Source: Bacteroidota bacterium
GTDB lineage: Bacteria; Bacteroidota; Ignavibacteria; Palsa-1295
DNA length: 64,000 bases
Assembly (NCBI GenBank): GCA_018266755.1
Contig: JAFDZW010000005.1
Location: 1,563,963 to 1,627,962 of the forward strand
Direction of reading: 5' to 3'
Made by a program: the position numbers and the translations under genes. Positions 1-64,000 of the stretch are shown in pieces. Below the pieces are notes generated by a model. That model made no database searches, was not told the origin of the DNA, and saw nothing but the letters and a program-made list of their open reading frames with translations. Within the stretch, counting starts at the first letter, position 1. Every line of letters begins with the position of its first letter.

Positions 1-757
1 CGGGGCGCAAGGAAACCGGGTTCACGTGATCGGTCTCGCCGAACGTGAGCATCCAATAGACCTGATCGTACATCAGGAACAGCGGACGCTCGCCTTCGCC
101 GCGCGAGGCGTTCTCTTCGAGGATCAGATCGCAAATGCCTTCGAGCTGATCGCGGGTGAACATCGTACCGGCCGGATTGAGCGGCGAGTTCAGCGAGAGC
201 AACCGCGCGCCTTTGAGCTTGCCTTCGAGCAGTGCGCGCGTCGGCATGAAGCTATCCGCAGGTGTCGTGATCACCGGCTTTGCGATGGCCGAGTGCAGAC
301 CGCAGTAGTGATTGTTGTTCCACGACGGCACGGGATAGACGACCGTATCGCCGGGAGCGACGAGCGCGTTGTACGTGCCGTAGATCACCGGACGGGCGCC
401 GCCGGTGATAATGAACGACTCGAGCGGATAGTCAAGACCCAAGCGGCGCTTGTAGAACGACTGCACCGCCTTGCGGAGCGTCAGCACGCCGTCGGACGGT
501 GGGTAGTTCGTCTCGCCACCGTGCAATGCCTTGGCGATCTCGTCCTCGAGAAATTGCGGGATCGGGAAATACTTGGAGTTGAAGTCGCCGACCGTCAGGT
601 TGCATACCGTCGCTCCGCCCGCGACCATCGCGCGGATATCGGCGGCGATCTTGAGGATCTCGGACCCAATGATCTTTGACGGTACCGGCGCAACGCGCGG
701 CGTCGGGCTGGTCTTGAACGTCGGTGTAACGACAGTCTCGGCGGTAAGTACTTCCAT
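1..757 (-). CDS. PLP-dependent class I/II aminotransferase, 3' end beyond the window
   Basis: Reading the minus strand from an ATG at 757 gives about 252 residues without a stop, running off the left edge, so the C-terminal part, including the expected Schiff-base lysine, is missing. Fold-type I hallmarks are visible: an N-terminal GDFN segment, FIITGGARPVIYGTYNAL (cofactor-binding region), a VYPVPSWNN stretch and the conserved LNSPLNPAG motif. These are typical of aspartate/alanine-type transaminases. The start is preceded by AAGGAT at Shine-Dalgarno distance. The exact amino donor cannot be told. The gene is read away from a palindromic repeat at 827-915. Confidence 0.85.
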   Translation of the reverse strand, partial: MEVLTAETVVTPTFKTSPTPRVAPVPSKIIGSEILKIAADIRAMVAGGATVCNLTVGDFNSKYFPIPQFLEDEIAKALHGGETNYPPSDGVLTLRKAVQSFYKRRLGLDYPLESFIITGGARPVIYGTYNALVAPGDTVVYPVPSWNNNHYCGLHSAIAKPVITTPADSFMPTRALLEGKLKGARLLSLNSPLNPAGTMFTRDQLEGICDLILEENASRGEGERPLFLMYDQVYWMLTFGETDHVNPVSLRP

Positions 758-826
758 AAGTATCCTTTCTTGAATGATAGCCCATTGAAACAGTATTACG
801 ACGCGAAGTGCTCCCTATCCCCCAGT

Positions 827-915
827 GTCATTCTGAGCGAAGCGAAGAATCCCTTCAGGATTGCCTGAACGTTCGTGGCACACCGAAAGGGATTCTTCGC
901 TTCGCTCAGAATGAC
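827..915. repeat. Palindromic repeat, family A copy 1
   Basis: Two perfect 29-base inverted arms (827-855 and 887-915, beginning GTCATTCTGAGCGAAGCG) enclose a 31-base loop. It lies between the divergent aminotransferase and the small plus-strand gene. The arms match the other copies, but this loop differs from the core shared by copies 3 to 6. It would form a very stable hairpin in RNA or single-stranded DNA. No transposase is nearby, so it is MITE- or REP-like at most. Confidence 0.9.
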
Positions 916-998
916 GGCGTGTTGAACACTTTCAGATGCTGTCACTGTGCGCGTCACTAACCGCGAACCGATGCAACACGACCAACTGTTGAGTAGGC

Positions 999-1151
999 AT
1001 GAAGACCTCTGAGGCTGCCCGAGCAGCAATGATGGGCGCTACGGTTGTGATCCTGAGCCAATTTGAAGGTTGGAACAAGCTGATCGCGATTGGAGCCTTA
1101 TTTGCCCTCGCCTTTGTGCTGCGGTTGTTCCTGCCGAAGCAGTTGGTATAG
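999..1151 (+). CDS. Small single-pass membrane peptide, 50 aa (tentative)
   Basis: An ATG at 999 opens a 50-codon frame ending in TAG at 1149-1151, just ahead of ribD. The second half is one hydrophobic helix (LIAIGALFALAFVLRLFL) followed by a short basic tail ending KQLV, as expected of a small inner-membrane protein. An alternative start is the ATG at 1029. No good Shine-Dalgarno is visible, and I do not recognise a family. The hydrophobic segment is the only argument that it is coding. Confidence 0.4.
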   Translation: MKTSEAARAAMMGATVVILSQFEGWNKLIAIGALFALAFVLRLFLPKQLV

Positions 1152-1213
1152 TCCTGCCAACACCCCAATACCTACAATCTTCTTCCTCATTCATTCGTTA
1201 ACCGATTCACTCT

Positions 1214-2341
1214 ATGCCGGTTACCGAACGAGATACCGAACTCATGCGCCGAGCCCTTGCGCTTGCCGTGCGCGGACGAGGGCACGTCAGCCCGAACCCG
1301 CTCGTCGGTTGTGTCATCACCGACGCGAGCGGCTCCGTTATCGGCGAAGGTTGGCATGAGCGTTATGGCGAAGCGCATGCCGAGGTCAACGCTGTACGTA
1401 ATGCGGAATCGAACGGCCACTCGGTCGAAGGCGCCACCGCCTACGTGACGCTCGAACCATGCTCGCATCATGGCAAGACCGGCCCTTGCGCCGATATGCT
1501 CATTGCGAAGAAAATCGCACGGTGCGTCATTGCGATGGAGGATCCCTACCACGAAGTGCAAGGTCGGGGCATCAAGAAGCTTCGCGACGCCGGGATCGAG
1601 GTTGAGGTCGGGGTACTCGAAGCCGAGGCCCGCGAAATTGGCAAGTTCTTTATCAAGTACGTCACGACCGGCATGCCGTATGTGACGATGAAGATCGCAA
1701 TGAGCCTCGACGGCAAGGTCGCGCTCAAGAGCGGCGCATCGAAATACATCACGAGCGAAGCCTCGCGCGCCGTTGTCCACCGCATGCGCGCGGAGTACGA
1801 TGCCGTGATGGTCGCAAGTGCGACGGTGATCTCGGACGACCCGGAGCTCACGGTGCGCCTCGCGAAAGGCCGCCAACCGAAACGGATCATCCTCGATGCA
1901 TCGCTGCGTGTCAGCGAACATTCGAAGGCGTACTCCGACGAGCATCGGGCGTCGACGATCGTCGTCGTCAACGAGCGCATCCTTACAGAGAAGAAAGAGA
2001 AGGCGGCGCTTCTGTCATCCCAGGGCGTTACGTTCGTCCCAGTGGTGACAAACGGCGAACAACTGGATCTCTCCACTGTTTTGCAAGAGCTCGGGAAGCG
2101 CGGCATCGCCAGTATCCTTATCGAACCCGGCCCGACGCTTGCCACGACCATCTTCGCCCAACTCCTCTTCGACGAACTTGTGCTTTTTTACGCGCCTACG
2201 GTGTTAGGTGACGATGCCCGCTCGGCCTTCGGCGATCTGCACCTGCGTTCGCTTGCGGCCCGCGAGAACCTTACCCTCGTTCGCGCTGAAGGGGTCGGGG
2301 AATCGGGCGATGTGTTACTTGAATTGAGATTGAAGCATTGA
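1214..2341 (+). CDS. ribD: Riboflavin biosynthesis protein RibD (bifunctional deaminase/reductase)
   Basis: This bifunctional enzyme makes two consecutive riboflavin-pathway steps: deamination of the diaminopyrimidine ribosylamino phosphate, then NADPH-dependent reduction of the ribose side chain. The 375 residues match the family length. The N-terminal zinc deaminase half has HAE at 55-57 and the PCSHHGKTGPC motif with Cys83 and Cys92. The C-terminal reductase half (about 155-370) begins at VTMKIAMSLDGKVA and carries the IEPGPTL segment. It is followed by yicC after 67 bases. No other rib genes are in the window. Identification is secure. Confidence 0.96.
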   Translation: MPVTERDTELMRRALALAVRGRGHVSPNPLVGCVITDASGSVIGEGWHERYGEAHAEVNAVRNAESNGHSVEGATAYVTLEPCSHHGKTGPCADMLIAKKIARCVIAMEDPYHEVQGRGIKKLRDAGIEVEVGVLEAEAREIGKFFIKYVTTGMPYVTMKIAMSLDGKVALKSGASKYITSEASRAVVHRMRAEYDAVMVASATVISDDPELTVRLAKGRQPKRIILDASLRVSEHSKAYSDEHRASTIVVVNERILTEKKEKAALLSSQGVTFVPVVTNGEQLDLSTVLQELGKRGIASILIEPGPTLATTIFAQLLFDELVLFYAPTVLGDDARSAFGDLHLRSLAARENLTLVRAEGVGESGDVLLELRLKH

Positions 2342-2408
2342 GAAGACGGTTCAACAAAGCCGCTTTCTCACATTGCAGTTCTTCTCAATTCTCAATTTCC
2401 AATTTCCG

Positions 2409-3308
2409 ATGTTGATTTCCATGACCGGCTTCGGCCGGGGTGAAGTGACCAGTTCGAAAGAAGGCTCCGGCCTCACGGCAACCGCCGAGATCCGCAGCGT
2501 CAACTCGCGCTTTCTCGAAACGTCCATCCGTCTGCCGCGTACGCTATCGGAGAGGGAGTTCGAAGTGCGTGAGCTTATCCGCAAAGGGCTCGGCCGTGGG
2601 AAAGTAAGCCTGAACGTTACGATCTCCGGCGGTGACGACAGCGCGAACATTCCGCTCTCGGTCAACGAGACCGCCGCGAAAGGCTACTTCGAATTGCTCG
2701 ATCGCCTTCGCACGATCACCGGCGTCACGGCTGAGATCACCGTGCGGGACCTGACGTCGTTCAACGACGTCTTTCTCACCGACGGCGCCTCAGGTGCCCG
2801 AGCGGCGCAGGAATGGGAGCTTGTCCAGGCCGCCATCGTGAAGGCGATCGAAAACCTCAATTCCATGCGCAAGCAGGAAGGTGCCGAACTCGAAAAGGAT
2901 TTTCGTGGCCGCATCGCGACACTCGAAACCATCGTCGCCGAGATTGAAGCGAAGTCGGCCGATGCATCGAAGCAGGAGTTCGAGCGGATGAAAGAGCGCG
3001 TGAAAGAGCTGGTGGATGATCCGGCCGTAATCAAGAACGAACGTCTCGAACTCGAGATTGCGATTCTGGCCGAACGGCTCGATATTACCGAGGAGATCGT
3101 TCGCTTCCGCTCGCACATCAAGTTCTTTCTCGAAGCGCTCGATGGCAGCGAAGCGGCAGGACGCAAGTTGAACTTCTTGCTGCAGGAAATGAACCGCGAG
3201 ATCAATACGATGGGCTCGAAGTCGGGCGACGCTCCGCTCGCGCATCGCGTCGTGGTTGCAAAGGAAGAGTTGGAGAAGATCAGAGAACAGGTGCAGAATA
3301 TCGAATGA
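2409..3308 (+). CDS. yicC: YicC family endoribonuclease
   Basis: A 299-residue member of the YicC/YloC family. In E. coli YicC is an endoribonuclease that promotes sRNA decay. The N-terminus reads MLISMTGFGRGE, the family signature, so I place the start at 2409 rather than at the upstream in-frame ATG (2373), which would add non-conserved residues. The C-terminal half is helical and acidic, with the typical ending around RVVVAKEELEKIREQVQNIE. Its TGA overlaps the ATG of the next gene in an ATGATG arrangement, suggesting coupled translation. Confidence 0.93.
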   Translation: MLISMTGFGRGEVTSSKEGSGLTATAEIRSVNSRFLETSIRLPRTLSEREFEVRELIRKGLGRGKVSLNVTISGGDDSANIPLSVNETAAKGYFELLDRLRTITGVTAEITVRDLTSFNDVFLTDGASGARAAQEWELVQAAIVKAIENLNSMRKQEGAELEKDFRGRIATLETIVAEIEAKSADASKQEFERMKERVKELVDDPAVIKNERLELEIAILAERLDITEEIVRFRSHIKFFLEALDGSEAAGRKLNFLLQEMNREINTMGSKSGDAPLAHRVVVAKEELEKIREQVQNIE

Positions 3309-4252
3309 TGAAGCGAGGTTGGATCGTCGCACTTTTTGCTATCATTCAGCTACAGATGGCAAGGCCGTCTGTGGCGCAAGAAGCCGATAGTGGCAAGGTT
3401 GGTGCAGCGGTAGTCAACGTTGACTACTCTTACGCTCCAGTGTGCCCGCCTTCAACCGATTCGAGTCTGAAGGCGATCATGCAGCGATTGAACGCATCGC
3501 GGGTTGGAACGCTACCCATCGGTGCGAGGATCGTGGCGGCCGGCAAAGAGCTCCTCGGCAAACCGTACTTGGACAAGACTCTGGAGGTGGGTGAAGATAT
3601 GATCGTGCCTGTCTGCAATCTTGAGGGCTTTGACTGTGTGACATTGTTTGAGAACGCATGGGCATTCGGAAGATTGGCTAAGAACGGGAGCTCCGTACGA
3701 CTCGGGAACCTCAGTGCTGAAATTCGTACCACTCGCTATCGCGATGGTCGCGAGAATGGTTTCTACAGCCGCCTGCACTACACCACCGACTACTTCTATA
3801 ACAACACCCAGCGTGGCCTTCTCAAGGAGATGACTCGCACGATCGGCAAGAAGTATGCGATCCTTGAGACGAAGCCGATCAACTTCATGACGAAGCATCC
3901 GAATCTGTACAAGCAGTTGAAGGACGATCCGGCGATGGTCGCGAAGATGGATTCGATCGAGCGTATGATCAGCGCACGTGGCGGGTTCTATTACATCAAG
4001 AAGGAGAATGTCGAGAAGATCGAGTCGGGCATTCAAGACGGCGATCTCATCGGCATCACGACGAGCATCCCGGGCATCGACATCTCGCACACCGGCATCG
4101 CCGTTAAGGGAGACGACGGACGGATCCATTTCATGAACGCGAGCTCCGTCTTTCACAAAGTGATCATTTCCAAAGAGCCGCTTGCCGACTACCTCGCGAA
4201 CAATTCCAAGCAAACCGGCATTATCGTCTACCGACCGATAGAACAACCATGA
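3305..4252 (+). CDS. Exported DUF1460 (NlpC/P60-like amidase) protein
   Basis: A 315-residue protein with an N-terminal export signal (basic MMKRGW, hydrophobic core, cleavage near SVAQ) and the DUF1460 domain, related to NlpC/P60 cysteine peptidases and thought to act on cell-wall peptides. The likely catalytic Cys111 sits in GFDCVTLFEN. A later HTGIA segment (IDISHTGIAV) supplies the probable histidine, followed by FMNASS and an IIVYRP ending typical of the family. It starts inside the yicC stop and ends in an ATGA overlap with gatC. The substrate is inferred from the family only. Confidence 0.85.
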   Translation: MMKRGWIVALFAIIQLQMARPSVAQEADSGKVGAAVVNVDYSYAPVCPPSTDSSLKAIMQRLNASRVGTLPIGARIVAAGKELLGKPYLDKTLEVGEDMIVPVCNLEGFDCVTLFENAWAFGRLAKNGSSVRLGNLSAEIRTTRYRDGRENGFYSRLHYTTDYFYNNTQRGLLKEMTRTIGKKYAILETKPINFMTKHPNLYKQLKDDPAMVAKMDSIERMISARGGFYYIKKENVEKIESGIQDGDLIGITTSIPGIDISHTGIAVKGDDGRIHFMNASSVFHKVIISKEPLADYLANNSKQTGIIVYRPIEQP

Positions 4253-4596
4253 TCACCCGCAAAGACACCGAACACATCGCGAAGCTCGCACGGCTGGAAT
4301 TCTCCGATGCCGAGTACGAGCAGCTCACCGGCGAGCTCAACAATGTCATTGGCTACATCGACCAGTTGAACGAGCTCGATGTGACGAACGTCGCGCCGCT
4401 CGAGAACATCAACGAGTCTGTCCAGACGAATGTCTTCCGTGCGGACGAGTCCAAACCGTCGCTTCCCGTTGAAGAAGCGCTGAAGAATGCGCCGAAGGCT
4501 GCCGATGGATTTTTCCTGGTCCCGAAGGTGATCGCGCAAACCAAAGCGCCGACGGCGATTGCATCGGAGGATGAAGAGGAAGTCTACGACCTCTGA
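4249..4596 (+). CDS. gatC: Asp-tRNA(Asn)/Glu-tRNA(Gln) amidotransferase subunit C
   Basis: The 115 residues match GatC, the small subunit that clasps GatA and GatB in the GatCAB transamidosome, which converts misacylated Glu-tRNA(Gln) or Asp-tRNA(Asn). The N-terminus has the family pattern I.ARLEFSDAEYEQLTGELN, then LNELDVTNVAPL, and an RADE segment. The C-terminus DGFFLVPKVI is also typical. It overlaps the DUF1460 stop by four bases. gatA and gatB are not in the window, so the complex is encoded at scattered loci. The repeat at 4617-4703 follows directly. Confidence 0.93.
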   Translation: MITRKDTEHIAKLARLEFSDAEYEQLTGELNNVIGYIDQLNELDVTNVAPLENINESVQTNVFRADESKPSLPVEEALKNAPKAADGFFLVPKVIAQTKAPTAIASEDEEEVYDL

Positions 4597-4616
4597 GGAT
4601 GGAAGCGTGATGGAAT

Positions 4617-4703
4617 GTCATTCCGAGCAACGCGAGGAATCTGTTACGCTGCGCTGTTTAGGATGATCGTTCATCGCGGATTCCTCGCTCCGGTCGGAAT
4701 GAC
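4617..4703. repeat. Palindromic repeat, family A copy 2 (diverged)
   Basis: Inverted arms of about 25 bases (GTCATTCCGAGCAACGCGAGG on the left, its imperfect complement on the right) lie between the convergent gatC and meaB genes. The arm sequence differs from the other five copies at several positions, so this is a subtype. The hairpin could act as a bidirectional transcription block, but there is no clear T-tract. Confidence 0.8.
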
Positions 4704-4709
4704 AGAGGG

Positions 4710-5699
4710 TTACTTACTCCCGAACCGGCTTACTAATTCCCGCGCCGCTTCATAGCTCGAGAGCTGCTTGTTGACTACGGCATCGAGCTTTTCTTCGAGT
4801 CCAGTCGTCCGCTCTTTCGTCCAGAAATTCACTCGTAATAAGGCTTCGACGAGTTCGACGATACGCTCGCGTTCGCGCTCGCGGCGTTTGGTCTCGAGCG
4901 TGTGCGTGAGTTCGAGATGCGCTTTGTGACGGTCGATCTCGGCAAGCACGAGGTCGATGCCCTTTCCCGACGCAGCGATCGTCTGGACCACCTCGGGTAT
5001 CCACTCGTTCTCGGCGTGCGTGATGCGGAAGGTAAGAATGGTCTTGAGCGCACGCACGGCCTGCTCGGCGCCGTCGCGGTCGCTCTTGTTGACGACAAAG
5101 AAGTCCGCGATCTCCATTAGCCCCGACTTCATCGCCTGCACTGCATCGCCCGATTCCGGCACAAGCACCACGATGGTCGTATCGGCTGCCTTTGCGATGT
5201 CGAGCTCCGACTGACCGACGCCGACAGTCTCGAAGAGGATGATATCGAAGCCCGCAGCATCGAGGATATCCGCGGCGTCCTTCGCTTTGGCCGAGAGTCC
5301 GCCAAGCGAACCGCGGGTCGCCATCGATCGGACGAAGACTCCTTCGTCCATCGAGACATCCTGCATGCGAATGCGGTCGCCGAGGAGTGCGCCGCCGGTG
5401 AACGGGCTGGTGGGGTCGATCGCGATGATGCCGACGGTTTTGCCGAGCTTGCGGAATGCACGGGTGAGTTCGTTCGTCAGCGTGGATTTCCCCGCACCCG
5501 GAGGGCCGGTGATACCGATGCGATAGGCATGGCCGAGCCGCGGCGAGAGCGCATGCAAGAGCGGCGCCGCTTCGGGCAGGTCGTTCTCGACGATCGTGAT
5601 GGCGCGAGCGACGAGGCGACGGTCGCGCGCAATGACTCCGTTGATGGTTGCCGTGCTATCCAAGTCGCCTCTTAACACACGAGGTGGCGTGAATGTCAC
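4710..5699 (-). CDS. meaB: Methylmalonyl-CoA mutase-associated GTPase MeaB
   Basis: A 329-residue G3E-family P-loop GTPase that protects and reloads adenosylcobalamin-dependent methylmalonyl-CoA mutase. The Walker A motif is GPPGAGKST (65-73). A DPTSPFTGGALLGDR segment, ETVGVGQSE (switch region) and NKSD (guanine specificity) follow. The predicted start is a GTG at 5699 overlapping the TGA of the upstream PIN gene (GTGA), implying translational coupling. The mutase itself is not in the window. The family is certain; the partner is inferred. Confidence 0.94.
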   Translation of the reverse strand: MTFTPPRVLRGDLDSTATINGVIARDRRLVARAITIVENDLPEAAPLLHALSPRLGHAYRIGITGPPGAGKSTLTNELTRAFRKLGKTVGIIAIDPTSPFTGGALLGDRIRMQDVSMDEGVFVRSMATRGSLGGLSAKAKDAADILDAAGFDIILFETVGVGQSELDIAKAADTTIVVLVPESGDAVQAMKSGLMEIADFFVVNKSDRDGAEQAVRALKTILTFRITHAENEWIPEVVQTIAASGKGIDLVLAEIDRHKAHLELTHTLETKRRERERERIVELVEALLRVNFWTKERTTGLEEKLDAVVNKQLSSYEAARELVSRFGSK

Positions 5700-6127
5700 C
5701 GACGAATTTTCCGCAGTTCTTTCTCGAACTGCGCAGGGTTCAGTACCTTGGCTTCGCCGATTTTCCGGAGATCAAGCAACGCCTTGTCACCGGTCACGAA
5801 GTAATCAGCATGCGATGATACCAACAGATCGAGCAAGAAGCTGTCCTTCGGGTCAGGTTCGAACGTGTGCGTAGCTGGCGGTGAGTACCATTCGGCGATC
5901 TCATTCAACAACAGAACCAACTCCTCTACAGCCGCCTTCGGAAAATACCGCGATAGCGACGGCCTGCGGGTGACCTGAAGCAGCTCTTCGATGAGTTGAT
6001 CTGAAACAACAAGGACGACGGAGCTATCCGCAAGGAGCGGTGCGAGCGACTTCAGTCGTTTCCCGATGAGAAAACTGATCCAGACGTTCGTGTCAATGAC
6101 GACGCGAACGGGTCTTGCGGCTGCCAT
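5696..6127 (-). CDS. PIN-domain toxin of a type II toxin-antitoxin pair
   Basis: A 143-residue PIN protein of the COG1569-type group, presumed to be a metal-dependent RNase toxin. It has VVIDTNVWISFL at the N-terminus (first acidic residue), an ELL central glutamate region, DPKDSFLLDLL, and SHADYFVTGDKALL carrying the last acidic residues. The start ATG at 6127 lies 35 bases inside the antitoxin gene, and the stop overlaps meaB. RNase activity and RNA target are inferred from the fold. Confidence 0.85.
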   Translation of the reverse strand: MAAARPVRVVIDTNVWISFLIGKRLKSLAPLLADSSVVLVVSDQLIEELLQVTRRPSLSRYFPKAAVEELVLLLNEIAEWYSPPATHTFEPDPKDSFLLDLLVSSHADYFVTGDKALLDLRKIGEAKVLNPAQFEKELRKIRR

Positions 6128-6341
6128 GGAGTTCTGCGCGGACCTCTTCCACTTCCTTCATGATCTCATCCTCCGAGAGATCGTCCGTCTTGAATATATC
6201 GAGTAAATTCGAGAACCTACGCTCGATGAAGTCACGCTCCAACTCCTTCGAGAGCTTTCGGCGCTCTTTGAGCGGCAATCGGTTGATCAACTGGACGAGC
6301 TGATCATAGGTGATCGGGATGTGTAGCGAGCGTTCACTCAT
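6093..6341 (-). CDS. Antitoxin partner of the PIN toxin
   Basis: An 82-residue, highly charged protein directly upstream of, and overlapping, the PIN gene, the classic antitoxin position. The N-terminus (MSERSLHIPITYDQLVQL) is likely the DNA-binding or dimerisation part. The acidic, helical C-terminus (DDLSEDEIMKEVEEVR) is the expected toxin-wrapping segment. I chose the ATG at 6341 over an in-frame TTG at 6362 because it has a GGTGGGG stretch upstream. The antitoxin family is not firmly recognised. Confidence 0.72.
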   Translation of the reverse strand: MSERSLHIPITYDQLVQLINRLPLKERRKLSKELERDFIERRFSNLLDIFKTDDLSEDEIMKEVEEVRAELHGSRKTRSRRH

Positions 6342-6372
6342 ATCAGAATTAACCCCACCCAAAGCGAATAGT

Positions 6373-7500
6373 TCACAGTTGCTTCCCGTAGATCCGATAC
6401 GTCTTATACCGCTTGCCGTTCATCATCTCGCAGGCGCGGTTCATCATGTCGTTGTCGTCGAGGATCCAGGACGCTTCGCCGTATTTGTAGCCTTTCTTCT
6501 CGGCACGTTCGATCGTTTCCCGATAGAGCATGCCGTCGATGCCGCGGCCACGGAATTCCTTCGTGACGCCGAGAACGAGGATGCGAACGGTGTCGATGGC
6601 CTTCTTCTTCGTGAGCAGATTCCAGAGCGCGATCGGAAGATTCATGATCCCGCGCGGGATACGCGGTCCCGCGGCAAACGCCTGATTGACATCCGGCAAT
6701 GAGAGCGCAAACCCGATCGTCTCGCCTTCATGCTCGGCGAAGAGCACGAGGTCGGGGTCGTAGATCTGTTTGAGGTCACCGGCGAGGAAGTCGAACTCCG
6801 CGTCGCTCATCGGCACGAAGCCCCAGTTCTTTTCCCACGCAGAGTTGTAGATGCGCTTAACACGCTCTACGTCTGCCATGAACTGCTTCGGGTTCATCGG
6901 ACGAATGGTGACGTTCGCCCGCTTCTGCAGCGCGCTCGTGACGCGAACGAGCTTCTCACTGCGGGCCGTCTCGGTCGAGAGCAGCCATGCGTAGAGATCT
7001 TTCGACTTCGAGTACCCGTTCGCTTCGATGAGGTCGATGTAGTACTTCGGGTTATAGGTCATCAATAGCACCGGCGGCTTTCCGAAGCCATCGACGAGCA
7101 GCCCATACTCATCGTTCGCCGACGGATTTGCCGGGCCAAGCACGCTCGTCATTCCCTTCGACTTCAAGAATGCTTCGGCTTCGGCGAAGAGCAGCTTCGC
7201 AACTTCGCGATCGTTGATGCATTCGAAGAACCCGAAGAAACCGGCTTTATCCTGATGCGTCTCGTTGTGGTTGCGATTGATGATCGCTGCGATGCGCCCG
7301 ACGATCGTTCCGTCGCGCTCGGCGAGGAACCACGCGACTTCGGAGTGCTTGTAGAACGGGTTCTTGACCTCGTCGATAAGCTTCATGCGGTCCATCTCGA
7401 GCGGCGGCACCCAGTTCGGGTCGTCGCCGTAGATATCCCACAGAAAACGAACGAAGCGGAGCTTGTCCGCTTTCGAGGAAATGCGCCTGATGGTCGTCAT
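6373..7500 (-). CDS. GNAT family N-acetyltransferase, YghO-like
   Basis: A 375-residue protein of the large YghO-like GNAT group. The first third has WVPPLEMD and NPFYKHSEVAWFLAE, followed by a beta-strand GRIAAIINR and a GFFGFFE stretch. A second acetyl-CoA-binding-like region reads VTKEFRGRGIDGMLY, containing the RGxG pyrophosphate loop, near residue 315. The ending GKRYKTYRIYGKQL is typical of this group. The substrate is unknown. It sits eight bases after the upstream exported protein's stop. Confidence 0.8.
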   Translation of the reverse strand: MTTIRRISSKADKLRFVRFLWDIYGDDPNWVPPLEMDRMKLIDEVKNPFYKHSEVAWFLAERDGTIVGRIAAIINRNHNETHQDKAGFFGFFECINDREVAKLLFAEAEAFLKSKGMTSVLGPANPSANDEYGLLVDGFGKPPVLLMTYNPKYYIDLIEANGYSKSKDLYAWLLSTETARSEKLVRVTSALQKRANVTIRPMNPKQFMADVERVKRIYNSAWEKNWGFVPMSDAEFDFLAGDLKQIYDPDLVLFAEHEGETIGFALSLPDVNQAFAAGPRIPRGIMNLPIALWNLLTKKKAIDTVRILVLGVTKEFRGRGIDGMLYRETIERAEKKGYKYGEASWILDDNDMMNRACEMMNGKRYKTYRIYGKQL

Positions 7501-7508
7501 GTGTGTTC

Positions 7509-8198
7509 TTAGCGAGCGAGCTGGTCTACAACTCGTTTGACAAGTTCGTTCGAGCCTTTGACGTCGTCGATCGTCGTTTGGTATGCCTCCTGCATCGCAG
7601 TCTTTGCAGTGCGCGCTTTGTTGACAAGCGCCGCATACTGTTCCTGACTGTCGGATCCGCCATGCACATGCACGATCCCGTCGTTGACATCGAATCCGGC
7701 ATTCTGCAAAAACACGAGCGCCGAGCGGATTGCAAGTACGTAGTTGGACGACTTCAACGAATACTCGACGAAGATCGACGCCTGGTGTTTGAAGTCCTGC
7801 CAGAAATTATCGAGCGCGTGCCACCGAGCCGAATCGCCGAGGCGGGCTTCGAGATAATCCACGCTGTCACTGAGCTTGTGAAGGAGCGTCGTGTTCTGCT
7901 GTCGGAACGCTTCGAGAAATTGTTGGTAGTGCAGTAACGATTGCAGATGTTCGTAGATCTGATTCGTGTCCAAGCTTGCAGGCTCGAGCGGAGCCATATC
8001 ATCAAGCCCGAGCCGCAGCGCCTGAAAGCGGCCGGTATTGTTATTGAATGCCTCGACGGCATGTGTGACAAAATACGCCGCATCGATACCGGGGGCATTC
8101 CCGGTATTGACCTGTGCTTCGCATGACGGCACGACGGCCAGCGTCAGAAGCGCTGCCGCAATCAGCGACAGCAACCGATCACTTATTCGCCGCGCCAT
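7509..8198 (-). CDS. Exported protein of unknown function, paralogue of the gene at 8179-8847
   Basis: This 229-residue protein has a signal peptide (MARRISDRLLSLIAAALLTL, cleavage near CEAQ; VPSC could also be a weak lipobox). The rest is mainly helical and polar. Its C-terminal third (EQYAALVNKARTAKTAMQEA) aligns with the corresponding part of the next gene upstream (YEQYETLMNKVNAANRKL), and both have the same length and layout, so they look like a tandem duplication. It overlaps that gene by 20 bases. I recognise no domain; context links it to the porU/porV run. Confidence 0.65.
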   Translation of the reverse strand: MARRISDRLLSLIAAALLTLAVVPSCEAQVNTGNAPGIDAAYFVTHAVEAFNNNTGRFQALRLGLDDMAPLEPASLDTNQIYEHLQSLLHYQQFLEAFRQQNTTLLHKLSDSVDYLEARLGDSARWHALDNFWQDFKHQASIFVEYSLKSSNYVLAIRSALVFLQNAGFDVNDGIVHVHGGSDSQEQYAALVNKARTAKTAMQEAYQTTIDDVKGSNELVKRVVDQLAR

Positions 8199-8847
8199 AC
8201 GCCTTATTCATTTGGTCGCTCGCTTCCAGCGTTGCCTTCTGCGACGCTGCACTTGCCGATACAAGCTTCCTATTCGCCGCGTTCACTTTGTTCATCAGCG
8301 TCTCGTACTGCTCGTACTCGGTCTTGTCGGTAAACGAGAGCTTTCCGTCCACGACCTGTACTTTCGCGGTGGATATAAATTCCAACACTTGCTTCACGTT
8401 GGTGTACACGTTCGTCAACGCCATCGTGTACTTATCGAATGCCGTCTGATCGCTGGCGTATGCATCGAGGAATTCCTGCAAGTATGCTTTGCGGACACGA
8501 ATAGGCATTTCAGAGCGCATGGCGGCGACAGAATCATCGACCTGCTTGCGCATATTCGCGCTGAGCGAACGGTACACATCGAGATAGGCAAGAAAATCAT
8601 TGATCTTGCCGGTATTTTCTTTGATCTTCTCCGCCGAAAGCATCGAGGGATCGAGGGGCCGGGCTTTATTGATCTTCCCCAGCTCTTCGTTGAACCGTTC
8701 GGCACGCAGGTTCAGCCGTTGCATACTGCTATCGATGAGCCTGGATGCACGGTGATTCATTGCCTCCATCGGATCGTTGCGCTGCTGCGCAACCGACGCC
8801 GAGGCTAGAAGCGTACATACTGCAAGAATTCGTATCACGTGATTCAT
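8179..8847 (-). CDS. Exported helical protein of unknown function, paralogue of the gene at 7509-8198
   Basis: A 222-residue protein with a type I signal peptide (MNHVIRILAVCTLLASASVAQ). The mature part is helix-rich and charged (for example NLRAERFNEELGKINKA), ends in KLVSASAASQKATLEA, and has no membrane segment, so a periplasmic or surface location is likely. It lies 32 bases after the DUF5683 gene stop and overlaps its paralogue. No family was recognised; its presence right after the type IX secretion genes is the only functional hint. Confidence 0.65.
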   Translation of the reverse strand: MNHVIRILAVCTLLASASVAQQRNDPMEAMNHRASRLIDSSMQRLNLRAERFNEELGKINKARPLDPSMLSAEKIKENTGKINDFLAYLDVYRSLSANMRKQVDDSVAAMRSEMPIRVRKAYLQEFLDAYASDQTAFDKYTMALTNVYTNVKQVLEFISTAKVQVVDGKLSFTDKTEYEQYETLMNKVNAANRKLVSASAASQKATLEASDQMNKAYGAANK

Positions 8848-8879
8848 AGTTACGAGGGAATAGATCGTAGTAATAATCG

Positions 8880-9791
8880 TCAGAACGTCCAGCGAAGTTT
8901 CGCCGTCGGAATGTAGGCGACAAAGCCGCTCGAGAGGCGGCGTTCGATCAACTGGCCTTCGAGATGGATTGCCGAGTTATGGTCTTTTGCCAAGAGCGCC
9001 GCATCGATCGCCGAGAGCAGCCGGTTCACGATTGCGCCCCATAAAAAGTACTGCGCAATATCATACTGCTGGTTCATATCGGCGCGCATGTATGCGTGAC
9101 GCTGCGCCTCGGGCGAATCAGTCAGATAATGCGTCGTCGCATCCTTCCATCCGGGCGTGAACTGATCGTATTTGGAAATAAGCTCGTAGTACTGCTGCGT
9201 GCCAAAGGCCGGAAGGTTATGCGTAAAGTCCGGGTAGCCGCGAATATTGAGCGAGTCCTCGGCCATATTGATCTGCTCGACATTATTCGGGTCGGTGATG
9301 CGAAACGGCCGTCCGGATTCCGCAAGCAATGCATTGAGCGATGCCGCATATCGGCTGCTGCTCCAGAGCGTATCGGCCCACGCGTGAAATGCAACCAGCG
9401 AGTCGTCGCCTCGTTTGTTGTACACGTAGCGGCCGTACCATACGCCGCCTTCGATCGCGGTGAAGATCATCCCTCGCCAGATCTGGTCGCCGACATAATA
9501 CTCCCCCAATCCCGGCAGGATCAGCGACAACCCTGCCGCAAGCAAGCCGCTCTTTTTCGAGGCCGGTTTCTTTGCGATGGGCCCGTCAAGGCCGGGGATG
9601 GAGGTCTCGTCGTGATCCTGCACGGCGGACGTTTGCCAGAATTGCTCCCTGCGCATCAGATCGTTCGTGACGATCACAGCAGACGACGCGGGCCGTTCGG
9701 CGAACTGCGCGACGGCGGTCCGACCCCAAAGACACACAAGCAGCATGAACATGCTGCTTGCGATCGATGCTATACTTCTGGAGCGATGCAC
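8880..9791 (-). CDS. DUF5683 domain protein, exported
   Basis: The diagnostic DUF5683 region is SGLLAAGLSLILPGLGEYYVGDQIWRG broken by glycine and proline, followed by GGVWYGRYVYN; two or three membrane-embedded helices are likely. I place the start at a GTG (9791) because it gives a basic n-region (MHRSRS) before the hydrophobic SMFMLLVCLWG core and a cleavage site at AVAQ. The ATG at 9752 would leave too short a signal. It follows porV closely. Family members are common near Bacteroidota envelope genes; the function is unknown. Confidence 0.75.
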   Translation of the reverse strand: MHRSRSIASIASSMFMLLVCLWGRTAVAQFAERPASSAVIVTNDLMRREQFWQTSAVQDHDETSIPGLDGPIAKKPASKKSGLLAAGLSLILPGLGEYYVGDQIWRGMIFTAIEGGVWYGRYVYNKRGDDSLVAFHAWADTLWSSSRYAASLNALLAESGRPFRITDPNNVEQINMAEDSLNIRGYPDFTHNLPAFGTQQYYELISKYDQFTPGWKDATTHYLTDSPEAQRHAYMRADMNQQYDIAQYFLWGAIVNRLLSAIDAALLAKDHNSAIHLEGQLIERRLSSGFVAYIPTAKLRWTF

Positions 9792-9825
9792 AGGTAGAGT
9801 GTTGCCAGCCAACGTTGTTCGAAGG

Positions 9826-10920
9826 TTACCAGGTGATTCCCAGACTGAACCGAAGCGTATTGGCAAGCGGGTGGTTCTGCTCGAAGGTATTGATGTAGCT
9901 AAAATCGAATTGATAGACATCGTAGCGGAGTCCGGCCCCGAAGGTGAGGTAGCGACGACCACCGATCATTGCGCCTTCGGTGTAGTACCCGGCGCGCAAG
10001 GCCAGCAACTGATCGTACCAATACTCGGCACCGAGCGAGAGCATAAACGACTTTCCGGTATTCGCATCCCATGCGGTCACGAATGCTTTCGGAAGGTTGT
10101 CCGACAGGCCGGTCGAATCGCGGTGGACCAACAGTTTTGCGACATCCGCCGCAAGCGTGATCTCGTTATACTCATCCTTCAGCACTTTATACGACGCACC
10201 GAGACGCAACACCGTCGGCAACGGATCTGCCTGAGCCACATCGACATACCGCACCTTCGGGCCGATATTGGCGATGTTTACTCCGACAGCAAGGCGATTC
10301 GCCAGTTCTTCGATGTACGTCGAATCCGGGCGCCACATCGCGCTGATATCGAAGCTGACCGAACGACCGACGCCCTTCTGCTTCTCCTGGCCGACCGTCA
10401 GCGGCGACAGCGAGGACTGGATATAGCGGATATTACCGCCGAAGCCCCACTCGTTCGAGAGCTTCGTCGCATACCCAAGCGCTACCGAGTATTCGAACGA
10501 ATGGAATTCGCCGAGCGGATCGGGCGATTGTTCGGTCGTATAAATAAACTTACCGAGGTTCAGGAACGTGATGTTCGCCGCGATCGTCCCGCCGAACGTC
10601 TCTTCGTCGTTCCACTTGAAGTTTGCATACTCGTAGAACAGATCGCTGTTGAACTGCGGCAGCCACTGCGAGTGCGTCAGATACACTTCCTTCCCCGATT
10701 GGAATGCCAGCCCTGCCGGATTCCAATAGATGGCGTTCGAATTATCCGCAATACCGGTCCCGACATCGCCCATACCGCTGGCGCGGGCATCGGGAGCGAT
10801 CAACTGGAACGGCACCGCCGTCGTAAGGATCTGGGTTGCTGTCGATTGTGCAGCGCTGCGTTGAGCTCCGAGGCCAACGCCGATCGCCACGACAAGAATA
10901 GATGCGATATACCGTTTCAT
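9826..10920 (-). CDS. porV: Type IX secretion outer-membrane protein PorV
   Basis: A 364-residue FadL-like beta-barrel. PorV shuttles type IX cargo from the translocon to the PorU sortase at the cell surface. Signal peptide MKRYIASILVVAIGVGLG..., cleavage near SAAQ. Family hallmarks are ITTAVPFQLIAPDARASGMGD broken into its usual blocks (PDARASGMGD), NSNAIYWNPAGLA, and alternating beta-strands ending in an aromatic-terminated strand (RFSLGITW). It lies 24 bases after the porU stop, so the two are probably co-transcribed. Confidence 0.92.
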   Translation of the reverse strand: MKRYIASILVVAIGVGLGAQRSAAQSTATQILTTAVPFQLIAPDARASGMGDVGTGIADNSNAIYWNPAGLAFQSGKEVYLTHSQWLPQFNSDLFYEYANFKWNDEETFGGTIAANITFLNLGKFIYTTEQSPDPLGEFHSFEYSVALGYATKLSNEWGFGGNIRYIQSSLSPLTVGQEKQKGVGRSVSFDISAMWRPDSTYIEELANRLAVGVNIANIGPKVRYVDVAQADPLPTVLRLGASYKVLKDEYNEITLAADVAKLLVHRDSTGLSDNLPKAFVTAWDANTGKSFMLSLGAEYWYDQLLALRAGYYTEGAMIGGRRYLTFGAGLRYDVYQFDFSYINTFEQNHPLANTLRFSLGITW

Positions 10921-10944
10921 GTAACTGGATTCTCCTATAAACTC

Positions 10945-13900
10945 TTAATGATCCCGCGTGATGATAAATGTCCCGCCCGAGGTCGTAGTGACACCCGAGA
11001 GGCGCTGGGTTGCCGTCATGCGGAACAGATACATCCCATCCGCAAGCGGCGAACCGCTCTGGTCGTTGCCATCGAACGGGATCGTAATCACATTCGAAGA
11101 GATGCTCGGTACCTCGATCGTCCGGACATGTTGTGCGATCGCCGAGTACAAATCGAGCGTCACATCGACCGGGCTTTCGGGCGCTGCCGGCTGCTCGAGC
11201 GTAAACGTTGCCGTACTGCGTACCGGATGCGGCGTGACCGTAACATTGAACAATCGATACGGCGCATCGCCTTTGGCGACAAAGTCGATGCTCGTGAACG
11301 CCGGATTTCCGGCGGCATCGAATGCGCGGATATTCATCCGATGATGTCCGAGCGGCAACGACACACGCTCGGTGCTGGTGCCGTTGGTAAAATCGTCGGA
11401 CGATGCAACGTACCCATCGGCAAGATCGATCATGCCCGACGTCGAATCGTCGACCCACCCGACGAACGAATGACCGATCGACGAGGTCGAGGTGTTCAGC
11501 CCGGAAAGATCCTTCACGTCGACAATGAGCACCGAGTTGACCGGCACCACGTCGCCGGAGTGGAATGCCCGCGTCCCGATGAATGCCTTGAGTGCAGGGC
11601 CCTGACTATCGGCGTCGATGCGTGCCGTATCGATGCCAAACACTCGGATATTCTTCGCATTGCCAAGCGCGGAGCGAAAATCGTCGGAGTACGCAAGCAT
11701 CGAGATTTTCGCATGCGAGGTATCGAACTTGATGTCCTTCGACACGACGAACGACGTATGGAACCGTCCGTTCGTGACCGTAGCGCCACCGGTATACAGA
11801 ATGGGTCCATCCACCTGCCAGGTGTCGGTAATCGGCGGCGTCTCGATGAAGGTCGTCGTATAACTCACGAACGACGGAGCGTCGTAGAGCGTGACGGCGG
11901 TCGAACCGTTGAACGTCTCGTCGATATCCGAACCGTCGCAAATATTCGAAACGTGACCGGATAACGCCACAAGCGAAAGTGCGCTGATCTGCACGGGCGA
12001 TGCGGCGTTCTTATCGTATGACTGGCCGTTAATGCTGTCGATCACCATGTATTGACGTGGCAGCAAGACGCGCTGTGCGGGATCGCCGAGCAAGAAGTAT
12101 TTATTACGATTCGGCGTATAGCTGCTCGTCGCGCGTGCATACACGTACGAAACGCCGACTGGTGTCGTCGAGACACGCGAATCGCACGGTTGCGAGAACA
12201 GCGAACGATAGAACTGCGGGGCGAACGAGTCTCCGCCTGCAACGGAGCGGCACGTCGCAAGCAACCCGATCGCGCCGCCATCGGGCTTCTTGAGCATTTG
12301 CACGCCGCCCGAGATCTTTGCTGCGTAATCGTCGTACTGGCTGAAGTCGCACGTCGCGGTCGTGACATATGCCAGGCGATTGAAGTTCGTAAACTTATTG
12401 ATTGTCGAGGGCACCGATAGAATACTCTCGTCGGCCCACACCGTCGGATTACCGTGACCGACGTACGAGATGATCGCTGCGCCACTGTTGAACGCATCGA
12501 CGATCGCGGCTTCCATTTCCGGTTTCCGGCGACCGGCAGACGTAAAGATATTCGGATATGCCTGTCCGTATATTTTCTCAAACAGAAAACGATCCGGCGT
12601 CTGATACACCTCGTTCTGTGTATCATTGAGGTGATCGAGACCGTCGGGTGATTTCAGATCGGTGTGGTAGCGATCGTCGCAAATGAATGCGATGCGTGAG
12701 CGCCACGGGCCCTCGTCGCTCGACGTCTCGTACTTTGCAACTTTCGCAATATATTCTTCGGCTTCCGTCGCATTGAGCACGGCAATGCGGCCAATGGCCA
12801 TATCGACGGTGCTATTCGGACTCGGGTTGAAATCGCCGAAGAAGCCGTCATCGGAATCGTACTCCGGCTCGCTGGCACGGAAGCCTCCGACCGTAACGAC
12901 GTCTGCCGTCTCGTACACCGGAATATTCACCGGGATCTGGGTCATGCGATTCTGATAATCGACATGCCCCGCGCCGAAGAGACAAACGTACAACGGCACC
13001 GTCCCGCCGCTGACCGCCGAACGACGCTCGGCCGCGCGGATGAAGTCGCGAATTGCAGTGGCATCGTTTGCACCATAGCCGAACTCGCGGTATATATCTT
13101 CCAGCGTCACGACCGAGACCGTGATCGGGCCCGTCGCTTGCCCGCCGGTACGCCGGATCTTCGCCAGTTTGTTCGCCTGTTCGAGCATCGAACTCGGGAC
13201 GATAATGATCTCCTCCGCCCCTTGCGTACAGACGGTCGAACGAAGCGTCGGCGTAGGGATGCTTGCCAGCGTTACACTCTTGAGTTGGGACGACGTGAAT
13301 GCGTAGAATCGGCGCATGGTGGTCGCTGGTCCGGCGATCGTAGCAGTTATCGACGAGCCTGAGGCTGTTGCGAGTTCGCGAATGTTCGTAAGATCTGTCA
13401 CGTCCCACACGCTGCCGTTGGGTGCGTCTGTAAAATCATAACGATATGCACTCGCATCCTCGGTCAGATAGAACGGGATCTGACCATTCGAAAGGCTCAG
13501 CGAATGGCGATAGAACACCTCGATGAAATTCAACCAGAACGATGCGGCTGTTTCGTTCGCCGTGGCCTGCAGTGTAACGGTGTTCGGCGTGCCGAACCCT
13601 GCGGGCAATAAGAATTCGGGATCCCAGCGACGCGTCGTGTACGGTCCTTCATTCAGATCCGAGATCGTACCGTAATCGACGACATCGGGGAATGAGGTCC
13701 CGTTGATCTTTACCGAGAAATTATGCCGGGCAGTTGTACGCGAATTGAACGCCGGACGAATGACCGTCGAATCCGGCAGATACCCGGGCAAGGACGGCAG
13801 ACCGATCGATACGTCGCGTCCGATCGGGATCGACTCGCCCAAGAATTCACGACTGATGTTCGGATGCTCGAACCGCATCTCGGCTTCATGTAAGGCGACT

Positions 13901-15096
13901 GTCTGTACAGACGACGCTGTCGTAACCGTCACCGAAGCGTCGATCTGATCCGGTACGCTGAGCACCCGTTTTGTTGCAGGAGCGCCGCCGACCTTCAGCA
14001 GGAAATGTCCGGCGGTCGAATACGGATTCATCACATGATACATCCCGTAGATACGTGAACCGCCCGAGTTATGCTGGTACGCCCATTTTGCCGGACCGGG
14101 AGCATAGAAACGGATTTCCGAAAGGCTGCCGTCGGGCTTTGTGACCACCGAGATCGAACATTCGTGCAATTCACCCGTCAGGCTATCGACACTTTCCGGC
14201 AACGCTTGTGCACCGTAGCCATATACTGCGACAGTATTAGCATCGATATTCGTTGCGCCGGCTTTTGACAGGTCGTCTGCCGTGATATGGTAGATGCCAT
14301 CGTCTGCCGTCGTAAGTGCAAACCATTGTTCGTTCGCGGCTGTGGGTACCGACTTCATCGAGATCGCATTCATCGGCAGACCCGATGCAAGCTGTGCAAC
14401 CGCCGAACGGTAGAGCGATGTGTTATCGCCATTGATGCACATGGTCTCGAAATACTGCGATTCGAGCGGCGAGTATGTCGCGGTCGATACCACATGCGAT
14501 GCGCCGGGAATACGGATACGAACGACCATATCCTTCACGAGGGTGATCGTCGCATTATCAAGTTCGTAGCGCACGGGATGGATAACGAGCGCACTGCGCC
14601 ATGCCGTGCGAAGCACCTGCGGCGCATTCGCCGTTGCGTATGCAACAACATCGCGCGAACCGTAGGCTTCGGGTGTTCGGACATAGCGAAGTTCGGCGGT
14701 GCCGTTCGATACCGTTTGCACCGGTACCGGAGCAAGAACCCCGACGAGCGATTCGGTCTGCATCGAGACGATCTCGACCGACGGCGTTGCATCGGCCCCC
14801 GGCACGAGCACACCGAGATCGAGATACGCTTCGGCGGGAGAACCGATCGGGATCGTACCAACGGTCGACCCGGAGTAGGAGATCGCAAGATAGCGTTCGC
14901 CGGTGACGCCGTCGCTTACGCGCCGCGTCGAAAAGTCGGGGTGAATGTGAAGAACGATCTCGGACTGACTTGCGGAAAGGACCTCATAGCTCGAACGCGC
15001 TGCGAGCTGCTGCCCACGCGCATACGAAACAACCAGTGCAACGGCACACACCGCTGCAACATACCTCAGGACGATATGATACGAATTTCTACGCAT
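10945..15096 (-). CDS. porU: Type IX secretion system sortase PorU
   Basis: A 1383-residue gingipain-like (C25) cysteine peptidase that removes the C-terminal signal of type IX cargo and attaches it to the surface. The ATG at 15096 is preceded by GGAGG, so I prefer it to an ATG nine codons upstream. After a signal peptide (ending SYARGQQ) comes a long beta-rich region, then the C25 domain with catalytic His881 in YVGHGN and Cys916 in TATCDFSQYD. The end contains a FlgD-like beta module (FDGNDQSGSPLADGMYLF). porV follows, as in other Bacteroidota. Confidence 0.94.
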   Translation of the reverse strand: MRRNSYHIVLRYVAAVCAVALVVSYARGQQLAARSSYEVLSASQSEIVLHIHPDFSTRRVSDGVTGERYLAISYSGSTVGTIPIGSPAEAYLDLGVLVPGADATPSVEIVSMQTESLVGVLAPVPVQTVSNGTAELRYVRTPEAYGSRDVVAYATANAPQVLRTAWRSALVIHPVRYELDNATITLVKDMVVRIRIPGASHVVSTATYSPLESQYFETMCINGDNTSLYRSAVAQLASGLPMNAISMKSVPTAANEQWFALTTADDGIYHITADDLSKAGATNIDANTVAVYGYGAQALPESVDSLTGELHECSISVVTKPDGSLSEIRFYAPGPAKWAYQHNSGGSRIYGMYHVMNPYSTAGHFLLKVGGAPATKRVLSVPDQIDASVTVTTASSVQTVALHEAEMRFEHPNISREFLGESIPIGRDVSIGLPSLPGYLPDSTVIRPAFNSRTTARHNFSVKINGTSFPDVVDYGTISDLNEGPYTTRRWDPEFLLPAGFGTPNTVTLQATANETAASFWLNFIEVFYRHSLSLSNGQIPFYLTEDASAYRYDFTDAPNGSVWDVTDLTNIRELATASGSSITATIAGPATTMRRFYAFTSSQLKSVTLASIPTPTLRSTVCTQGAEEIIIVPSSMLEQANKLAKIRRTGGQATGPITVSVVTLEDIYREFGYGANDATAIRDFIRAAERRSAVSGGTVPLYVCLFGAGHVDYQNRMTQIPVNIPVYETADVVTVGGFRASEPEYDSDDGFFGDFNPSPNSTVDMAIGRIAVLNATEAEEYIAKVAKYETSSDEGPWRSRIAFICDDRYHTDLKSPDGLDHLNDTQNEVYQTPDRFLFEKIYGQAYPNIFTSAGRRKPEMEAAIVDAFNSGAAIISYVGHGNPTVWADESILSVPSTINKFTNFNRLAYVTTATCDFSQYDDYAAKISGGVQMLKKPDGGAIGLLATCRSVAGGDSFAPQFYRSLFSQPCDSRVSTTPVGVSYVYARATSSYTPNRNKYFLLGDPAQRVLLPRQYMVIDSINGQSYDKNAASPVQISALSLVALSGHVSNICDGSDIDETFNGSTAVTLYDAPSFVSYTTTFIETPPITDTWQVDGPILYTGGATVTNGRFHTSFVVSKDIKFDTSHAKISMLAYSDDFRSALGNAKNIRVFGIDTARIDADSQGPALKAFIGTRAFHSGDVVPVNSVLIVDVKDLSGLNTSTSSIGHSFVGWVDDSTSGMIDLADGYVASSDDFTNGTSTERVSLPLGHHRMNIRAFDAAGNPAFTSIDFVAKGDAPYRLFNVTVTPHPVRSTATFTLEQPAAPESPVDVTLDLYSAIAQHVRTIEVPSISSNVITIPFDGNDQSGSPLADGMYLFRMTATQRLSGVTTTSGGTFIITRDH

Positions 15097-15267
15097 AAAC
15101 GGGTACCTCCAATGTGAAGACATCGGTGAATACCTAATAAACGTCGGTCGTTCTATTTTGATACAACAGGTGACGCGTTCTTACCTCAGCGACCGCCGAG
15201 GGGTCATCCGCTGCCGTTTAACTGTAGAAATTCGCGATAGCGTATGTGTTTTCGTGAATTAAAGAGC
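15097..15267. other. porU upstream region, no gene seen
   Basis: About 170 bases between the porU start and the terminator at 15268. It contains the porU ribosome-binding site (GGAGG just before the ATG) and an AT-rich stretch around 15134-15164 that may hold its promoter. I see no open frame worth calling and no match to a known leader RNA. Confidence 0.5.
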
Positions 15268-15289
15268 GGAAAAGCCCGCGGACGGGCTT
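15268..15289 (-). terminator. Rho-independent terminator of the candidate RNA/HIT transcript
   Basis: A 7-bp perfect stem (AAGCCCG 15272-15278 with CGGGCTT 15283-15289) and a CGGA loop. Read on the minus strand it is followed by TTTTCCGCTCTTT. It lies about 250 bases beyond the HIT stop and just before the porU promoter region. Confidence 0.7.
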
Positions 15290-15525
15290 CAACACCTTTT
15301 TAAAGCCGTTTCGGCCCAAAGAAGTTCGCCCCGACCGGACACGTCCCCAAGCCTACGCAGCCCAAAGAACAGTGTTACTAATATGACACCCCAGACTTCC
15401 CGTTTGTATCGGAAACGGTGAAAAATTCTTGGCCTGAGATGGAGACCTTTCGTCCGTTGCAAGGCCTTATGGCAACTACCGCCCAGAGCTACACCCTGTT
15501 TGCTTGTGAGTTTTTCCTCCCCTGG
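15270..15525 (-). ncRNA. Candidate structured noncoding RNA (6S-like rod, class unproven)
   Basis: The roughly 250 bases between the HIT gene and the terminator are non-coding but carry nested long-range pairing on the minus strand: 15471-15477 with 15323-15330 (one bulge), 15452-15456 with 15436-relative partner 15336-15340, 15440-15446 with 15343-15349 (one wobble), and 15426-15436 with 15358-15369. Inside lie hairpins at 15400-15418 and 15372-15389; a small hairpin is at 15305-15315. A sigma70-like promoter starts it and a terminator ends it. An irregular rod with a 14/5 internal loop resembles 6S RNA, but I cannot see a decisive 6S signature. RNase P, tmRNA and SRP hallmarks are absent. 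Confidence 0.45.
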
Positions 15526-15531
15526 TGCGAC

Positions 15532-15560
15532 TATATACTGATGCTCAGCCCGGTGGCCAA
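15532..15560 (-). promoter_or_regulatory. Sigma70-like promoter inside the HIT gene end
   Basis: On the minus strand TTGGCC (15555-15560) and TATATA (15532-15537) are separated by exactly 17 bases. The HIT stop codon (15545-15547) lies within the spacer, so this promoter would serve the downstream non-coding region, with a start near 15525. Confidence 0.45.
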
Positions 15561-15883
15561 TGCAGTTGTCGGCCGCCGAGGAGGTGGCAGTGGATATGAT
15601 CGACCGACTGGCCACCGTCGCGGTTACAGTTGAACACGAGGCGGTAACCGTTTTCGGCGATGCCTTCGGCTGCGGCAATTTCTTTCGCAGCAAGCAGCAG
15701 CGTGCCCATGAGCTCGGTGTCGGTCGGCATGAGGTCGTTGACCGTCGGGATGCTGCGCTTCGGCACAATCAGGATATGCACCGGGGCCTTTGGGTCGATG
15801 TCGCGGAAGGCAATGACATCGTCGGTCTCATACACGATCGTCGCGGGGATCTCGCGGGCAATGATCTTTTCGAAAATGGTCAT
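15545..15883 (-). CDS. HIT family nucleotide hydrolase (HinT-like)
   Basis: A 112-residue histidine-triad protein, the usual length for HinT-type purine phosphoramidases. The active-site HIHCH is at 96-100 (DHIHCHLLGG), and DPKAPVHILIVPKR (about 30-43) is the conserved nucleotide-binding strand. It starts 26 bases after the membrane-protein gene upstream. The physiological substrate is not predictable. Its 3' end overlaps the promoter of the candidate structured RNA. Confidence 0.93.
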   Translation of the reverse strand: MTIFEKIIAREIPATIVYETDDVIAFRDIDPKAPVHILIVPKRSIPTVNDLMPTDTELMGTLLLAAKEIAAAEGIAENGYRLVFNCNRDGGQSVDHIHCHLLGGRQLHWPPG

Positions 15884-15909
15884 GGCTGTCGGTGCGAAAT
15901 GGATGGACG

Positions 15910-17571
15910 TTACCGGGTAAGCTGTGCCAGGCCGGGCTTGGGTTCGCTGCGCAAGCGGCCGATGACGAGACGGAAATTGACGTCCCCGTGCGCGACCGCA
16001 ATACTATTGGTATCCTGCATGCCATGGGCGAAGGGCCCGAACACGCTGGGATTCGATGCGCCGCCTTCGGGCAACATGGCCAGCACCCGCAGGTGCGGTT
16101 CGAAGTACGAGGACGCATCGCCAAGGGCGAGCTGGTCGGCCGGGCTCCAGAGTTGGCGGCCATCTGCACGGGCGATCATCCCTCCACGCGGCTGATACTG
16201 GCCGGGCTTTGCGATGGCGGCGCCGATCTCATAGAGGTATGCCGGCGCTGTGGCGGAGTAGGAAATCATCGGAAAATGTCCGATACCTTCTGCTGCGACA
16301 ATGGAAGAATCGAGCACGAACCGAATATCGAGCGAATCGAGATGCAGATCGGTGCTTGCAGTCGTTCGTTCGCCGCGAACGAGCTGGGTGGCATGGTCGC
16401 GAACGTCGGCTGCCGCTTCGGAGCCCCGATTCGTGCCGAGAGCGTTGACAACGCCGGCGACGATCATCGCGATAAATGCGACGCTCCGCAGCAACCGGTC
16501 AACCGCGCCGCGACGAACCGCCGGACCGCGAGAATAGCTTGCGGCAATGACAAAGAACAACGACATCCAGATGAACGCACCGGATTCCACGCCGACCTTC
16601 ATCAACACCAGCCCGAGCAACGAGACGATTAGCAGGATCGTACCCGCACGCTTCGTCGAACGCGATTGCCACGACACTTCCTCCATCGGGAGCAAGAACG
16701 CACGCACCAGCGAAGCCAGTGCAAGCAACACGACGACAGCGGAGGTGGTGATCGCGATCAGATCGCTTCCCGGGAATGCGGCCTCGCGGACGATCGGCGT
16801 TGCGGCAACCGCGAGGAGCATGTGGGCGGTAGGTGTCCAGGCGATGAATCCGCTCGTCGAGAGCATGAAGATCGGAGCCGGAGCGAATACGCGCAGTAGC
16901 AATACGACACAACCTGGGATGACAAGCCCGAGGACGCGGTTGAAATTCGAGAGCCAGCCCTGATTCAAGTGTACCGACCGACGCTGTTCGCTTGCAACCG
17001 CGAACGTGATGAAGATCACCGCAAAAAACGCCAGTGCATGACACAACGCCACGAGCGTAAATCCGACCATCAGGACGTAGTACGAGCCGCTTCGGGGGTG
17101 GTCTTGATGCAGAAAGAAACTCACCAGTGCGATGACCAGCGTTTCACCCACAAGATACGGGACGGAGCCGACAAAGAATACGCCGCTCCAGACGATGACC
17201 GGTACCAGGAAAAACACCAACGCTTCGCGGACCCTCAAGGCTCGCAACAGCGAGACCATTGCCATCCCTCGACCGAAGAACCCGATACCGACAAGCAGCA
17301 AACGAGTGACCACCTCCCCGTTAAGAAGAAACCCAAGCAGACCGCTGACGAACGGGACGAGGATGTTGGCGCCGGGAATGAGCACCAGGCGAAGCCCATC
17401 GTTCGGGCTCCCGGCGAGGTGCTGGCGGATCGTTTCGGATTGCAGACTCCAGAGCGATGCGTCGAGCGGGAGGTACTTGTGGAAAAATATCCACAATGCC
17501 TCGATGGCGAGCACGAGCATTACCAGCGCGCGCGCCTGCCGTTCCCCGCGTCCGACGGAATCATCCAACAT
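15910..17571 (-). CDS. Polytopic membrane protein of unknown function
   Basis: A 553-residue protein with about eleven or twelve hydrophobic helices in the first 400 residues (for example LVMLVLAIEALWIFF, ALVFFLVPVIVWSGVFFVG and AFIWMSLFFVIAASY), then a soluble C-terminal domain of roughly 150 residues. The layout resembles integral-membrane glycosyltransferase or mannosyltransferase-like proteins, but I see no DD/DE loop motif to support that. It is divergent from the hydroxylase gene at 17703, with a 131-base shared promoter region. The function is unassigned. Confidence 0.75.
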   Translation of the reverse strand: MLDDSVGRGERQARALVMLVLAIEALWIFFHKYLPLDASLWSLQSETIRQHLAGSPNDGLRLVLIPGANILVPFVSGLLGFLLNGEVVTRLLLVGIGFFGRGMAMVSLLRALRVREALVFFLVPVIVWSGVFFVGSVPYLVGETLVIALVSFFLHQDHPRSGSYYVLMVGFTLVALCHALAFFAVIFITFAVASEQRRSVHLNQGWLSNFNRVLGLVIPGCVVLLLRVFAPAPIFMLSTSGFIAWTPTAHMLLAVAATPIVREAAFPGSDLIAITTSAVVVLLALASLVRAFLLPMEEVSWQSRSTKRAGTILLIVSLLGLVLMKVGVESGAFIWMSLFFVIAASYSRGPAVRRGAVDRLLRSVAFIAMIVAGVVNALGTNRGSEAAADVRDHATQLVRGERTTASTDLHLDSLDIRFVLDSSIVAAEGIGHFPMISYSATAPAYLYEIGAAIAKPGQYQPRGGMIARADGRQLWSPADQLALGDASSYFEPHLRVLAMLPEGGASNPSVFGPFAHGMQDTNSIAVAHGDVNFRLVIGRLRSEPKPGLAQLTR

Positions 17572-17702
17572 CCTACCTGTGACGAGTGTAAGGGTTCAAA
17601 AATACACACAGATTCCAATCCGAACTGAATATGTACGGATTGGATCGTCCGAGCGCATAGTTACCAGTGTACGATTTGCTCGATCATCAACAACCATGAG
17701 TT

Positions 17703-18782
17703 ATGGCGCAAACGACAATACCAAGTTGCCGCATCGATCTGCCGGTAGAAATCCAGGCCCTACAGGCTGACTACGCCCGCATTCGGGCAGAGCGCTGGCA
17801 GGCGCATTTCAATACGAATGACTACGTCGGCGACTGGAGCGGCCTCGCACTACGAGCGCCGCACGGGAAAACCGACACACTCTACCCCGACCCCACGGCA
17901 ACAAACGATTCGTACCGTGACACCGCATTGCTCGAACACTGTCCGGGTATTCGCGCCATGCTGTCGTCGCTGCGCTGCGATATTCGATCCGTGCGACTGT
18001 TGCGCCTTGCGCCAGGAGCCGTCATCAAAGAGCATCGCGACCATGCACTCTCGTTCGAAGAGAACGAAGTGCGTTTACATATACCGATCGTCACGAACTC
18101 GGAGGTACAGTTCGTCAGTAACGGCGCGTCGTTAGCGATGAACGAAGGCGAGTGTTGGTATATCAACGCGTCGCTTCGTCATAGCGCCGAAAACCGCGGT
18201 ACGACCGAACGAGTGCATCTGGTAATCGACTGCGTCGTCAACGATTGGCTCCGCGCGCTATTCCACCGTGCAATGACGCTCGCACAACCGCAAATCGTCG
18301 AGCAGATCGTTTCGTTTGTCCGATCGATCGGGATTCCGGTTGAGTTCGGTGCTGTCGGCGAGGATGCTGTATTGCCCGGAATTCGCATTCAACAGGCAGG
18401 GCTGATCGTGGACCTCTCGACGTTACTATACCCAGGCGACATCCTGCACGAGGCAGGCCATATCGCCGTTGCACCACCCAACATTCGACGCGCAATGGAC
18501 GGAACGATCGACCCCGCCACCGATCTTGAACATGCGGGTGAACTCATGACATTACCGTGGACGTATGCTGCAGCGCTTCATATCGGCCTTGATCCTGCAA
18601 TTGTTTTTCATCCAGACGGATATCACGGATCGAGTGAATCGCTCCTGGATAATTTTCGCAACGGCCGCTACATAGGCGTCCCGATGCTCGAATGGGCAGG
18701 GATGACACTCAGCAGGCAGCAAGCTGCAACCGAAGGAGGTCTGCCATTCCCGCACATGACCCGCTGGATACGGGAATCGTAA
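17703..18782 (+). CDS. Aspartyl/asparaginyl beta-hydroxylase domain fused to an HExxH domain
   Basis: A 359-residue two-part protein. Residues about 1-185 match the Asp/Asn beta-hydroxylase family of Fe(II)/2-oxoglutarate oxygenases: His111 (KEHRDH), RLHIPIVTN (124-132), GECWYIN (149-155), His160 (LRHSAEN) and Arg170. Residues about 190-359 form a second domain with HEAGH at 249-253, a zincin-type HExxH motif, and Glu280 downstream as a possible third ligand. I do not recognise this C-terminal family. Its stop codon abuts that of the convergent adenosine deaminase gene. Confidence 0.78.
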   Translation: MAQTTIPSCRIDLPVEIQALQADYARIRAERWQAHFNTNDYVGDWSGLALRAPHGKTDTLYPDPTATNDSYRDTALLEHCPGIRAMLSSLRCDIRSVRLLRLAPGAVIKEHRDHALSFEENEVRLHIPIVTNSEVQFVSNGASLAMNEGECWYINASLRHSAENRGTTERVHLVIDCVVNDWLRALFHRAMTLAQPQIVEQIVSFVRSIGIPVEFGAVGEDAVLPGIRIQQAGLIVDLSTLLYPGDILHEAGHIAVAPPNIRRAMDGTIDPATDLEHAGELMTLPWTYAAALHIGLDPAIVFHPDGYHGSSESLLDNFRNGRYIGVPMLEWAGMTLSRQQAATEGGLPFPHMTRWIRES

Positions 18783-20252
18783 TTAATGTAGGTGCGTGAT
18801 CGTACTCTCGAACTCGCGAAACGCGCGATCGAGTCTGCCGCGCTCGGTTGCTTTATCGCGAGGGGTGAGAAAACTATAGTCGATACTATTGTAGACGAAC
18901 TGCTTGATGTCCGCGTATGAGAATCGGGGATATCGCATCGCGAGTTTGACAAATTCCATCGTATGGTCGCTGCGAAGCACACCGGGATCGTCGGTGCTGA
19001 TCACGATCGGAACATGATGATCGGCATAGAGTGTAACGGGATGCGTGGAGTTCTTGACGCCGAGAATAAATTCGTTGCTCGTCAGATTGATCTCGACGGT
19101 CACATGACGCTTAGCCATTTCGTCGAGTAGCTCGTAATTCTTTGTCTCGGATGCAATGTCGACGCCATGCCCAATGCGCTCGGCGCCGGCCAGATCGACA
19201 GCCGAGGAAATGTGCCATGTCAGATCCTCAGGCTTTACCATGCCGGGGACGAGTTCGCCGGCATGCATCGACACGTGTACCTTCGGGAATCTCGTCCGCA
19301 TAAAGTGGAACATCACCATGTGAAGCCAGTAATCGTTCATCGATACATCCGCGTTTTCCGGCGCAACGATATTCACACCCATCACGAGGCTATCCATATC
19401 GCAGGAGGCGAACGATAGATACAGCTGCCCGAAAACATCGGCGGGCGGCGATACACGGGTGACATAATTTAAGAATCGAACCGTCACAAGCGAATCGAGC
19501 CCGTCCGGCAATGCCGACGCATCGCGAACACCGACGAGCATCGCATGGTGATTTGCCGCAAGTTTGTCCGCACCGAATTCGTATCGCAGCGAATCGAATA
19601 TCATACTCAATACGTCCAGCGCCGCACCCGTATCGCGGGCCGCTTCGATGCGCCATAGCTTCTCGTTGCAACGGGAGAAAAAGGTTTTCAACTGCGCATT
19701 CCCCGACGGCATCGACGGCCGGATCAGCATCGACTCGATATAGGATGTATGCTCCGCAATCGCTCGCCGCTTGATCTCCTGCAACATCGGCGCTTCGCTG
19801 CCCCAGATGGCGGGACCGAAGAGGTTGAACGTTGCGAAAAAGTGCGCGTCCGGCGCACCGGAACACGGCGTGAAGTCTTTGACCGACCACAATCGGATCA
19901 ACCGGTCTTTGAAATACGATCGTTTGCCGACGGACATGGAGTCGAACGAGACAACCGACCGGACGCCGCTCGGCTGCATCCCTGGTGGATAGATCACGAG
20001 CGCCGACGTATCGAGCGAATAGTGTTTGTGTGCGGCTGTGTCGAAGAACGTCTCGGCATAGATCGCACCGCTGAAGTGATGGTGCAGATCGCCGCCTTTC
20101 GGCATGCGATGGAAGAAGGCGCGAAGCTCGGCCTCATTCGAGCGAATGGATTCGAAATACGAGGAGACTCCCGGTTCACGAACGGACGGTTGGGCGTAGA
20201 CCGCAGACGAGAGAATCGCAGTAAGTATAATGGCGATGGCAGACTGTTTCAC
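18783..20252 (-). CDS. Exported adenosine deaminase family protein
   Basis: A 489-residue metal-dependent deaminase with a signal peptide (MKQSAIAIILTAILSSAVYAQ), pointing to periplasmic or extracellular purine salvage. The amidohydrolase fold is marked by PKGGDLHHHFSG (metal ligands His57 and His59), HAGE (catalytic His-Ala-Gly-Glu), RIGHG and STDDPGV (metal-binding Asp). The length is nearer the secreted ADGF-type deaminases than the cytosolic enzyme of about 340 residues. The substrate is probably adenosine, but other aminopurines are possible. Confidence 0.88.
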   Translation of the reverse strand: MKQSAIAIILTAILSSAVYAQPSVREPGVSSYFESIRSNEAELRAFFHRMPKGGDLHHHFSGAIYAETFFDTAAHKHYSLDTSALVIYPPGMQPSGVRSVVSFDSMSVGKRSYFKDRLIRLWSVKDFTPCSGAPDAHFFATFNLFGPAIWGSEAPMLQEIKRRAIAEHTSYIESMLIRPSMPSGNAQLKTFFSRCNEKLWRIEAARDTGAALDVLSMIFDSLRYEFGADKLAANHHAMLVGVRDASALPDGLDSLVTVRFLNYVTRVSPPADVFGQLYLSFASCDMDSLVMGVNIVAPENADVSMNDYWLHMVMFHFMRTRFPKVHVSMHAGELVPGMVKPEDLTWHISSAVDLAGAERIGHGVDIASETKNYELLDEMAKRHVTVEINLTSNEFILGVKNSTHPVTLYADHHVPIVISTDDPGVLRSDHTMEFVKLAMRYPRFSYADIKQFVYNSIDYSFLTPRDKATERGRLDRAFREFESTITHLH

Positions 20253-20364
20253 GTGTTCCTCCGAATGGAAAAGAACAAATCTACTGTCAAATATTCACCG
20301 TGGCCGAGATTCCTTACCGAAAGCAGGTTTTGTGCCGACATGCACTGCAGTTTCGGTTCTGTTG

Positions 20365-20805
20365 CTACCGATTCTCCGACGGCAAGCCGGATTGGGATTG
20401 ATACTGGCGGAGGATCATGCCTGTGGTCGGTCGAAACCCGAGTGTTGTGTAGAAGCCGGCAAGCGCAGTGTCACAACAGACGTCGATCATGTAATAGGCT
20501 GGCATTGATCCCAGCAATGCGCGGACCAAACTCGATCCTACTCCCATCCCCCTGTAGTTTGGCCGAACTTCCAGTAAGGGGATATATGCCGAGAGGATCC
20601 CGTCGCCGATACAGTTAACAAAGCCGACGATGCTGTTTGCCTGCAGGTCCACTGCTACTGCAATGTATGACGCCCGTCGAAGGATCTCCAACAGCGTACT
20701 TGGCGAGGGAGGGTCGGCCCATCCTTCGAAGAATCCACCCAGCATCGACTCGTCGATCCCGTGCAGGTTGGTTCGGATCTCGATGTGCTGCGGTAACGAC
20801 ATCAC
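20365..20805 (-). CDS. GNAT family N-acetyltransferase
   Basis: A 146-residue single-domain GNAT enzyme. The acetyl-CoA loop is in [21 protein letters not shown] (RGMGVG block), followed by [23 protein letters not shown], the conserved beta5-alpha4 region ending in the LGF motif. It overlaps the stop/start junction with hutU by four bases, so it is translated after hutU from one transcript. The substrate is unknown, and the histidine-degradation link is positional only. Confidence 0.82.
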
Positions 20806-22451
20806 TTCATCATCGGCACCCGAACACCGTGCTTCGTCGCCATCTCGCTCGCCTTCTCATAGCCGGCGTCGACATGGCGGAGGATCCCCATTGCCGGGTC
20901 GTAGGTGAGACAGCGTTCGAGACGCTCGTCGGCTTCGACGCTCCCATCGGCAACGATCACCATACCGGCATGGATCGAATTGCCGATACCCACGCCACCA
21001 CCATGATGCAGTGACACCCAGGTCGCACCACCGACAGCGTTGAGCGCGAAGTTGAGCACGGGCCAATCGGCGATGGCGTCCGATCCGTCTTTCATCGCTT
21101 CGGTCTCACGGTTCGGGCTTGCGACGGAGCCGCAATCGAGATGATCGCGACCGATGACGATCGGCGCTTTCACCTTGCCGGTGCGGACCAGTTCATTAAA
21201 CAGATGTCCAGCCTTCGCGCGGTCGCCCATCCCGAGCCAGCAGATGCGCGCGGGAAGTCCCTGGAAGTGGATATGCTTCTGCGCAAGCGGGATCCATCGA
21301 TGCAAGATTTGATCGTTCGGGAACAGCTTCAACAGCTCTCGGTCGGTCGTGAAAATGTCTTCGGGATCGCCGCTGAGCGCGGCCCAACGAAACGGCCCTT
21401 TTCCTTCGCAGAAGAGCGGACGGATGTATTCCGGCACGAAACCCGGAATGTCGAATGCATTCGCAACTCCCTCGTTCTTTGCTTCGCCGCGAATGTTGTT
21501 GCCGTAATCAAATGCAATCGCGCCGCGCTTCTGCATCTCGAGCATCGCACGAACGTGTCTGGCGATCGATGCGCGGGAGTGTTTCAGATACTCTGCAGAA
21601 TTCGATTCACGAAGCGTGTCCGCCTCTTCTTTCGTGTACCCTGCCGGATAGTATCCGCGAAGCGGATCGTGCGCGCTGGTTTGATCGGTCACGATATCCG
21701 GTATCCACCCGCGCCCCACAAGTTCGGGATGTACTTCGGCAGCGTTACCAAGCAACGCGACCGAGAGTGCCGTCTTGCTCGTCGTTGCTTCTTCGATCCA
21801 TCGAATCGCTTCGTCAACGTTTGCCGTCCACTTGTCGCAGTAACCGGTGTCTATACGTTTTTGAATACGTGTCATATCGACTTCGACACCAAGGATAGCC
21901 GCACCCGCCATCTTGCCTGCGAGCGGCTGCGCGCCGCCCATGCCGCCAAGTCCTGCGGTGAGTACCGACCGACCCGCAAGCGTACCGCCGAAGTGCTGCC
22001 GCGCACATTCCATAAAGGTCTCGTACGTGCCTTGCACGATCCCCTGCGATCCGATATAGATCCAACTGCCGGCTGTCATCTGGCCGAACATCGTCAGTCC
22101 CTTCGCTTCGAGACGGCGAAACTCATCCCAGTTCGCCCACGCCGGGACGATCTGTGAGTTCGAGATGATCACGCGCGGTGCGTTGGTATGCGTCTTCAGG
22201 ATGCCGACCGGCTTGCCCGATTGCACGAGCAGCGTTTCGTCGGCTCCAAGATCTTTGAGCGATGCAAGGATCGCATCGAAGCACTCCCAGTTTCGTGCAG
22301 CTTTACCGGAGCCGCCATAGACGACCAATTCATCCGGGCGCTCGGCGACATCCGGGTCGAGATTATTTTGGATCATTCGATAGGCGGCTTCCTGTAGCCA
22401 GCCTTTGCATGCCAATGCGTTGCCCGTCGGGGCGTGGATCACTCTGCTCAT
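20802..22451 (-). CDS. hutU: Urocanate hydratase
   Basis: Converts urocanate to 4-imidazolone-5-propanoate in histidine catabolism, using tightly bound NAD+. The 549 residues match the family length. Hallmarks are [17 protein letters not shown] near the start, [20 protein letters not shown] as the NAD-binding region, [31 protein letters not shown] (split here for its [10 protein letters not shown] core), and [15 protein letters not shown]. The other hut genes are not adjacent. The ATG at 22451 starts at the conserved [10 protein letters not shown]. Confidence 0.96.
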
Positions 22452-22534
22452 TGCAATTCGTTACAATACCAAGTTGTGACGATTGCGCACTTGCGTAACC
22501 GCCAACGAAGATTCGATAATCAATCAGTTCGACA

Positions 22535-23248
22535 TCACAGGTCGCCGCCGATCGGACGGATCAGTAGTTCTTCGACGAGCACACGCTGCGGCTCGTCGAG
22601 TGCGGCGACGATCGCGGCAGCGATGTCTTCGGGTTGCATCATCCGATCGTGAAATTCTTCGCGTTCGGCAGGATCCCACGTCGGGGTTTCCGTCGCACCG
22701 GGCAATACCGCGATGACCCGAATCCCTTTCCTTCTGACTTCCTCACGAAGGGCTTCGGTAAACCCAAGCGATGCAAATTTGCTGGACCCATACGCCGTAC
22801 CTCCGGCGAACCCCTTGCGGCTGGCGATCGATAACATCTGGACGATCGATCCCTTCCCGCGCTCGATCATATCGGGAAGGACCGCTTTGGCACACAGAAA
22901 GTTGCCGACGAGGTTCGTGTTGATCACCTGATCGAACACTTCTGTCGTCGTATCCTCGATATCCTGATACGGAGAAATGCCTGCATTATTGATGAGGATA
23001 TCCGGTCCGCGGCCGTACGTCTTGCGAATAGATTTGACGGCCCAGTCGACATCGACTTCATCACTGACGTCACAGACGATCGCAACCGCATGTCCCTCGG
23101 CTGCTTTGATCTCGGCTACCAAGCTCAGAAGCCCTTGCTTACGTCGTGCGGAAACGATCACGGTCCTTCCGCTTGCGGCAAGCGCTTTGGCACATGCACG
23201 ACCGATGCCGGTCGACGCGCCGGTAATCCAGACAAGTTCTTGTTCCAT
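22535..23248 (-). CDS. Short-chain dehydrogenase/reductase (SDR) family protein
   Basis: A 237-residue classical SDR. The Rossmann motif TGASTGIGRA is near the N-terminus, NNAGIS follows, and the catalytic tetrad includes YGSSKFA (Tyr-x-x-x-Lys) with a preceding serine in MLSIAS. I place the start at the ATG at 23248 (MEQELVWITGAS); a longer frame to 23335 would run through the terminator region at 23288-23329. Substrate and cofactor are undefined. It ends 83 bases before hutU begins. Confidence 0.9.
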   Translation of the reverse strand: MEQELVWITGASTGIGRACAKALAASGRTVIVSARRKQGLLSLVAEIKAAEGHAVAIVCDVSDEVDVDWAVKSIRKTYGRGPDILINNAGISPYQDIEDTTTEVFDQVINTNLVGNFLCAKAVLPDMIERGKGSIVQMLSIASRKGFAGGTAYGSSKFASLGFTEALREEVRRKGIRVIAVLPGATETPTWDPAEREEFHDRMMQPEDIAAAIVAALDEPQRVLVEELLIRPIGGDL

Positions 23249-23287
23249 AACGGGCCGAGAATTAGGATAGGAGAACACCGAAGCAGA

Positions 23288-23329
23288 CAAAAAAAGCGCA
23301 CCCGGAGCGTATGCCCCGGGTGCGCTTTT
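23288..23329 (-). terminator. Rho-independent terminator after the first cargo gene
   Basis: A perfect 14-bp stem, AAAAGCGCACCCGG (23292-23305) with its complement (23316-23329), followed on the minus strand by a run of T. It ends the 23349-26354 gene. A clear relative sits after the paralogous gene at 26766-26804. Confidence 0.9.
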
Positions 23330-23348
23330 CCTCATTAGAACACCATTA

Positions 23349-26300
23349 TTACTTTGTGAGGACCAACAGTCTTGTCAGTCTGACCCCCTCGCTTTCGAGA
23401 GTGTAGATGTATGTTCCGCTGGCAAGGTCGCTGCCGTCGAATGTGACGACATGCGATCCCTCGCTCACGCGGCCATCGATCAGTGTCCGGACGACATATC
23501 CTGTCAGATTGCTCAGCCGAACTGTCACGTTCGCTTCATTCGGCGTTGTGAACGTAAAGCTCGTCTGACCCGGTGTCGGGTTCGGATAATTCTGGCCAAG
23601 CACGTAGCCGGATTCTTCCGTCGTCTGCGTGACGCCTTCGGTACCGGTTACCTGCATCCAACTTACGCCAACCTCGTTATCGGTGCACGGTCCGCCATTC
23701 GGGAAGGTCAGTGCACCGGTATAGGTGGTTTGATGCTTAGTCGGATCGTATCCGATCATGATCTGCACATTGCCTCCCGATGGGACGACAGTCGGCACGG
23801 GCTCGATGAGCCGATACGCACTATCCGGCTGCACTAACGACGGTGTGCCAAGCACATAGTCATAGTTACCGGTATTGTCGATCGTCACAGCAAACGTCGA
23901 GTGACCGCCGACGTTGGTTATCGGCACCGTGAATTCACGATTGCTCAAGTTAGCGCACGCTCCGATGCCTTTGAGATCGAGCACCATCGAGTTCAGATAT
24001 TCGGTGCCAACCACGAGACGCGAATCGAATTCACCCACGCCCGTCGGAACGAACCGCACACAGAACGTCGTGCTCTGTCCCGGCTGCACCGACGGCGATT
24101 GCGACGGCGTAACCGTATAGTACGTGTCGTCGGTCAAATGCGCCGAATAGACGGCCGTAACATCGCCGCAGTTGGTGACTTCGACGCACAACACCGAATC
24201 GGTGTTCTTCACGACGAAGTGTTCTTCGAATAGCGGCACCGTATTGTCGGGGTTAAGCGAGGCACATACCTCCTGGCCGAATACGACTACCGGAAGCGAT
24301 GCTTGCAACGAGAGCTCTGCAGAGGTCCCTTTGACCACCATTGTCGCTGCCCGGATCCCGCGCTGTGCCGGCGTTGCGCATACTTCCACCGTGTGGTATG
24401 TCTTTGCCCGAACGATGAACGGCACACCCGGATTGCTGATACCGAATTCCGATGCGTTCAGTCCTTGAATATACATATCGGATATTTTGATATCGGCCTC
24501 GCCGAAATTCCAGATCGTATCGATCGCACAGACGGTCGTGCCGATAATCGTCGAATCCAGTTTGGCATCTCCGGATCCTCCACGCGAGAGGAAGAGCTCA
24601 CCGTACGGGACACCCGTCCCACTGATTTCGACACGGATCGTACCCGTATCACGGCGAATCGGCGTCATGACGCTTAAGTAGCTGCCGCCGCCCTCGCCAG
24701 CGCCACCGGCTTCATATTCGAATGTCAATGGAATATTGGTAAAGAGTGTCAGCGTCGCGGTACGGATTCCGGGTCGCTTCGGCATGAAATTCACGCCGAT
24801 GAATCTCGACATTCCCGGCGGAATGAACGAGTTTTCTCTTGGCAACAGATCGAACACGAAATCGCCGTCGTTCGAGGAGATCACCTGATTCAATAACCAC
24901 AGTGTGTCACTGCCGGGGTTACTGATCCGAAGATCCGTTCGGACATTCCCGCCGATCAAGAGCGAGTCGAACGTCAGTGGGTTCGGTTCGACGACGATCT
25001 TCGGCAGGATACCGGTCCCGTTGAGATCCACATACTGCGTGCCATTGAGCGCATTGCTCACGACATTGAGCTCTGCCCGATGCAGCCCTTCCATCGTCGG
25101 GGTGAATTTGACCCGAATCGTATCGATGCCTCCGGCCGGAATCCCGTCGGATGGGAGTTGCGAAATGAAATACTCATTCGGGAAATCACCGCCAATGTCC
25201 GTCGAGCCGCACACGCGCAAGTTACCGTCTCCGACATTCTTGACGAGCATTGTTTGCTCCAGCGTGTCGCCGAGGGTGACATACACTTGCGTAAACAGCC
25301 TCGTCGGTGTATTATGTGCATCGACGGGGATGAGTTCTATCAGTGGCTGCAAGCCAATGCCACGGAGCGTGACGATGATCTCGGGGTTGTTATCCGATGC
25401 ATTGTTCACCACCAGTTCTGCCGAGTCTACAGCATGGATCGTCGGTGCAAATACGACGCAGATATCCACGGAAGCATGCGGTGCGATGCTCTCGGGTACT
25501 TCACCGACGATCTGGAATTCACCGGCGCCATCTCCGGCGATGACTGCCGAGGAGATTGCGACTGACGCAGAGCTGTTGTTCGTGATGCTCACGCACTGTG
25601 GTTCGCTCTGCCGTCCGATAATGAGGCCACCGAAATCCATCGCTGTCGGCTCATACGAGATCAACTGCGGCTGCTTCACGGATACGACGACATTGTCGAA
25701 GGCGATATTGCCTCCGTTGCAATTATAGATAGTTTGCGCAAAGAACACGAGTCGGAACGTCGAATACCAATATGTGCTCGGCACCATCATTTTATAATGA
25801 CGCCAACTCGACCACGATGTATTCGGATCGGCCAACTCCCACCAATTCCCGTACGCAGAATTATCGTAGGTGTAATAGTCTGACGTATAGGAAAGATCGA
25901 GGAGCGGGCTTGCGCTCAGATACCCACCATCGCCGTTATCAGGAAACACCTGAAATTGCGAACCGCCATGTCCGTGCGACCAGACTTGCTGCTCATCCTT
26001 CCAGTTGAATTCCATATAGACATCGAATTCAACAAACACCGAGTCCAGTTGGGGATCATAGCTGCTGAGGTTTAACGAGGGACTATAAATACGATCCCAT
26101 CTGCAGTCCCACATATTCATTACCCACGACCCGTTATGGCCGCCTGCTCCGTGCTGCGACCAATAACTACCCGGCGTACTGCCGCCGTGATCGTGACTCC
26201 AGCCGGTCGGCGGGAACGGCCCGCCGTAAAAATCCTCCGACAGAAGTGTTGTTGTCGTGGACGCCGTCGCGGTCACCGACCCGAGGGCACAAAATAGCGC

Positions 26301-26354
26301 GATATAATAGAGGATGTATCGGATCCGTCCTCCGGATGATACCATGGTTTTCAT
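23349..26354 (-). CDS. Type IX-secreted choice-of-anchor D protein A
   Basis: A 1001-residue exported protein. A signal peptide of about 30 residues is followed by a choice-of-anchor J-like region (LLSEDFYGGPFPPTGW, then aromatic-rich strands to about 230). Several ASH/choice-of-anchor D beta-sandwich repeats follow (motifs such as VSITNNSSASV, LRISNPGSDTLWL and VEVTNCGDV). The end is a type IX sorting domain: LGQNYPNPTPGQTSFTF, FDGSDLASGTYIYTLES and a basic tail LTRLLVLTK. It is probably anchored at the surface by PorU. It is about 60% similar by eye to the next gene, a tandem paralogue. Confidence 0.88.
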   Translation of the reverse strand: MKTMVSSGGRIRYILYYIALFCALGSVTATASTTTTLLSEDFYGGPFPPTGWSHDHGGSTPGSYWSQHGAGGHNGSWVMNMWDCRWDRIYSPSLNLSSYDPQLDSVFVEFDVYMEFNWKDEQQVWSHGHGGSQFQVFPDNGDGGYLSASPLLDLSYTSDYYTYDNSAYGNWWELADPNTSWSSWRHYKMMVPSTYWYSTFRLVFFAQTIYNCNGGNIAFDNVVVSVKQPQLISYEPTAMDFGGLIIGRQSEPQCVSITNNSSASVAISSAVIAGDGAGEFQIVGEVPESIAPHASVDICVVFAPTIHAVDSAELVVNNASDNNPEIIVTLRGIGLQPLIELIPVDAHNTPTRLFTQVYVTLGDTLEQTMLVKNVGDGNLRVCGSTDIGGDFPNEYFISQLPSDGIPAGGIDTIRVKFTPTMEGLHRAELNVVSNALNGTQYVDLNGTGILPKIVVEPNPLTFDSLLIGGNVRTDLRISNPGSDTLWLLNQVISSNDGDFVFDLLPRENSFIPPGMSRFIGVNFMPKRPGIRTATLTLFTNIPLTFEYEAGGAGEGGGSYLSVMTPIRRDTGTIRVEISGTGVPYGELFLSRGGSGDAKLDSTIIGTTVCAIDTIWNFGEADIKISDMYIQGLNASEFGISNPGVPFIVRAKTYHTVEVCATPAQRGIRAATMVVKGTSAELSLQASLPVVVFGQEVCASLNPDNTVPLFEEHFVVKNTDSVLCVEVTNCGDVTAVYSAHLTDDTYYTVTPSQSPSVQPGQSTTFCVRFVPTGVGEFDSRLVVGTEYLNSMVLDLKGIGACANLSNREFTVPITNVGGHSTFAVTIDNTGNYDYVLGTPSLVQPDSAYRLIEPVPTVVPSGGNVQIMIGYDPTKHQTTYTGALTFPNGGPCTDNEVGVSWMQVTGTEGVTQTTEESGYVLGQNYPNPTPGQTSFTFTTPNEANVTVRLSNLTGYVVRTLIDGRVSEGSHVVTFDGSDLASGTYIYTLESEGVRLTRLLVLTK

Positions 26355-26765
26355 TGTAGTAGGTTCGTTACGTTGACAGATTGATCAATACGGGTCTCGA
26401 ACGGCCTGGGGAGTCGCGAAGTCCGAGGCGGGCATACTGCCTGAGTTGCGGTGGAGACTTCAGGCAATCAAACAGTCTCCTGTTATCGAGTGAGCAATGG
26501 GTGGTGAGAGGGAACGTTGCTCTGCAATATTTCAAAACAATAATTCGCCGAAACGGCTTGCATCAGATAATCACAGGTGGAGTGAATGCGACCTGGTCAT
26601 TTCTGCGGTCGTCGCCAGTTCCTCTTGACTGACGAGGTGGACACACACTAAACAATCCCGCCAGAAAACTAATGCACGTATTCTTCTTTTGTCGAAGAAA
26701 AAGTGTGTGTGAGAACAACATTTATCATTCCCCTCGACGCACAGGATTCAGTTACATACAGTCAA
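26355..26765. other. Intergenic region between the two cargo paralogues
   Basis: About 410 bases with no credible gene; an 83-codon plus-strand frame (26381-26632) looks random. It must contain the promoter for the 23349-26354 gene. The one structure I see is a nested inverted repeat: ACACACACT (26641-26649) pairs with AGTGTGTGT (26702-26710) and encloses a TTCTTC/GAAGAA stem. Confidence 0.5.
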
Positions 26766-26804
26766 TAAAAAAGCGCACCCGAGGCGCAAGCCCCGGGTAC
26801 GCTT
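26766..26804 (-). terminator. Rho-independent terminator after the second cargo gene
   Basis: Stem AAGCGCACCCG (26771-26781) with CGGGTACGCTT (26794-26804), one mismatch, plus inner GGC/GCC pairs and a minus-strand T-run (complement of 26766-26772). Sequence and distance to the stop codon closely match the terminator at 23288-23329, so it was duplicated together with the gene. Confidence 0.87.
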
Positions 26805-26824
26805 CCTCATTATGAACACCAATT

Positions 26825-29746
26825 TTACTTGGTGAGGACCAACAGTCGGCTCAGTCTGACACCGTCACTCTGGAGCGTGTACACATACGTACCGCTTGCA
26901 AGGGTGCTGGCATCAAGCGTAACAACGTGTGCGCCTTCGCTGACGCGGCCGTTGATGAGCGTGCGAATCGCATGACCCGTCAGATCGCTCAGGGTCACCG
27001 TGACTGCAGCTTCACGCGGCGTCGTGAACGAGAAGCTCGTCTGGCTCGACGCCGGGTTCGGATAGTTCTGCTCGAGCACGAAACCGGACTGCTCCGTCTG
27101 TTGCGAAACGCTCTCGGTACCGGTCGTCTGTGACCAGTTCAACCCAGGAGTGTTCTCGGTGCATGGGCCGCCGTTCGGGAAGCTGAGCGAACCGGTGTAG
27201 GTCGTCTGCGTCTTGCTCGGATCGTACCCGATCGTGATCTGCACATTACCACCGGCCGGAACGGTTGTCGGAACCGGCGAAATAATACGGTATGCACTAT
27301 CCGACGCAGGCTGCGTCAGTACCGGAGTACCGAGAACATAATCGTAGTTTCCGGTATTGTCGATCGTGATCGCGAAGGTCGAATGACCACCGGCGTTCGT
27401 GACCGGCACGACGAAGTTCTGACTCGTCAGGTTTGCACATGCTCCGACACCCTTGAGGTCGACATTGACATCAGCGAGGTTCGGGGCAGTGATCACGAGT
27501 TTCGCATCCTGTTCGCCTGTGACGGTCGGATTGAAGTGTACGCAGAAGTCCACGGTCTGACCCGGCTGAATCAGCGCGGATTGCGCCGGTGTCACCGAAT
27601 AATACGTCGTGTTCGATACCTGTGCATTATACACGGTCGCGACATCGCCGCAATTGGTCACTTCGACACACTGCACCGAGTCGGTCGACTTCAGCACCTT
27701 CGTGTCGAGGAAGAGAGCCTGTGGGTTCGGCGCTGCACAGACGAGTTGTCCGTACACGACCAACGGGATCGAGGAAGTGACCGTCGAATCCGTCGACGTG
27801 CCATTTACCGTCAGCTGCGCACGACGCAAGCCGCGTGCCGAAGGCGTCGCGCAGACGTTGACGACGACATAGCTCTTCGGGTGGATCACCAACGGGAAAC
27901 TCACACCGGAGAAGTTGAAATCACCCTGTTCGCTGCCGCTGATGCCGATGTTCTTTACTGTAATATCGGCGGAACCGATATTCCAGATCGTGTCAACACG
28001 ACAGATCTGCGTACCGACGATCGTCGAATCGACACCGCTCTTGCCATTGATAATCGCGAGCGAACCGTACGGAACGCCAGTGCCGCCAATTGCAACAACG
28101 ATTGTTCCGGTATCGAGACGCGGGGAATCGAACGTACGCGGAATATTCGTGAACAACGTCAAGCGAGCCTCGCGCGAACCTGCCTGCTTCGGGATGAAAC
28201 AGATGCTGATGTCGCGGCTCTTATCCGGCGGGATCGAGGTAAACTCTGCCGTCAAGAGACCGATCTTGAAATCGCCTTCGTTGCTGGTGATCACCTGGTT
28301 CTTCAACTTCAACGTATCGCTGCCCGGATTATACACCGTGACCGACGTGCAGACCGTATCGCCGATCTTTGTCGAATCGAAGCGAAGCGGATCGGGAGTC
28401 ACGACGATCTTCGGCAATACGCCAACACCGTCGAGATTGACAACCTGTGTGCCGTTCGCAGCATCGCTGATAATATTGAGCTTTGCGCCATGCAATCCTT
28501 CGATCGTCGGCGTGAATTTCACGCGGATCGTATCGATCGAACCAGCCGGGACACCCGCTACAGGCAACTGGGAAATAAAATACTCCCCTGGGAAATCGCC
28601 CGTGATGCTCGTAGCCGGAAGGATGTGCAGATCACCGGCTCCGATGTTCTGCAACAGCATCGTCTGCTCGAGCGTATCGCCAAGCCGTTTGGTGGTGGTG
28701 AAGAACATCTTCGTTGTCGTGTTGTGCGCACCAACAGGGATCAACTGAATGACCGGCGCTTGGGCAAGGCCCTTGACATCGACACTGACGGAAGCATAGT
28801 TATCCGAAGTGTTATTGACGATCAGCTTTGCGCTGCGGTTGCCATTTCCGTTCGGGTTGAACTGGACGCATACATCGACATCCGAATTTGCCGGAATGCT
28901 GGTCGGGACGGTGCCGCTGAGCGCAAACTCATCCGCGTCCGGTCCGACAAAGTAGATCGAGGAAATATCGACCGGCGCAGTGCTCGTATTGGTGAGCGTA
29001 ACACACTGTGGTGTTGACTGCTGTCCGGATTCGACCGCGCCGAAGTCCATGACACCAGGCGTAAAGTTGATATTCTGCGGCAAGCTTGCAGTGACAACCA
29101 CGTTATCGATGGCGATATTACCACCGTTGCAGTTCCAGTACGGCTGCGCCATGAACACCAATCGGAATGTCGAGTAATAATACTGCGACGGAATGGTGAT
29201 AGTGTAGTGACGCCAGCTGCCGCTATTGACATCAGGATCGTAGATCTGATAGTCGGCTCCGCTGGAGTACGTATAGTTATCGGAAGTATAGGAGAGATCC
29301 TTGAGCGGTTGGTTGCTCCAGAAGTTACCCGAGCCGTCGTCCGGGAAAACCATGAACTGAGCTCCACCTTCGCCGCTCCAACTCTGCGCGTCCATGTCAT
29401 AGTAGTTGAACTCCATGTACATGTCAAAGTCGAGCGTAACGGTCGTGTTCACGTCATAGCTGCTCAGATCGATCGTCGGGCTGTAGATATTGTCGTTATC
29501 GCAATCCCAGAGATCGAAGACCCAGGAGCCGTTGTAGTCTCCTGCCCCGGCAGAGGACCAGTAGCTGGCTCCCCAGGAATAATTGTCACTGTTCCAGCCC
29601 GGCGGCGGGACGTACCCCTCCGAGAAGTCTTCGCTGAGCAACGTCGTGTTGACACGCGCCGATGCAACCGATGCGCCAAGCAACGATGCAAGCACGATCA
29701 CGAGCGCCGCAAATATGCCACGTTGGTGTTCTAACAAGGTTTTCAT
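26825..29746 (-). CDS. Type IX-secreted choice-of-anchor D protein B
   Basis: A 973-residue paralogue of the 23349-26354 product, with the same order: signal peptide (hydrophobic IFAALVIVLASLLGASVASA), choice-of-anchor J-like region (LLSEDFSEGYVPPPGW), anchor D repeats, and a C-terminal sorting domain (LEQNYPNPASSQTSFSF, then LASGTYVYTLQSDGVRLSRL and VLTK). Shared blocks such as GVGACANLTSQNFVVPVTNAGG are nearly identical in both. Role: surface or matrix structural or adhesive protein, by inference. Confidence 0.88.
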   Translation of the reverse strand: MKTLLEHQRGIFAALVIVLASLLGASVASARVNTTLLSEDFSEGYVPPPGWNSDNYSWGASYWSSAGAGDYNGSWVFDLWDCDNDNIYSPTIDLSSYDVNTTVTLDFDMYMEFNYYDMDAQSWSGEGGAQFMVFPDDGSGNFWSNQPLKDLSYTSDNYTYSSGADYQIYDPDVNSGSWRHYTITIPSQYYYSTFRLVFMAQPYWNCNGGNIAIDNVVVTASLPQNINFTPGVMDFGAVESGQQSTPQCVTLTNTSTAPVDISSIYFVGPDADEFALSGTVPTSIPANSDVDVCVQFNPNGNGNRSAKLIVNNTSDNYASVSVDVKGLAQAPVIQLIPVGAHNTTTKMFFTTTKRLGDTLEQTMLLQNIGAGDLHILPATSITGDFPGEYFISQLPVAGVPAGSIDTIRVKFTPTIEGLHGAKLNIISDAANGTQVVNLDGVGVLPKIVVTPDPLRFDSTKIGDTVCTSVTVYNPGSDTLKLKNQVITSNEGDFKIGLLTAEFTSIPPDKSRDISICFIPKQAGSREARLTLFTNIPRTFDSPRLDTGTIVVAIGGTGVPYGSLAIINGKSGVDSTIVGTQICRVDTIWNIGSADITVKNIGISGSEQGDFNFSGVSFPLVIHPKSYVVVNVCATPSARGLRRAQLTVNGTSTDSTVTSSIPLVVYGQLVCAAPNPQALFLDTKVLKSTDSVQCVEVTNCGDVATVYNAQVSNTTYYSVTPAQSALIQPGQTVDFCVHFNPTVTGEQDAKLVITAPNLADVNVDLKGVGACANLTSQNFVVPVTNAGGHSTFAITIDNTGNYDYVLGTPVLTQPASDSAYRIISPVPTTVPAGGNVQITIGYDPSKTQTTYTGSLSFPNGGPCTENTPGLNWSQTTGTESVSQQTEQSGFVLEQNYPNPASSQTSFSFTTPREAAVTVTLSDLTGHAIRTLINGRVSEGAHVVTLDASTLASGTYVYTLQSDGVRLSRLLVLTK

Positions 29747-30037
29747 GTGTCGTTCTAATGATTCAAAAAAACAATCTATTTCAACAAGGGCACGTACAAC
29801 GCTGGGGACGTTGCTTGATCACATCGTAGGGGGGACAATCCCACTGATGCAACCAACTGAATACAAGTTTGAGGAGACCACCATGAAACAGTTTAAAGAT
29901 GACCTACAACAAACCTGTTTCATAGTTTCCACAATAACCGACAAGGTCATTGTACGGGATGCACAATAAACACTTTGACCCCCAAATAGTTACACGGAAA
30001 TATCCGTAGAAAATGCGAATTAATAGATCGGCAATAT
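29747..30037. other. Intergenic region upstream of cargo gene B, with a possible mini-ORF
   Basis: About 290 bases holding the promoter for the minus-strand cargo gene. On the plus strand a 28-codon frame at 29883-29969 (MKQFKDDLQQTCF..., TAA stop) has a good GAGGAG ten bases before its ATG, which is the only coding hint. It has no recognisable domain or conserved context. No RNA gene was seen. Confidence 0.35.
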
Positions 30038-30038
30038 A

Positions 30039-30071
30039 AAAGCCCATGTTCCAACACGGAACATGGGCTTT
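30039..30071 (-). terminator. Rho-independent terminator after rpsU
   Basis: A perfect 14-bp stem, AAAGCCCATGTTCC (30039-30052) with GGAACATGGGCTTT (30058-30071), and an AACAC loop. On the minus strand it is followed by TTTTATATT. It lies 37 bases after the rpsU stop. Confidence 0.9.
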
Positions 30072-30107
30072 ACAGTCTCCTTTGGGGAGTTAGGCGCTTG
30101 CGGAAGC

Positions 30108-30302
30108 TTAATTCATTTCTTCCTGCTGGCGCTTTTGGCGGCGAGCCGCGCGCTGAAGTTTCATCTTATTGACGACCGACGGCTTTTCAAATGCCATGCG
30201 GCGACGAAACTCGCGAAGGATCCCTGCACGCTCGTATTTCTTTTTGAAACGACGAAGAGCGCGATCGATCGGCTCGTTATCTTGGATGATAATTCCTACC
30301 AC
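30108..30302 (-). CDS. rpsU: 30S ribosomal protein S21
   Basis: A 64-residue, very basic protein matching bS21: N-terminal VGIIIQDNEPIDRALRRF, KKYERAGILREFRRR, then FEKPSVVNKMK and a lysine/arginine-rich tail. The start is a GTG at 30302 with an AAAGGAGG ten bases upstream, an unusually strong site for this genome. It ends in a strong terminator at 30039-30071. The upstream gene (zinc-ribbon protein) is 40 bases away and co-oriented. Confidence 0.95.
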   Translation of the reverse strand: MVGIIIQDNEPIDRALRRFKKKYERAGILREFRRRMAFEKPSVVNKMKLQRAARRQKRQQEEMN

Positions 30303-30342
30303 TACCTATCTCCCTCCTTTACGGGTATCGAAAAATGAAATG

Positions 30343-30837
30343 TTACTGGATTACAAAATTTTCGAGCAGCTTCTTTTCACCCATCTTGTCGAAGTTGACA
30401 ATGATGGCGTGACGACCGCCTGCGGTTACTTCTTTGGAAACAACCGAACCGATATCGTCCCACTCTTTATGATAGACGGCCTCGCCGATGGCGTAAATAC
30501 GCTGCGGCGTGTAGGGCGTGCACTCCGATGCTGTCAGGTTTGCGTGCGGCTTCGGCTTATCGTCGAGCATCGCTGCAAGGTTGACGAGCATCGTGTTATG
30601 ACACTTCGTGCAACGAACCCACAAATTATCGGACTGGCGTTCGCCAGTCACCGGATCGATCGGCTGCGGAGCTTCGCCGGCAGCCTGGGTGCGCGCTTCT
30701 CCGACGATCTCTTTGCGGGCTGTCTTCGTGCAATCGGAGCACAACAACAGGCCTGTTATATACTTCATGCGCCGGCGCGTGCGACCCCTGGTCGTCCGCT
30801 TCGGCTTCTCGGCGGTTGTTGCTGCTGTTTTTGCCAC
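30343..30837 (-). CDS. Zinc-ribbon protein with a UvrD/PcrA-tail-like domain
   Basis: A 164-residue protein starting at a GTG (30837). After a basic N-terminus (KRTTRGRTRRRMK) it has two CxxC pairs, Cys33-Cys36 (LCSDC) and Cys76-Cys79 (RCTKC), likely one zinc ribbon. The last 50 residues (from about 114: YAIGEAVYHKEWDDIGSVVS, then IIVNFDKMGEKKLLENFV) follow the pattern of the small SH3/Tudor-like tail of UvrD/PcrA helicases, which binds RNA polymerase. The alignment is by eye. The role is perhaps transcription-associated; the gene sits just upstream of rpsU. Confidence 0.65.
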   Translation of the reverse strand: MAKTAATTAEKPKRTTRGRTRRRMKYITGLLLCSDCTKTARKEIVGEARTQAAGEAPQPIDPVTGERQSDNLWVRCTKCHNTMLVNLAAMLDDKPKPHANLTASECTPYTPQRIYAIGEAVYHKEWDDIGSVVSKEVTAGGRHAIIVNFDKMGEKKLLENFVIQ

Positions 30838-30883
30838 GACTTGTACGGAATTAGTTATATTTGTTCACCATCTTATCGGCACT

Positions 30884-30928
30884 CCAACCGTTACCGGTTG
30901 GCCACCCACTCTGCCAGTCTCCTGGCAG
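30884..30928. repeat. Two tandem small hairpins upstream of the zinc-ribbon gene
   Basis: CCAACCG/CGGTTGG (30884-30901, TTAC loop) and CTGCCAG/CTGGCAG (30911-30928, TCTC loop) lie in the 163 bases between the nadE stop and the zinc-ribbon start. There is no T-tract. They could end nadE transcription weakly or regulate the next gene. Confidence 0.5.
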
Positions 30929-31089
30929 CACGGGAATTCCTGCCTCAAAGTTATCCACAAAGCTAAGCATACAAATATACGACATTTTTGGTTGAAAGCC
31001 AAGAATTTCCTGTGATGGAATTCGTACGCTAACTCGTGAAAAATGAAGCAAATTGCGCTTAACTATATATAAAACAACAAATTACGTGA

Positions 31090-31926
31090 TTAGTTCCCCC
31101 AATCGCGCGGATATCGGAAGTCCACATTTATTGTTCGTTGACCGATCTTTGCTATGACGGGAGGCATACGTTTGTACTGAGACCGCCGGACCATTCGGCT
31201 GACTTTCTCACACAGCGCTCGGTCGAACCCCATTGACTCCAGTTGGGACAAGGTCGCGCGATGATCGACCATCTCTATCAACAACTTATCCACCTCTCGG
31301 TAACTCAAACCCATCTCCTGCTCGTCCGTTTGCCCCACCCAAAGGTCGGCACTCGGTGCTTTGTGCAAAATCGAGGACGGCACACCGACCGCTTCCGAGA
31401 GTTGCCACACTTGCGTCTTATAGAGATCGCCGATCGGGTTAAGCGCGCTGGCATTATCGCCGAACTGCGTCGTGTAGCCAAGCAGGCCTTCGGTCTTATT
31501 CGAGGTGCCGAGGACCAGCGCAGCGAGTTTTGCGGATCTATCGAAGAGGACGATCATCCGCTCGCGAGCCATGACATTGCCGCGGCGCAGATTCGACATG
31601 TCGGGATTTGCCTGAAAGAACGGTTCGACCATCGGGGTGATCTCTACCACTTCCGACGAGCACCCGAGCGCTTCGATGACGAGCTTCGCATCGGAAAGAC
31701 TCGCTTCGCTCGATGTGCGATACGGCATCATCACACAATGGACATTTTCGCTGCCCAGTGCACGAACCGCGAGGAACGCGCTCAGTGCACTATCGACTCC
31801 GCCGCTAAGACCAAGCACCACGCGCTCGAACCCGGCGCGACGCACTTCGTCGCGGATGAACGTGTCGATGATCGCCAATGTCTCGGCAACCGATAAGCGA
31901 AGCGCATCGCGAACGTCCGGCTCCAT
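31090..31926 (-). CDS. nadE: NAD+ synthase, ammonia-dependent type
   Basis: A 278-residue enzyme that amidates nicotinate adenine dinucleotide to NAD+, the last step of NAD synthesis. The ATP-pyrophosphatase motif SGGVDS is at 41-46, [12 protein letters not shown] and [18 protein letters not shown] form the substrate pocket, and there is no N-terminal glutaminase domain, so free ammonia is the likely donor. I chose the ATG at 31926, four bases after the aminotransferase stop; a longer frame would run back into that gene. Confidence 0.93.
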
Positions 31927-31930
31927 TCGC

Positions 31931-33160
31931 TCAGGATAATTTCTCGAGACCGGCGCGAAGACGCCGTACACCTTCGACGATATCGTCATTCGATGCGGCG
32001 AACGACAATCGGACAAAGTGAGGATCACCAAACGCATCGCCCGAGACAAGCGCCAATCCCTCGGTTTCGAGCAGGTACTCGCACAGATCGAACGAGCCTC
32101 CTATCTTCTTCCCGTTCGGTGTGAGACGCCCGAGATAGGAAGAGATATCGAAGAACACATAGAATGCACCTTTTGGATACGTGAACGAGATACCGGGCAC
32201 CTCGTTCAGAAGACCCACGACAAGATCACGACGCCCTTGGAATGCAAGGCGCATCATTTCCACCGAATCCTGCGGTCCCCCGATCGCCTCGATGGCAGCT
32301 TTCTGGCTGATCGAACTCGGATGCGAGACGGCCTGAGACTGCAGACGGATCATCGCGTCGATCACCCATTTCGGTCCGGTCGCATACCCCAAGCGCCAGC
32401 CGGTCATTGCATATGCTTTCGAGAGTCCGTTCACCGTGATCACCTGATCGGCGATCTCGCCGAATGCACCAAGCGAATAGTGTTCGTGCCCGTCGTAGAG
32501 AAGCTTTTCGTAGAGCTCGTCGACTAGCACGAGGATCCCGGACTGTTTGATCACCGGCACCAACGCGGCGAGGTCGTCTTTGGAGTAGTAAGAGCTCGTC
32601 GGATTGACGGGGGTATTGAGCATCAATAGCCGCGAGCGGTCGGTGAGCGAGGCCTCGAGCAGTTCGGGCGTCAGGAGCCAATCGTTCTCGGGCGACGTCT
32701 TCACAATCACCGGAGTTGCTTCCGACAAGCGCGCGATCGCTTCGTAGCTTGCCCAAAACGGAGATGGGATGATTACTTCATCGCCGGCCTCGCACGTAAC
32801 GAAGAGTGCGTTCGAGAGTGCATGCTTGCCGCCGGAGGTAATGATCACGCGGTCTGCTGTCGTCTGGATACCGTTATCAGCGCGAAATTTTCCGGCAACC
32901 AGCTCGCGCAACTCCGGCATGCCTTCTGCCGCAGTGTACTTCGTAAAATTTTCGTTGATCGCACGGATGGCGGCCTGTTTGATATTATCCGGCGTCATGA
33001 AGTTCGGCTCTCCGGTCGAGAGACTGACGATCGAGCGCCCCTGTTTCCTGAGTTCGGTCGCACGCGCCGCAATGCGCAAGGTCGGGGAATCCTCAACCTG
33101 ATCGAGTCGTCCTGCGAGGCGTTCTTCGGCTGCTCGTATTGTCATATCGCTAACACTCAT
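31931..33160 (-). CDS. Aspartate-type aminotransferase, class I/II
   Basis: A 409-residue PLP transaminase of the bacterial AspC/Ib type. The cofactor lysine is Lys248 in [16 protein letters not shown], with Arg256 binding the substrate carboxylate; STGEPNF near 48-54, SGGKHAL and NTPVNPTSS are further hallmarks. Its ATG overlaps the coaD stop (ATGA at 33157-33160), and nadE follows after four bases, so coaD, this gene and nadE form an operon. Aspartate or glutamate is the most likely substrate. Confidence 0.9.
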
Positions 33161-33669
33161 GCTTCAAATCGCTTTCGTAACGCGGCCTGCACACAGTTCG
33201 GGACGAAGTCCGACACGTCTCGTCCGTAGCGTGCAAGTTCGCGAATGATCGTAGAGTTGAGATACGTATACCGCTCGTTCGGCATCAGAAAGACGGTGGT
33301 CAGATGCTCGAGCTTGCGGTTCATCAAGGACATTTGAAACTCGTACTCGAAATCGCTCAGCGCTCTTAGTCCCCGCACAACCGCAACCGCATTGGTCCGG
33401 TGGGCATAGTCGACGAGCAGGCCGCTGAATGCATCGACACGGATCGTCCGGGCATTCGGCAACATCTCGGCAACGGCCTCTTCGCAGAGGGTGCGTCGTT
33501 GCCCTTCGGTAAAGAGTGGCGTCTTCGCGCTGTTCGTGGCGATCGCAACGATTACTTCGTCGAAGAGCTCCGAAGCGCGCGCAATGACATCAAGGTGTCC
33601 GTTCGTGATCGGATCGAACGTCCCCGGATAAATCACCCGTCTCGGTTGTGCGCTCGTGAGTGCTGCCAC
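33157..33669 (-). CDS. coaD: Phosphopantetheine adenylyltransferase
   Basis: Adds AMP to 4'-phosphopantetheine to give dephospho-CoA, the penultimate CoA step. The family blocks are VIYPGTFDPITNGHLDVI (HxGH-type TNGH), VRGLRALSDFEYEFQMSLMNR, and TVFLMPNERYTYLNSTIIRELA. With the GTG at 33669 the protein has 170 residues, near the usual 160. A second GTG at 33636 would start right at the conserved strand. With either start it overlaps the 3' end of rsmD (by 80 or 47 bases), more than usual. Confidence 0.9.
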   Translation of the reverse strand: MAALTSAQPRRVIYPGTFDPITNGHLDVIARASELFDEVIVAIATNSAKTPLFTEGQRRTLCEEAVAEMLPNARTIRVDAFSGLLVDYAHRTNAVAVVRGLRALSDFEYEFQMSLMNRKLEHLTTVFLMPNERYTYLNSTIIRELARYGRDVSDFVPNCVQAALRKRFEA

Positions 33670-34213
33670 GTCGTTGCAAAAAAGTAAATTTCGCCAGCGA
33701 AGCGGTACGCTCCTTGACGATCTCGGCACCGTCGGGTGGAATAATATCCGACCCGCTTCGGTGCTCGATAATAACAATAGAATCGGGAGTTAAGAGCCGC
33801 GAGGAGAACAGCGCTTCCGGCAATTCGCGCAGCGTCCGTTCGTCGTCATAGGGAGGGTCGGCAAAGATAACATCATACATTTCATGAGCTTGCGCGATCC
33901 ACGAGTACACATCGGCCCGTGCAATCCGCACCTTCGGGCCACAGCCCAAGGTCTGTGCATTTCGCTCGATGGCCTTCTGGGCATCACGGGAGCTATCGAC
34001 CTCGACCGCTCTCGCGGCCCCACGGCTGATCGCCTCCAACCCAAACGCCCCGCTGCCGGCGAAGAGGTCGAGCACGACCGCATCGCGAAAGTCGGTCATG
34101 TTCGTAAGCATATTGAAGAGCGACTCTCTGGCACGGTCAGAGGTCGGGCGCGTCTTCGTCCCACCCGGCGCGACGAGCACACGGCTGCGATAAATCCCGG
34201 AAATAATTCGCAT
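33590..34213 (-). CDS. rsmD: 16S rRNA (guanine(966)-N(2))-methyltransferase RsmD
   Basis: A 207-residue SAM-dependent methyltransferase for G966 of 16S rRNA. The N-terminus MRIISGIYRSRVL with TRPTSDRARESLFNML is the RsmD signature. LDLFAGSGAFGLEAISRGA binds SAM, and FADPPYDD is the catalytic DPPY motif. The C-terminal tail from about residue 180 is longer than usual, polar and unconserved; it is the part lying over coaD. The start shares one base with the upstream ComEA-like stop (TGATG). Confidence 0.92.
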   Translation of the reverse strand: MRIISGIYRSRVLVAPGGTKTRPTSDRARESLFNMLTNMTDFRDAVVLDLFAGSGAFGLEAISRGAARAVEVDSSRDAQKAIERNAQTLGCGPKVRIARADVYSWIAQAHEMYDVIFADPPYDDERTLRELPEALFSSRLLTPDSIVIIEHRSGSDIIPPDGAEIVKERTASLAKFTFLQRRGSTHERTTETGDLSGDVRSDHERTP

Positions 34214-34758
34214 CAGTTGAGGCGGAGATACCGGACGATCCGTTCATACGTCTTTTCACCGACACCGTGGATATTCATGATCTCGCTCAGGCGCCGGAAT
34301 CGTCCTCGCTCCGTTCGGTAGGCAACAATCCGCGCCGCCATTGCCTTCCCGATTCCGGGTAGGAGTGCGAGCGAATCTGCACTCGACCCATTGAGCGAAA
34401 TACAGCCAGCGGTAAGATCGCGCTCTTTCTTCGAAAGCCCTCCGCCCATCTTCCGCTCGTTGTCGATCCCCAGACTTTCGGCGGGCATCCAGAATTCGAG
34501 CGAGTCGCGGACGAAATCCTTCCGAGAAAGCAGCGCGAAGAGACTGTCGTTGCGGTGCGTCGCCGCAACGATGGCAGAATCACGAAGCAGCGGAATGTGA
34601 CGCGTCACGATTGTCCGGCCTGCACGCCAACAAAGCACGGCAAGACCGGCCGCGATGAAGAGCAGCACGGCACGATACTCTTGCGGCGTGAAGAACTTCA
34701 GCGCAATATTGCGCAACCTCGCTACAAACGCGTTGATCGATTTGGGCACTAATGACAC
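34213..34758 (-). CDS. ComEA-like helix-hairpin-helix protein, membrane-anchored
   Basis: A 181-residue protein with one N-terminal membrane helix (AVLLFIAAGLAVLCWRAG) and a C-terminal helix-hairpin-helix pair (LALLPGIGKAMAARIVAYR, then LSEIMNIHGVGEKTYERIVRYL), the non-specific DNA-binding module of ComEA. In competent bacteria such a protein binds incoming DNA. Other com genes are absent here except the TfoX-C gene at 52587, so a competence role is only suggested. It overlaps rsmD by one base. Confidence 0.82.
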   Translation of the reverse strand: MSLVPKSINAFVARLRNIALKFFTPQEYRAVLLFIAAGLAVLCWRAGRTIVTRHIPLLRDSAIVAATHRNDSLFALLSRKDFVRDSLEFWMPAESLGIDNERKMGGGLSKKERDLTAGCISLNGSSADSLALLPGIGKAMAARIVAYRTERGRFRRLSEIMNIHGVGEKTYERIVRYLRLN

Positions 34759-34803
34759 GACATCGAAGGCTTCGTTCGAGCCTCAAATATACAACACTGC
34801 GCC

Positions 34804-34833
34804 AAAACGACAACGGCGGCACAAGGCCGCCGT
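34804..34833 (-). terminator. Terminator after dnaJ
   Basis: An 8-bp stem, ACGGCGGC (34813-34820) with GCCGCCGT (34826-34833), and an ACAAG loop. It is followed on the minus strand by GTTGTCGTTTTGG. It separates the hrcA-grpE-dnaJ operon from the ComEA-like/rsmD/coaD group. Confidence 0.7.
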
Positions 34834-34875
34834 CGATAGAACACTATATTGTCAGGTGGTTAGCTAATCGGGTGG

Positions 34876-36072
34876 CTAGCTAAACATCGACTTGATGCCG
34901 TCGAACACACCAGCTTGTTCGCTTTTCGCACCGGAGCGTGACTTTCCGGCCTTAGATTTCTCGGCGCCGTGAACGCTTGCTCGGAAGTTCTCTTCTTGCG
35001 AGAGCTTCTCGATCAGATCTTTTTCCGCACGCGAGATTTTTGTGGGTGTGACAATATGAACACGCACCAACTGATCGCCCTTACCGCTGCGGTTAAGATG
35101 TTGGATTCCTTTATCGCGCATGCGAAGGATCGTCCCGGAGCGAATCCCGCCCTGAATCTTCAGAATGGCTCTGCCGCCAAGCGTCGGCACTTCGACGTCG
35201 GCGCCGAGCGCTGCTTGCGGGAAGGTGATATCGAGATCGAGGATCACATCGTCGCCATCGCGGACAAAGATATCATGCTCGAGTTCTTCGATCACTACGA
35301 TTGCATCGCCGGCAACACCACCGCGACGTCCGGCATGTCCCTGCCCACTGAGTGTCAGATAGTTACCGTCGCTCACGCCGGCGGGTATTTTCACTTTGAG
35401 GGTGCTCTCCTGTTGGGTGCGGCCTTCACCACTGCAGGTGCCACACTTGTCTTTAATGATCGTCCCGGTTCCGTTACACGTGGGGCACGGACCGACGTTG
35501 ACGAACTGCCCGAAGCCCATCGAACGGACCTGGCGTACTTGTCCGGCGCCGCCGCAAGTATTACATGTCATCGGTGCCGAGCCTTCCTTTGCGCCGCTAC
35601 CGTTGCAGGTTGTGCAACGACGATAGTGACGAACCTTAATGGTCTTCTCGACGCCGGTCGCGATCTCTTCGAGCGACAACGCAAGGCGGATCTGCAGATC
35701 GGCGCCACGTTCCGGTCCGGCCTGCGTCCGCATTCCGCCCTGACCGCCGAAGAACTGGTCGAAGATGCTTCCGCCACCCATCCCCGAAAAGATATCGGAG
35801 AAGTGGCTGAAAATATCCTGCGGGTTCTGGTACTGGCCGTAGTCGTTCTGGCGCATCCCCTGATGGCCGAATCGGTCGTAGCGGGCGCGCTTATCCGTAT
35901 CGCTCAAGACCTCATACGCCTCGGTCGCCTCTTTGAATTTTTCTTCGGCTTCGGTATTGCCCGGGTTGCGGTCAGGATGGTACTGCATCGCAAGTTTGCG
36001 ATACGACTTCTTGATCTCATCCTCCGAGGCCGTCTTTCCGACACCCAGTATCTCGTAGTAATCCCGTTTCAT
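34876..36072 (-). CDS. dnaJ: Chaperone protein DnaJ
   Basis: A 398-residue type I J-protein, co-chaperone that stimulates DnaK. The J domain carries HPD at 32-34 (YHPDRNPGN). A Gly/Phe-rich linker ([12 protein letters not shown]) and the zinc domain with four CxxCxGxG repeats ([32 protein letters not shown]) follow, then the two substrate-binding beta domains. I use the ATG at 36072 ([10 protein letters not shown]) rather than a GTG two codons earlier. It is ten bases after the grpE stop. Confidence 0.97.
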
Positions 36073-36081
36073 GTCCACTGA

Positions 36082-36606
36082 TTATTCTTCCGCTCCTTTT
36101 GCGACGATGACTTTGGCATGACGCAGCACTGCATCATGCATGTGATAACCCTTCTGTACTTCGGTCGTGATCGTCCCCGGCTCAACGTCGGTTCGCACTT
36201 CCTCCATCAAGGCATCGTGCAGATGCACATCGAACGGTTTGCCGACCGATTCGATCGGCTTGACATTGTGCTGTTCGAGTACTTTGAGAAAATTCTTATA
36301 CACGAGCTCGACCCCTTCGGTGATCGGCGACTGCTCTTCGGGTTTGACGAACGAGAGCGTGCGTTCGAGATCGTCGATCGTCGGCAACAACTCCGTGATC
36401 AGCCGCTTATTCGCGTCGAGGATCAACTGCATCCGCTCCTGCTGATGGCGGCGGCGCATATTCTCGAGATCTGCGGTGCGGCGAAGCAACAGATCGTTAG
36501 CCGACGCAAGCTCTGCTTCGAGCGCAGCCTGACGGTCCTCGGCGCCAAGATCCTGTTCGGACACCTGTTCTTCCGGTGTGGTCGTTTTTTCTTTTCGTTC
36601 AAACAT
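36082..36606 (-). CDS. grpE: Nucleotide exchange factor GrpE
   Basis: A 174-residue DnaK nucleotide-exchange factor. An acidic N-terminus (TTPEEQVSEQDLGAEDRQ) precedes a long coiled coil with DLENMRRRHQQER, then the four-helix/beta-wing domain with LLPTIDDLERTL and the C-terminal VQKGYHMHDAVLRHAKVIVAKG, a family signature. It lies between hrcA and dnaJ in the standard heat-shock order. dnaK is not in the window. Confidence 0.96.
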   Translation of the reverse strand: MFERKEKTTTPEEQVSEQDLGAEDRQAALEAELASANDLLLRRTADLENMRRRHQQERMQLILDANKRLITELLPTIDDLERTLSFVKPEEQSPITEGVELVYKNFLKVLEQHNVKPIESVGKPFDVHLHDALMEEVRTDVEPGTITTEVQKGYHMHDAVLRHAKVIVAKGAEE

Positions 36607-36621
36607 ACGTGGTCGTAATTC

Positions 36622-37716
36622 CTATTGACGCGAGGCAAGCGTGTTGCTCATCGCCTGTGCGACGTACTCTACAACGGGTGTTACGCGTCCGTAATCCATT
36701 CGTTTCGGACCGATCACCGCGATCGTCCCGTGCTGGTCGCCGATCCGGTACGTCGTAGAGATAATCGAGTAATTGGACATCCAGCCGCTATCGAGTTCGG
36801 ATCCGATCTTGATCGAGACGGGCATCGCATCGGTTCGAGAATCCGCCGCACCCGAACCTTCGAGGATATGGATTACAACCTCTTCGTTCTCGATGAGTTC
36901 GATGATACTCTGTACTTCTTCGCTCGAGTATGTTCCCCGGCGCTGGAATTCGGGCTGGGTAAACATATTGTTGGCCCCCGAGATCTTCACCCGTTCGGTG
37001 CCCGGATCGTCAAAAAGCCGTTCGGGTGCTCCGAGAAACACTCGGAGGATCGACTGCTCTTCGAGCGGAAGATCGCGGATGCTCTCGGCAAAAATGGCTT
37101 TGACCTCGCGAAAGGTCTTGCCGCTGAGCCGTGCATTGAGTACCCCGGCGAGCTCATCGAGCTTCGAGCGGCTGATCGACGTCTCGGTTTCGAGCGTCAC
37201 CGTGCGAACTCGTCCGCTCGAGGCCGCGACGACGATGAGGATTCGATGCGAGCTCATCGGGATAATCTCGACGCGTTCGAGGATCGCATCCTGCAATGCC
37301 GGAAGCACGAGCAGGGATAGCTGCTTGGAAAATTTCGCAAGGATCGTCGCCGATTCGCGCACAACATCCTCGGCCGTTACGGCGTTCGAGATCGACTGCG
37401 CGATCGCCGCGCGTTCGTTGGCCGAAAGATGTTCGAGTAACATCAGGCTGTCGACATACAGGCGGTACCCTTTGTCGGTGGGCATCCTTCCCGCACTGGT
37501 GTGGGGATGGTCGATGTATCCCAGGTACTCCAGATCCGCCATCACGTTGCGCAATGTCGCATCGGAAAGGCCCAACGAACTGATCCGCGATATATATCGA
37601 GAGCCGACCGGGTTCGCGGTAAGCACATACTGCTGCACCACCAGGCGCAAAATCTCGCGCTGGCGATCGGTGAGCGAATCCGCTCCGACAGGTTCAATGC
37701 TTTTGTGGCGTGCCAT
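36622..37716 (-). CDS. hrcA: Heat-inducible transcription repressor HrcA
   Basis: A 364-residue repressor of heat-shock operons that normally binds CIRCE elements and is kept active by GroEL. The N-terminal winged helix has TDRQREILRLVVQQYVLTANPVGSRYIS and SDATLRNVMADLEYLGYI; the C-terminus has the GAF-like region ending RMDYGRVTPVVEYVAQAMS. The ATG at 37716 is preferred to an upstream TTG. I could not find a CIRCE element (TTAGCACTC-N9-GAGTGCTAA) in the 300 bases upstream, so operon control here is unclear. Confidence 0.94.
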   Translation of the reverse strand: MARHKSIEPVGADSLTDRQREILRLVVQQYVLTANPVGSRYISRISSLGLSDATLRNVMADLEYLGYIDHPHTSAGRMPTDKGYRLYVDSLMLLEHLSANERAAIAQSISNAVTAEDVVRESATILAKFSKQLSLLVLPALQDAILERVEIIPMSSHRILIVVAASSGRVRTVTLETETSISRSKLDELAGVLNARLSGKTFREVKAIFAESIRDLPLEEQSILRVFLGAPERLFDDPGTERVKISGANNMFTQPEFQRRGTYSSEEVQSIIELIENEEVVIHILEGSGAADSRTDAMPVSIKIGSELDSGWMSNYSIISTTYRIGDQHGTIAVIGPKRMDYGRVTPVVEYVAQAMSNTLASRQ

Positions 37717-38004
37717 TTGGTCGTTCGCTGAAAACAAGAAGGGGTGAAGGTAGGGTTTCGATTGCCTGGAAGTAGTAACCAGGGTAGGATTATATTAATA
37801 CTCTCAATGCAACGTCATTCTGAGCGAAGCGAAGAATCCCTCGATGAAACCCTGTGAGGCTCCGCCAAAGGGATTCTTCGCTTCCCTCAGAATGACGTAG
37901 GTATAAGCGGGTCAAACCGGGGCCATTTCTTTGGAGGTAGCATATACAGCATGGCTTCTCGTATTCTAATTAAGCGGAACTGTATCTTCTGGGCAGTAGT
38001 TAAC
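37717..38004. other. Divergent hrcA / fur intergenic region
   Basis: About 290 bases between hrcA (-) and the Fur-family gene (+). The middle is occupied by palindromic repeat copy 3 (37812-37898). An AT-rich stretch (37789-37801) could hold the hrcA promoter. No CIRCE and no gene were seen. Confidence 0.5.
37812..37898. repeat. Palindromic repeat, family A copy 3
   Basis: Inverted arms beginning ACGTCATTCTGAGCGAAGCG, with one mismatch on the right, surround a core reading CGATGAAACCCTGTGAGGC then TCCGCC. The core is shared in the same orientation with copy 5 and inverted in copies 4 and 6. It lies between divergent hrcA and fur. Confidence 0.9.
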
Positions 38005-38023
38005 AGTAATCATTCCTATTACT
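38005..38023. promoter_or_regulatory. Candidate PerR/Fur operator upstream of fur
   Basis: AGTAAT (38005-38010) and ATTACT (38018-38023) form an inverted repeat with a 7-base spacer, ending three bases before the ATG of the Fur-family gene. Position and AT-rich palindromic form suit autoregulation. It is not an exact match to the Bacillus PerR box. Confidence 0.4.
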
Positions 38024-38026
38024 AAT

Positions 38027-38431
38027 ATGGAAGAAACGAGAATCGGCAAGCGCAGTACCCGTCAGCGGGACCTCATCCGGGGGATCGTGCAGTCGTTGCA
38101 TACGCATCCTACGGCTGAAGAGGTGTATGATATTGCCCGCCAGTCGCTTGAGCATATTTCGCTCGGCACGGTTTACCGCAACTTGCGGCTGCTTGCCTCG
38201 GAAGGCGTGATCCGCGAGGTGCAGTTCGCCGACGGACCGACGCGCTTCGATGGCATGATCGAAGATCACGAACATTTTGTTTGTACCCGCTGCGGAGCCA
38301 TCCTGGACATTTCGCCCACACCGCACGTTCGTGACCACGCACACCGCCACCCGCAACTGCAACACGTCAGTATCAGCAACTACAATTTGTCGTATTATGG
38401 CCTCTGCACAAAGTGCAGCAGCGCTCACTGA
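38027..38431 (+). CDS. Fur family transcriptional regulator, probably PerR-like
   Basis: A 134-residue metalloregulator. The N-terminal winged helix has TRQRDLIRGIVQ, HPTAEEVYDIAR and SLGTVYRNLRLLASEGVI. The dimerisation half has HEHFVCTRCGAILD and LCTKCSS, giving the two CxxC pairs of a structural zinc site. It lies 48 bases before rubrerythrin and an Fe-S/DUF3501 set, so a peroxide-sensing PerR role is more likely than iron-uptake control. The probable operator is at 38005-38023. Confidence 0.88.
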   Translation: MEETRIGKRSTRQRDLIRGIVQSLHTHPTAEEVYDIARQSLEHISLGTVYRNLRLLASEGVIREVQFADGPTRFDGMIEDHEHFVCTRCGAILDISPTPHVRDHAHRHPQLQHVSISNYNLSYYGLCTKCSSAH

Positions 38432-38479
38432 TATTCACATTCACAATTGTTCATTTACTTTCTAATTAAGGAGTAACCA

Positions 38480-38896
38480 ATGCCAACGTTAGCAAACACC
38501 AAAACCTATGAGAATCTGAAGGAAGGGTTCGCAGGCGAGTCGCAGGCGAATCGTCGTTATCTCTACTTCGCACGTCAGGCCGATATCGAAGGCTACCCGG
38601 ATGTTTCCGGTGTCTTCCGTGACACTGCCGAAGGAGAGACGGGTCATGCGTTCGGCCACCTCGAATTTCTTGCCGAAGTAGGCGACCCGGCGACGGGCAA
38701 GCCGATCGGCGATACGAAGATGAACCTTGTCGCAGCAGTGGCCGGCGAAACCTACGAGTACACCGAAATGTACCCGGGCTTCGCACGCACGGCACGCGAA
38801 GAAGGCTTCGACGAGATCGCCGAATGGTTCGAGACGCTTGCACGCGCCGAGAAGTCGCATGCCGGCCGCTTCCAGAAAGCGCACGATACCCTCTAA
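38480..38896 (+). CDS. Rubrerythrin, diiron domain only
   Basis: A 138-residue four-helix diiron protein; members act as peroxidases in the cytoplasm. Iron ligands are visible as Glu20 (AGESQAN), Glu53 and His56 (EGETGH), Glu90 ([10 protein letters not shown]) and Glu124/His127 (RAEKSH). The usual C-terminal rubredoxin domain is absent, so an outside electron donor, perhaps the Fe-S protein encoded next, is needed. The start has a strong AAGGAG eight bases upstream. Confidence 0.93.
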
Positions 38897-39073
38897 GCTG
38901 GTATCACCCTGAGTGTGCGTAGGGCCAAAGCACTACGCGCAGCGGGAGCAATCCCGCATCTATTAAAAAACAATAACGGTACTGCCCTGCGTCGCGCCGT
39001 GAAACGCCGCAAGGCAAACGCGGCGCAGTGGTAGTATCGTCATCGAAATAGCCTGAAGATTCGACGCCTGCCT
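38897..39073. other. Gap between rubrerythrin and the Fe-S protein gene
   Basis: A 177-base spacer containing a small hairpin (GCGGGA-GCAA-TCCCGC, 38942-38957) followed by an A-rich stretch, and a GC-rich imperfect palindrome around 38980-39040. These may stabilise or attenuate the message; there is no clear terminator T-tract on the plus strand. Confidence 0.45.
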
Positions 39074-40402
39074 ATGATGAGGTTTGATCCGCACGACCCG
39101 AAATACTGGGATAAGCAAGAGCTGGATTCGGAGTTCACTCGTGTTGTCGATATCTGCAATGGATGTCGGCTGTGCGACAATCTCTGTCCGCCGTTCGCCG
39201 ATCTCTTCGATCGGATCGATCAGGAAGACGACAAGCAGACTGCCGCAGGCATCGGTCATGAGAACCCCGTACTTCAACTGAAGGCAGCCGATTACAAGCA
39301 CACGGTCGATACCTGCTATCAGTGTAAGCTGTGTTACCCGAAGTGTCCGTACACGCCGCCGCACGAATACCAACTCGATTTCCCGCGCTTGCTCTTGCGT
39401 GCGCAAGCGATCGATGTGAAGGAGAACGGCAAGTCGTTCAAGAACAAGCTACGAGACTCGTTCCTCGGCGACGCCGACAAGACGGCGAACATTGCGACGA
39501 CCTTCAATGCTCTCTTTAACTGGGCGAACACAAACCCGATGACCCGCTCGCTGATGCAATCGGTCGTCGGTGTGCATAAGAAGAAGAAACTCCCCCATTA
39601 TTACGCAGAGCCGTTCGACAAGCGCGCGAAGAAGAACGGCGCATCGGTGGCGGCGCCAGTGGACAAAGTCGCACTCTATTATACATGTCTCATGAACAAC
39701 AACCGGCCGTGGGTGCCGGAGCAGTTCACGGAGATCTTGCAAGCACATAACGTCGAGGTGATCGTCCCGCCACAGGAATGCTGCGGCATGCCCGAGCTTG
39801 GCACGGGCGAGCTCGACCGTGTATATCCGAAGGTCAACCGCAACATCGAACGCCTGCTTCCGCTCGTCGATGCAGGATACAAGATCATCGCTATGAGCCC
39901 GAGCTGCTCGATGATGCTACGCCTGGAGTACGAGCAGTACGCACAGGACAAGGAAGCGGCGAAACGATTAGCTGCCGCAACGCTCGACCCGTGCGAGTAC
40001 TTGATGCAATTGCATCGCCGCAAGCTGCTCAAGACCGAGTTTCCAGGAGCGTCGACGATGAAAGTGAGCTACCACGTACCGTGCCACCTGAAAGTGCAGA
40101 ACATCGGCTTCCAGACTCGCGACCTGCTGAAGCTCATCCCCGGCGTTGAGGTCCAGACGATCCAGCAATGCTCCGGCCACGATGGCTCGTGGTCGATGAA
40201 GCAAGAGTATTACGAAATCTCGCTCGATGCAGGGAAGAAGCTCTTTAAGGCGATCGAACGCGAGAAACCCGCGAAGGTCGCCAGCGACTGCTCGCTCGCA
40301 CACCTGCACATCGAGGAAGGCACCGGCGAGATCGCCGACCATCCCATCGAGATCGTCTATCGCGCGATGGGATTTACGAAATTTTTGAACCGGGGGCGAT
40401 AG
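39074..40402 (+). CDS. (Fe-S)-binding oxidoreductase, GlpC/HdrD-like
   Basis: A 442-residue protein. It has two 4Fe-4S ferredoxin motifs (Cys28/31/34/38, CNGCRLCDNLCP; Cys81/84/87/91, CYQCKLCYPKCP) and two cysteine-rich CCG-type domains (ECCGMPELGTG and HVPCHLKVQN...CSGHDGSWS). This is the architecture of GlpC and heterodisulfide-reductase-like subunits that pass electrons between carriers. Rubrerythrin upstream and DUF3501 downstream make it a likely redox partner of rubrerythrin. The TAG stop shares its last base with the left repeat of the inserted cassette. Confidence 0.88.
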   Translation: MMRFDPHDPKYWDKQELDSEFTRVVDICNGCRLCDNLCPPFADLFDRIDQEDDKQTAAGIGHENPVLQLKAADYKHTVDTCYQCKLCYPKCPYTPPHEYQLDFPRLLLRAQAIDVKENGKSFKNKLRDSFLGDADKTANIATTFNALFNWANTNPMTRSLMQSVVGVHKKKKLPHYYAEPFDKRAKKNGASVAAPVDKVALYYTCLMNNNRPWVPEQFTEILQAHNVEVIVPPQECCGMPELGTGELDRVYPKVNRNIERLLPLVDAGYKIIAMSPSCSMMLRLEYEQYAQDKEAAKRLAAATLDPCEYLMQLHRRKLLKTEFPGASTMKVSYHVPCHLKVQNIGFQTRDLLKLIPGVEVQTIQQCSGHDGSWSMKQEYYEISLDAGKKLFKAIEREKPAKVASDCSLAHLHIEEGTGEIADHPIEIVYRAMGFTKFLNRGR

Positions 40403-40855
40403 GCCACGGATGAACGCGGATCAAGCGGATTTGCACAGATGATTAAGCACCAAGCGATTACCGAGAAGATTATTCGAGGGTATTACAAAGTGTACAATAC
40501 GCTGGGATACGGTTTTCTCGAAAAGGTCTATGAACAAGCACTCTGTCTTGAACTTCGTAATCAAGGGTTGCACGCGAGTACACAACAAGAAATAGAAGTA
40601 TACTACGAAGGCTCTCGGGTCGGGCTGTATTATGCCGATCTTGTTGTAGAGCATTGCGTCATTGTCGAACTCAAAGCAGCCGAAGGACTTGCGCCAGAAT
40701 ACGAAGCCCAACTACTCAATTATCTGAAAGCAACAGACATTGAAGTAGGGTTGCTCATGAATTTCGGCCCAAAAGCACAGTTCAAACGGATGATCTTTGA
40801 CAACGAACGAAAAGCGATCCGTGATAATCCGCTTGATCCGCGTTCATCCGTGGCC
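40402..40855. mobile_element. GxxExxY cassette with perfect 30-bp terminal inverted repeats
   Basis: The left end 40402-40431 (GGCCACGGATGAACGCGGAT...) is the exact reverse complement of the right end 40826-40855, all 30 bases. The cassette carries one gene, for a GxxExxY protein, and separates the Fe-S gene from DUF3501. No transposase is encoded. A single similar end is present at 45588-45615. The right repeat encodes the C-terminus of the GxxExxY protein. Confidence 0.85.
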
Positions 40856-40861
40856 AATTGA
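40439..40861 (+). CDS. GxxExxY protein (PD-(D/E)XK nuclease-like)
   Basis: A 140-residue member of the GxxExxY family, usually considered a compact PD-(D/E)XK nuclease-like fold. The name motif is GYGFLEKVYEQAL (about 23-35); YYADLVVEHCVIVELKA carries the D...ExK catalytic pattern; and QLLNYLKATDIEVGLLMNFG is the conserved C-terminal block. The gene lies within 30-bp inverted repeats, and its last dozen residues are encoded by the right repeat. The biological role of the family is unproven. Confidence 0.92.
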   Translation: MIKHQAITEKIIRGYYKVYNTLGYGFLEKVYEQALCLELRNQGLHASTQQEIEVYYEGSRVGLYYADLVVEHCVIVELKAAEGLAPEYEAQLLNYLKATDIEVGLLMNFGPKAQFKRMIFDNERKAIRDNPLDPRSSVAN

Positions 40862-40880
40862 AAGTTTGAAATAGACAACC

Positions 40881-41489
40881 ATGTATATGAAACCGATTGA
40901 ATTTGCTGATGTAAAGAATATCTACGAGTACGAGAAGGTGCGCACTGCCTTCCGCCAGCAGGTGATCGCTGCCAAGAAGCCGCGGCGCATGCACCTTGGC
41001 GAGGATATGACGCTCGTCTTCGAGAATCGCGATAGCGTACTCTTCCAGATCCAGGAGATGATCCGCACCGAGCGCATCATCACTGACGAGGGCATGCAGC
41101 ACGAGATCGACACCTACAACCAGATCCTACCGAAGGAGAACGAACTCTCGGCGACACTCCTGATCGACATCACCGAGAAGCACCTGATCAAGCCGATGCT
41201 CGATTCGCTCGTCGGCCTTGGAAAGGACTCGTTGTTTCTGAAGATCGGCAACCAGGAGCTCCCTGCGCTGTTCGACGAATCGCAGCTCGAAGACGATCGT
41301 ATCAGCGCGGTGCAATACATCAAATGGAAGCTTTCGGACGACGATGTACAGGCATTTGCCAACCGCACAACCCGGATCAGCCTCGTCTGCCGCCACCCGA
41401 ACTATCTTGCCGAGCACGTCCTTACAGAGGAGCAGCGTATGGCATTATCAAACGATCTTCTTGAATCCGTTCGCCCGGTCTCGGCGTAA
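40881..41489 (+). CDS. DUF3501 family protein
   Basis: A 202-residue protein of the DUF3501 family, whose genes recur next to rubrerythrin and GlpC-like Fe-S protein genes in diverse bacteria; no activity is established. The N-terminus has the family pattern YEYEKVRTAFRQQVIAAK. The central VFENRDSVLFQIQEM segment is a strong hallmark, then a C-terminal QYIKWKLSDDDVQAF. It is probably a partner in peroxide or oxygen defence. It starts 19 bases after the cassette gene, so the cassette likely broke an older gene adjacency. Confidence 0.87.
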   Translation: MYMKPIEFADVKNIYEYEKVRTAFRQQVIAAKKPRRMHLGEDMTLVFENRDSVLFQIQEMIRTERIITDEGMQHEIDTYNQILPKENELSATLLIDITEKHLIKPMLDSLVGLGKDSLFLKIGNQELPALFDESQLEDDRISAVQYIKWKLSDDDVQAFANRTTRISLVCRHPNYLAEHVLTEEQRMALSNDLLESVRPVSA

Positions 41490-41512
41490 TAGGACTTGCC
41501 GGAGGTATTACT

Positions 41513-41995
41513 ATGGTATATGTAACCAGAAAAGCTCATTTCTCAGCCGCGCACCGGCTCTTTAACCCCACGTTCAGCGCCGAGCGCAACGAGGCCGTCT
41601 TCGATAAGTGCAACAACCCACACGGGCATGGCCACAATTATACACTCGAAGTGACTGTCGCCGGCGTCCCGGATCCGCTCACCGGCTATGTGATCGACCT
41701 CAAAAAGCTCGCCGCCATGATCGACGAGTATATTCTTGACCGCGTCGATCACAAGCATCTGAACTTCGACGTCCCGGAGCTTCGCGGCATCATCCCGACG
41801 GCCGAGAACATCTCGATCGTCTTTTGGCAATTGCTCGAGCCGCGCATTTCCGAAGGCACGCTGCACTCGATCAAAGTATTCGAGAGCGACAACAATTTTG
41901 TAGAATACAGAGGCGAACCGGTCGGCCCGCTGCCGCGATACGACATCGACGCAACGCAGGGCCAGCCGATCGAAGACCACCCACTCTATGCATAG
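41513..41995 (+). CDS. queD: 6-carboxytetrahydropterin synthase / PTPS family protein
   Basis: A 160-residue 6-pyruvoyl-tetrahydropterin-synthase fold protein. Zinc ligands are His14 (FSAAHRL) and His39/His41 (NPHGHGHNY), with Cys33 just before as the catalytic cysteine; the PTAENIS motif binds the pterin. It most likely makes 6-carboxytetrahydropterin for queuosine, or a biopterin-type product. folE follows after 12 bases, supplying dihydroneopterin triphosphate, its substrate, so the pair forms the pathway entry. Confidence 0.9.
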   Translation: MVYVTRKAHFSAAHRLFNPTFSAERNEAVFDKCNNPHGHGHNYTLEVTVAGVPDPLTGYVIDLKKLAAMIDEYILDRVDHKHLNFDVPELRGIIPTAENISIVFWQLLEPRISEGTLHSIKVFESDNNFVEYRGEPVGPLPRYDIDATQGQPIEDHPLYA

Positions 41996-42007
41996 AAACC
42001 GAAACGT

Positions 42008-42691
42008 ATGACTCCTGTGACGACATTACCGGGCCGCATGGCCGATGCATCGCGAACGATGACCGAAGCCGAGCTTGCGGAGCTCGAGCACGGGCCGGAC
42101 GAGATGCCCTATACGAAAGAAGGCTCGGAATCGGACCCGACCCTTCGCTCGCTCACGCGTTCGCTGCTTGTCGAGCTCGGCGAAGATCCCGAACGCGCGG
42201 GGCTCAAACGGACGCCGCACCGCGTGGCAAAGGCCATGCGATATCTGACGAGCGGCTATGAGATGAATATCGAGAAGGTGCTCAACGGCGCCATCTTCGA
42301 CGAACAGGTCGACGAGATGGTGATCGTTAAGGACATCGACTTCTTCTCGATGTGCGAGCATCACATGCTCCCCTTCTTCGGGAAAGCGCATATCGCCTAC
42401 ATCCCGAATGGTAAGATCGTGGGTCTCTCGAAGATCCCGCGCATCGTCGAGGTCTTTGCCCGCCGCTTGCAGGTACAGGAACGTATGACCCGCGAGATCG
42501 CCGACACGCTCATGGAGCATCTCAATCCGCTCGGCGTAGCAGTCGTAACCGAAGCACGGCACATGTGCATGATGATGCGCGGCGTCGAGAAACAGAACTC
42601 CGTCACGACGGCCAGTGCAATGCTGGGTGCATTCAAAGAAAAGCCGACGCGTTCCGAGTTCATGACACTCATCAACTCGAAGCTCGTCTGA
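42008..42691 (+). CDS. folE: GTP cyclohydrolase I
   Basis: A 227-residue enzyme opening GTP to 7,8-dihydroneopterin triphosphate. Zinc ligands lie in [12 protein letters not shown] and [11 protein letters not shown]. Substrate binding includes [22 protein letters not shown] and the conserved [14 protein letters not shown] ending. The first 45 residues are a poorly conserved lead-in; the ATG at 42008 is preceded by queD at 12 bases. A hairpin terminator follows at 42713-42746. It feeds the folate and queuosine pathways. Confidence 0.95.
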
Positions 42692-42712
42692 TCCCTGCCA
42701 CGGGAGACGCGG

Positions 42713-42746
42713 GAAACGGGCGGCCATGGGTCGCCCGTTTCGTTTT
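42713..42746 (+). terminator. Rho-independent terminator after folE
   Basis: A 10-bp stem, GAAACGGGCG (42713-42722) with CGCCCGTTTC (42732-42741), and a short loop, followed by GTTTTA. It closes the queD-folE unit. Confidence 0.85.
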
Positions 42747-42803
42747 ATGAAACTCTCTGGGGTGATTTGCGCATACCAATGCATTCATCCGACACATATC
42801 TTC

Positions 42804-44600
42804 ATGCGCTCATTCATGCTCGCCACTGTTCTGATGCTCGTTGCCTCGGCATCGCTTGCGCAGCAGCTATCGTTCACTGTCGATCTTACCAAGACCGGTT
42901 CGAAGGAAGCCTTCGTCGAGCTTTCGATACACGGGCTCAAACCGGCGAAGAAGCCAAGTTACCAAATGCCGGTCTGGGCTCCGGGCGCCTATTCGGTGAC
43001 GAACTACGGACGCTTCGTCAAGAACTTCAAAGTCGTCGATGCCTCCGGCAAGGAGATCCCAGCAACGAAAGTGAATGAGAATCGCTGGGAGATGCCCGCC
43101 GGATCCAAGCCCGCGAAGATCACATACTCCGTGATCAACTCGTATCTCGACTCGACGAGCCTTTACTTCGCCATGTGTCATATCGACACCAATTTCTTCT
43201 TTGCGAACGGGACTTGCTTGTTCGGGTATATGAACGATGACAAATCGCTCAAGGCGAAGGTCGGATATCTCATCCCCTCCGGCTGGTCTGGGTATACGGC
43301 AAACAATACGGCCGAACTTCCGAAGACGCTTTCGCTTGATGCCAGTAATTACGACGAACTGGCCGATGCGCCGATCATGGCGGGCAAGGGGCTGCAAGTG
43401 CGCGAATTCGAGCAAGGTGGGGCGAAATACGATGTCGTCGTCGCAAGCGATGAGTCGTTCCTAATGGATTCGCTCGAGATCTATACGAAAAAGATCGTCA
43501 AGTCACAAACCGATTTCTTCGGTGACACCCCGTTCAAACGGTACACCTTCCTGATCAACGCACCCACGTTTTCCAAAGCGCCATCCCAGGCATTCGGCGC
43601 ATTGGAGCATGCAAATTCCAGCGCGTATCTGATGATCAACATGCCGTGGTCCTTCTTTAAGGAATTCGGCATCTCGACAATCTCGCACGAGTTCTTCCAT
43701 CTCTGGAACGTCAAACGAATCCACTCCAGCAAGCTCGGACCGTTCGACTATACACAGCGCGTGATGACGACATCGCTCTGGCTGAGCGAAGGCGTTACGG
43801 ACTACTATGCAAATGCGCTGCTATCTCGCAGCGGAATCCTTCCGCCGCACGCCTTCGAAAAAAAGATCGCCGAGTGGTCGATGGCGTCCGGTGGTTCTCG
43901 CGCCGTGAAAGAAGAAACCCTCGAACAACTCTCGATCGACGAGAGCGCGTTCGATCTGGGGAAAGCCATGAGTTTCTACACCAAAGGCCCGCTCGTCGCG
44001 CTGATGCTCGACATCGAGATCCGCACTCGCACGAACGACCAGTATTCTCTCGACGATGTCATGCATGGGCTTTATGCGCAATCGAAGAACAAGAACTACT
44101 TCAAAGACGAAGAACTCATCGGCCGCATCGAGAAGATCACAGGCCTCAACCTTCAGAGCTTCTACAAGAGCTATATCGCCGGGACCGATTCGCTGCCACT
44201 CGCGTCCTATCTCGTGCAGCTTGGACTGCTCAAAGACGTCGAACACACCGAATACTCCGGGTTCGCCTGGCGTACGCGGTTTGTGCACGACGATTCCGCG
44301 CTCGTGATCGAATCGTTCTATGACAACAGCGAACTCGATACTGCCGGCCTTGCGATCGGCGATACAATCCTTTCGATCAACGGGCAGCACATGACACGCG
44401 ACGATGCCGACGAATTCTCGATGAATCACGCGACTCCGCAACGGCTCGACATTGTGTTCCGCCGACATGGTACGACGCTACAGCGAAGCGTTACGATGCT
44501 GCATCCGCGCTCATCGCGGACGTTGAAACAGGATATCGCACCCGATGAACATGCCGGTTCGCTGGCCCGCGAGATCCGCCGAAGCATCTATGGCGGCTAA
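42804..44600 (+). CDS. M61 family metallopeptidase (glycyl aminopeptidase-like), exported
   Basis: A 598-residue protein with a signal peptide (MRSFMLATVLMLVASASLAQ), so I start at 42804. The N-terminal beta domain has QMPVWAPGAYSVTNYGRFV. The catalytic zinc motif HEFFHLWNVKR begins at His295, and SEGVTDYYA supplies the third ligand (Glu). A C-terminal PDZ domain (LDTAGLAIGDTILSINGQ) binds protein ends. The order matches M61 peptidases, which cleave N-terminal glycine. Periplasmic location is inferred from the signal. Confidence 0.93.
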   Translation: MRSFMLATVLMLVASASLAQQLSFTVDLTKTGSKEAFVELSIHGLKPAKKPSYQMPVWAPGAYSVTNYGRFVKNFKVVDASGKEIPATKVNENRWEMPAGSKPAKITYSVINSYLDSTSLYFAMCHIDTNFFFANGTCLFGYMNDDKSLKAKVGYLIPSGWSGYTANNTAELPKTLSLDASNYDELADAPIMAGKGLQVREFEQGGAKYDVVVASDESFLMDSLEIYTKKIVKSQTDFFGDTPFKRYTFLINAPTFSKAPSQAFGALEHANSSAYLMINMPWSFFKEFGISTISHEFFHLWNVKRIHSSKLGPFDYTQRVMTTSLWLSEGVTDYYANALLSRSGILPPHAFEKKIAEWSMASGGSRAVKEETLEQLSIDESAFDLGKAMSFYTKGPLVALMLDIEIRTRTNDQYSLDDVMHGLYAQSKNKNYFKDEELIGRIEKITGLNLQSFYKSYIAGTDSLPLASYLVQLGLLKDVEHTEYSGFAWRTRFVHDDSALVIESFYDNSELDTAGLAIGDTILSINGQHMTRDDADEFSMNHATPQRLDIVFRRHGTTLQRSVTMLHPRSSRTLKQDIAPDEHAGSLAREIRRSIYGG

Positions 44601-44737
44601 CTGGCCGAGGGAGAACTCAGGACGAAGTAACCGAAGGGTAACGCCGTTTCGGGAATTCATTTTGACAAATTTGAATTGCTATTACAAAGCACACTATCCC
44701 GGCCTGGCACGCCGGCGTCACAAGAAAGGAGAACACT

Positions 44738-45358
44738 GTCTTCAGTAGTTATCGCTCATTTGAGCAACATCTGCGTCGGTTACTCGACGAAGACGATGTT
44801 GCCGAGTCCGTCCTCAACTCCGACAGTCCCGAATTATCCGGGACCCTAAGCCCTTCTCTCTCCGGCAAAGTTCTGCTCCTCAACGGCAATTACGAACCGC
44901 TGACCATCTGCAGTGTGCAGAAGGCGATCGTACTGTTGTTCATGGGAAAAGCGGAAATCGTCGGGACCGCAACGGGCAAACGCGTCCATTCCGCGCATGC
45001 GTCGATGCCATTCCCAAGTGTGGTACGGCTCTCGCAGTACGTGCACATCCCATTCAAGAAGGTGATCCTCTCGCGCAAGAATATTCTGCGACGCGACGGA
45101 CACCAGTGCCAGTATTGCGGCGCACGCAGCGCGCTGACTGTCGATCATATCGTCCCGAAATCGCGCGGCGGCGAGGACTCGTGGGAGAATCTCATCACGG
45201 CCTGTATCCGATGTAATAATCGCAAAGGCAACATGAGCCTCGACGAATCGAACATGCGTCTGCGCTCACGCCCGATCAAACCGAACCATGTGGTGTTCCT
45301 GCGTCAGTATGTCGGCACTGTCGATAAGTCGTGGGAGCCATATCTCTTTATGCAGTAG
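44738..45358 (+). CDS. HNH endonuclease family protein with no canonical start codon
   Basis: The frame around LSGKVLLLNGNYEPL and the HNH core (CQYCGARSALTVDHIVPKSRGG, then NLITACIRCNNRKGN) is a complete small HNH protein of the kind common in Bacteroidota. The first ATG (44915) lies inside the conserved domain and would delete its start. The open frame extends up to a TGA at 44672-44674 with no ATG, GTG or TTG. AAAGGAG at 44725-44731 stands six bases before an in-frame GTC (44738), which I take as the provisional start. Confidence 0.72.
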   Translation, partial: VFSSYRSFEQHLRRLLDEDDVAESVLNSDSPELSGTLSPSLSGKVLLLNGNYEPLTICSVQKAIVLLFMGKAEIVGTATGKRVHSAHASMPFPSVVRLSQYVHIPFKKVILSRKNILRRDGHQCQYCGARSALTVDHIVPKSRGGEDSWENLITACIRCNNRKGNMSLDESNMRLRSRPIKPNHVVFLRQYVGTVDKSWEPYLFMQ

Positions 45359-45597
45359 TGTCCCACTTCGATAAATCATACACGAACGGCGAGATCACGG
45401 TATTCTGGAAACCGGAGATCTGCCAGCATAGTGGGAATTGTGCCCGAGGCTTGCCGACCGTCTTCAAGCCGCGTCAGCATCCGTGGATCACGCTTGAAGA
45501 AGCCAGCACTGCGGAGATTATTGTGGCCGTAGAGAATTGCCCGTCCAGGGCACTGACGTGGAAGCCGGTTGAGATCGATCCGCGCACATCCGCTTGA
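45358..45597 (+). CDS. Small divergent 4Fe-4S ferredoxin-like protein (Fer4_19 type)
   Basis: A 79-residue protein starting at a GTG that shares a base with the HNH stop (TAGTG). It fits the divergent mono-cluster family: ITVFWKPEICQHSGNCARGLP with cysteines in the first half, and IIVAVENCPSRALTW with the last cysteine. It is probably a single-cluster carrier or Fe-S accessory. Its final residues (DPRTSA) and stop overlap the solo end repeat at 45588-45615, so the native tail may have been altered. Confidence 0.75.
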   Translation: MSHFDKSYTNGEITVFWKPEICQHSGNCARGLPTVFKPRQHPWITLEEASTAEIIVAVENCPSRALTWKPVEIDPRTSA

Positions 45598-45615
45598 TCC
45601 GTGTTATCCGTGGCC
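45588..45615. repeat. Solo end of the GxxExxY-type inverted repeat
   Basis: ATCCGCTTGATCCGTGTTATCCGTGGCC differs from the right end of the cassette at 40826-40855 only by one substitution and one missing base. No GxxExxY gene or second end accompanies it, so it is either a decayed cassette or a target-like copy. Confidence 0.75.
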
Positions 45616-45630
45616 TATTCTTCCCTGGCG

Positions 45631-46419
45631 TCACTCGGTGACAGAGAGCATCATCTCATCATACAACGCCCTGAACTTCTGCAGATCTTCCCACGCCCCG
45701 TGCTTCCAATTCGGATTGCGTAACAGCGCTGCAGGATGGTAGGTCACCATCACCTTCGCACCGCGAAAATCATACACATTCCCCCGCAGCTTCGCGAGAG
45801 TGTCGATGCCATTTTTCAACAGGTTGATCCCCGCGATGCGGCCCATGCACAAAATCATCTTCGGCTTGATGATGTCGATCTGTTTCCAGAGATACGGTTC
45901 GCACGCTGCAACTTCCGCAGGCTGCGGATCGCGATTTCCCGGCGGACGGGACTTGAGGATATTCGCGATGAACACTTCCTCACGCGGGAAGTTGATCGCA
46001 AGCAGCATTTTGTCGAGCAGCTGACCGGCTCTACCGACGAACGGCTCGCCTTTCTTGTCTTCATCGGCGCCGGGCGCTTCGCCAATGACCATCACTTTCG
46101 CATTCGGATTGCCGACGCCGAAGACGAACTTGGTGCGCGTCTCATGCAACGGGCATTTCGTGCAGTTCTCGATCATCGATTTGAGCATCACGAGATCGGT
46201 TGCATTCTCCCATGGTTCGGAGGTCGAAGGATGCTGGGTGTGGGTTTCGATCGTCACTGGCTGTTGTACTGCCTCTCTACTTGTTGGTGTGTGCAATTCG
46301 TAACTCGTTGGCATTCGCTCTTTGCCGAGATAGAAATGTTCCTCGCCCGAGCGCAACCGCTGATTGGCCCACCGCTCGATATCGGCGAGCACATGATCGA
46401 GTGTTCGTTCGTTCGACAT
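45631..46419 (-). CDS. Uracil-DNA glycosylase, family 4 type
   Basis: A 262-residue enzyme that excises uracil from DNA, with an unrelated 70-residue lead-in before the catalytic domain. Family 4 marks are [11 protein letters not shown] (two cluster cysteines), [20 protein letters not shown] (catalytic region) and [13 protein letters not shown]. The third expected cluster cysteine is replaced: [10 protein letters not shown] has Ser where the family has KCRPP, while the fourth (VAACEPYL) is kept. It is translated from a TGATG junction after coaBC. Confidence 0.9.
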
Positions 46420-47687
46420 CAGATCAATGATGCAATGAGCGTAAATATCTCGCGAGCGATCTCGCGTTTACCGGCAAGTGCGAAGTCGCGGCGCGAGCCG
46501 TCCTTTAGAAAGATCGTTACCCGGTTGGTGTCGGTCGCAAAGCCTGCACCCGCCTCGTCGAAGTAGTTGAGAACGATCATATCGAGCGACTTCTCTGTGA
46601 GTTTCTTCCTTGCGTATTCTTCGCCGCGCTCTTTCGATTCGAGTGCGAAGCCGACGACGAACTGCCCCGAGCGTGTATTCGCGGCAATATCTTTGAGTAT
46701 GTCCGTTGTAAGTTCGAGCTCAAGCGTCAGCGCCGAGCGCGACGCATCTTTCTTCAGTTTTGCAGCCGAATAGTTCTTGATGCGGTAGTCGCTCACTGCC
46801 GCACTCATGACCACAATATCGGCGGCAGGAAGTTGCTGCATCACTGCACGGTACATCTCGGCGGCAGATTCGACATCGATACGATGCATCAACCCTTCCG
46901 TCTGTTCGCTCGATGGGCCCATAACGAGCGTTACGGCTGCCCCGAACTCCTGCAGTGCCACGTTCGCCAATGCCGCGCCCATTTTACCGCTCGAACGATT
47001 ACCGATGAAACGAACAGGGTCGATGGGTTCGTAGGTCGGACCGCCGGTAATGAGGATTCGCTTCCCGCTTAGCGTGCCGTGTTCGGGCTTCGGGTTCGGT
47101 GTCGGCGTCGTCGGAGTTGCCGATGCCCACATGTGCGCAAATTCTTCGACGAGTTCGTCCGGCTCTTTCATGCGGCCTTTCCCGCTGAGCCCACTGGCGA
47201 GTGCGCCGCTTGTCGGTTCGATAACATACACGCCCTTCCCGCGGAGCCACTCGATGTTTTCCCGTACTGCAGGTTGGAGCCACATTTCCTCGTCCATTGC
47301 CGGCGCGACCACCAACGGTGTGCCCTCTCGAAGAGAAGCCGCAGCAAGCAATACGGCATTATCGTATATGCCGAAACGAAGTTTCCCGAGTGTCGTCGCG
47401 GAACATGGTGCAATGAGCATTGCATCGGCCGAACGGCCAAGATCGATATGCCAGGTCGAGGAGTGCTGTGTGCTCGGCCTGGAGTGCGGTGTTGGGAATA
47501 TGCTCGTGATCGCTTCGTGCTTGGTTAGCACCGAGAGCGCATACGCCGTCGTGAATTGTTCGGCATGCGTCGTCAGCACGCAATGCACCTCGGCACCCGC
47601 GCGCATGAGTTCGCGCGCGACGATCGGCGCCTTGATCGTGGCGACCGAGCCCGTGATACCGTAGATGATCTTTTTGCCTTGAAGCAT
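46419..47687 (-). CDS. coaBC: Bifunctional CoaBC (phosphopantothenoylcysteine synthetase/decarboxylase)
   Basis: A 422-residue two-domain enzyme making 4'-phosphopantetheine from phosphopantothenate and cysteine. The N-terminal flavin decarboxylase half (about 1-190) has GITGSVATIKAP, the CSATT variant of the PASANT loop and PAMDEEMW, with Asp where E. coli has Asn, a form I recall from other Bacteroidota. The C-terminal synthetase half has ITGGPTYEPIDPVRFIGNRSSGKMG. Together with coaD (33157) it supplies the CoA pathway. Confidence 0.94.
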   Translation of the reverse strand: MLQGKKIIYGITGSVATIKAPIVARELMRAGAEVHCVLTTHAEQFTTAYALSVLTKHEAITSIFPTPHSRPSTQHSSTWHIDLGRSADAMLIAPCSATTLGKLRFGIYDNAVLLAAASLREGTPLVVAPAMDEEMWLQPAVRENIEWLRGKGVYVIEPTSGALASGLSGKGRMKEPDELVEEFAHMWASATPTTPTPNPKPEHGTLSGKRILITGGPTYEPIDPVRFIGNRSSGKMGAALANVALQEFGAAVTLVMGPSSEQTEGLMHRIDVESAAEMYRAVMQQLPAADIVVMSAAVSDYRIKNYSAAKLKKDASRSALTLELELTTDILKDIAANTRSGQFVVGFALESKERGEEYARKKLTEKSLDMIVLNYFDEAGAGFATDTNRVTIFLKDGSRRDFALAGKREIAREIFTLIASLI

Positions 47688-47699
47688 GCTGGTGCAGTG

Positions 47700-47740
47700 G
47701 CGCAGACTCTTCGTCTGCGCGGCACGGACTCAGAGTCCGT
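47700..47740. repeat. Pair of tandem hairpins between coaBC and a class V aminotransferase
   Basis: GCGCAGAC/GTCTGCGC (47700-47720) and ACGGAC/GTCCGT (47724-47740) stand next to each other in a 63-base gap. The second can extend by one T-A pair. They look like a REP-type double hairpin, with no T-tract for termination. Confidence 0.6.
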
Positions 47741-47750
47741 CCTACTACGA

Positions 47751-48875
47751 TCAACTAAAGACGATATTCATCGCCTTCTTGATCTCCTCCTCCGTCGTAT
47801 AGAAGTACGGAGAGAAACGAATCTTCCCCGCTCGAAGTGCGACCGTTATTTCGGCGTTCATGAGCCGCTCATATACCGCCTCCGGATTCTCGATCGCGAT
47901 AGACGCAATCCCCCCGCGCTCGGTCGCAACTGCGGGTGTGAGCACTTCCACGCCTTGTTTAGTACACTCTTCGACGATCATCCCCGAGAGAGCAACCGTC
48001 CGCCTCTGCATTTCGTCGTAGCCGAATTCCTCGAAGAACTCCAGCATCGCTTTGAGACCGGCAATGCCCGGGTAGTTCATCGTACCGTTCTCGTAGCGTC
48101 CGGCGTCGTCACGAATACGCGAAAGGTCGAAATCGAATGGGTTCATCGCATTCTTCACCGTCGTCCAGCCCATGGTCGGTTGATGAATACGTGCTTGCAT
48201 CGCCTCGCTGACATACACGAACGCCACGCCTTCCGGCGACATCAACCATTTATGAGCGCCGCACGAGAGAAAGTCGATCTGTGCTTTCTCGACGTCGATC
48301 GGCAGATAGGGGAATCCTTGGATGGAGTCCACACAAAAAATGATCCCGCGTGATTTGCAGAATGCGCCGATCGCTTCGAGGTCCGCCCGATATCCCGAAA
48401 GGAATTGTACGGAGCTGAGTGTGAAGAGCTTTGTGTCCGGCTTGATCGCGGTTGCCAGATACTCCGGCGTGATGCGCCCGTCGGGTGGTTCGAGCAGATC
48501 GATCGCGACACCCTTGCGTTGTTGATTCAGAAACGGATAGACATTGGTCGGAAATTCGTAGCGAAAAAGGGCAATACGATCGCCGGCGTGCCACTGCAGT
48601 CCTTCGGTGAGCAGACTCAAGCCCTCGGAGGTATTGAGCACGAATGCAAGCCGGTCGGCCTTCGTAGCGAAACGATTGGCAAGCGTAATCTTCACCTGGT
48701 TTGCCATGCGCGGCGCAGTCGGCCAGCTTTCGATATCCTTCAGTGCCCGTGCTTCAAGATACGCTGCAACAGCCTCGCGCACACGAAAGCACATGGGGCT
48801 GATAGCCGCATGATTGAGATAGACCATATCGGTCCACGTATGCGGGAATTGCCGTCGTGCTTCGCCGACCGTCAT
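47751..48875 (-). CDS. Class V PLP-dependent aminotransferase/cysteine desulfurase-like protein
   Basis: A 374-residue fold-type I enzyme in the NifS/isopenicillin-epimerase group. It has YLNHAAISP (N-terminal substrate pocket), NTSEGLSLL, CVDSIQGFPYLPID (Asp183, cofactor) and Lys209 in SCGAHKWL. I start at 48875 (MTVGEARRQF), which overlaps the kdsB stop by four bases (ATGA). The active-site Cys loop of true cysteine desulfurases is not evident, so the substrate is left open. Confidence 0.85.
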   Translation of the reverse strand: MTVGEARRQFPHTWTDMVYLNHAAISPMCFRVREAVAAYLEARALKDIESWPTAPRMANQVKITLANRFATKADRLAFVLNTSEGLSLLTEGLQWHAGDRIALFRYEFPTNVYPFLNQQRKGVAIDLLEPPDGRITPEYLATAIKPDTKLFTLSSVQFLSGYRADLEAIGAFCKSRGIIFCVDSIQGFPYLPIDVEKAQIDFLSCGAHKWLMSPEGVAFVYVSEAMQARIHQPTMGWTTVKNAMNPFDFDLSRIRDDAGRYENGTMNYPGIAGLKAMLEFFEEFGYDEMQRRTVALSGMIVEECTKQGVEVLTPAVATERGGIASIAIENPEAVYERLMNAEITVALRAGKIRFSPYFYTTEEEIKKAMNIVFS

Positions 48876-49615
48876 GCTTCCCCTCGCTCTCTGAGAATTG
48901 CTTCCACTTTCTCGACATCCTCGGCCGTATCCACGGCGACCGAGCGATACTCTACATTCACGCAATGAATGCTGTAACCCGCGTCGAGCCACCGAAGCTG
49001 CTCAAGTTTCTCGGCACGCTCGAGCGGACACGGCGGTAGCTCGAGAATCTGTTGCAAGTTTTTCTTACGGAATGCATAGACGCCGATATGCTGCCAGTAG
49101 TCCACGAGGTCCGCGCCATCGCGGTCGAACGGGATCGGCGAACGCGAAAAGTACAGCGCACGGTTATCGCGACTCAGGGCAACTTTTACAACGGCAGGAT
49201 TCGCGAGCTCGGCGTCGTCAAGGAGTGGCGTAATCGGGGTTGCGATACGCACACCGGGTGAGATTTCAAAGAGATCGCGCAACGTATCCAACACGATCGG
49301 ATCGATCAGCGGCTCGTCGCCCTGTACGTTAATCACCACATCGATGTCCTCCGGCAACGACTGCGCGGCAATGCCGACGCGCTCCGTACCGGTTTCGCAC
49401 GATTCGGGGGTCATAATCACCTCGCCACCGAATGCACGAACATGATCGGCGATCTCCACACTATCGGTCGCAACGGCGATATATTCGATACCATGCGCTC
49501 GTTTGCATCCGCGATATACCCGCTCGACGAGTGTCATACCCGCAATCATGTGCAGCGGCTTGCGCGGCAACCGGGTAGAACCAAGACGCGAGGGGATGAT
49601 AATAGCTGTCTTCAT
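48872..49615 (-). CDS. kdsB: 3-deoxy-manno-octulosonate cytidylyltransferase
   Basis: Activates KDO to CMP-KDO for lipopolysaccharide core assembly in the cytoplasm. The 247 residues match the family. IIPSRLGSTRLPRKPL (CTP-binding loop), VVINVQGDEPLIDP and ALYFSRSPIPFDRD are hallmarks, and HIGVYAFRKK follows. It is the clearest Gram-negative envelope gene here. It is co-translated with the class V aminotransferase gene. Confidence 0.95.
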   Translation of the reverse strand: MKTAIIIPSRLGSTRLPRKPLHMIAGMTLVERVYRGCKRAHGIEYIAVATDSVEIADHVRAFGGEVIMTPESCETGTERVGIAAQSLPEDIDVVINVQGDEPLIDPIVLDTLRDLFEISPGVRIATPITPLLDDAELANPAVVKVALSRDNRALYFSRSPIPFDRDGADLVDYWQHIGVYAFRKKNLQQILELPPCPLERAEKLEQLRWLDAGYSIHCVNVEYRSVAVDTAEDVEKVEAILRERGEA

Positions 49616-49708
49616 TGGACTGCAAAACTACGAACATGTTGCCGCATGAGGGTCGGATGCCGGAACTCCGGCCAAGGTACTCTGTTCGATAGCACAGATG
49701 GTATCGCT

Positions 49709-50155
49709 ATGAAACACTCTCTTCATCATCTGCTATGCATCCTCATGTTCGTTGCCGCCGGCTGTACGAGTGCAACACCGCCGCCGATCGTACCGCCGAC
49801 GAACCAACTCGACGGCACTCACTGGAGGCTAAAAATAATATTCCGCAGAATAGCCGACGATATCTACTTCGATGACAGCCTCGTGACCCATTACACGCTC
49901 AATTTCGGCGCGAATTATACTGTTTCCGGGGTCGGGGACTGCAATCAGTTCTCCGGTACGTATCGGTTCGGTTTGCAGGACACCATCCAGTTGACCGATC
50001 TGCACACGACACTGATCGGTTGCCCGGACCCCAATACCGAAGAGTTATACTTTACAGGGCTCTCACAGGCTATCGAGTATCGTGTTGATACCGACGAGAT
50101 GCTCGTCTACTGCCCGGGTGACCATGTCTGGCAGCTCTATTTCTATCGTTTTTGA
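49709..50155 (+). CDS. META-domain (HslJ-like) lipoprotein
   Basis: A 148-residue protein with a lipoprotein signal (MKHSLHHLLCILMFVAAGC; lipobox VAAGC, acylated Cys at about 19). The META domain has DGTHWRLK, LNFGANYTVSGVGDCNQFSG and IGCPDPNTEELYF, the pattern of HslJ/META heat-shock-linked lipoproteins. The ATG at 49709 gives the clean signal; the frame is open far upstream but non-conserved. Its 3' end overlaps the convergent recQ gene by 13 bases. Confidence 0.85.
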   Translation: MKHSLHHLLCILMFVAAGCTSATPPPIVPPTNQLDGTHWRLKIIFRRIADDIYFDDSLVTHYTLNFGANYTVSGVGDCNQFSGTYRFGLQDTIQLTDLHTTLIGCPDPNTEELYFTGLSQAIEYRVDTDEMLVYCPGDHVWQLYFYRF

Positions 50156-52344
50156 ATGAGAGCGGTTCGAGCACGGCAATACTCCCAGGCCCGTACAAAG
50201 CGCACATCTTCATACGTGAACTGCGAAGCGTTCAGATGCTGCTTTACTGCGCCGAGTGAATTCATCGAGCCTGCCTTTTTTAAGGCATCGAGGATCGGCT
50301 CGATCTTCTCCGCTACAACAAGCCGCGAGATATCGGTAATATCGCCCGAAGCAATGTAGGCTTCGAGATGCGTCGCAACGGTGGACGATGCAAGTCCGCG
50401 GCTCTTGGCAATCTGTTCGAGTGTACATCCTTGCTCATAGAGTGATCGGCTGAGCGCTGCGGATGCAGCAATGGCGGGAGGTTCATATTCAGCCCGCAAC
50501 GGCGGGGCGCTTGGCGTGGCATGAGCCCTGTTGGCATCGATCACCTTGAGGAATGCTGTGCCATACCGCTCCAACTTCGTTTGCCCTACGCCGACGATCT
50601 TCCCAAGATCATCGAGTGTCTTTGGTAAAACAGCAGCCATCTCGCGCAGAACGGCGTCATGAAAGATCACGTATGCAGGGACGTTGTGCTCATCGGCAAT
50701 CGATCGACGCAGAGATCGCAAGGCGTCGAAGAGATCCTGATTCGCGATCACGGGACCGTTAGTTGGCCCCGACGACCCTTGCTCGGTGGCATCCATTCTC
50801 GAACGCTTGGCCTCCGGCGCATTGACCAGTTCGATCGGTTGTCGTTCGAAGAGCGCCTGTCGACCTTTCGGACGAAGCTTCAGTATCCCATAGTTCTCGT
50901 CATCCTGCCAGATATACTCTTCCCGGATCAGTTCTCGGGCATAGTGCTGCCACTGTGCCTTCGAGACGGACTTCCCGACACCGTATGTCGGGAGCGTGTG
51001 ATGACGATTGTGCAGGATGCGATCGTCTTCTTTTCCGCGAAGGACATCGATGAGATAATTCATCCCGAAGCGTTCTTCCGTGCGAACCATCGCCGAAAGA
51101 AATTTCTGCGCGACTTCCGTCGCATCGCTCCTTTCGAATTGCCCGGGCTTCAGGCAGATGTCGCACTTCGTCCGGTCGATACAGGAATATTCCTCGCCGA
51201 AATACCGAATGAGATATTCCTTCCGGCATGAATGCGACTCGGCATATCCGCACATGATATCGAGTTTCTCGTACTCCGCCCGCTTTCGCTCGGGCGACAC
51301 TTCCTCTTTCTCGATGAAGTGTACATATTTCGACCGGTCGCCGCGAGAATAATACAGAATACATTCTGCAGGCTGGCCGTCGCGCCCCGCACGACCGGTT
51401 TCCTGATAGTAGCCTTCGAGATTTCTCGGCAGTTCGTAGTGAATCACAAACCGTACGTTCGGTTTGTCGATCCCCATACCGAAGGCGATCGTCGCACAGA
51501 TGACGTCGATGCTGTCACGCTTAAAGACATTCTGTACTTTTGTTCGTGACGCCGAGTCCATTCCGGCATGATATGCTTTCGCGCTGATGCCTTGCGCAGT
51601 AAGCAGGTCCGCCAGTTCTTCCGTCCTCTTACGACTAATACAATAGATTATGCCGGACTCGCCCCGATGCTTTTTCAGATACGGTACGAGCTGCGATTCG
51701 GGAGGTTGCTTCGGCAGGACCCAATACGATAAATTCGTCCGCTCGAAGCTCGCTTTATAGATCGAGGGTTTACGTAGCTTCAGTTGATCGAGGATATCTT
51801 CTGCGACGCGCGGTGTGGCGGTGGCAGTCATCGCAATGATCGGTGTGCGGGGGAATTTCGTCCGAAGCACGTCGAGTCGGCGGTAATCCTCGCGGAAATC
51901 GTGACCCCATTGGCTGATGCAGTGCGCTTCGTCGATCGCGAAGAACGATACGCGTACACTGGCAAGAAATTGCAGGAAGTCCGGCATCACAAGCCGCTCG
52001 GGGGCACAAAAGAGCATCTTGACCGCCCCTCTGCGAATTCGATCCTTCTGTTCGCCGACCTCGACCGGATCCATTGTCGAGTTGATATAGATGGCCGGGA
52101 CCCCGAGCTCGCGCATGGCATCGACCTGATCCTTCATGAGTGCAATCAGCGGACTCACGACCACAGCCAGCCCATCCTTCAAGAGAGCCGGAAGTTGGTA
52201 ACAGAGCGACTTGCCGCCGCCGGTCGGCATCAGGACGAAGACGTCTTTGTCGGCAACAAGGTCTTCGACAATCTCCTGCTGCAACGGCCGGAATTCGGTG
52301 AATCCGAAATACTTCTCTAATGCGATGAGGTGCCTATCGTCCAT
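50143..52344 (-). CDS. recQ: ATP-dependent DNA helicase RecQ
   Basis: A 733-residue superfamily 2 helicase acting at forks and in recombination. The Walker A motif TGGGKS is at 41-46, the DEAH box in AIDEAHCISQWGHDF, and motif VI in QETGRAGRDG. The RQC zinc site includes CRKEYLIRYFGE and CIDRTKCDICL. An HRDC domain (LFDALRSLRRSIADEHNVPAY) and a C-terminal HTH-like element (TLEQIAKSRGLASSTVATHL) complete it. The ATG at 52344 is used over a leader start. Confidence 0.95.
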   Translation of the reverse strand: MDDRHLIALEKYFGFTEFRPLQQEIVEDLVADKDVFVLMPTGGGKSLCYQLPALLKDGLAVVVSPLIALMKDQVDAMRELGVPAIYINSTMDPVEVGEQKDRIRRGAVKMLFCAPERLVMPDFLQFLASVRVSFFAIDEAHCISQWGHDFREDYRRLDVLRTKFPRTPIIAMTATATPRVAEDILDQLKLRKPSIYKASFERTNLSYWVLPKQPPESQLVPYLKKHRGESGIIYCISRKRTEELADLLTAQGISAKAYHAGMDSASRTKVQNVFKRDSIDVICATIAFGMGIDKPNVRFVIHYELPRNLEGYYQETGRAGRDGQPAECILYYSRGDRSKYVHFIEKEEVSPERKRAEYEKLDIMCGYAESHSCRKEYLIRYFGEEYSCIDRTKCDICLKPGQFERSDATEVAQKFLSAMVRTEERFGMNYLIDVLRGKEDDRILHNRHHTLPTYGVGKSVSKAQWQHYARELIREEYIWQDDENYGILKLRPKGRQALFERQPIELVNAPEAKRSRMDATEQGSSGPTNGPVIANQDLFDALRSLRRSIADEHNVPAYVIFHDAVLREMAAVLPKTLDDLGKIVGVGQTKLERYGTAFLKVIDANRAHATPSAPPLRAEYEPPAIAASAALSRSLYEQGCTLEQIAKSRGLASSTVATHLEAYIASGDITDISRLVVAEKIEPILDALKKAGSMNSLGAVKQHLNASQFTYEDVRFVRAWEYCRARTALIQKR

Positions 52345-52460
52345 GCGAAATAATATAAGAATGAAGAACACCGAATCATGAAAAAACGACTTGGGTTATT
52401 CCGGTGGGTGGAGGCGTGGTGTTAATTTGATGTACGTATTGTCATTCTACCCAACGCACC

Positions 52461-52543
52461 GTCATTCTGAGCGAAGCGAAGAATCCTTTTGGCGGAGCCT
52501 TACAGGGTTTCAGCAAGGGATTCTTCGCTTCGCTCAGAATGAC
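52461..52543. repeat. Palindromic repeat, family A copy 4
   Basis: Arms (52461-52487 and 52517-52543) enclose the shared core in inverted orientation relative to copies 3 and 5. A stray GTCATTCT stands 20 bases upstream at 52441. It lies between the divergent recQ and TfoX-C genes. Confidence 0.9.
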
Positions 52544-52586
52544 GTCTGTTGAAAACCGTTTCAAAGGATTCACAACCCTAGTATCA

Positions 52587-52856
52587 ATGTCAGCACCAAT
52601 CCTCAATATCGGGCCGAAATCTGCACAGTGGTTGCGTGAAGTTGGCGTGTATACAACGGCTGACATCGAGCGCATCGGCGTGCTCGATGTGTTCCGGCTG
52701 CTCGTCGAGCGCGGCATCAATCCTGCGGTGGTGATGCTCTACGCGCTCGAGGGTGCGATCACAAATACGCACTGGAACGAGATCGGCGACGAACGCAAAG
52801 CAGCGCTACGCAAAGAGGGACAACGGATTAAGAAGCTTTACTGTAAGAAAAAGTAG
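52587..52856 (+). CDS. TfoX C-terminal domain protein
   Basis: An 89-residue protein consisting only of the TfoX C-terminal domain, a helix-hairpin-helix-like fold: ILNIGPKSAQWLREVGVYTTADIERIG, then LEGAITNTHWNEIGDE and RKAALRKE. Full-length TfoX/Sxy regulates competence in gammaproteobacteria; stand-alone C domains are common elsewhere and uncharacterised. I start at 52587, since a longer frame would read into the palindromic repeat. Confidence 0.85.
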   Translation: MSAPILNIGPKSAQWLREVGVYTTADIERIGVLDVFRLLVERGINPAVVMLYALEGAITNTHWNEIGDERKAALRKEGQRIKKLYCKKK

Positions 52857-52876
52857 GGTTGTACTGACGATGGCAC

Positions 52877-53599
52877 TCAACCAGCAAGTAGCCGTTTCTT
52901 CAGATTCTCCGGGAGATTCCGACTACCTTCTCGCATCGTCAGTCCCGATGCTTCTGCCTTACGCTCCTTTAAGAATTTGAACGTCATCTCCGGGTAGTGC
53001 TTACACATTTCTCTGAGCGCCCAGCCGATGGCTTTGCGAATGAAGAACTCCTTCTCGTGCAGCAACTCGGCAAACGTTGGCAAGGCTACATCTGCGCGCA
53101 GTTGTTTCTTCCGAGCCGGCATGACGTGAATCAGGATCGAAGCACGGCGAGTCCAGAGGTGCTTGCTTCTCGTCCAGGTTCTGACCTTCGGGTAGATTTC
53201 ATCAGGGTAGTTCATCGCCATCACCCCCAGCGCTCGCGTCGAGATCCAATCGAGCATCGCCCATCCTTCGCAGTCGCCGACCATGTTTTTAATATTCGGC
53301 AGATCGGAAGGTGTGAGCACCTTCGTAATGCGATCGAGAAGCAACAGTGCTGCGCCTTGTTCTTCGAACCACTCGGAATTCCATAGCGCATCGATGAACG
53401 GCCACATCTCCTCCTTCGTCAGCTTCGGGCGCTTCGGGAAGACATCGTTCACGGCCGCATTCAAGACGGGCGTTTTGATGCCGTAGAATTTCTTGCTCGA
53501 CTTCTGATAGTTCTTATGGAACGCTGCATGCTCGGCATTCGCATGTTGTTTCAGGAGGGTACGAAGTTCGGCGATCTTGCGCCCTGCCACGGTTGGCAT
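52877..53599 (-). CDS. DNA alkylation repair protein, AlkD/HEAT-like
   Basis: A 240-residue all-helical protein of the AlkC/AlkD superfamily of HEAT-repeat glycosylases that excise bulky or positively charged N-alkyl bases. FYGIKTPVLNAAVNDV is the N-terminal signature, with LWNSEWFEEQGAALLLLD and WTRRASILIHVM, FIRKAIGWALREM toward the C-terminus. The VOC protein gene lies five bases upstream and yebC after that, an operon-like set. Substrate specificity is not visible. Confidence 0.85.
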   Translation of the reverse strand: MPTVAGRKIAELRTLLKQHANAEHAAFHKNYQKSSKKFYGIKTPVLNAAVNDVFPKRPKLTKEEMWPFIDALWNSEWFEEQGAALLLLDRITKVLTPSDLPNIKNMVGDCEGWAMLDWISTRALGVMAMNYPDEIYPKVRTWTRSKHLWTRRASILIHVMPARKKQLRADVALPTFAELLHEKEFFIRKAIGWALREMCKHYPEMTFKFLKERKAEASGLTMREGSRNLPENLKKRLLAG

Positions 53600-53604
53600 C
53601 GCGT

Positions 53605-54360
53605 TCAGCGCAAGCCCAGAATATTCACGATGAGTCCTTCGGGAGATTCGAACGACGCCATGACTGCTCCGCCATTCTTCCCGTCGTCCGAAAGGATCGG
53701 CTCGATCCCCTTGGCCCGGATCGCCTCGATCATCTCAGCCGCTGTGCGGCTTGCATAGGTGATCGACCGCTCGGTGTTCGGGTCTTGGTGAAGCCCGATC
53801 GTGAACGAACCGTTGCCGAGACGAACGACCCGGTGCGGTTGTTCTCCTCGATACGACTCGGCAAACCCGAAGAGCTTCCAAAATTTTGCCGCCGCATCGA
53901 CGTCCGTCACAGGCACAGAGAACTCCACGAATGCACCGCATGCAGGGTTCGCCGTCATTGGTGGTTGCTGCATGCTTCCCTGCGCCGACGGATGAATGAA
54001 GAGCATGACGCCGCCGGGAGCATGCACATCGATCTCCGATATTTGGCCATCTTCGCCTCGGAAGACGTTCACGCCGCTCTCGGTGGAAAGCAGGGTATCG
54101 ACATGACCGATATCATCGACGAAGAGCGCGAGTTGCGGCCCCTTCAGCTCATCGTCGAGCCGCATCAGCGCGGCAAAAACCTGCCCGTCGCCGAGGCGAA
54201 CGATGGAATGGACGGAGTCGAGCGTCGTAAACCCGAAGGTGTGCAGAAATTTCGCATACCCGGAAAAGTCACGAGCCGGCAGCAACAATCGCATCGAGCG
54301 GTGTTGCGCCATCGACGATGTTGCAACCAAGAGCGCGAGAAGGACCAGTGCGCGTCGCAT
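53605..54360 (-). CDS. Exported VOC (glyoxalase/dioxygenase-like) superfamily protein
   Basis: A 251-residue protein with a short signal peptide (MRRALVLLALLVATSSMAQ) and two vicinal-oxygen-chelate modules: the first around LLLPARDFSGYAKFLHTFGF, the second around FVEFSVPVTDVDAAAKFWKLFGF. It ends in SFESPEGLIVNILGL, the closing strand of the fold. VOC metal ligands are not clearly complete, so it may be a non-catalytic binding protein. It is translated right after yebC. Confidence 0.75.
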   Translation of the reverse strand: MRRALVLLALLVATSSMAQHRSMRLLLPARDFSGYAKFLHTFGFTTLDSVHSIVRLGDGQVFAALMRLDDELKGPQLALFVDDIGHVDTLLSTESGVNVFRGEDGQISEIDVHAPGGVMLFIHPSAQGSMQQPPMTANPACGAFVEFSVPVTDVDAAAKFWKLFGFAESYRGEQPHRVVRLGNGSFTIGLHQDPNTERSITYASRTAAEMIEAIRAKGIEPILSDDGKNGGAVMASFESPEGLIVNILGLR

Positions 54361-54364
54361 CCGG

Positions 54365-55072
54365 TTATGCTACGGTGTGATAGACTGCCTGTACGTCGTC
54401 ATCCTCTTCGATGCGCTCGATGAGGTCGAACACTTCGGTCGCTTGTTCTTCCGAAAGTTCTTTCGTGGTGGTGGCAAGTCGCTCGATCTTGGCTTCTGTG
54501 ACTGCGATGCTCTTTTCTTCGAGAGCCTTCTGCATCCCGGCAAAGTCGGCGAACGACGTATAGACGACCAACTCGTCGTCCTCGGCTTTGATGTCCTCGG
54601 CGCCGAAGTCGATCAACTCGAGCTCGAGCGCATCTCGGTCGACGCCTGCCGCCGGCAGACGAAAGACGCCTTTGCGTTCGAACATAAAGGCGAGCGCGCC
54701 GCTGGTGGCAAGCGCACCGCCAAACTTTGTAAAGTACGAGCGGATATTCGCAACAGTACGCGTCGGGTTATCGGTCGCCGTTTCGATAATAATCGCTACA
54801 CCGTGCGGACCGTACCCTTCGTACACTGCCTCCTCGAAGTTCTCCGCGTCTTTGCTCGATGCGCGCTTGATGGCACCTTCGACGCGGTCCTTCGGCATGT
54901 TCACGCCTTTGGCATTTTGAATCGCCGAGCGAAGACGAGGATTGCCGGCCGGATCGGGTCCGCCGAGGCGCACCGCGATCGCGATTTCCTTGCCGATCTT
55001 CGTGAACGCCTTGGACATCTTGTCCCAGCGCTTCATCTTGCGTACTTTTCGAAATTCGAATGCTCTGCCCAT
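54365..55072 (-). CDS. yebC: YebC/PmpR family protein
   Basis: A 235-residue YebC-family protein; members were described as DNA-binding regulators and more recently as translation factors that help ribosomes through proline runs. The N-terminus MGRAFEFRKVRKMKRWDKMSKAFTK and GGPDPAGNPRLRSAI, NMPKDRVEGAIKRA, YEGYGPHGVAIIIE are family blocks. It heads the yebC/VOC/AlkD-like run. The usual neighbour ruvC is not present. Confidence 0.93.
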   Translation of the reverse strand: MGRAFEFRKVRKMKRWDKMSKAFTKIGKEIAIAVRLGGPDPAGNPRLRSAIQNAKGVNMPKDRVEGAIKRASSKDAENFEEAVYEGYGPHGVAIIIETATDNPTRTVANIRSYFTKFGGALATSGALAFMFERKGVFRLPAAGVDRDALELELIDFGAEDIKAEDDELVVYTSFADFAGMQKALEEKSIAVTEAKIERLATTTKELSEEQATEVFDLIERIEEDDDVQAVYHTVA

Positions 55073-55141
55073 AATACGTAGGATTAACGGTCGAGGTAAA
55101 CACCGGGAGGGTCAATTTTGTCCACACCTCACGCAAGGCTT

Positions 55142-55405
55142 CTATCTGGGGTCAGGATCCGCTTCAATCTCGATCGTGACCACATCCCCGCCAATGAGCC
55201 CTGCGGTACGAACAGTTGCCTTGTGGACACCAAGGTACAGGATCCCACTGTAGGTAACAATGTTGGAGCGGAAGGGTGTTCCGTTGATCGTGCCGCGAAC
55301 ACGTAGGCGAGACGAACCTCCAAGTTGTGCACGAACGTCATCGGGTACAACGACCGCATGCCCGCCGTCGGGTTCTGCAAGCAAGGTCCCTTCAAACATG
55401 AGCAT
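55142..55405 (-). CDS. DUF1905 family protein
   Basis: An 87-residue stand-alone DUF1905 domain, a small beta-barrel of unknown function. The pattern is present throughout: MFEGTLLAEPDGG, AVVVPDDVRAQLGGSSRLRVRGTINGTPFR (split here for its VPDDVRAQLG core), YSGILYLGVHKATVRTAG, GDVVTIEIEADPDPR. The ATG at 55405 overlaps the MetH stop by one base (TGATG), so the two are translationally coupled in place of the missing cobalamin half of MetH. Confidence 0.85.
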   Translation of the reverse strand: MLMFEGTLLAEPDGGHAVVVPDDVRAQLGGSSRLRVRGTINGTPFRSNIVTYSGILYLGVHKATVRTAGLIGGDVVTIEIEADPDPR

Positions 55406-57231
55406 CACGCCGCCTTCGGCACCATCTCCCACTTGCGTTCGTCGAAGATGATCTGGCGGGCTAGGTCGCGGCCCTTCTCGTCGATCTTGTGCAACGGCAT
55501 GATCTTGCCCGAGTGAACGATGGCCATGTCGAGCCCCGCTTCGATCGCGTAGTGCAGGAAGACAGAGTTCAGGACGTGCCGTGCATGCGGGTTCAGGCCG
55601 AATGAGATATTCGAGACGCCGAGGATCGTCTTGACCTTCGGATGCTTGGCTTTGAGCATACGAATCGCCTCGATGGTCTCGATACCTGCTGTACGGAATT
55701 CTTCATCGCCCGAACCGAGCGTGAACGTGAGCGTATCGAAGATCAGATCTTCTTCGCGCATGCCGTATTTGTGTACCGAGAGCTCGATAATGCGCTCGGC
55801 GACTTCTACCTTACGCTCGCGCGTCTTTGTCATTCCCTGTTCGTCGATCGTCAGTGCGATCACCGCAGCGCCGTAGCGTTTACAGAGCGGGAGGATATGC
55901 GCCATGCGCTCCTCGCCGTCTTCGAGATTGATCGAGTTAATAATCGCGCGGCCCGCGTAATGTTTCAGCGCTTCTTCGATGACGGGGTACTCCGTCGAGT
56001 CGATCACAAGCGGCAGTGTGACCTGCGTATTGAAGAGCTTCATCGTCTCGCGCATATCGCGAACTTCGTCGCGACCGACGTACGCGACACAGAGATCGAG
56101 CATATGCGCACCTTCTTTCACTTGTTCTTTCGCAACGCCGACGGCGCCTTCGTAGTCTTCGGCGAGGATCAGCTCTTTGAATTTCTTCGAGCCGTTGGTA
56201 TTGCAGCGCTCGCCGACAATCACGGGTGCGGGTTGCTGCTCGAACGGTGCGGAGGAATAGATCGACGCCGCTGCAGGGGTCCACGTGACGGCACGCGCCG
56301 CCGTATGAATACTCTCGGAAAGACTCGCGACGGAGCGAATGTGCTCCTTCGTCGTGCCGCAGCATCCGCCGATCACCGAGACGCCGAGATCGCCGACAAA
56401 ATGCGACATCCATTTCTTCATTTCATCCGGCGTCAGATGGTAGTGCGCGACGCCGCCGATATTCTCCGGCAATCCGGCATTCGGCATGCAAAAGATCGGC
56501 TTGACGGAGTTCTGTGTGAGGTAGCGCACATTTTCTTCCATCTCCTTCGGACCTGTCGCGCAGTTCATGCCGATGAGCGAGATGATGTCGTACGGCTCAA
56601 GCGCGGTGAGCGCCGCCGCGATCTCGGTACCCATGAGCATCGTGCCCATCGTCTCAATGGTTACGGAGGTCACGACAGGAAGTTGGATTTTCCGCTCGGC
56701 GAATACATCCATCGTTGCAGCAAGCGCGCACTTCACCTGCAACAGGTCTTGCGACGTCTCGATGCACAACAGATCCACTCCGCCATCGACGAGCCCGAGG
56801 ATCTGTGTGTAGAACGTATCGCGCATCGCATCGAACGTGATGTGCCCGAGCGACGGCAGCTTTGTCGTGGGTCCGACAGAACCCGCAACGAATCGGGGCT
56901 TTGCAGCCGTTGAATAGTCTGTCGCGACTTTCTTCGCAAGTTCGGCGGCTTCTTTCGAGAGATCGTATGCAAGATGCCCGAGGTCGTACTCGGCGAGCAC
57001 GATCGATGCCGAACCGAACGTATCGGTCTCGATCACGTCGGCACCGGCCTCGAGATAATCTTTATGGACGAGCGCAACCGCATCGGGCTTCGAGCGCACG
57101 AGGTATTCGTTACAGCCGGCAAGGTGCTCGCCGCCGAAATCGTCGGGTGTAAGCCCCTGCCCCTGAAGGTGCGTGCCCGTCGCTCCGTCAAAGACGACCG
57201 GCCGCTCGCGGATGAGTTCGAGAAATGTCAT
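55405..57231 (-). CDS. metH: Methionine synthase N-terminal half (homocysteine and folate domains only)
   Basis: A 608-residue protein with the homocysteine-binding domain (about 1-310; zinc ligands Cys224, Cys290, Cys291 in NCATGPKE and GGCCGTTKEH) and the pterin-binding domain (about 335-600; VGERCNTNGSKKFKELI, FDTLTFTLGSGDEEFR, SNISFGLNPHARHVLN). It ends shortly after IIFDERKW. The cobalamin-binding and reactivation domains of full MetH (about 1200 residues) are absent and not encoded next door. It is either a split enzyme or truncated by rearrangement. Confidence 0.9.
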   Translation of the reverse strand: MTFLELIRERPVVFDGATGTHLQGQGLTPDDFGGEHLAGCNEYLVRSKPDAVALVHKDYLEAGADVIETDTFGSASIVLAEYDLGHLAYDLSKEAAELAKKVATDYSTAAKPRFVAGSVGPTTKLPSLGHITFDAMRDTFYTQILGLVDGGVDLLCIETSQDLLQVKCALAATMDVFAERKIQLPVVTSVTIETMGTMLMGTEIAAALTALEPYDIISLIGMNCATGPKEMEENVRYLTQNSVKPIFCMPNAGLPENIGGVAHYHLTPDEMKKWMSHFVGDLGVSVIGGCCGTTKEHIRSVASLSESIHTAARAVTWTPAAASIYSSAPFEQQPAPVIVGERCNTNGSKKFKELILAEDYEGAVGVAKEQVKEGAHMLDLCVAYVGRDEVRDMRETMKLFNTQVTLPLVIDSTEYPVIEEALKHYAGRAIINSINLEDGEERMAHILPLCKRYGAAVIALTIDEQGMTKTRERKVEVAERIIELSVHKYGMREEDLIFDTLTFTLGSGDEEFRTAGIETIEAIRMLKAKHPKVKTILGVSNISFGLNPHARHVLNSVFLHYAIEAGLDMAIVHSGKIMPLHKIDEKGRDLARQIIFDERKWEMVPKAA

Positions 57232-57508
57232 GTGGTAGTATAGAACGATGGAATCGGCTGCAAGTTCAATGCACTGCCTGTATAACAAATCTGCATTCCC
57301 GTTGTCAGGTGTTAATAGTGCTCAGTTTGAACGGTTACACAGACGTCATTCTGAGCGAAGCGAAGAATCCCTCGATGAAACGCAGTGAGGCCCCGCCGCA
57401 GAGATTCTTCGCGTTGATCAGAATGACCTTGCAATACTAATACACTCAAAACGGAGCCATTACGCAGAGGTTCGCAACCGATCATCCATGAGTTGAGTTA
57501 CGATATGC
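57232..57508. other. Divergent metH / NTF2-like intergenic region
   Basis: 277 bases whose centre is palindromic repeat copy 5 (57345-57427). No other gene, RNA or clear riboswitch was seen; in particular no cobalamin riboswitch signature was recognised upstream of metH. Confidence 0.5.
57345..57427. repeat. Palindromic repeat, family A copy 5
   Basis: Left arm GTCATTCTGAGCGAAGCGAA is intact; the right arm (57400-57427) has several mismatches (GCGTTGATCAGAATGAC). The core CGATGAAACGCAGTGAGGCC has the same orientation as copy 3. Confidence 0.88.
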
Positions 57509-57913
57509 ATGAGTCTCAAGATCGCCGAACAATTCGCATCCTCTATCGATGCATGTCGTTTCAACGAAGCAGGAATGTTACTTGCCGAGAACTGCACCTA
57601 CCGCTACAACGAAGGCAACTATCAAGGCCGCACCCATGTCATTGCGCTCTACGACCGGAATACGAAGTTCATGCAGCAGACATTCGACGAGGTGAGTTTC
57701 TCCTCCACAGTAGAACAACTGCAAGATGGCACTTTCAAACTGAACTTCATAGATTCGATCCGCCATAAACACGGGCGTCATGAGTCCAGATCGTACGAGG
57801 TGATTTCCATCGAGCATGGGATGATCGTATCGATCGAGCACTTCGATATTCCCGGCGAAGCGGAAGCGATGCGCACATTTTATACTCGGATGCGTTCGAT
57901 GAGCACACCTTGA
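57509..57913 (+). CDS. NTF2/SnoaL-like small protein
   Basis: A 134-residue single-domain protein of the nuclear transport factor 2-like superfamily: an N-terminal helix (LKIAEQFASSIDACRFNEAGMLL), the typical CTYRYNEGNYQGRTHVIALY loop, then strands ending in HGMIVSIEHFDIPGE. Members are diverse ketosteroid-isomerase-like enzymes or ligand binders, and the ligand cannot be told. The start ATG at 57509 has no clear Shine-Dalgarno. Confidence 0.75.
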   Translation: MSLKIAEQFASSIDACRFNEAGMLLAENCTYRYNEGNYQGRTHVIALYDRNTKFMQQTFDEVSFSSTVEQLQDGTFKLNFIDSIRHKHGRHESRSYEVISIEHGMIVSIEHFDIPGEAEAMRTFYTRMRSMSTP

Positions 57914-58020
57914 GTGCATCAGGACACCTCAGCCTGAAATAGAGTACCGTTTAGAGTAACGCCTTCTCCAAGCCTCCCGGTAGTTTTGCCTTGGAACATT
58001 CACCCATTCCATTTCAGACC

Positions 58021-58161
58021 ATGACATTTCTTCGTTCTATTGCTTTCGTGATAGCCGCTTGCATCGCGGTGGCGCTCGTCTCGTGCAAATCGAGTACCGA
58101 TTCAACTCCGACATCGACGTATTCGATCGTCACACCATCCACCGCCGGCCCGCACGGCTGA
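58021..58161 (+). CDS. Small lipoprotein, 46 aa
   Basis: ATG at 58021, TGA at 58159-58161. The signal MTFLRSIAFVIAACIAVALVSC has a lipobox (ALVSC) with the acylated Cys at about 22, followed by a short Ser/Thr/Pro-rich tail (KSSTDSTPTSTYSIV) that would hold the lipid anchor at the surface. No family was recognised. It is directly followed by a fragment of a LuxR-type gene. Confidence 0.6.
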   Translation: MTFLRSIAFVIAACIAVALVSCKSSTDSTPTSTYSIVTPSTAGPHG

Positions 58162-58268
58162 CCTGTCTGTCCGAGCGCAACATCGAAAACCACCGGTATC
58201 GGATCCGTAAAAAATTCGATATCCCGAAGGAAACCAGCATCATCGAGTTTCTGACAGCGCTCGAATAA
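58162..58268 (+). pseudogene. 3' fragment of a LuxR-type HTH regulator
   Basis: The last 35 codons before the stop at 58266-58268 read CLSERNIENHRYRIRKKFD, then IPKETSIIEFLTAL. This is the recognition helix and C-terminal end of LuxR/NarL-type HTH domains (the NIENHRYRIRKKF pattern). The preceding helices and the rest of the protein are missing; what precedes is the small lipoprotein gene in another frame. It is therefore a truncated remnant. Confidence 0.6.
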
Positions 58269-58271
58269 CGG

Positions 58272-60914
58272 TTACCGCGAAAGCACGATCACCTTTTTCG
58301 TCACCGACCATCCCTTGCCAGTCACAACCAGTTCGTAGGTACCTGGTGTAAACACAGTACCGTTCGGACTGAATAGATTTTCCCCGGCAAATGCGTGATC
58401 GTTGCTCTGATAGACAATCGCTCCGGTCACCGTGGAGATCGTCGAATGGATATCCGTATCGGTCGGTGAATAGACATTCCAGCGAATACTACCTTGCGTA
58501 GGATTGGAGACGACATCGACGGCAATCTGCCGAAGCGACTCTGCGGGCTTCGAGTAGTCGATGATCGGCTCTAGTATAATATCGGCTGCGCGGAATGGAT
58601 CTGAGACGCTGATCACGAGTTGGTGCGCTATTGAATCAAGTGCCCAACCGGTTTGTGTGCGGTCATAGACATCCGACAAAGACATTGTGTCGAGTGCAAC
58701 CCCATCGTACAGTACCCGAGCGATCCCTCGGTCGAGGCAGTGAACGATAAAAAAACCGTGACGAGGTCGAACAGCATACTCTCCTTCCTGCGCCCCGACC
58801 GTGATATGTTCGGCATCTCGGCTGTAAGTATGCCGATAGGGAATCTTCGCATACTCGCCGTGCTCGTAGTTATAGCTTGTGAAGTCATCCTCGTAGTATG
58901 AGGTCGTATCGGATGCACCACTATAGACATGGAAGCGGATATCACGGTACGACTCGCTGTCGAGCGAGAATCGCCCTGGAATTTGTTCGGGGATAATCGC
59001 ACCACGTTTGATGAGAATCGGAACACGATCAAGCGGGGCATCCAACGTTGCATCGGCACTGCCGGCAACGAGACTATCGGTATAGTAATTTACCCAAGTC
59101 CCGGGCGGAACATGGAATGTGATCGATCGGGCAAGCGAATCGACAACCGGCGCGACAATCATGCTCGGTCCGTAGAGCTCCGCTTTGTTCTCGTAATGCG
59201 AAATAAAATCCGTCGGGTAGTCGAATACATACGGACGAACCGGCGGGATACCGTCATCGACGAACGTCCGAAACAGGCCGTAGGTATATGGCAAGAAAGT
59301 ATAGCGAAGTTTGATTATCTCGCGGCTGACTCGTTCTGCTTCAGTGCCATAGAGCCAGGGCTCGCGTTCGCGGCCGATGCAGCCATGGATGCGGAAGAAC
59401 GGCACGAACGCACCAAGCTCCATCCAGCGGATGTATCGCTCGGCAACGCCGACACTCGAATCGGGATATCCCCAGAAGCCGCCGATGTCCATGCTCCACC
59501 AACCGAGCCCAAGCAACGCAGAGTTGAGTACCCCTTGTTTTTGAAACTGCAATGTTGTAAAGTCGGACTGGATATCCCCCGTCCACATGCCATAGGCAAA
59601 CTTGTTGACTCCGACTGAATAATTCCTGTTCAGCGAGAACACACGATAGTTGTTATACGACCGTTGTCCGTCGTATTGCGCCTTCTGCATATTCGGACAA
59701 TACAACGAGCGGTGGTACCCGACTTCGTCGTTCCAGAGCGCCTTTAGCCCACGCTTAAACGGATCGCGACTGCTATCGACAAGCGATTGCCAGTACCACT
59801 GTCGGACCTTCGGATTATAAAAATCGAGTAGTGCGACTCGTTGAAAACTTACATAGTCATAAAACGCCGAATCGGGCAGAAAATACTTGTGTGTTACCGC
59901 ATACTGGCCTTCGGGCTGATCGACGTGAATACGAGGTTTGCGAATACCCATCAGTGAGATACCGAGCTTCTGCATCGAATCGGCAAACACACCGGATTCG
60001 GCATCGGGGAAAGCCGTCGGATTCCATCGAAACTCGCCCCATGGCTGTCCCCAGTCCATCCACTCGTAGTCGAACGCGAATGCGTCGACTCCGATATTTC
60101 GAGAACGGTATTGGTGCGCAAGATCGTAGTCGTCCTTCTGATCCTGCCCCCACTTACTATGCAGAAACCCGAGCGACCACAACGGCGGCATCGTAGGCTT
60201 GCCGAGAATATCCGCAAACGAACGAAAAATCTGCCAAGGGGTGCCGAATGTCATATAGAGATGATTATCTCTGCGACGACTATTTGTCTTGTCATAATAG
60301 AAGTTGCCTGTCCAGCCAGTGGCGTTCGCACCACCGTCATCCACGTCAGCGACAATCCCATATCCATCGGTCGTCCAGAGAAGCAGACCACTTGCTTTGC
60401 CGTAGTCACCGGTAAACACCCACGCCGGCCAGTCGCCGCGGGCCAAACCCCACGTCCGGTTATCGAGTCCGTAGTAATCGGCATGTTGCAGGATCTGCGC
60501 ATAACAGCCATTGCTGCGGAAGCCGGTATCCGGATATGTTGCGAATACGATGCGATCATTCGCATCGCGCACAGTGATTGCAAACGGTGAGGTTGTTGCC
60601 TCGATACTGTACGCTCCGCCGCGAATGTGCAAGCCGTTTGCATCGGAGTCGACGCGAGTAAAAACACCGGACGGGTGATAGTTCGGATCGAAAATGATCG
60701 TCGCCGTGTCAAGGTTATTGGCAAGCCGATAGGACATTTCGAATGTTCGATCGTCGGCAGCGACAAACACGATCGTATCGCGTCCGTGCATTAATCGTGC
60801 CGAGTGTTGGGCATACGCCTTGGAAACGAGCAGGACAATGGCAATACATGCGAGCACACTGGGAACAGACCGGAAGTTCGGGGGGCGAAATGTGCGGGAG
60901 TTATGTAATAGCAT
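58272..60914 (-). CDS. Glycoside hydrolase family 31 protein with type IX sorting domain
   Basis: An 880-residue exported GH31 enzyme, probably an alpha-glucosidase/alpha-xylosidase type. Signal peptide to about 36, N-terminal beta domain, then the barrel with DAFAFDYEWMDWGQPWGEF (substrate site), LKALWNDEVGYHRS (candidate nucleophile Asp) and GMWTGDIQSDF (acid/base Asp). SMDIGGFWGYPDSSV follows. The C-terminus (NPTQGSIRWNVYSPTDTD, then FTPGTYELVVTGKGWSVTKKV) is a type IX sorting domain, so the enzyme is PorU/PorV cargo. The polysaccharide target is unknown. Confidence 0.88.
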   Translation of the reverse strand: MLLHNSRTFRPPNFRSVPSVLACIAIVLLVSKAYAQHSARLMHGRDTIVFVAADDRTFEMSYRLANNLDTATIIFDPNYHPSGVFTRVDSDANGLHIRGGAYSIEATTSPFAITVRDANDRIVFATYPDTGFRSNGCYAQILQHADYYGLDNRTWGLARGDWPAWVFTGDYGKASGLLLWTTDGYGIVADVDDGGANATGWTGNFYYDKTNSRRRDNHLYMTFGTPWQIFRSFADILGKPTMPPLWSLGFLHSKWGQDQKDDYDLAHQYRSRNIGVDAFAFDYEWMDWGQPWGEFRWNPTAFPDAESGVFADSMQKLGISLMGIRKPRIHVDQPEGQYAVTHKYFLPDSAFYDYVSFQRVALLDFYNPKVRQWYWQSLVDSSRDPFKRGLKALWNDEVGYHRSLYCPNMQKAQYDGQRSYNNYRVFSLNRNYSVGVNKFAYGMWTGDIQSDFTTLQFQKQGVLNSALLGLGWWSMDIGGFWGYPDSSVGVAERYIRWMELGAFVPFFRIHGCIGREREPWLYGTEAERVSREIIKLRYTFLPYTYGLFRTFVDDGIPPVRPYVFDYPTDFISHYENKAELYGPSMIVAPVVDSLARSITFHVPPGTWVNYYTDSLVAGSADATLDAPLDRVPILIKRGAIIPEQIPGRFSLDSESYRDIRFHVYSGASDTTSYYEDDFTSYNYEHGEYAKIPYRHTYSRDAEHITVGAQEGEYAVRPRHGFFIVHCLDRGIARVLYDGVALDTMSLSDVYDRTQTGWALDSIAHQLVISVSDPFRAADIILEPIIDYSKPAESLRQIAVDVVSNPTQGSIRWNVYSPTDTDIHSTISTVTGAIVYQSNDHAFAGENLFSPNGTVFTPGTYELVVTGKGWSVTKKVIVLSR

Positions 60915-60973
60915 AGGAAATAGTCAGATCACCACTGTCGTATCCGCCGGAAACGACCGCAAGACGATGGATA

Positions 60974-60981
60974 CAAATATA
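60974..60981 (-). promoter_or_regulatory. Bacteroidota-type -7 element for the GH31 gene
   Basis: On the minus strand TATATTTG fits the Bacteroidota consensus TAnnTTTG, about 60 bases before the GH31 ATG. The matching -33 TTTG is not clear. Confidence 0.35.
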
Positions 60982-61044
60982 CTACTGTGTTTCCTGCTGT
61001 CAGCGTCCTGACCAGGGCAATTCTGCGTTCACTACGACCGATCG

Positions 61045-61911
61045 TTATTTCTTCGGCTCGGAGGTGATCGTAAAATTACTGGTGATCTTCATCGGCGACT
61101 CCGTGCCCGTCCCCTGCTCTTTGACCTTCATATTCATCTCCATCTGCATGGTTGCATTGGACGTCCAACCTGTTTTGAGCGACACGGTATAGCTGCCATT
61201 CATCGTCGCATCGAGCGAACCTTCGGCAATGAGCCCGACAATATGCGATTCGAATCCGATCTCCGCAGTTGTCGTGCCGACCGATTTGAGTGTGTAGGTC
61301 ACATCCGTAGTCAGATCCTGGCCGCCCTCGTTCTTCACCGTCTTCGCATGCCACGAGTCGCCGATGGAAACCGGGTGGTCCGGAAATACGACCGCATATT
61401 GATTATTCTCGGAGTTGCCGGCAAAATCGCTGACCTGATACTTTGCAATCACCGAGTCGAGGTCCGTCGAGACCTGTGCTCCGTATTTATCGTATTCACT
61501 GTTATAGCTTACCCCGATCAGCTTCGTGAGTCTCGGAGCAATTTCCTCGGCTGCATCGCCTTTGTTCTTCGAAGGGTCTTTGGTATCGACGATGGTTTCG
61601 ATCTGCTGCCCACCGGCATCGACGTTCTGCGTGATTGCAAGACGGTCGTATTTCGTCGTCAGGACCTGATTACCGTCTTTCTTCGCTTCTTTTACCTTCA
61701 TACTCATACCGAAGACCATGTGTTGGTCGATCTTGACGTCGATCCCGCTGCTGGTACCGTTGATCTTTTGTGTCATGTCCGTCAGGATCGTGTATGCAGC
61801 GCCTTTGGGCATGTGCATCTCTAACGTGATCGGCGTCGACGATTGAGCGAACGAGGGTACTACGAATGCGAGTGAAAGAACGAGTGCTGCGAGCGTGCGG
61901 GTAAACTTCAT
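61045..61911 (-). CDS. DUF6263-like exported protein
   Basis: A 288-residue protein with a signal peptide (MKFTRTLAALVLSLAFVVPSFAQ). The mature part is beta-rich with repeated amphipathic strands (MVFGMSMKVKEAKKDGNQ, VSIGDSWHAKTVKNEGG, GYTLKSVGTT-like) and a final VKEQGTGTESPMKITS, typical of DUF6263 proteins, which look like periplasmic lipid- or ligand-binding folds. I use the ATG at 61911, because a TAnnTTTG element at 61935-61942 would place the transcript start near 61929. Confidence 0.72.
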   Translation of the reverse strand: MKFTRTLAALVLSLAFVVPSFAQSSTPITLEMHMPKGAAYTILTDMTQKINGTSSGIDVKIDQHMVFGMSMKVKEAKKDGNQVLTTKYDRLAITQNVDAGGQQIETIVDTKDPSKNKGDAAEEIAPRLTKLIGVSYNSEYDKYGAQVSTDLDSVIAKYQVSDFAGNSENNQYAVVFPDHPVSIGDSWHAKTVKNEGGQDLTTDVTYTLKSVGTTTAEIGFESHIVGLIAEGSLDATMNGSYTVSLKTGWTSNATMQMEMNMKVKEQGTGTESPMKITSNFTITSEPKK

Positions 61912-61934
61912 CGATGGGTTCATTATTGATTGCA

Positions 61935-61942
61935 CAAAGATA
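61935..61942 (-). promoter_or_regulatory. Bacteroidota-type -7 element for the DUF6263-like gene
   Basis: On the minus strand TATCTTTG is an exact TAnnTTTG match 24 bases before the ATG at 61911. It favours that start over the upstream ATG at 61923. Confidence 0.4.
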
Positions 61943-62003
61943 CATGGGTTCGATGTTATGGTAACGAATTCCGCGCTACTACTTTGCCGGAAACAACCGA
62001 TCC

Positions 62004-62807
62004 ATGCAGCGATTTGAAACAAAGAAATCACTCGGGCAGCACTTTCTCTTTGACGAGAATATCCTCCGTCGTATTGCCGACGCGTGCGATGTGCGCGAGG
62101 GCGAAAGCGTCATCGAGATCGGCCCCGGTACGGGTGCGCTTACTCGGCACTTGCTGCATCATCCGCTATCTCGGCTCATTGCGTTCGAGCTCGACGACCG
62201 CGCCGTCGACGTACTCGAACGCGAGATCGCCGACCCGCGCTTCGAGGTCGTGCATACCGACTTCCTCAAGACCGATCTACAGAACATCGCGCCCGAAGCG
62301 CGCCTCAATGTCGTCGGGAACATCCCGTACTACATCACAAGCCCGATTGTCTTCAAGCTGCTCGAGGAGCGGACGATCATCCGTTCTGCTACATTGCTCG
62401 TGCAGTTAGAAGTTGGCGAGCGCCTCGTGGCCGTGCCGCGCACGAAGCAGTATGGTATTCCATCCGTGATCTCACAATGCTTCGCAGATGTGAAGATGCT
62501 CTTCAAAGTCAAGGCCGGGGCGTTTCGTCCACCGCCGAACGTGGACTCTGCCGTCGTGCGGCTCGACTTCACGAACGACTATTTCGCCCGCTCGAACATT
62601 CCGCCGCCTGCGAACTTCACCGACAAACAGTTCTCACGGATGGTCCGCACGCTCTTTTCAATGCGTCGCAAGACGATCAAGAATAATCTGAAGGCACTCG
62701 GCGATACCGGCGCCGATGCCGCGGCGCTCGAACCCTACTTGCCGAAACGCGCCGAGGAGCTCGATGTCGCCGAGATGGTGAAACTCTACAGTATCCTGTA
62801 TCCGTAG
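62004..62807 (+). CDS. rsmA: 16S rRNA dimethyladenosine transferase RsmA (KsgA)
   Basis: A 267-residue SAM-dependent enzyme that dimethylates A1518/A1519 of 16S rRNA, a late step of 30S assembly. The start MQRFETKKSLGQHFLFDENIL is the family signature (KSLGQHFL). VIEIGPGTGALTRHLL binds SAM, and NVVGNIPYYITSPIV carries the catalytic NIPY motif. FTNDYF and FFSMRRKTIKNNL follow. Its TAG stop lies in the left end of the 73-bp palindrome at 62804. Confidence 0.95.
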   Translation: MQRFETKKSLGQHFLFDENILRRIADACDVREGESVIEIGPGTGALTRHLLHHPLSRLIAFELDDRAVDVLEREIADPRFEVVHTDFLKTDLQNIAPEARLNVVGNIPYYITSPIVFKLLEERTIIRSATLLVQLEVGERLVAVPRTKQYGIPSVISQCFADVKMLFKVKAGAFRPPPNVDSAVVRLDFTNDYFARSNIPPPANFTDKQFSRMVRTLFSMRRKTIKNNLKALGDTGADAAALEPYLPKRAEELDVAEMVKLYSILYP

Positions 62808-62876
62808 GGGCGACCCATACGTCGCCCGTCGTAATAATAAACCACCCGCCTCGGGCGAGGCATGCCTCGCCCCTAC
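62804..62876. repeat. 73-bp palindromic element with 10-bp ends
   Basis: The ends GTAGGGGCGA (62804-62813) and TCGCCCCTAC (62867-62876) are exact inverted repeats. Inside are a GGGCGAC/GTCGCCC hairpin (62808-62827) and a perfect 20-base palindrome (62853-62872). It begins within the rsmA stop codon. Confidence 0.8.
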
Positions 62877-62975
62877 AAGATTTTTTCTGGCCTCGCACAT
62901 CCAATCCGACCGTCCGCCTGTATTCCTTGTATCATTCATCTGAATCTATTCACTTATTCATACGGAGAACTCACA

Positions 62976-63284
62976 ATGAGCAAGATCGCAATGATCATGA
63001 AATGGGACGGGATTTCCCTGGAGCAATATGAGGAAGTTCGGCAGATCGTCAAGTGGGAGCACGACATCCCGGCCGGCGCCATCTTCCACGTAGCCACACA
63101 TGACGGCTCAGCCCTGCGCGTCGTCGATGTGTGGGAAAGCCCCGAGCAATTCAACCGCTTCGTCGAAACGCGCCTGATGCCCGGGGTGATGTCAACCGGC
63201 ATTACCACCCAGCCGCAGGTCGAGATCTACCCGGCCTACGCCATATTCGCTCCGGCGTTCGAAGGCAAACTTCAAACAGCCTGA
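62976..63284 (+). CDS. Antibiotic-biosynthesis-monooxygenase-like small protein
   Basis: A 102-residue protein, start 62976 with CGGAGA nine bases upstream. The fold pattern (KIAMIMKWDGISLEQYEEVRQIV, AGAIFHVATHDGSALRVVDVWESPEQFNRFVETRLMP, ending VEIYPAYAIFA) is a dimeric alpha/beta barrel (ABM/EthD-like). Members range from heme oxygenases to small regulators, so no activity is assigned. A terminator follows after a palindromic repeat. Confidence 0.7.
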   Translation: MSKIAMIMKWDGISLEQYEEVRQIVKWEHDIPAGAIFHVATHDGSALRVVDVWESPEQFNRFVETRLMPGVMSTGITTQPQVEIYPAYAIFAPAFEGKLQTA

Positions 63285-63347
63285 GCTCGGGCTCGCGCTC
63301 AACGATCAAGTGGACGTAGCGGCTCCGTTTGAACACTGTATGACGAC

Positions 63348-63453
63348 GTCATTCTGAGCGAAGCGAAGAATCTCTGCGGCGGAGCCTCACTACGTTTCAT
63401 TAAGGGATTCTTCGCGGAATTTACACTGAGCAAGCGAATGTGCTCAGAATGAC
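63348..63453. repeat. Palindromic repeat, family A copy 6, with a 23-25 base insertion
   Basis: The left arm GTCATTCTGAGCGAAGCGAA is intact. The right arm is split: GGATTCTTCGC (63405-63415) and TGCTCAGAATGAC (63441-63453) are separated by extra bases including ACTGAGCAAGCGAATG. The core is inverted relative to copy 3. Confidence 0.87.
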
Positions 63454-63504
63454 AGTACCATATAGTCAAGAACTGAGTCGCTACCCGAGATGAACGCACC
63501 AAAC

Positions 63505-63552
63505 CGATCCCTCCGGACCCCTGCATCGGGGTTGGAGGGATCGCATATTTTT
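63505..63552 (+). terminator. Rho-independent terminator after the ABM-like gene
   Basis: A 10-bp stem, CGATCCCTCC (63505-63514) with GGAGGGATCG (63534-63543), and an inner ACCCC/GGGGT stem (63517-63532), followed by a T-rich run 63546-63552. Confidence 0.8.
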
Positions 63553-63608
63553 GGGCGTGGCAAAATACAGCCTGGTCCGGTGGTATTTTTGCATAATACA
63601 AAAGATTC

Positions 63609-64000
63609 TTGACCACCCGGGCATCATTCCTTTCCCGCACCTATCGCGAATTCACTTCGGTGGAGTTCGTGACGGCTGCTTTTCTTGTCGTGTTCGATGT
63701 GCTCGCGCTCGTCTTCCATAATTCGGTGGACGTCGGCGCCGTGCTCGTGAGCTCGGTCGTCATCATGCTCATCATGTTCGCGATGAACGCATTGCTTGCC
63801 GGCTACCCGAACAAATGGACGCACGCTGCGCATACGTTCTATGTCGTGCCGATCGCGTTGATGGTCTTCAAGACGGTCGAGAAGCTATCGTTCGCCATCC
63901 ACGGACGCGACTACGACGACGTATTGATCCACATCGACCGCAGCCTCTTCGGCACCGACCCGACCGTCTGGCTCTTTCATCACATCCCCACGCTGCCGGT
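63609..64000 (+). CDS. PAP2-superfamily (inositolphosphotransferase-like) membrane protein, 3' end beyond the window
   Basis: The frame from a TTG at 63609 stays open to the right edge, about 130 residues. It has three hydrophobic helices (FVTAAFLVVFDVLALVF, AVLVSSVVIMLIMFAMN, FYVVPIALMVF) and the block IDRSLFGTDPTVWL (DRxLFGxxPT pattern) of the Aur1/inositolphosphotransferase-type PAP2 N-terminus. The phosphatase motifs lie beyond the edge. The start is uncertain, since the first ATG is internal. Confidence 0.65.
   Translation, partial: MTTRASFLSRTYREFTSVEFVTAAFLVVFDVLALVFHNSVDVGAVLVSSVVIMLIMFAMNALLAGYPNKWTHAAHTFYVVPIALMVFKTVEKLSFAIHGRDYDDVLIHIDRSLFGTDPTVWLFHHIPTLP

Follow-up and report, generated by a model that had tools for sequence, protein, structure and literature searches.

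RAYTs are thought to serve REPINs in trans. In REPIN-RAYT systems the repeat family and the gene co-evolve (PMC3116915; PMC8266576). The element described here resembles these systems in that one small DNA-processing gene is flanked by inverted short repeats proper to it, inverted pairs without the gene are dispersed in large numbers, and the repeat family tracks the phylogeny of the gene. In contrast to them, no Y1 (HUH) transposase lies between the repeats, the gene encoding instead a PD-(D/E)XK protein; the ends are arrays of 9-10-nt iterons of up to ~40-60 nt, whereas RAYT systems have single REPs; and one genome can have several GxxExxY genes (as many as 12), while RAYTs are single copy each. 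The RAYTs of the same genomes have different palindromes and lack the cassette ends.

Two other kinds of element share part of this plan. MITE-type elements are also short, gene-less, intergenic and bounded by inverted ends, and are polymorphic in presence and absence; they differ in their target duplication, which was not found here, and our gene-bearing relative has no known transposase. The intervening sequences (IVS) of 23S rRNA with S23/IVP are likewise units of ~430 nt with terminal repeats around one small ORF; they bear tandem repeats near the ORF start and have been proposed to be selfish elements (PMC4990558). However, S23 is an unrelated four-helix bundle and not a nuclease, the IVS lies in rRNA and is removed by RNase III, and the iteron motifs are other ones; the cassette studied here stands between protein genes, and the Pfam match of its ORF is to PF13366 only.

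The cassette between the GlpC-like and DUF3501 genes

The window, that is, the whole 64-kb stretch of DNA that was analysed, contains the cassette in the following setting:

38480..38896, + strand: rubrerythrin gene, first gene of the conserved neighbourhood
39074..40402, + strand: GlpC-like Fe-S protein gene (CCG domains; GlpC model below its curated cut-off)
40399..40440, + strand: left terminal inverted repeat, exact core 40402-40431
40408-40411, 40418-40421, 40427-40430 and 40437-40440: GGAT/AGAT iterons of the left repeat, spacing 10, 9 and 10, read from the sequence
40439..40861, + strand: GxxExxY gene for a predicted nuclease of 140 aa (PF13366 and TIGR04256 matches)
40817..40858, - strand: right terminal inverted repeat, exact core 40826-40855, coding for the C-terminus of the GxxExxY protein
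40881..41489, + strand: DUF3501 gene, starting 22 nt past the right repeat

A PTPS gene follows DUF3501 downstream. Profile matches agree with the preliminary description of this DNA, which had placed the cassette between a GlpC-like Fe-S gene and DUF3501, with rubrerythrin before them. The perfect terminal inverted repeats of 30 bases reported there were confirmed as an exact core; the arms themselves extend to 42 nt on each side, are 90% complementary, and are made of GGAT iterons at ~10-nt spacing. They are the longest inverted pair of their kind in the whole 64 kb. Their local-alignment score is 64, shuffled flanks giving at most 27, and an 18-nt end probe occurs exactly twice in the window, both times at the cassette arms (0.18 occurrences expected by chance). 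The G+C content is 0.45 inside the cassette and 0.55-0.59 outside.

The TAG with which the GlpC-like gene stops (40400-40402) shares bases with the outer edge of the left repeat, and the GxxExxY ORF starts where this arm ends on its inner side. The right end had been said to supply both the C-terminal codons and the stop region of this ORF; the last codons do lie within the right arm, but the TGA (40859-40861) is found just outside it. Similarly, the operon described as split is interrupted by the cassette but not broken, both neighbour genes being intact. No DDE transposase is present inside the ends, where the sole ORF with a known domain is GxxExxY.

After the TAG of the GlpC-like gene the open frame continues in frame into the GxxExxY gene (40400-40438). 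An in-frame fusion with the upstream gene was rejected as a rule, the frames across loci being evenly spread (28/28/31), and because these frames are random the junction in the window is probably due to chance.

Apart from the cassette, the window holds four hairpins (827-915, 4616-4704, 37812-37898 and 52460-52544) with the common motif GTCATTCTGAGCGAAGCGAAGAATCC or a variant of it, which belong to another dispersed palindrome family of this genome.

Empty sites and gene-less copies

An empty site in close relatives, which the preliminary description had proposed to look for, was found in the congener G001, where glpC and DUF3501 are adjacent and no cassette is present; the family members G004, G003 and G009 also have the two genes adjacent without GxxExxY. 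The same gene at this place in all relatives, named beforehand as the finding that would speak against an insertion, is therefore not what the genomes hold. It might be argued that GxxExxY is an old, immobile gene whose flanks were turned into inverted repeats by chance or local conversion, as some orthologous sites are occupied in several related genomes. The existence of empty sites, in the congener and for the gene-less copies described below, refutes this explanation, which is also at odds with GxxExxY gene counts that range from 0 to 4 among the genomes of one family and with the recurrence of the same plan in many phyla; we hold it to be extremely unlikely.

In G012 and G011, which belong to another genus of the same family, a GxxExxY gene occupies the same glpC/DUF3501 gap. 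Its ends differ from those in the window (TCTGAACTATGATTTATGTGATT...), with arms that are 97% complementary in G012 and have decayed in G011. Over its match, the protein of G012 shows 39% identity. The simplest account would be two independent insertions in one gap. In both genomes the glpC frame enters the element, which provides the last codons and a TGA stop, a statement limited to glpC in G012 and G011, where relatives fix the frame. The idea that gene-less copies usually supply the host stop, to which the ORF-caller values pointed, was discarded, as the empty site of L242 has a native stop. A second GxxExxY gene of the window's own genome (contig C11) has ends of yet another, third type, CCACAGAGGTACACAGAGGGCACACAGAG.

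Gene-less copies are abundant in the family. The TCTGAACNNTGATT end reaches 47 copies per genome, against 0 or 1 for a reversed-pattern control, and occurs mostly as gene-less inverted pairs of ~93-125 nt; gene-less TCTGAAC-type pairs (~95 nt) were found in G012, G007, G009, G008 and G011. End variants are genome-specific, and the gene-bearing copy in G012 and G011 has the locally common variant. The joined flanks of gene-less copies align unbroken to sister genomes (e.g. G012 C39 with G007 C213; G012 C24 with G010 C64), the insertion in G012 C39 coming immediately after the upstream gene's stop. As in MITE-type elements, then, the TCTGAAC end type has gene-less copies with the same inverted ends that are polymorphic between relatives; for the window's own end type just two outward-facing gene-less pairs were found. 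In the planctomycetes Laterigemmans (G197) and G203, a CCACGGA-NNN-ACACGGA end occurs 203 and 63 times, respectively, the reversed pattern being absent (0) from the former. Within the C-type end pairs surveyed, no gene other than GxxExxY was found.

Taken together, the empty site in G001, the empty sites of the gene-less copies and the occurrence of the same architecture in many phyla bear out the proposal of a discrete movable unit without a transposase. Comparison between genomes indicates that the window cassette is an insertion and that the class is mobile, and, because gene-less copies exist, that the ends would be enough for movement; mobility of the cassette is well supported at the level of sequence. 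The target-site duplications that had been hoped for did not appear: at the ends of 34 elements no flank repeat was clearly above the mispaired expectation, and none was convincing.

Other copies with the ends of the window cassette, also anticipated, exist in its own genome as two gene-less pairs, G000:C5:1525644-1525693 (L006) and G000:C1:427665-427717 (L009), but these are outward-facing, and there is none elsewhere in the window. Their outer ends face each other over a short gap. In G012, other palindromic repeats are nested inside gene-less TCTGAAC elements (L230, L233 and L240).

What stays invariant in the TCTGAAC end is the stretch TCTGAAC-NN-TGATT together with the GATT iterons that come after it every 9-10 nt. 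Conservation of the stem as a selected feature was rejected, since the spacers drift and the iterons stay; the match of each arm to its own partner exceeded that of mispaired arms in G012 (p 0.008) and G009 (p 0.016), but not in G007. These data bear on whether the cassette acts at the RNA level, in the manner of the 23S rRNA IVS, with arms that pair in the mRNA and are excised by RNase III, the unit being tolerated or used as a processing site and its DNA mobility being rare and incidental. Such a reading would agree with the strong hairpin that the cassette forms when folded as RNA (-169.8 kcal/mol, z -9.6; none of 100 shuffles did as well), with its insertion in sense within operons, and with the plan of IVS elements, which also have terminal repeats and one small ORF, the Coxiella IVS having tandem heptamers before the ORF (PMC4990558). 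Nevertheless, the 34 related elements keep their GATT iterons while the spacers drift and often mispair, so that the iteron and not the stem is conserved; many gene-less copies stand between convergent genes or near gene starts, and no Rfam family matched the cassette. We consider this reading very improbable.

The cassette could also be mobile through an enzyme encoded elsewhere, a transposase or a RAYT that recognises the ends, with the nuclease as a passenger for repair, maintenance or competitor exclusion. Most of these genomes, that of the window among them, have RAYT genes, and the gene-less copies show that the gene is not needed in cis; moreover, G007 has at least 12 gene-less CATGATT elements, and no GxxExxY gene with the exact end was found in its fragmented assembly. 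On the other hand, RAYT loci have palindromes of their own, with a TCTGAAC pair in 0 of 30; G006 and G004, in neither of which Y1_Tnp was matched, each contain 13 TCTGAAC copies (the G004 assembly being 67% complete); and no transposase-sized TCTGAAC end pair was seen among the matches listed. A generic passenger, furthermore, would not make the end type track its own phylogeny across phyla, as is described below. Among 13 genomes, which are related and in which end types were assigned partly by hand, the TCTGAAC copy number correlated with whether a GxxExxY gene of the type was present (rho 0.69) and not with RAYT genes (rho -0.02). RAYT was rejected as the mobiliser on the basis of its own palindromes and of this lack of correlation, and a foreign enzyme in general seems to us rather unlikely.

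Distribution of the architecture and its relation to the protein

The 134 loci tested comprised 80 named loci, 26 from the window's own family and 28 more from its class. Inverted arms, counted when the inverted-arm score around the gene was at least 28, were present in 106 of the 134 GxxExxY loci (79%) and in 2 of 101 ORFs taken from these loci as controls (2%), a rate that applies to the part of the GxxExxY family sampled by the 80 named loci, which are the best matches to the window protein. A first, earlier survey of the arms had used shuffled and mispaired controls. The bacterial hosts include members of Bacteroidota, Ignavibacteriota, Planctomycetota, Verrucomicrobiota, Nitrospirota, Chloroflexota, Thermodesulfobacteriota and Pseudomonadota, and among the archaeal ones are methanosarcinal archaea. 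The arms consist of arrayed 9-10-nt iterons with GGAT/GATT, CAGAG/GGAG or GGAA cores; a lag of 9 or 10 nt gave the best self-match for 76 of the 105 left arms, versus 25 of 105 control stretches.

Between tandem genes, with neighbours called by ORF length instead of by a trained gene finder, GxxExxY was co-directed 62 times and opposed 0 times (p 4e-19); an earlier, smaller count had given 51 co-directed and 1 opposed. The median distance from the upstream stop to the left arm is 4 nt, and the gene seems to rely on host transcription. For closely related GxxExxY pairs, dN/dS was 0.03-0.13; because of this ratio and of its co-direction with the neighbours, the gene is likely to be expressed and selected. 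Of the 197 genomes of the class that were sampled, 136 encode GxxExxY proteins.

The upstream genes and operons are unrelated in most loci. This finding, together with the near-identical elements L073 and L074, which have 95% protein identity and stand in different contexts (within hsdR-hsdM and after an aminotransferase gene, respectively), led us to reject a homing endonuclease cassette. At six loci from several phyla (L073, L079, L084, L085, L116 and L197), hsdR of a type I restriction operon is immediately followed by an ACAGGAT-type element, and in four of them hsdM comes next; at L087 an hsdM-like start stands beside an element copy. The location behind hsdR, and a weak partial PADLOC match of GxxExxY to PDC-S02 (E 3.6e-4), would suit a defence or addiction gene, a restriction-type nuclease incidentally spread in inverted-repeat cassettes. 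We regard this as improbable: most loci are in unrelated operons, there is no partner gene within the unit, and no phage-family match was obtained below E 0.018. Searches for phage records encoding a relative found none, and matches were present in eight plasmid records, all below 60% identity.

End type follows the phylogeny of the enzyme. Across a tree of 133 GxxExxY domains, 7 changes of core type were counted, compared with a mean of 26.5 and a minimum of 19 for shuffled labels. In cross-phylum pairs, end similarity drops with protein distance (rho -0.39, with 0 of 300 permutations as extreme, figures that are indicative, given that related sequences are not independent), and the sequence just outside the element, used as a control, gave a rho of -0.03. 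The ACATGGAT-ACAGGAT ends correspond to one protein clade that spans Nitrospinota, Nitrospirota, Acidobacteriota, Planctomycetota, Chloroflexota, Spirochaetota and others. The spread of this clade across phyla may be due in part to transfer of hsdR-hsdM operons containing the element; other members of the clade have other neighbours. These comparisons of sequences indicate that ends and protein co-evolve.

The predicted nuclease and its possible role

The window gene is by sequence a direct member of the GxxExxY family (TIGR04256 / Pfam PDDEXK_3), matching PF13366 (3e-40, 137.7 bits versus a cut-off of 22) and TIGR04256 (2e-40, 137.8 bits versus a cut-off of 35). In 58 homologues the PD-(D/E)XK residues D67, E77, K79 and Q91 are invariant, N94 and L96, flanking Y95, are nearly so, and E28 and Y31 of the name-giving motif are invariant or nearly invariant. 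No sequence relative with a solved structure was significant. The AF2 model (mean pLDDT 90) had as its best solved Foldseek matches Cas4 SSO0001 (1.9e-4), the lambda-type LHK-Exo (6.5e-4) and Hjc (6.8e-3), with TM ~0.4-0.5, lambda exonuclease and MGME1 being also among them (E from 1.9e-4 to 7e-3). Judging from the model, GxxExxY would share the PD-(D/E)XK fold and catalytic residues with Cas4, lambda-type exonucleases and Hjc; unlike Cas4, it has only 140 aa and lacks the Fe-S cluster region. An ExK with a QxxxY after it characterises the RecB/Cas4/lambda-exonuclease branch, whose members act on DNA ends, and for this reason a role at hairpins or broken ends fits the predicted nuclease better than sequence-specific restriction.

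The family is annotated by motif and fold only, and its description apparently contains neither the iteron ends, nor the gene-less copies, nor the insertion rule. In the open-access literature searched we found no description of this cassette class, although an earlier account may exist elsewhere. The name GxxExxY turned up in just two of the papers covered, one on a virus genome and one that touches on the domain in passing.

The explanation that we favour, and consider moderately probable, is a transposase-less mobile element whose PD-(D/E)XK nuclease is the enzyme matched to the ends and serves the gene-less copies in trans. As the ends track the enzyme tree and occur as gene-less copies, this unstudied family may help its cassette to spread. 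That the product could itself be the mobility factor had been suggested in the preliminary description; the suggestion gains indirect support from the tracking of protein phylogeny by end type across phyla, from GxxExxY being the sole gene found in the surveyed C-type end pairs and from purifying selection, while its catalysis of movement is a prediction. The GxxExxY protein, a minimal PD-(D/E)XK nuclease, would bind the iterons of its own family and cut or trim DNA at the inverted ends, probably when these are hairpin-extruded or single-stranded; the cassette, or a gene-less copy in trans, would then be copied into a new intergenic site without target duplication. Judging from its position, the gene would have no recognisable promoter of its own, and the insertions that persist would be those just downstream of a stop codon and in sense, expressed by read-through from the host operon and causing no damage. 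Counting against this explanation are the gene-less copies of G007 without an exact-end gene, the outward-facing pairs of the window type, and the own-arm pairing in G007, which was no better than mispaired. We know of no PD-(D/E)XK nuclease that acts alone as a transposition enzyme; TnsA acts together with TnsB.

If ends and nuclease form one system, many genes annotated as 'hypothetical nuclease' would be explained at once, along with intergenic repeats of the CACGGAT, ACAGGAT and TCTGAAC-GATT types. It would represent a second, enzymatically different case, beside RAYT-REPIN, of small intergenic repeats that spread without a transposase, and the matched enzyme and iteron families would make it directly testable. 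More tentatively, a stand-alone PD-(D/E)XK nuclease of ~120-140 residues might be the mobility enzyme of pan-prokaryotic iteron-ended elements and their gene-less satellites. This would amount to transposition without a transposase or recombinase, a counterpart of RAYT-REPIN, and the S23 four-helix proteins may form a third system of the sort.

Free-standing S23/IVP genes of the class also have inverted iteron arms (L141-L170; in the window's own genome L157, G000:C5:1389136-1389450), with different motifs, e.g. AGTAACGAGT, TTGGCTATTGGC and GGCAGAAGGCAG. These S23/IVP cassettes are a parallel element class, and their genes are co-directed with the neighbours by 13 to 1.
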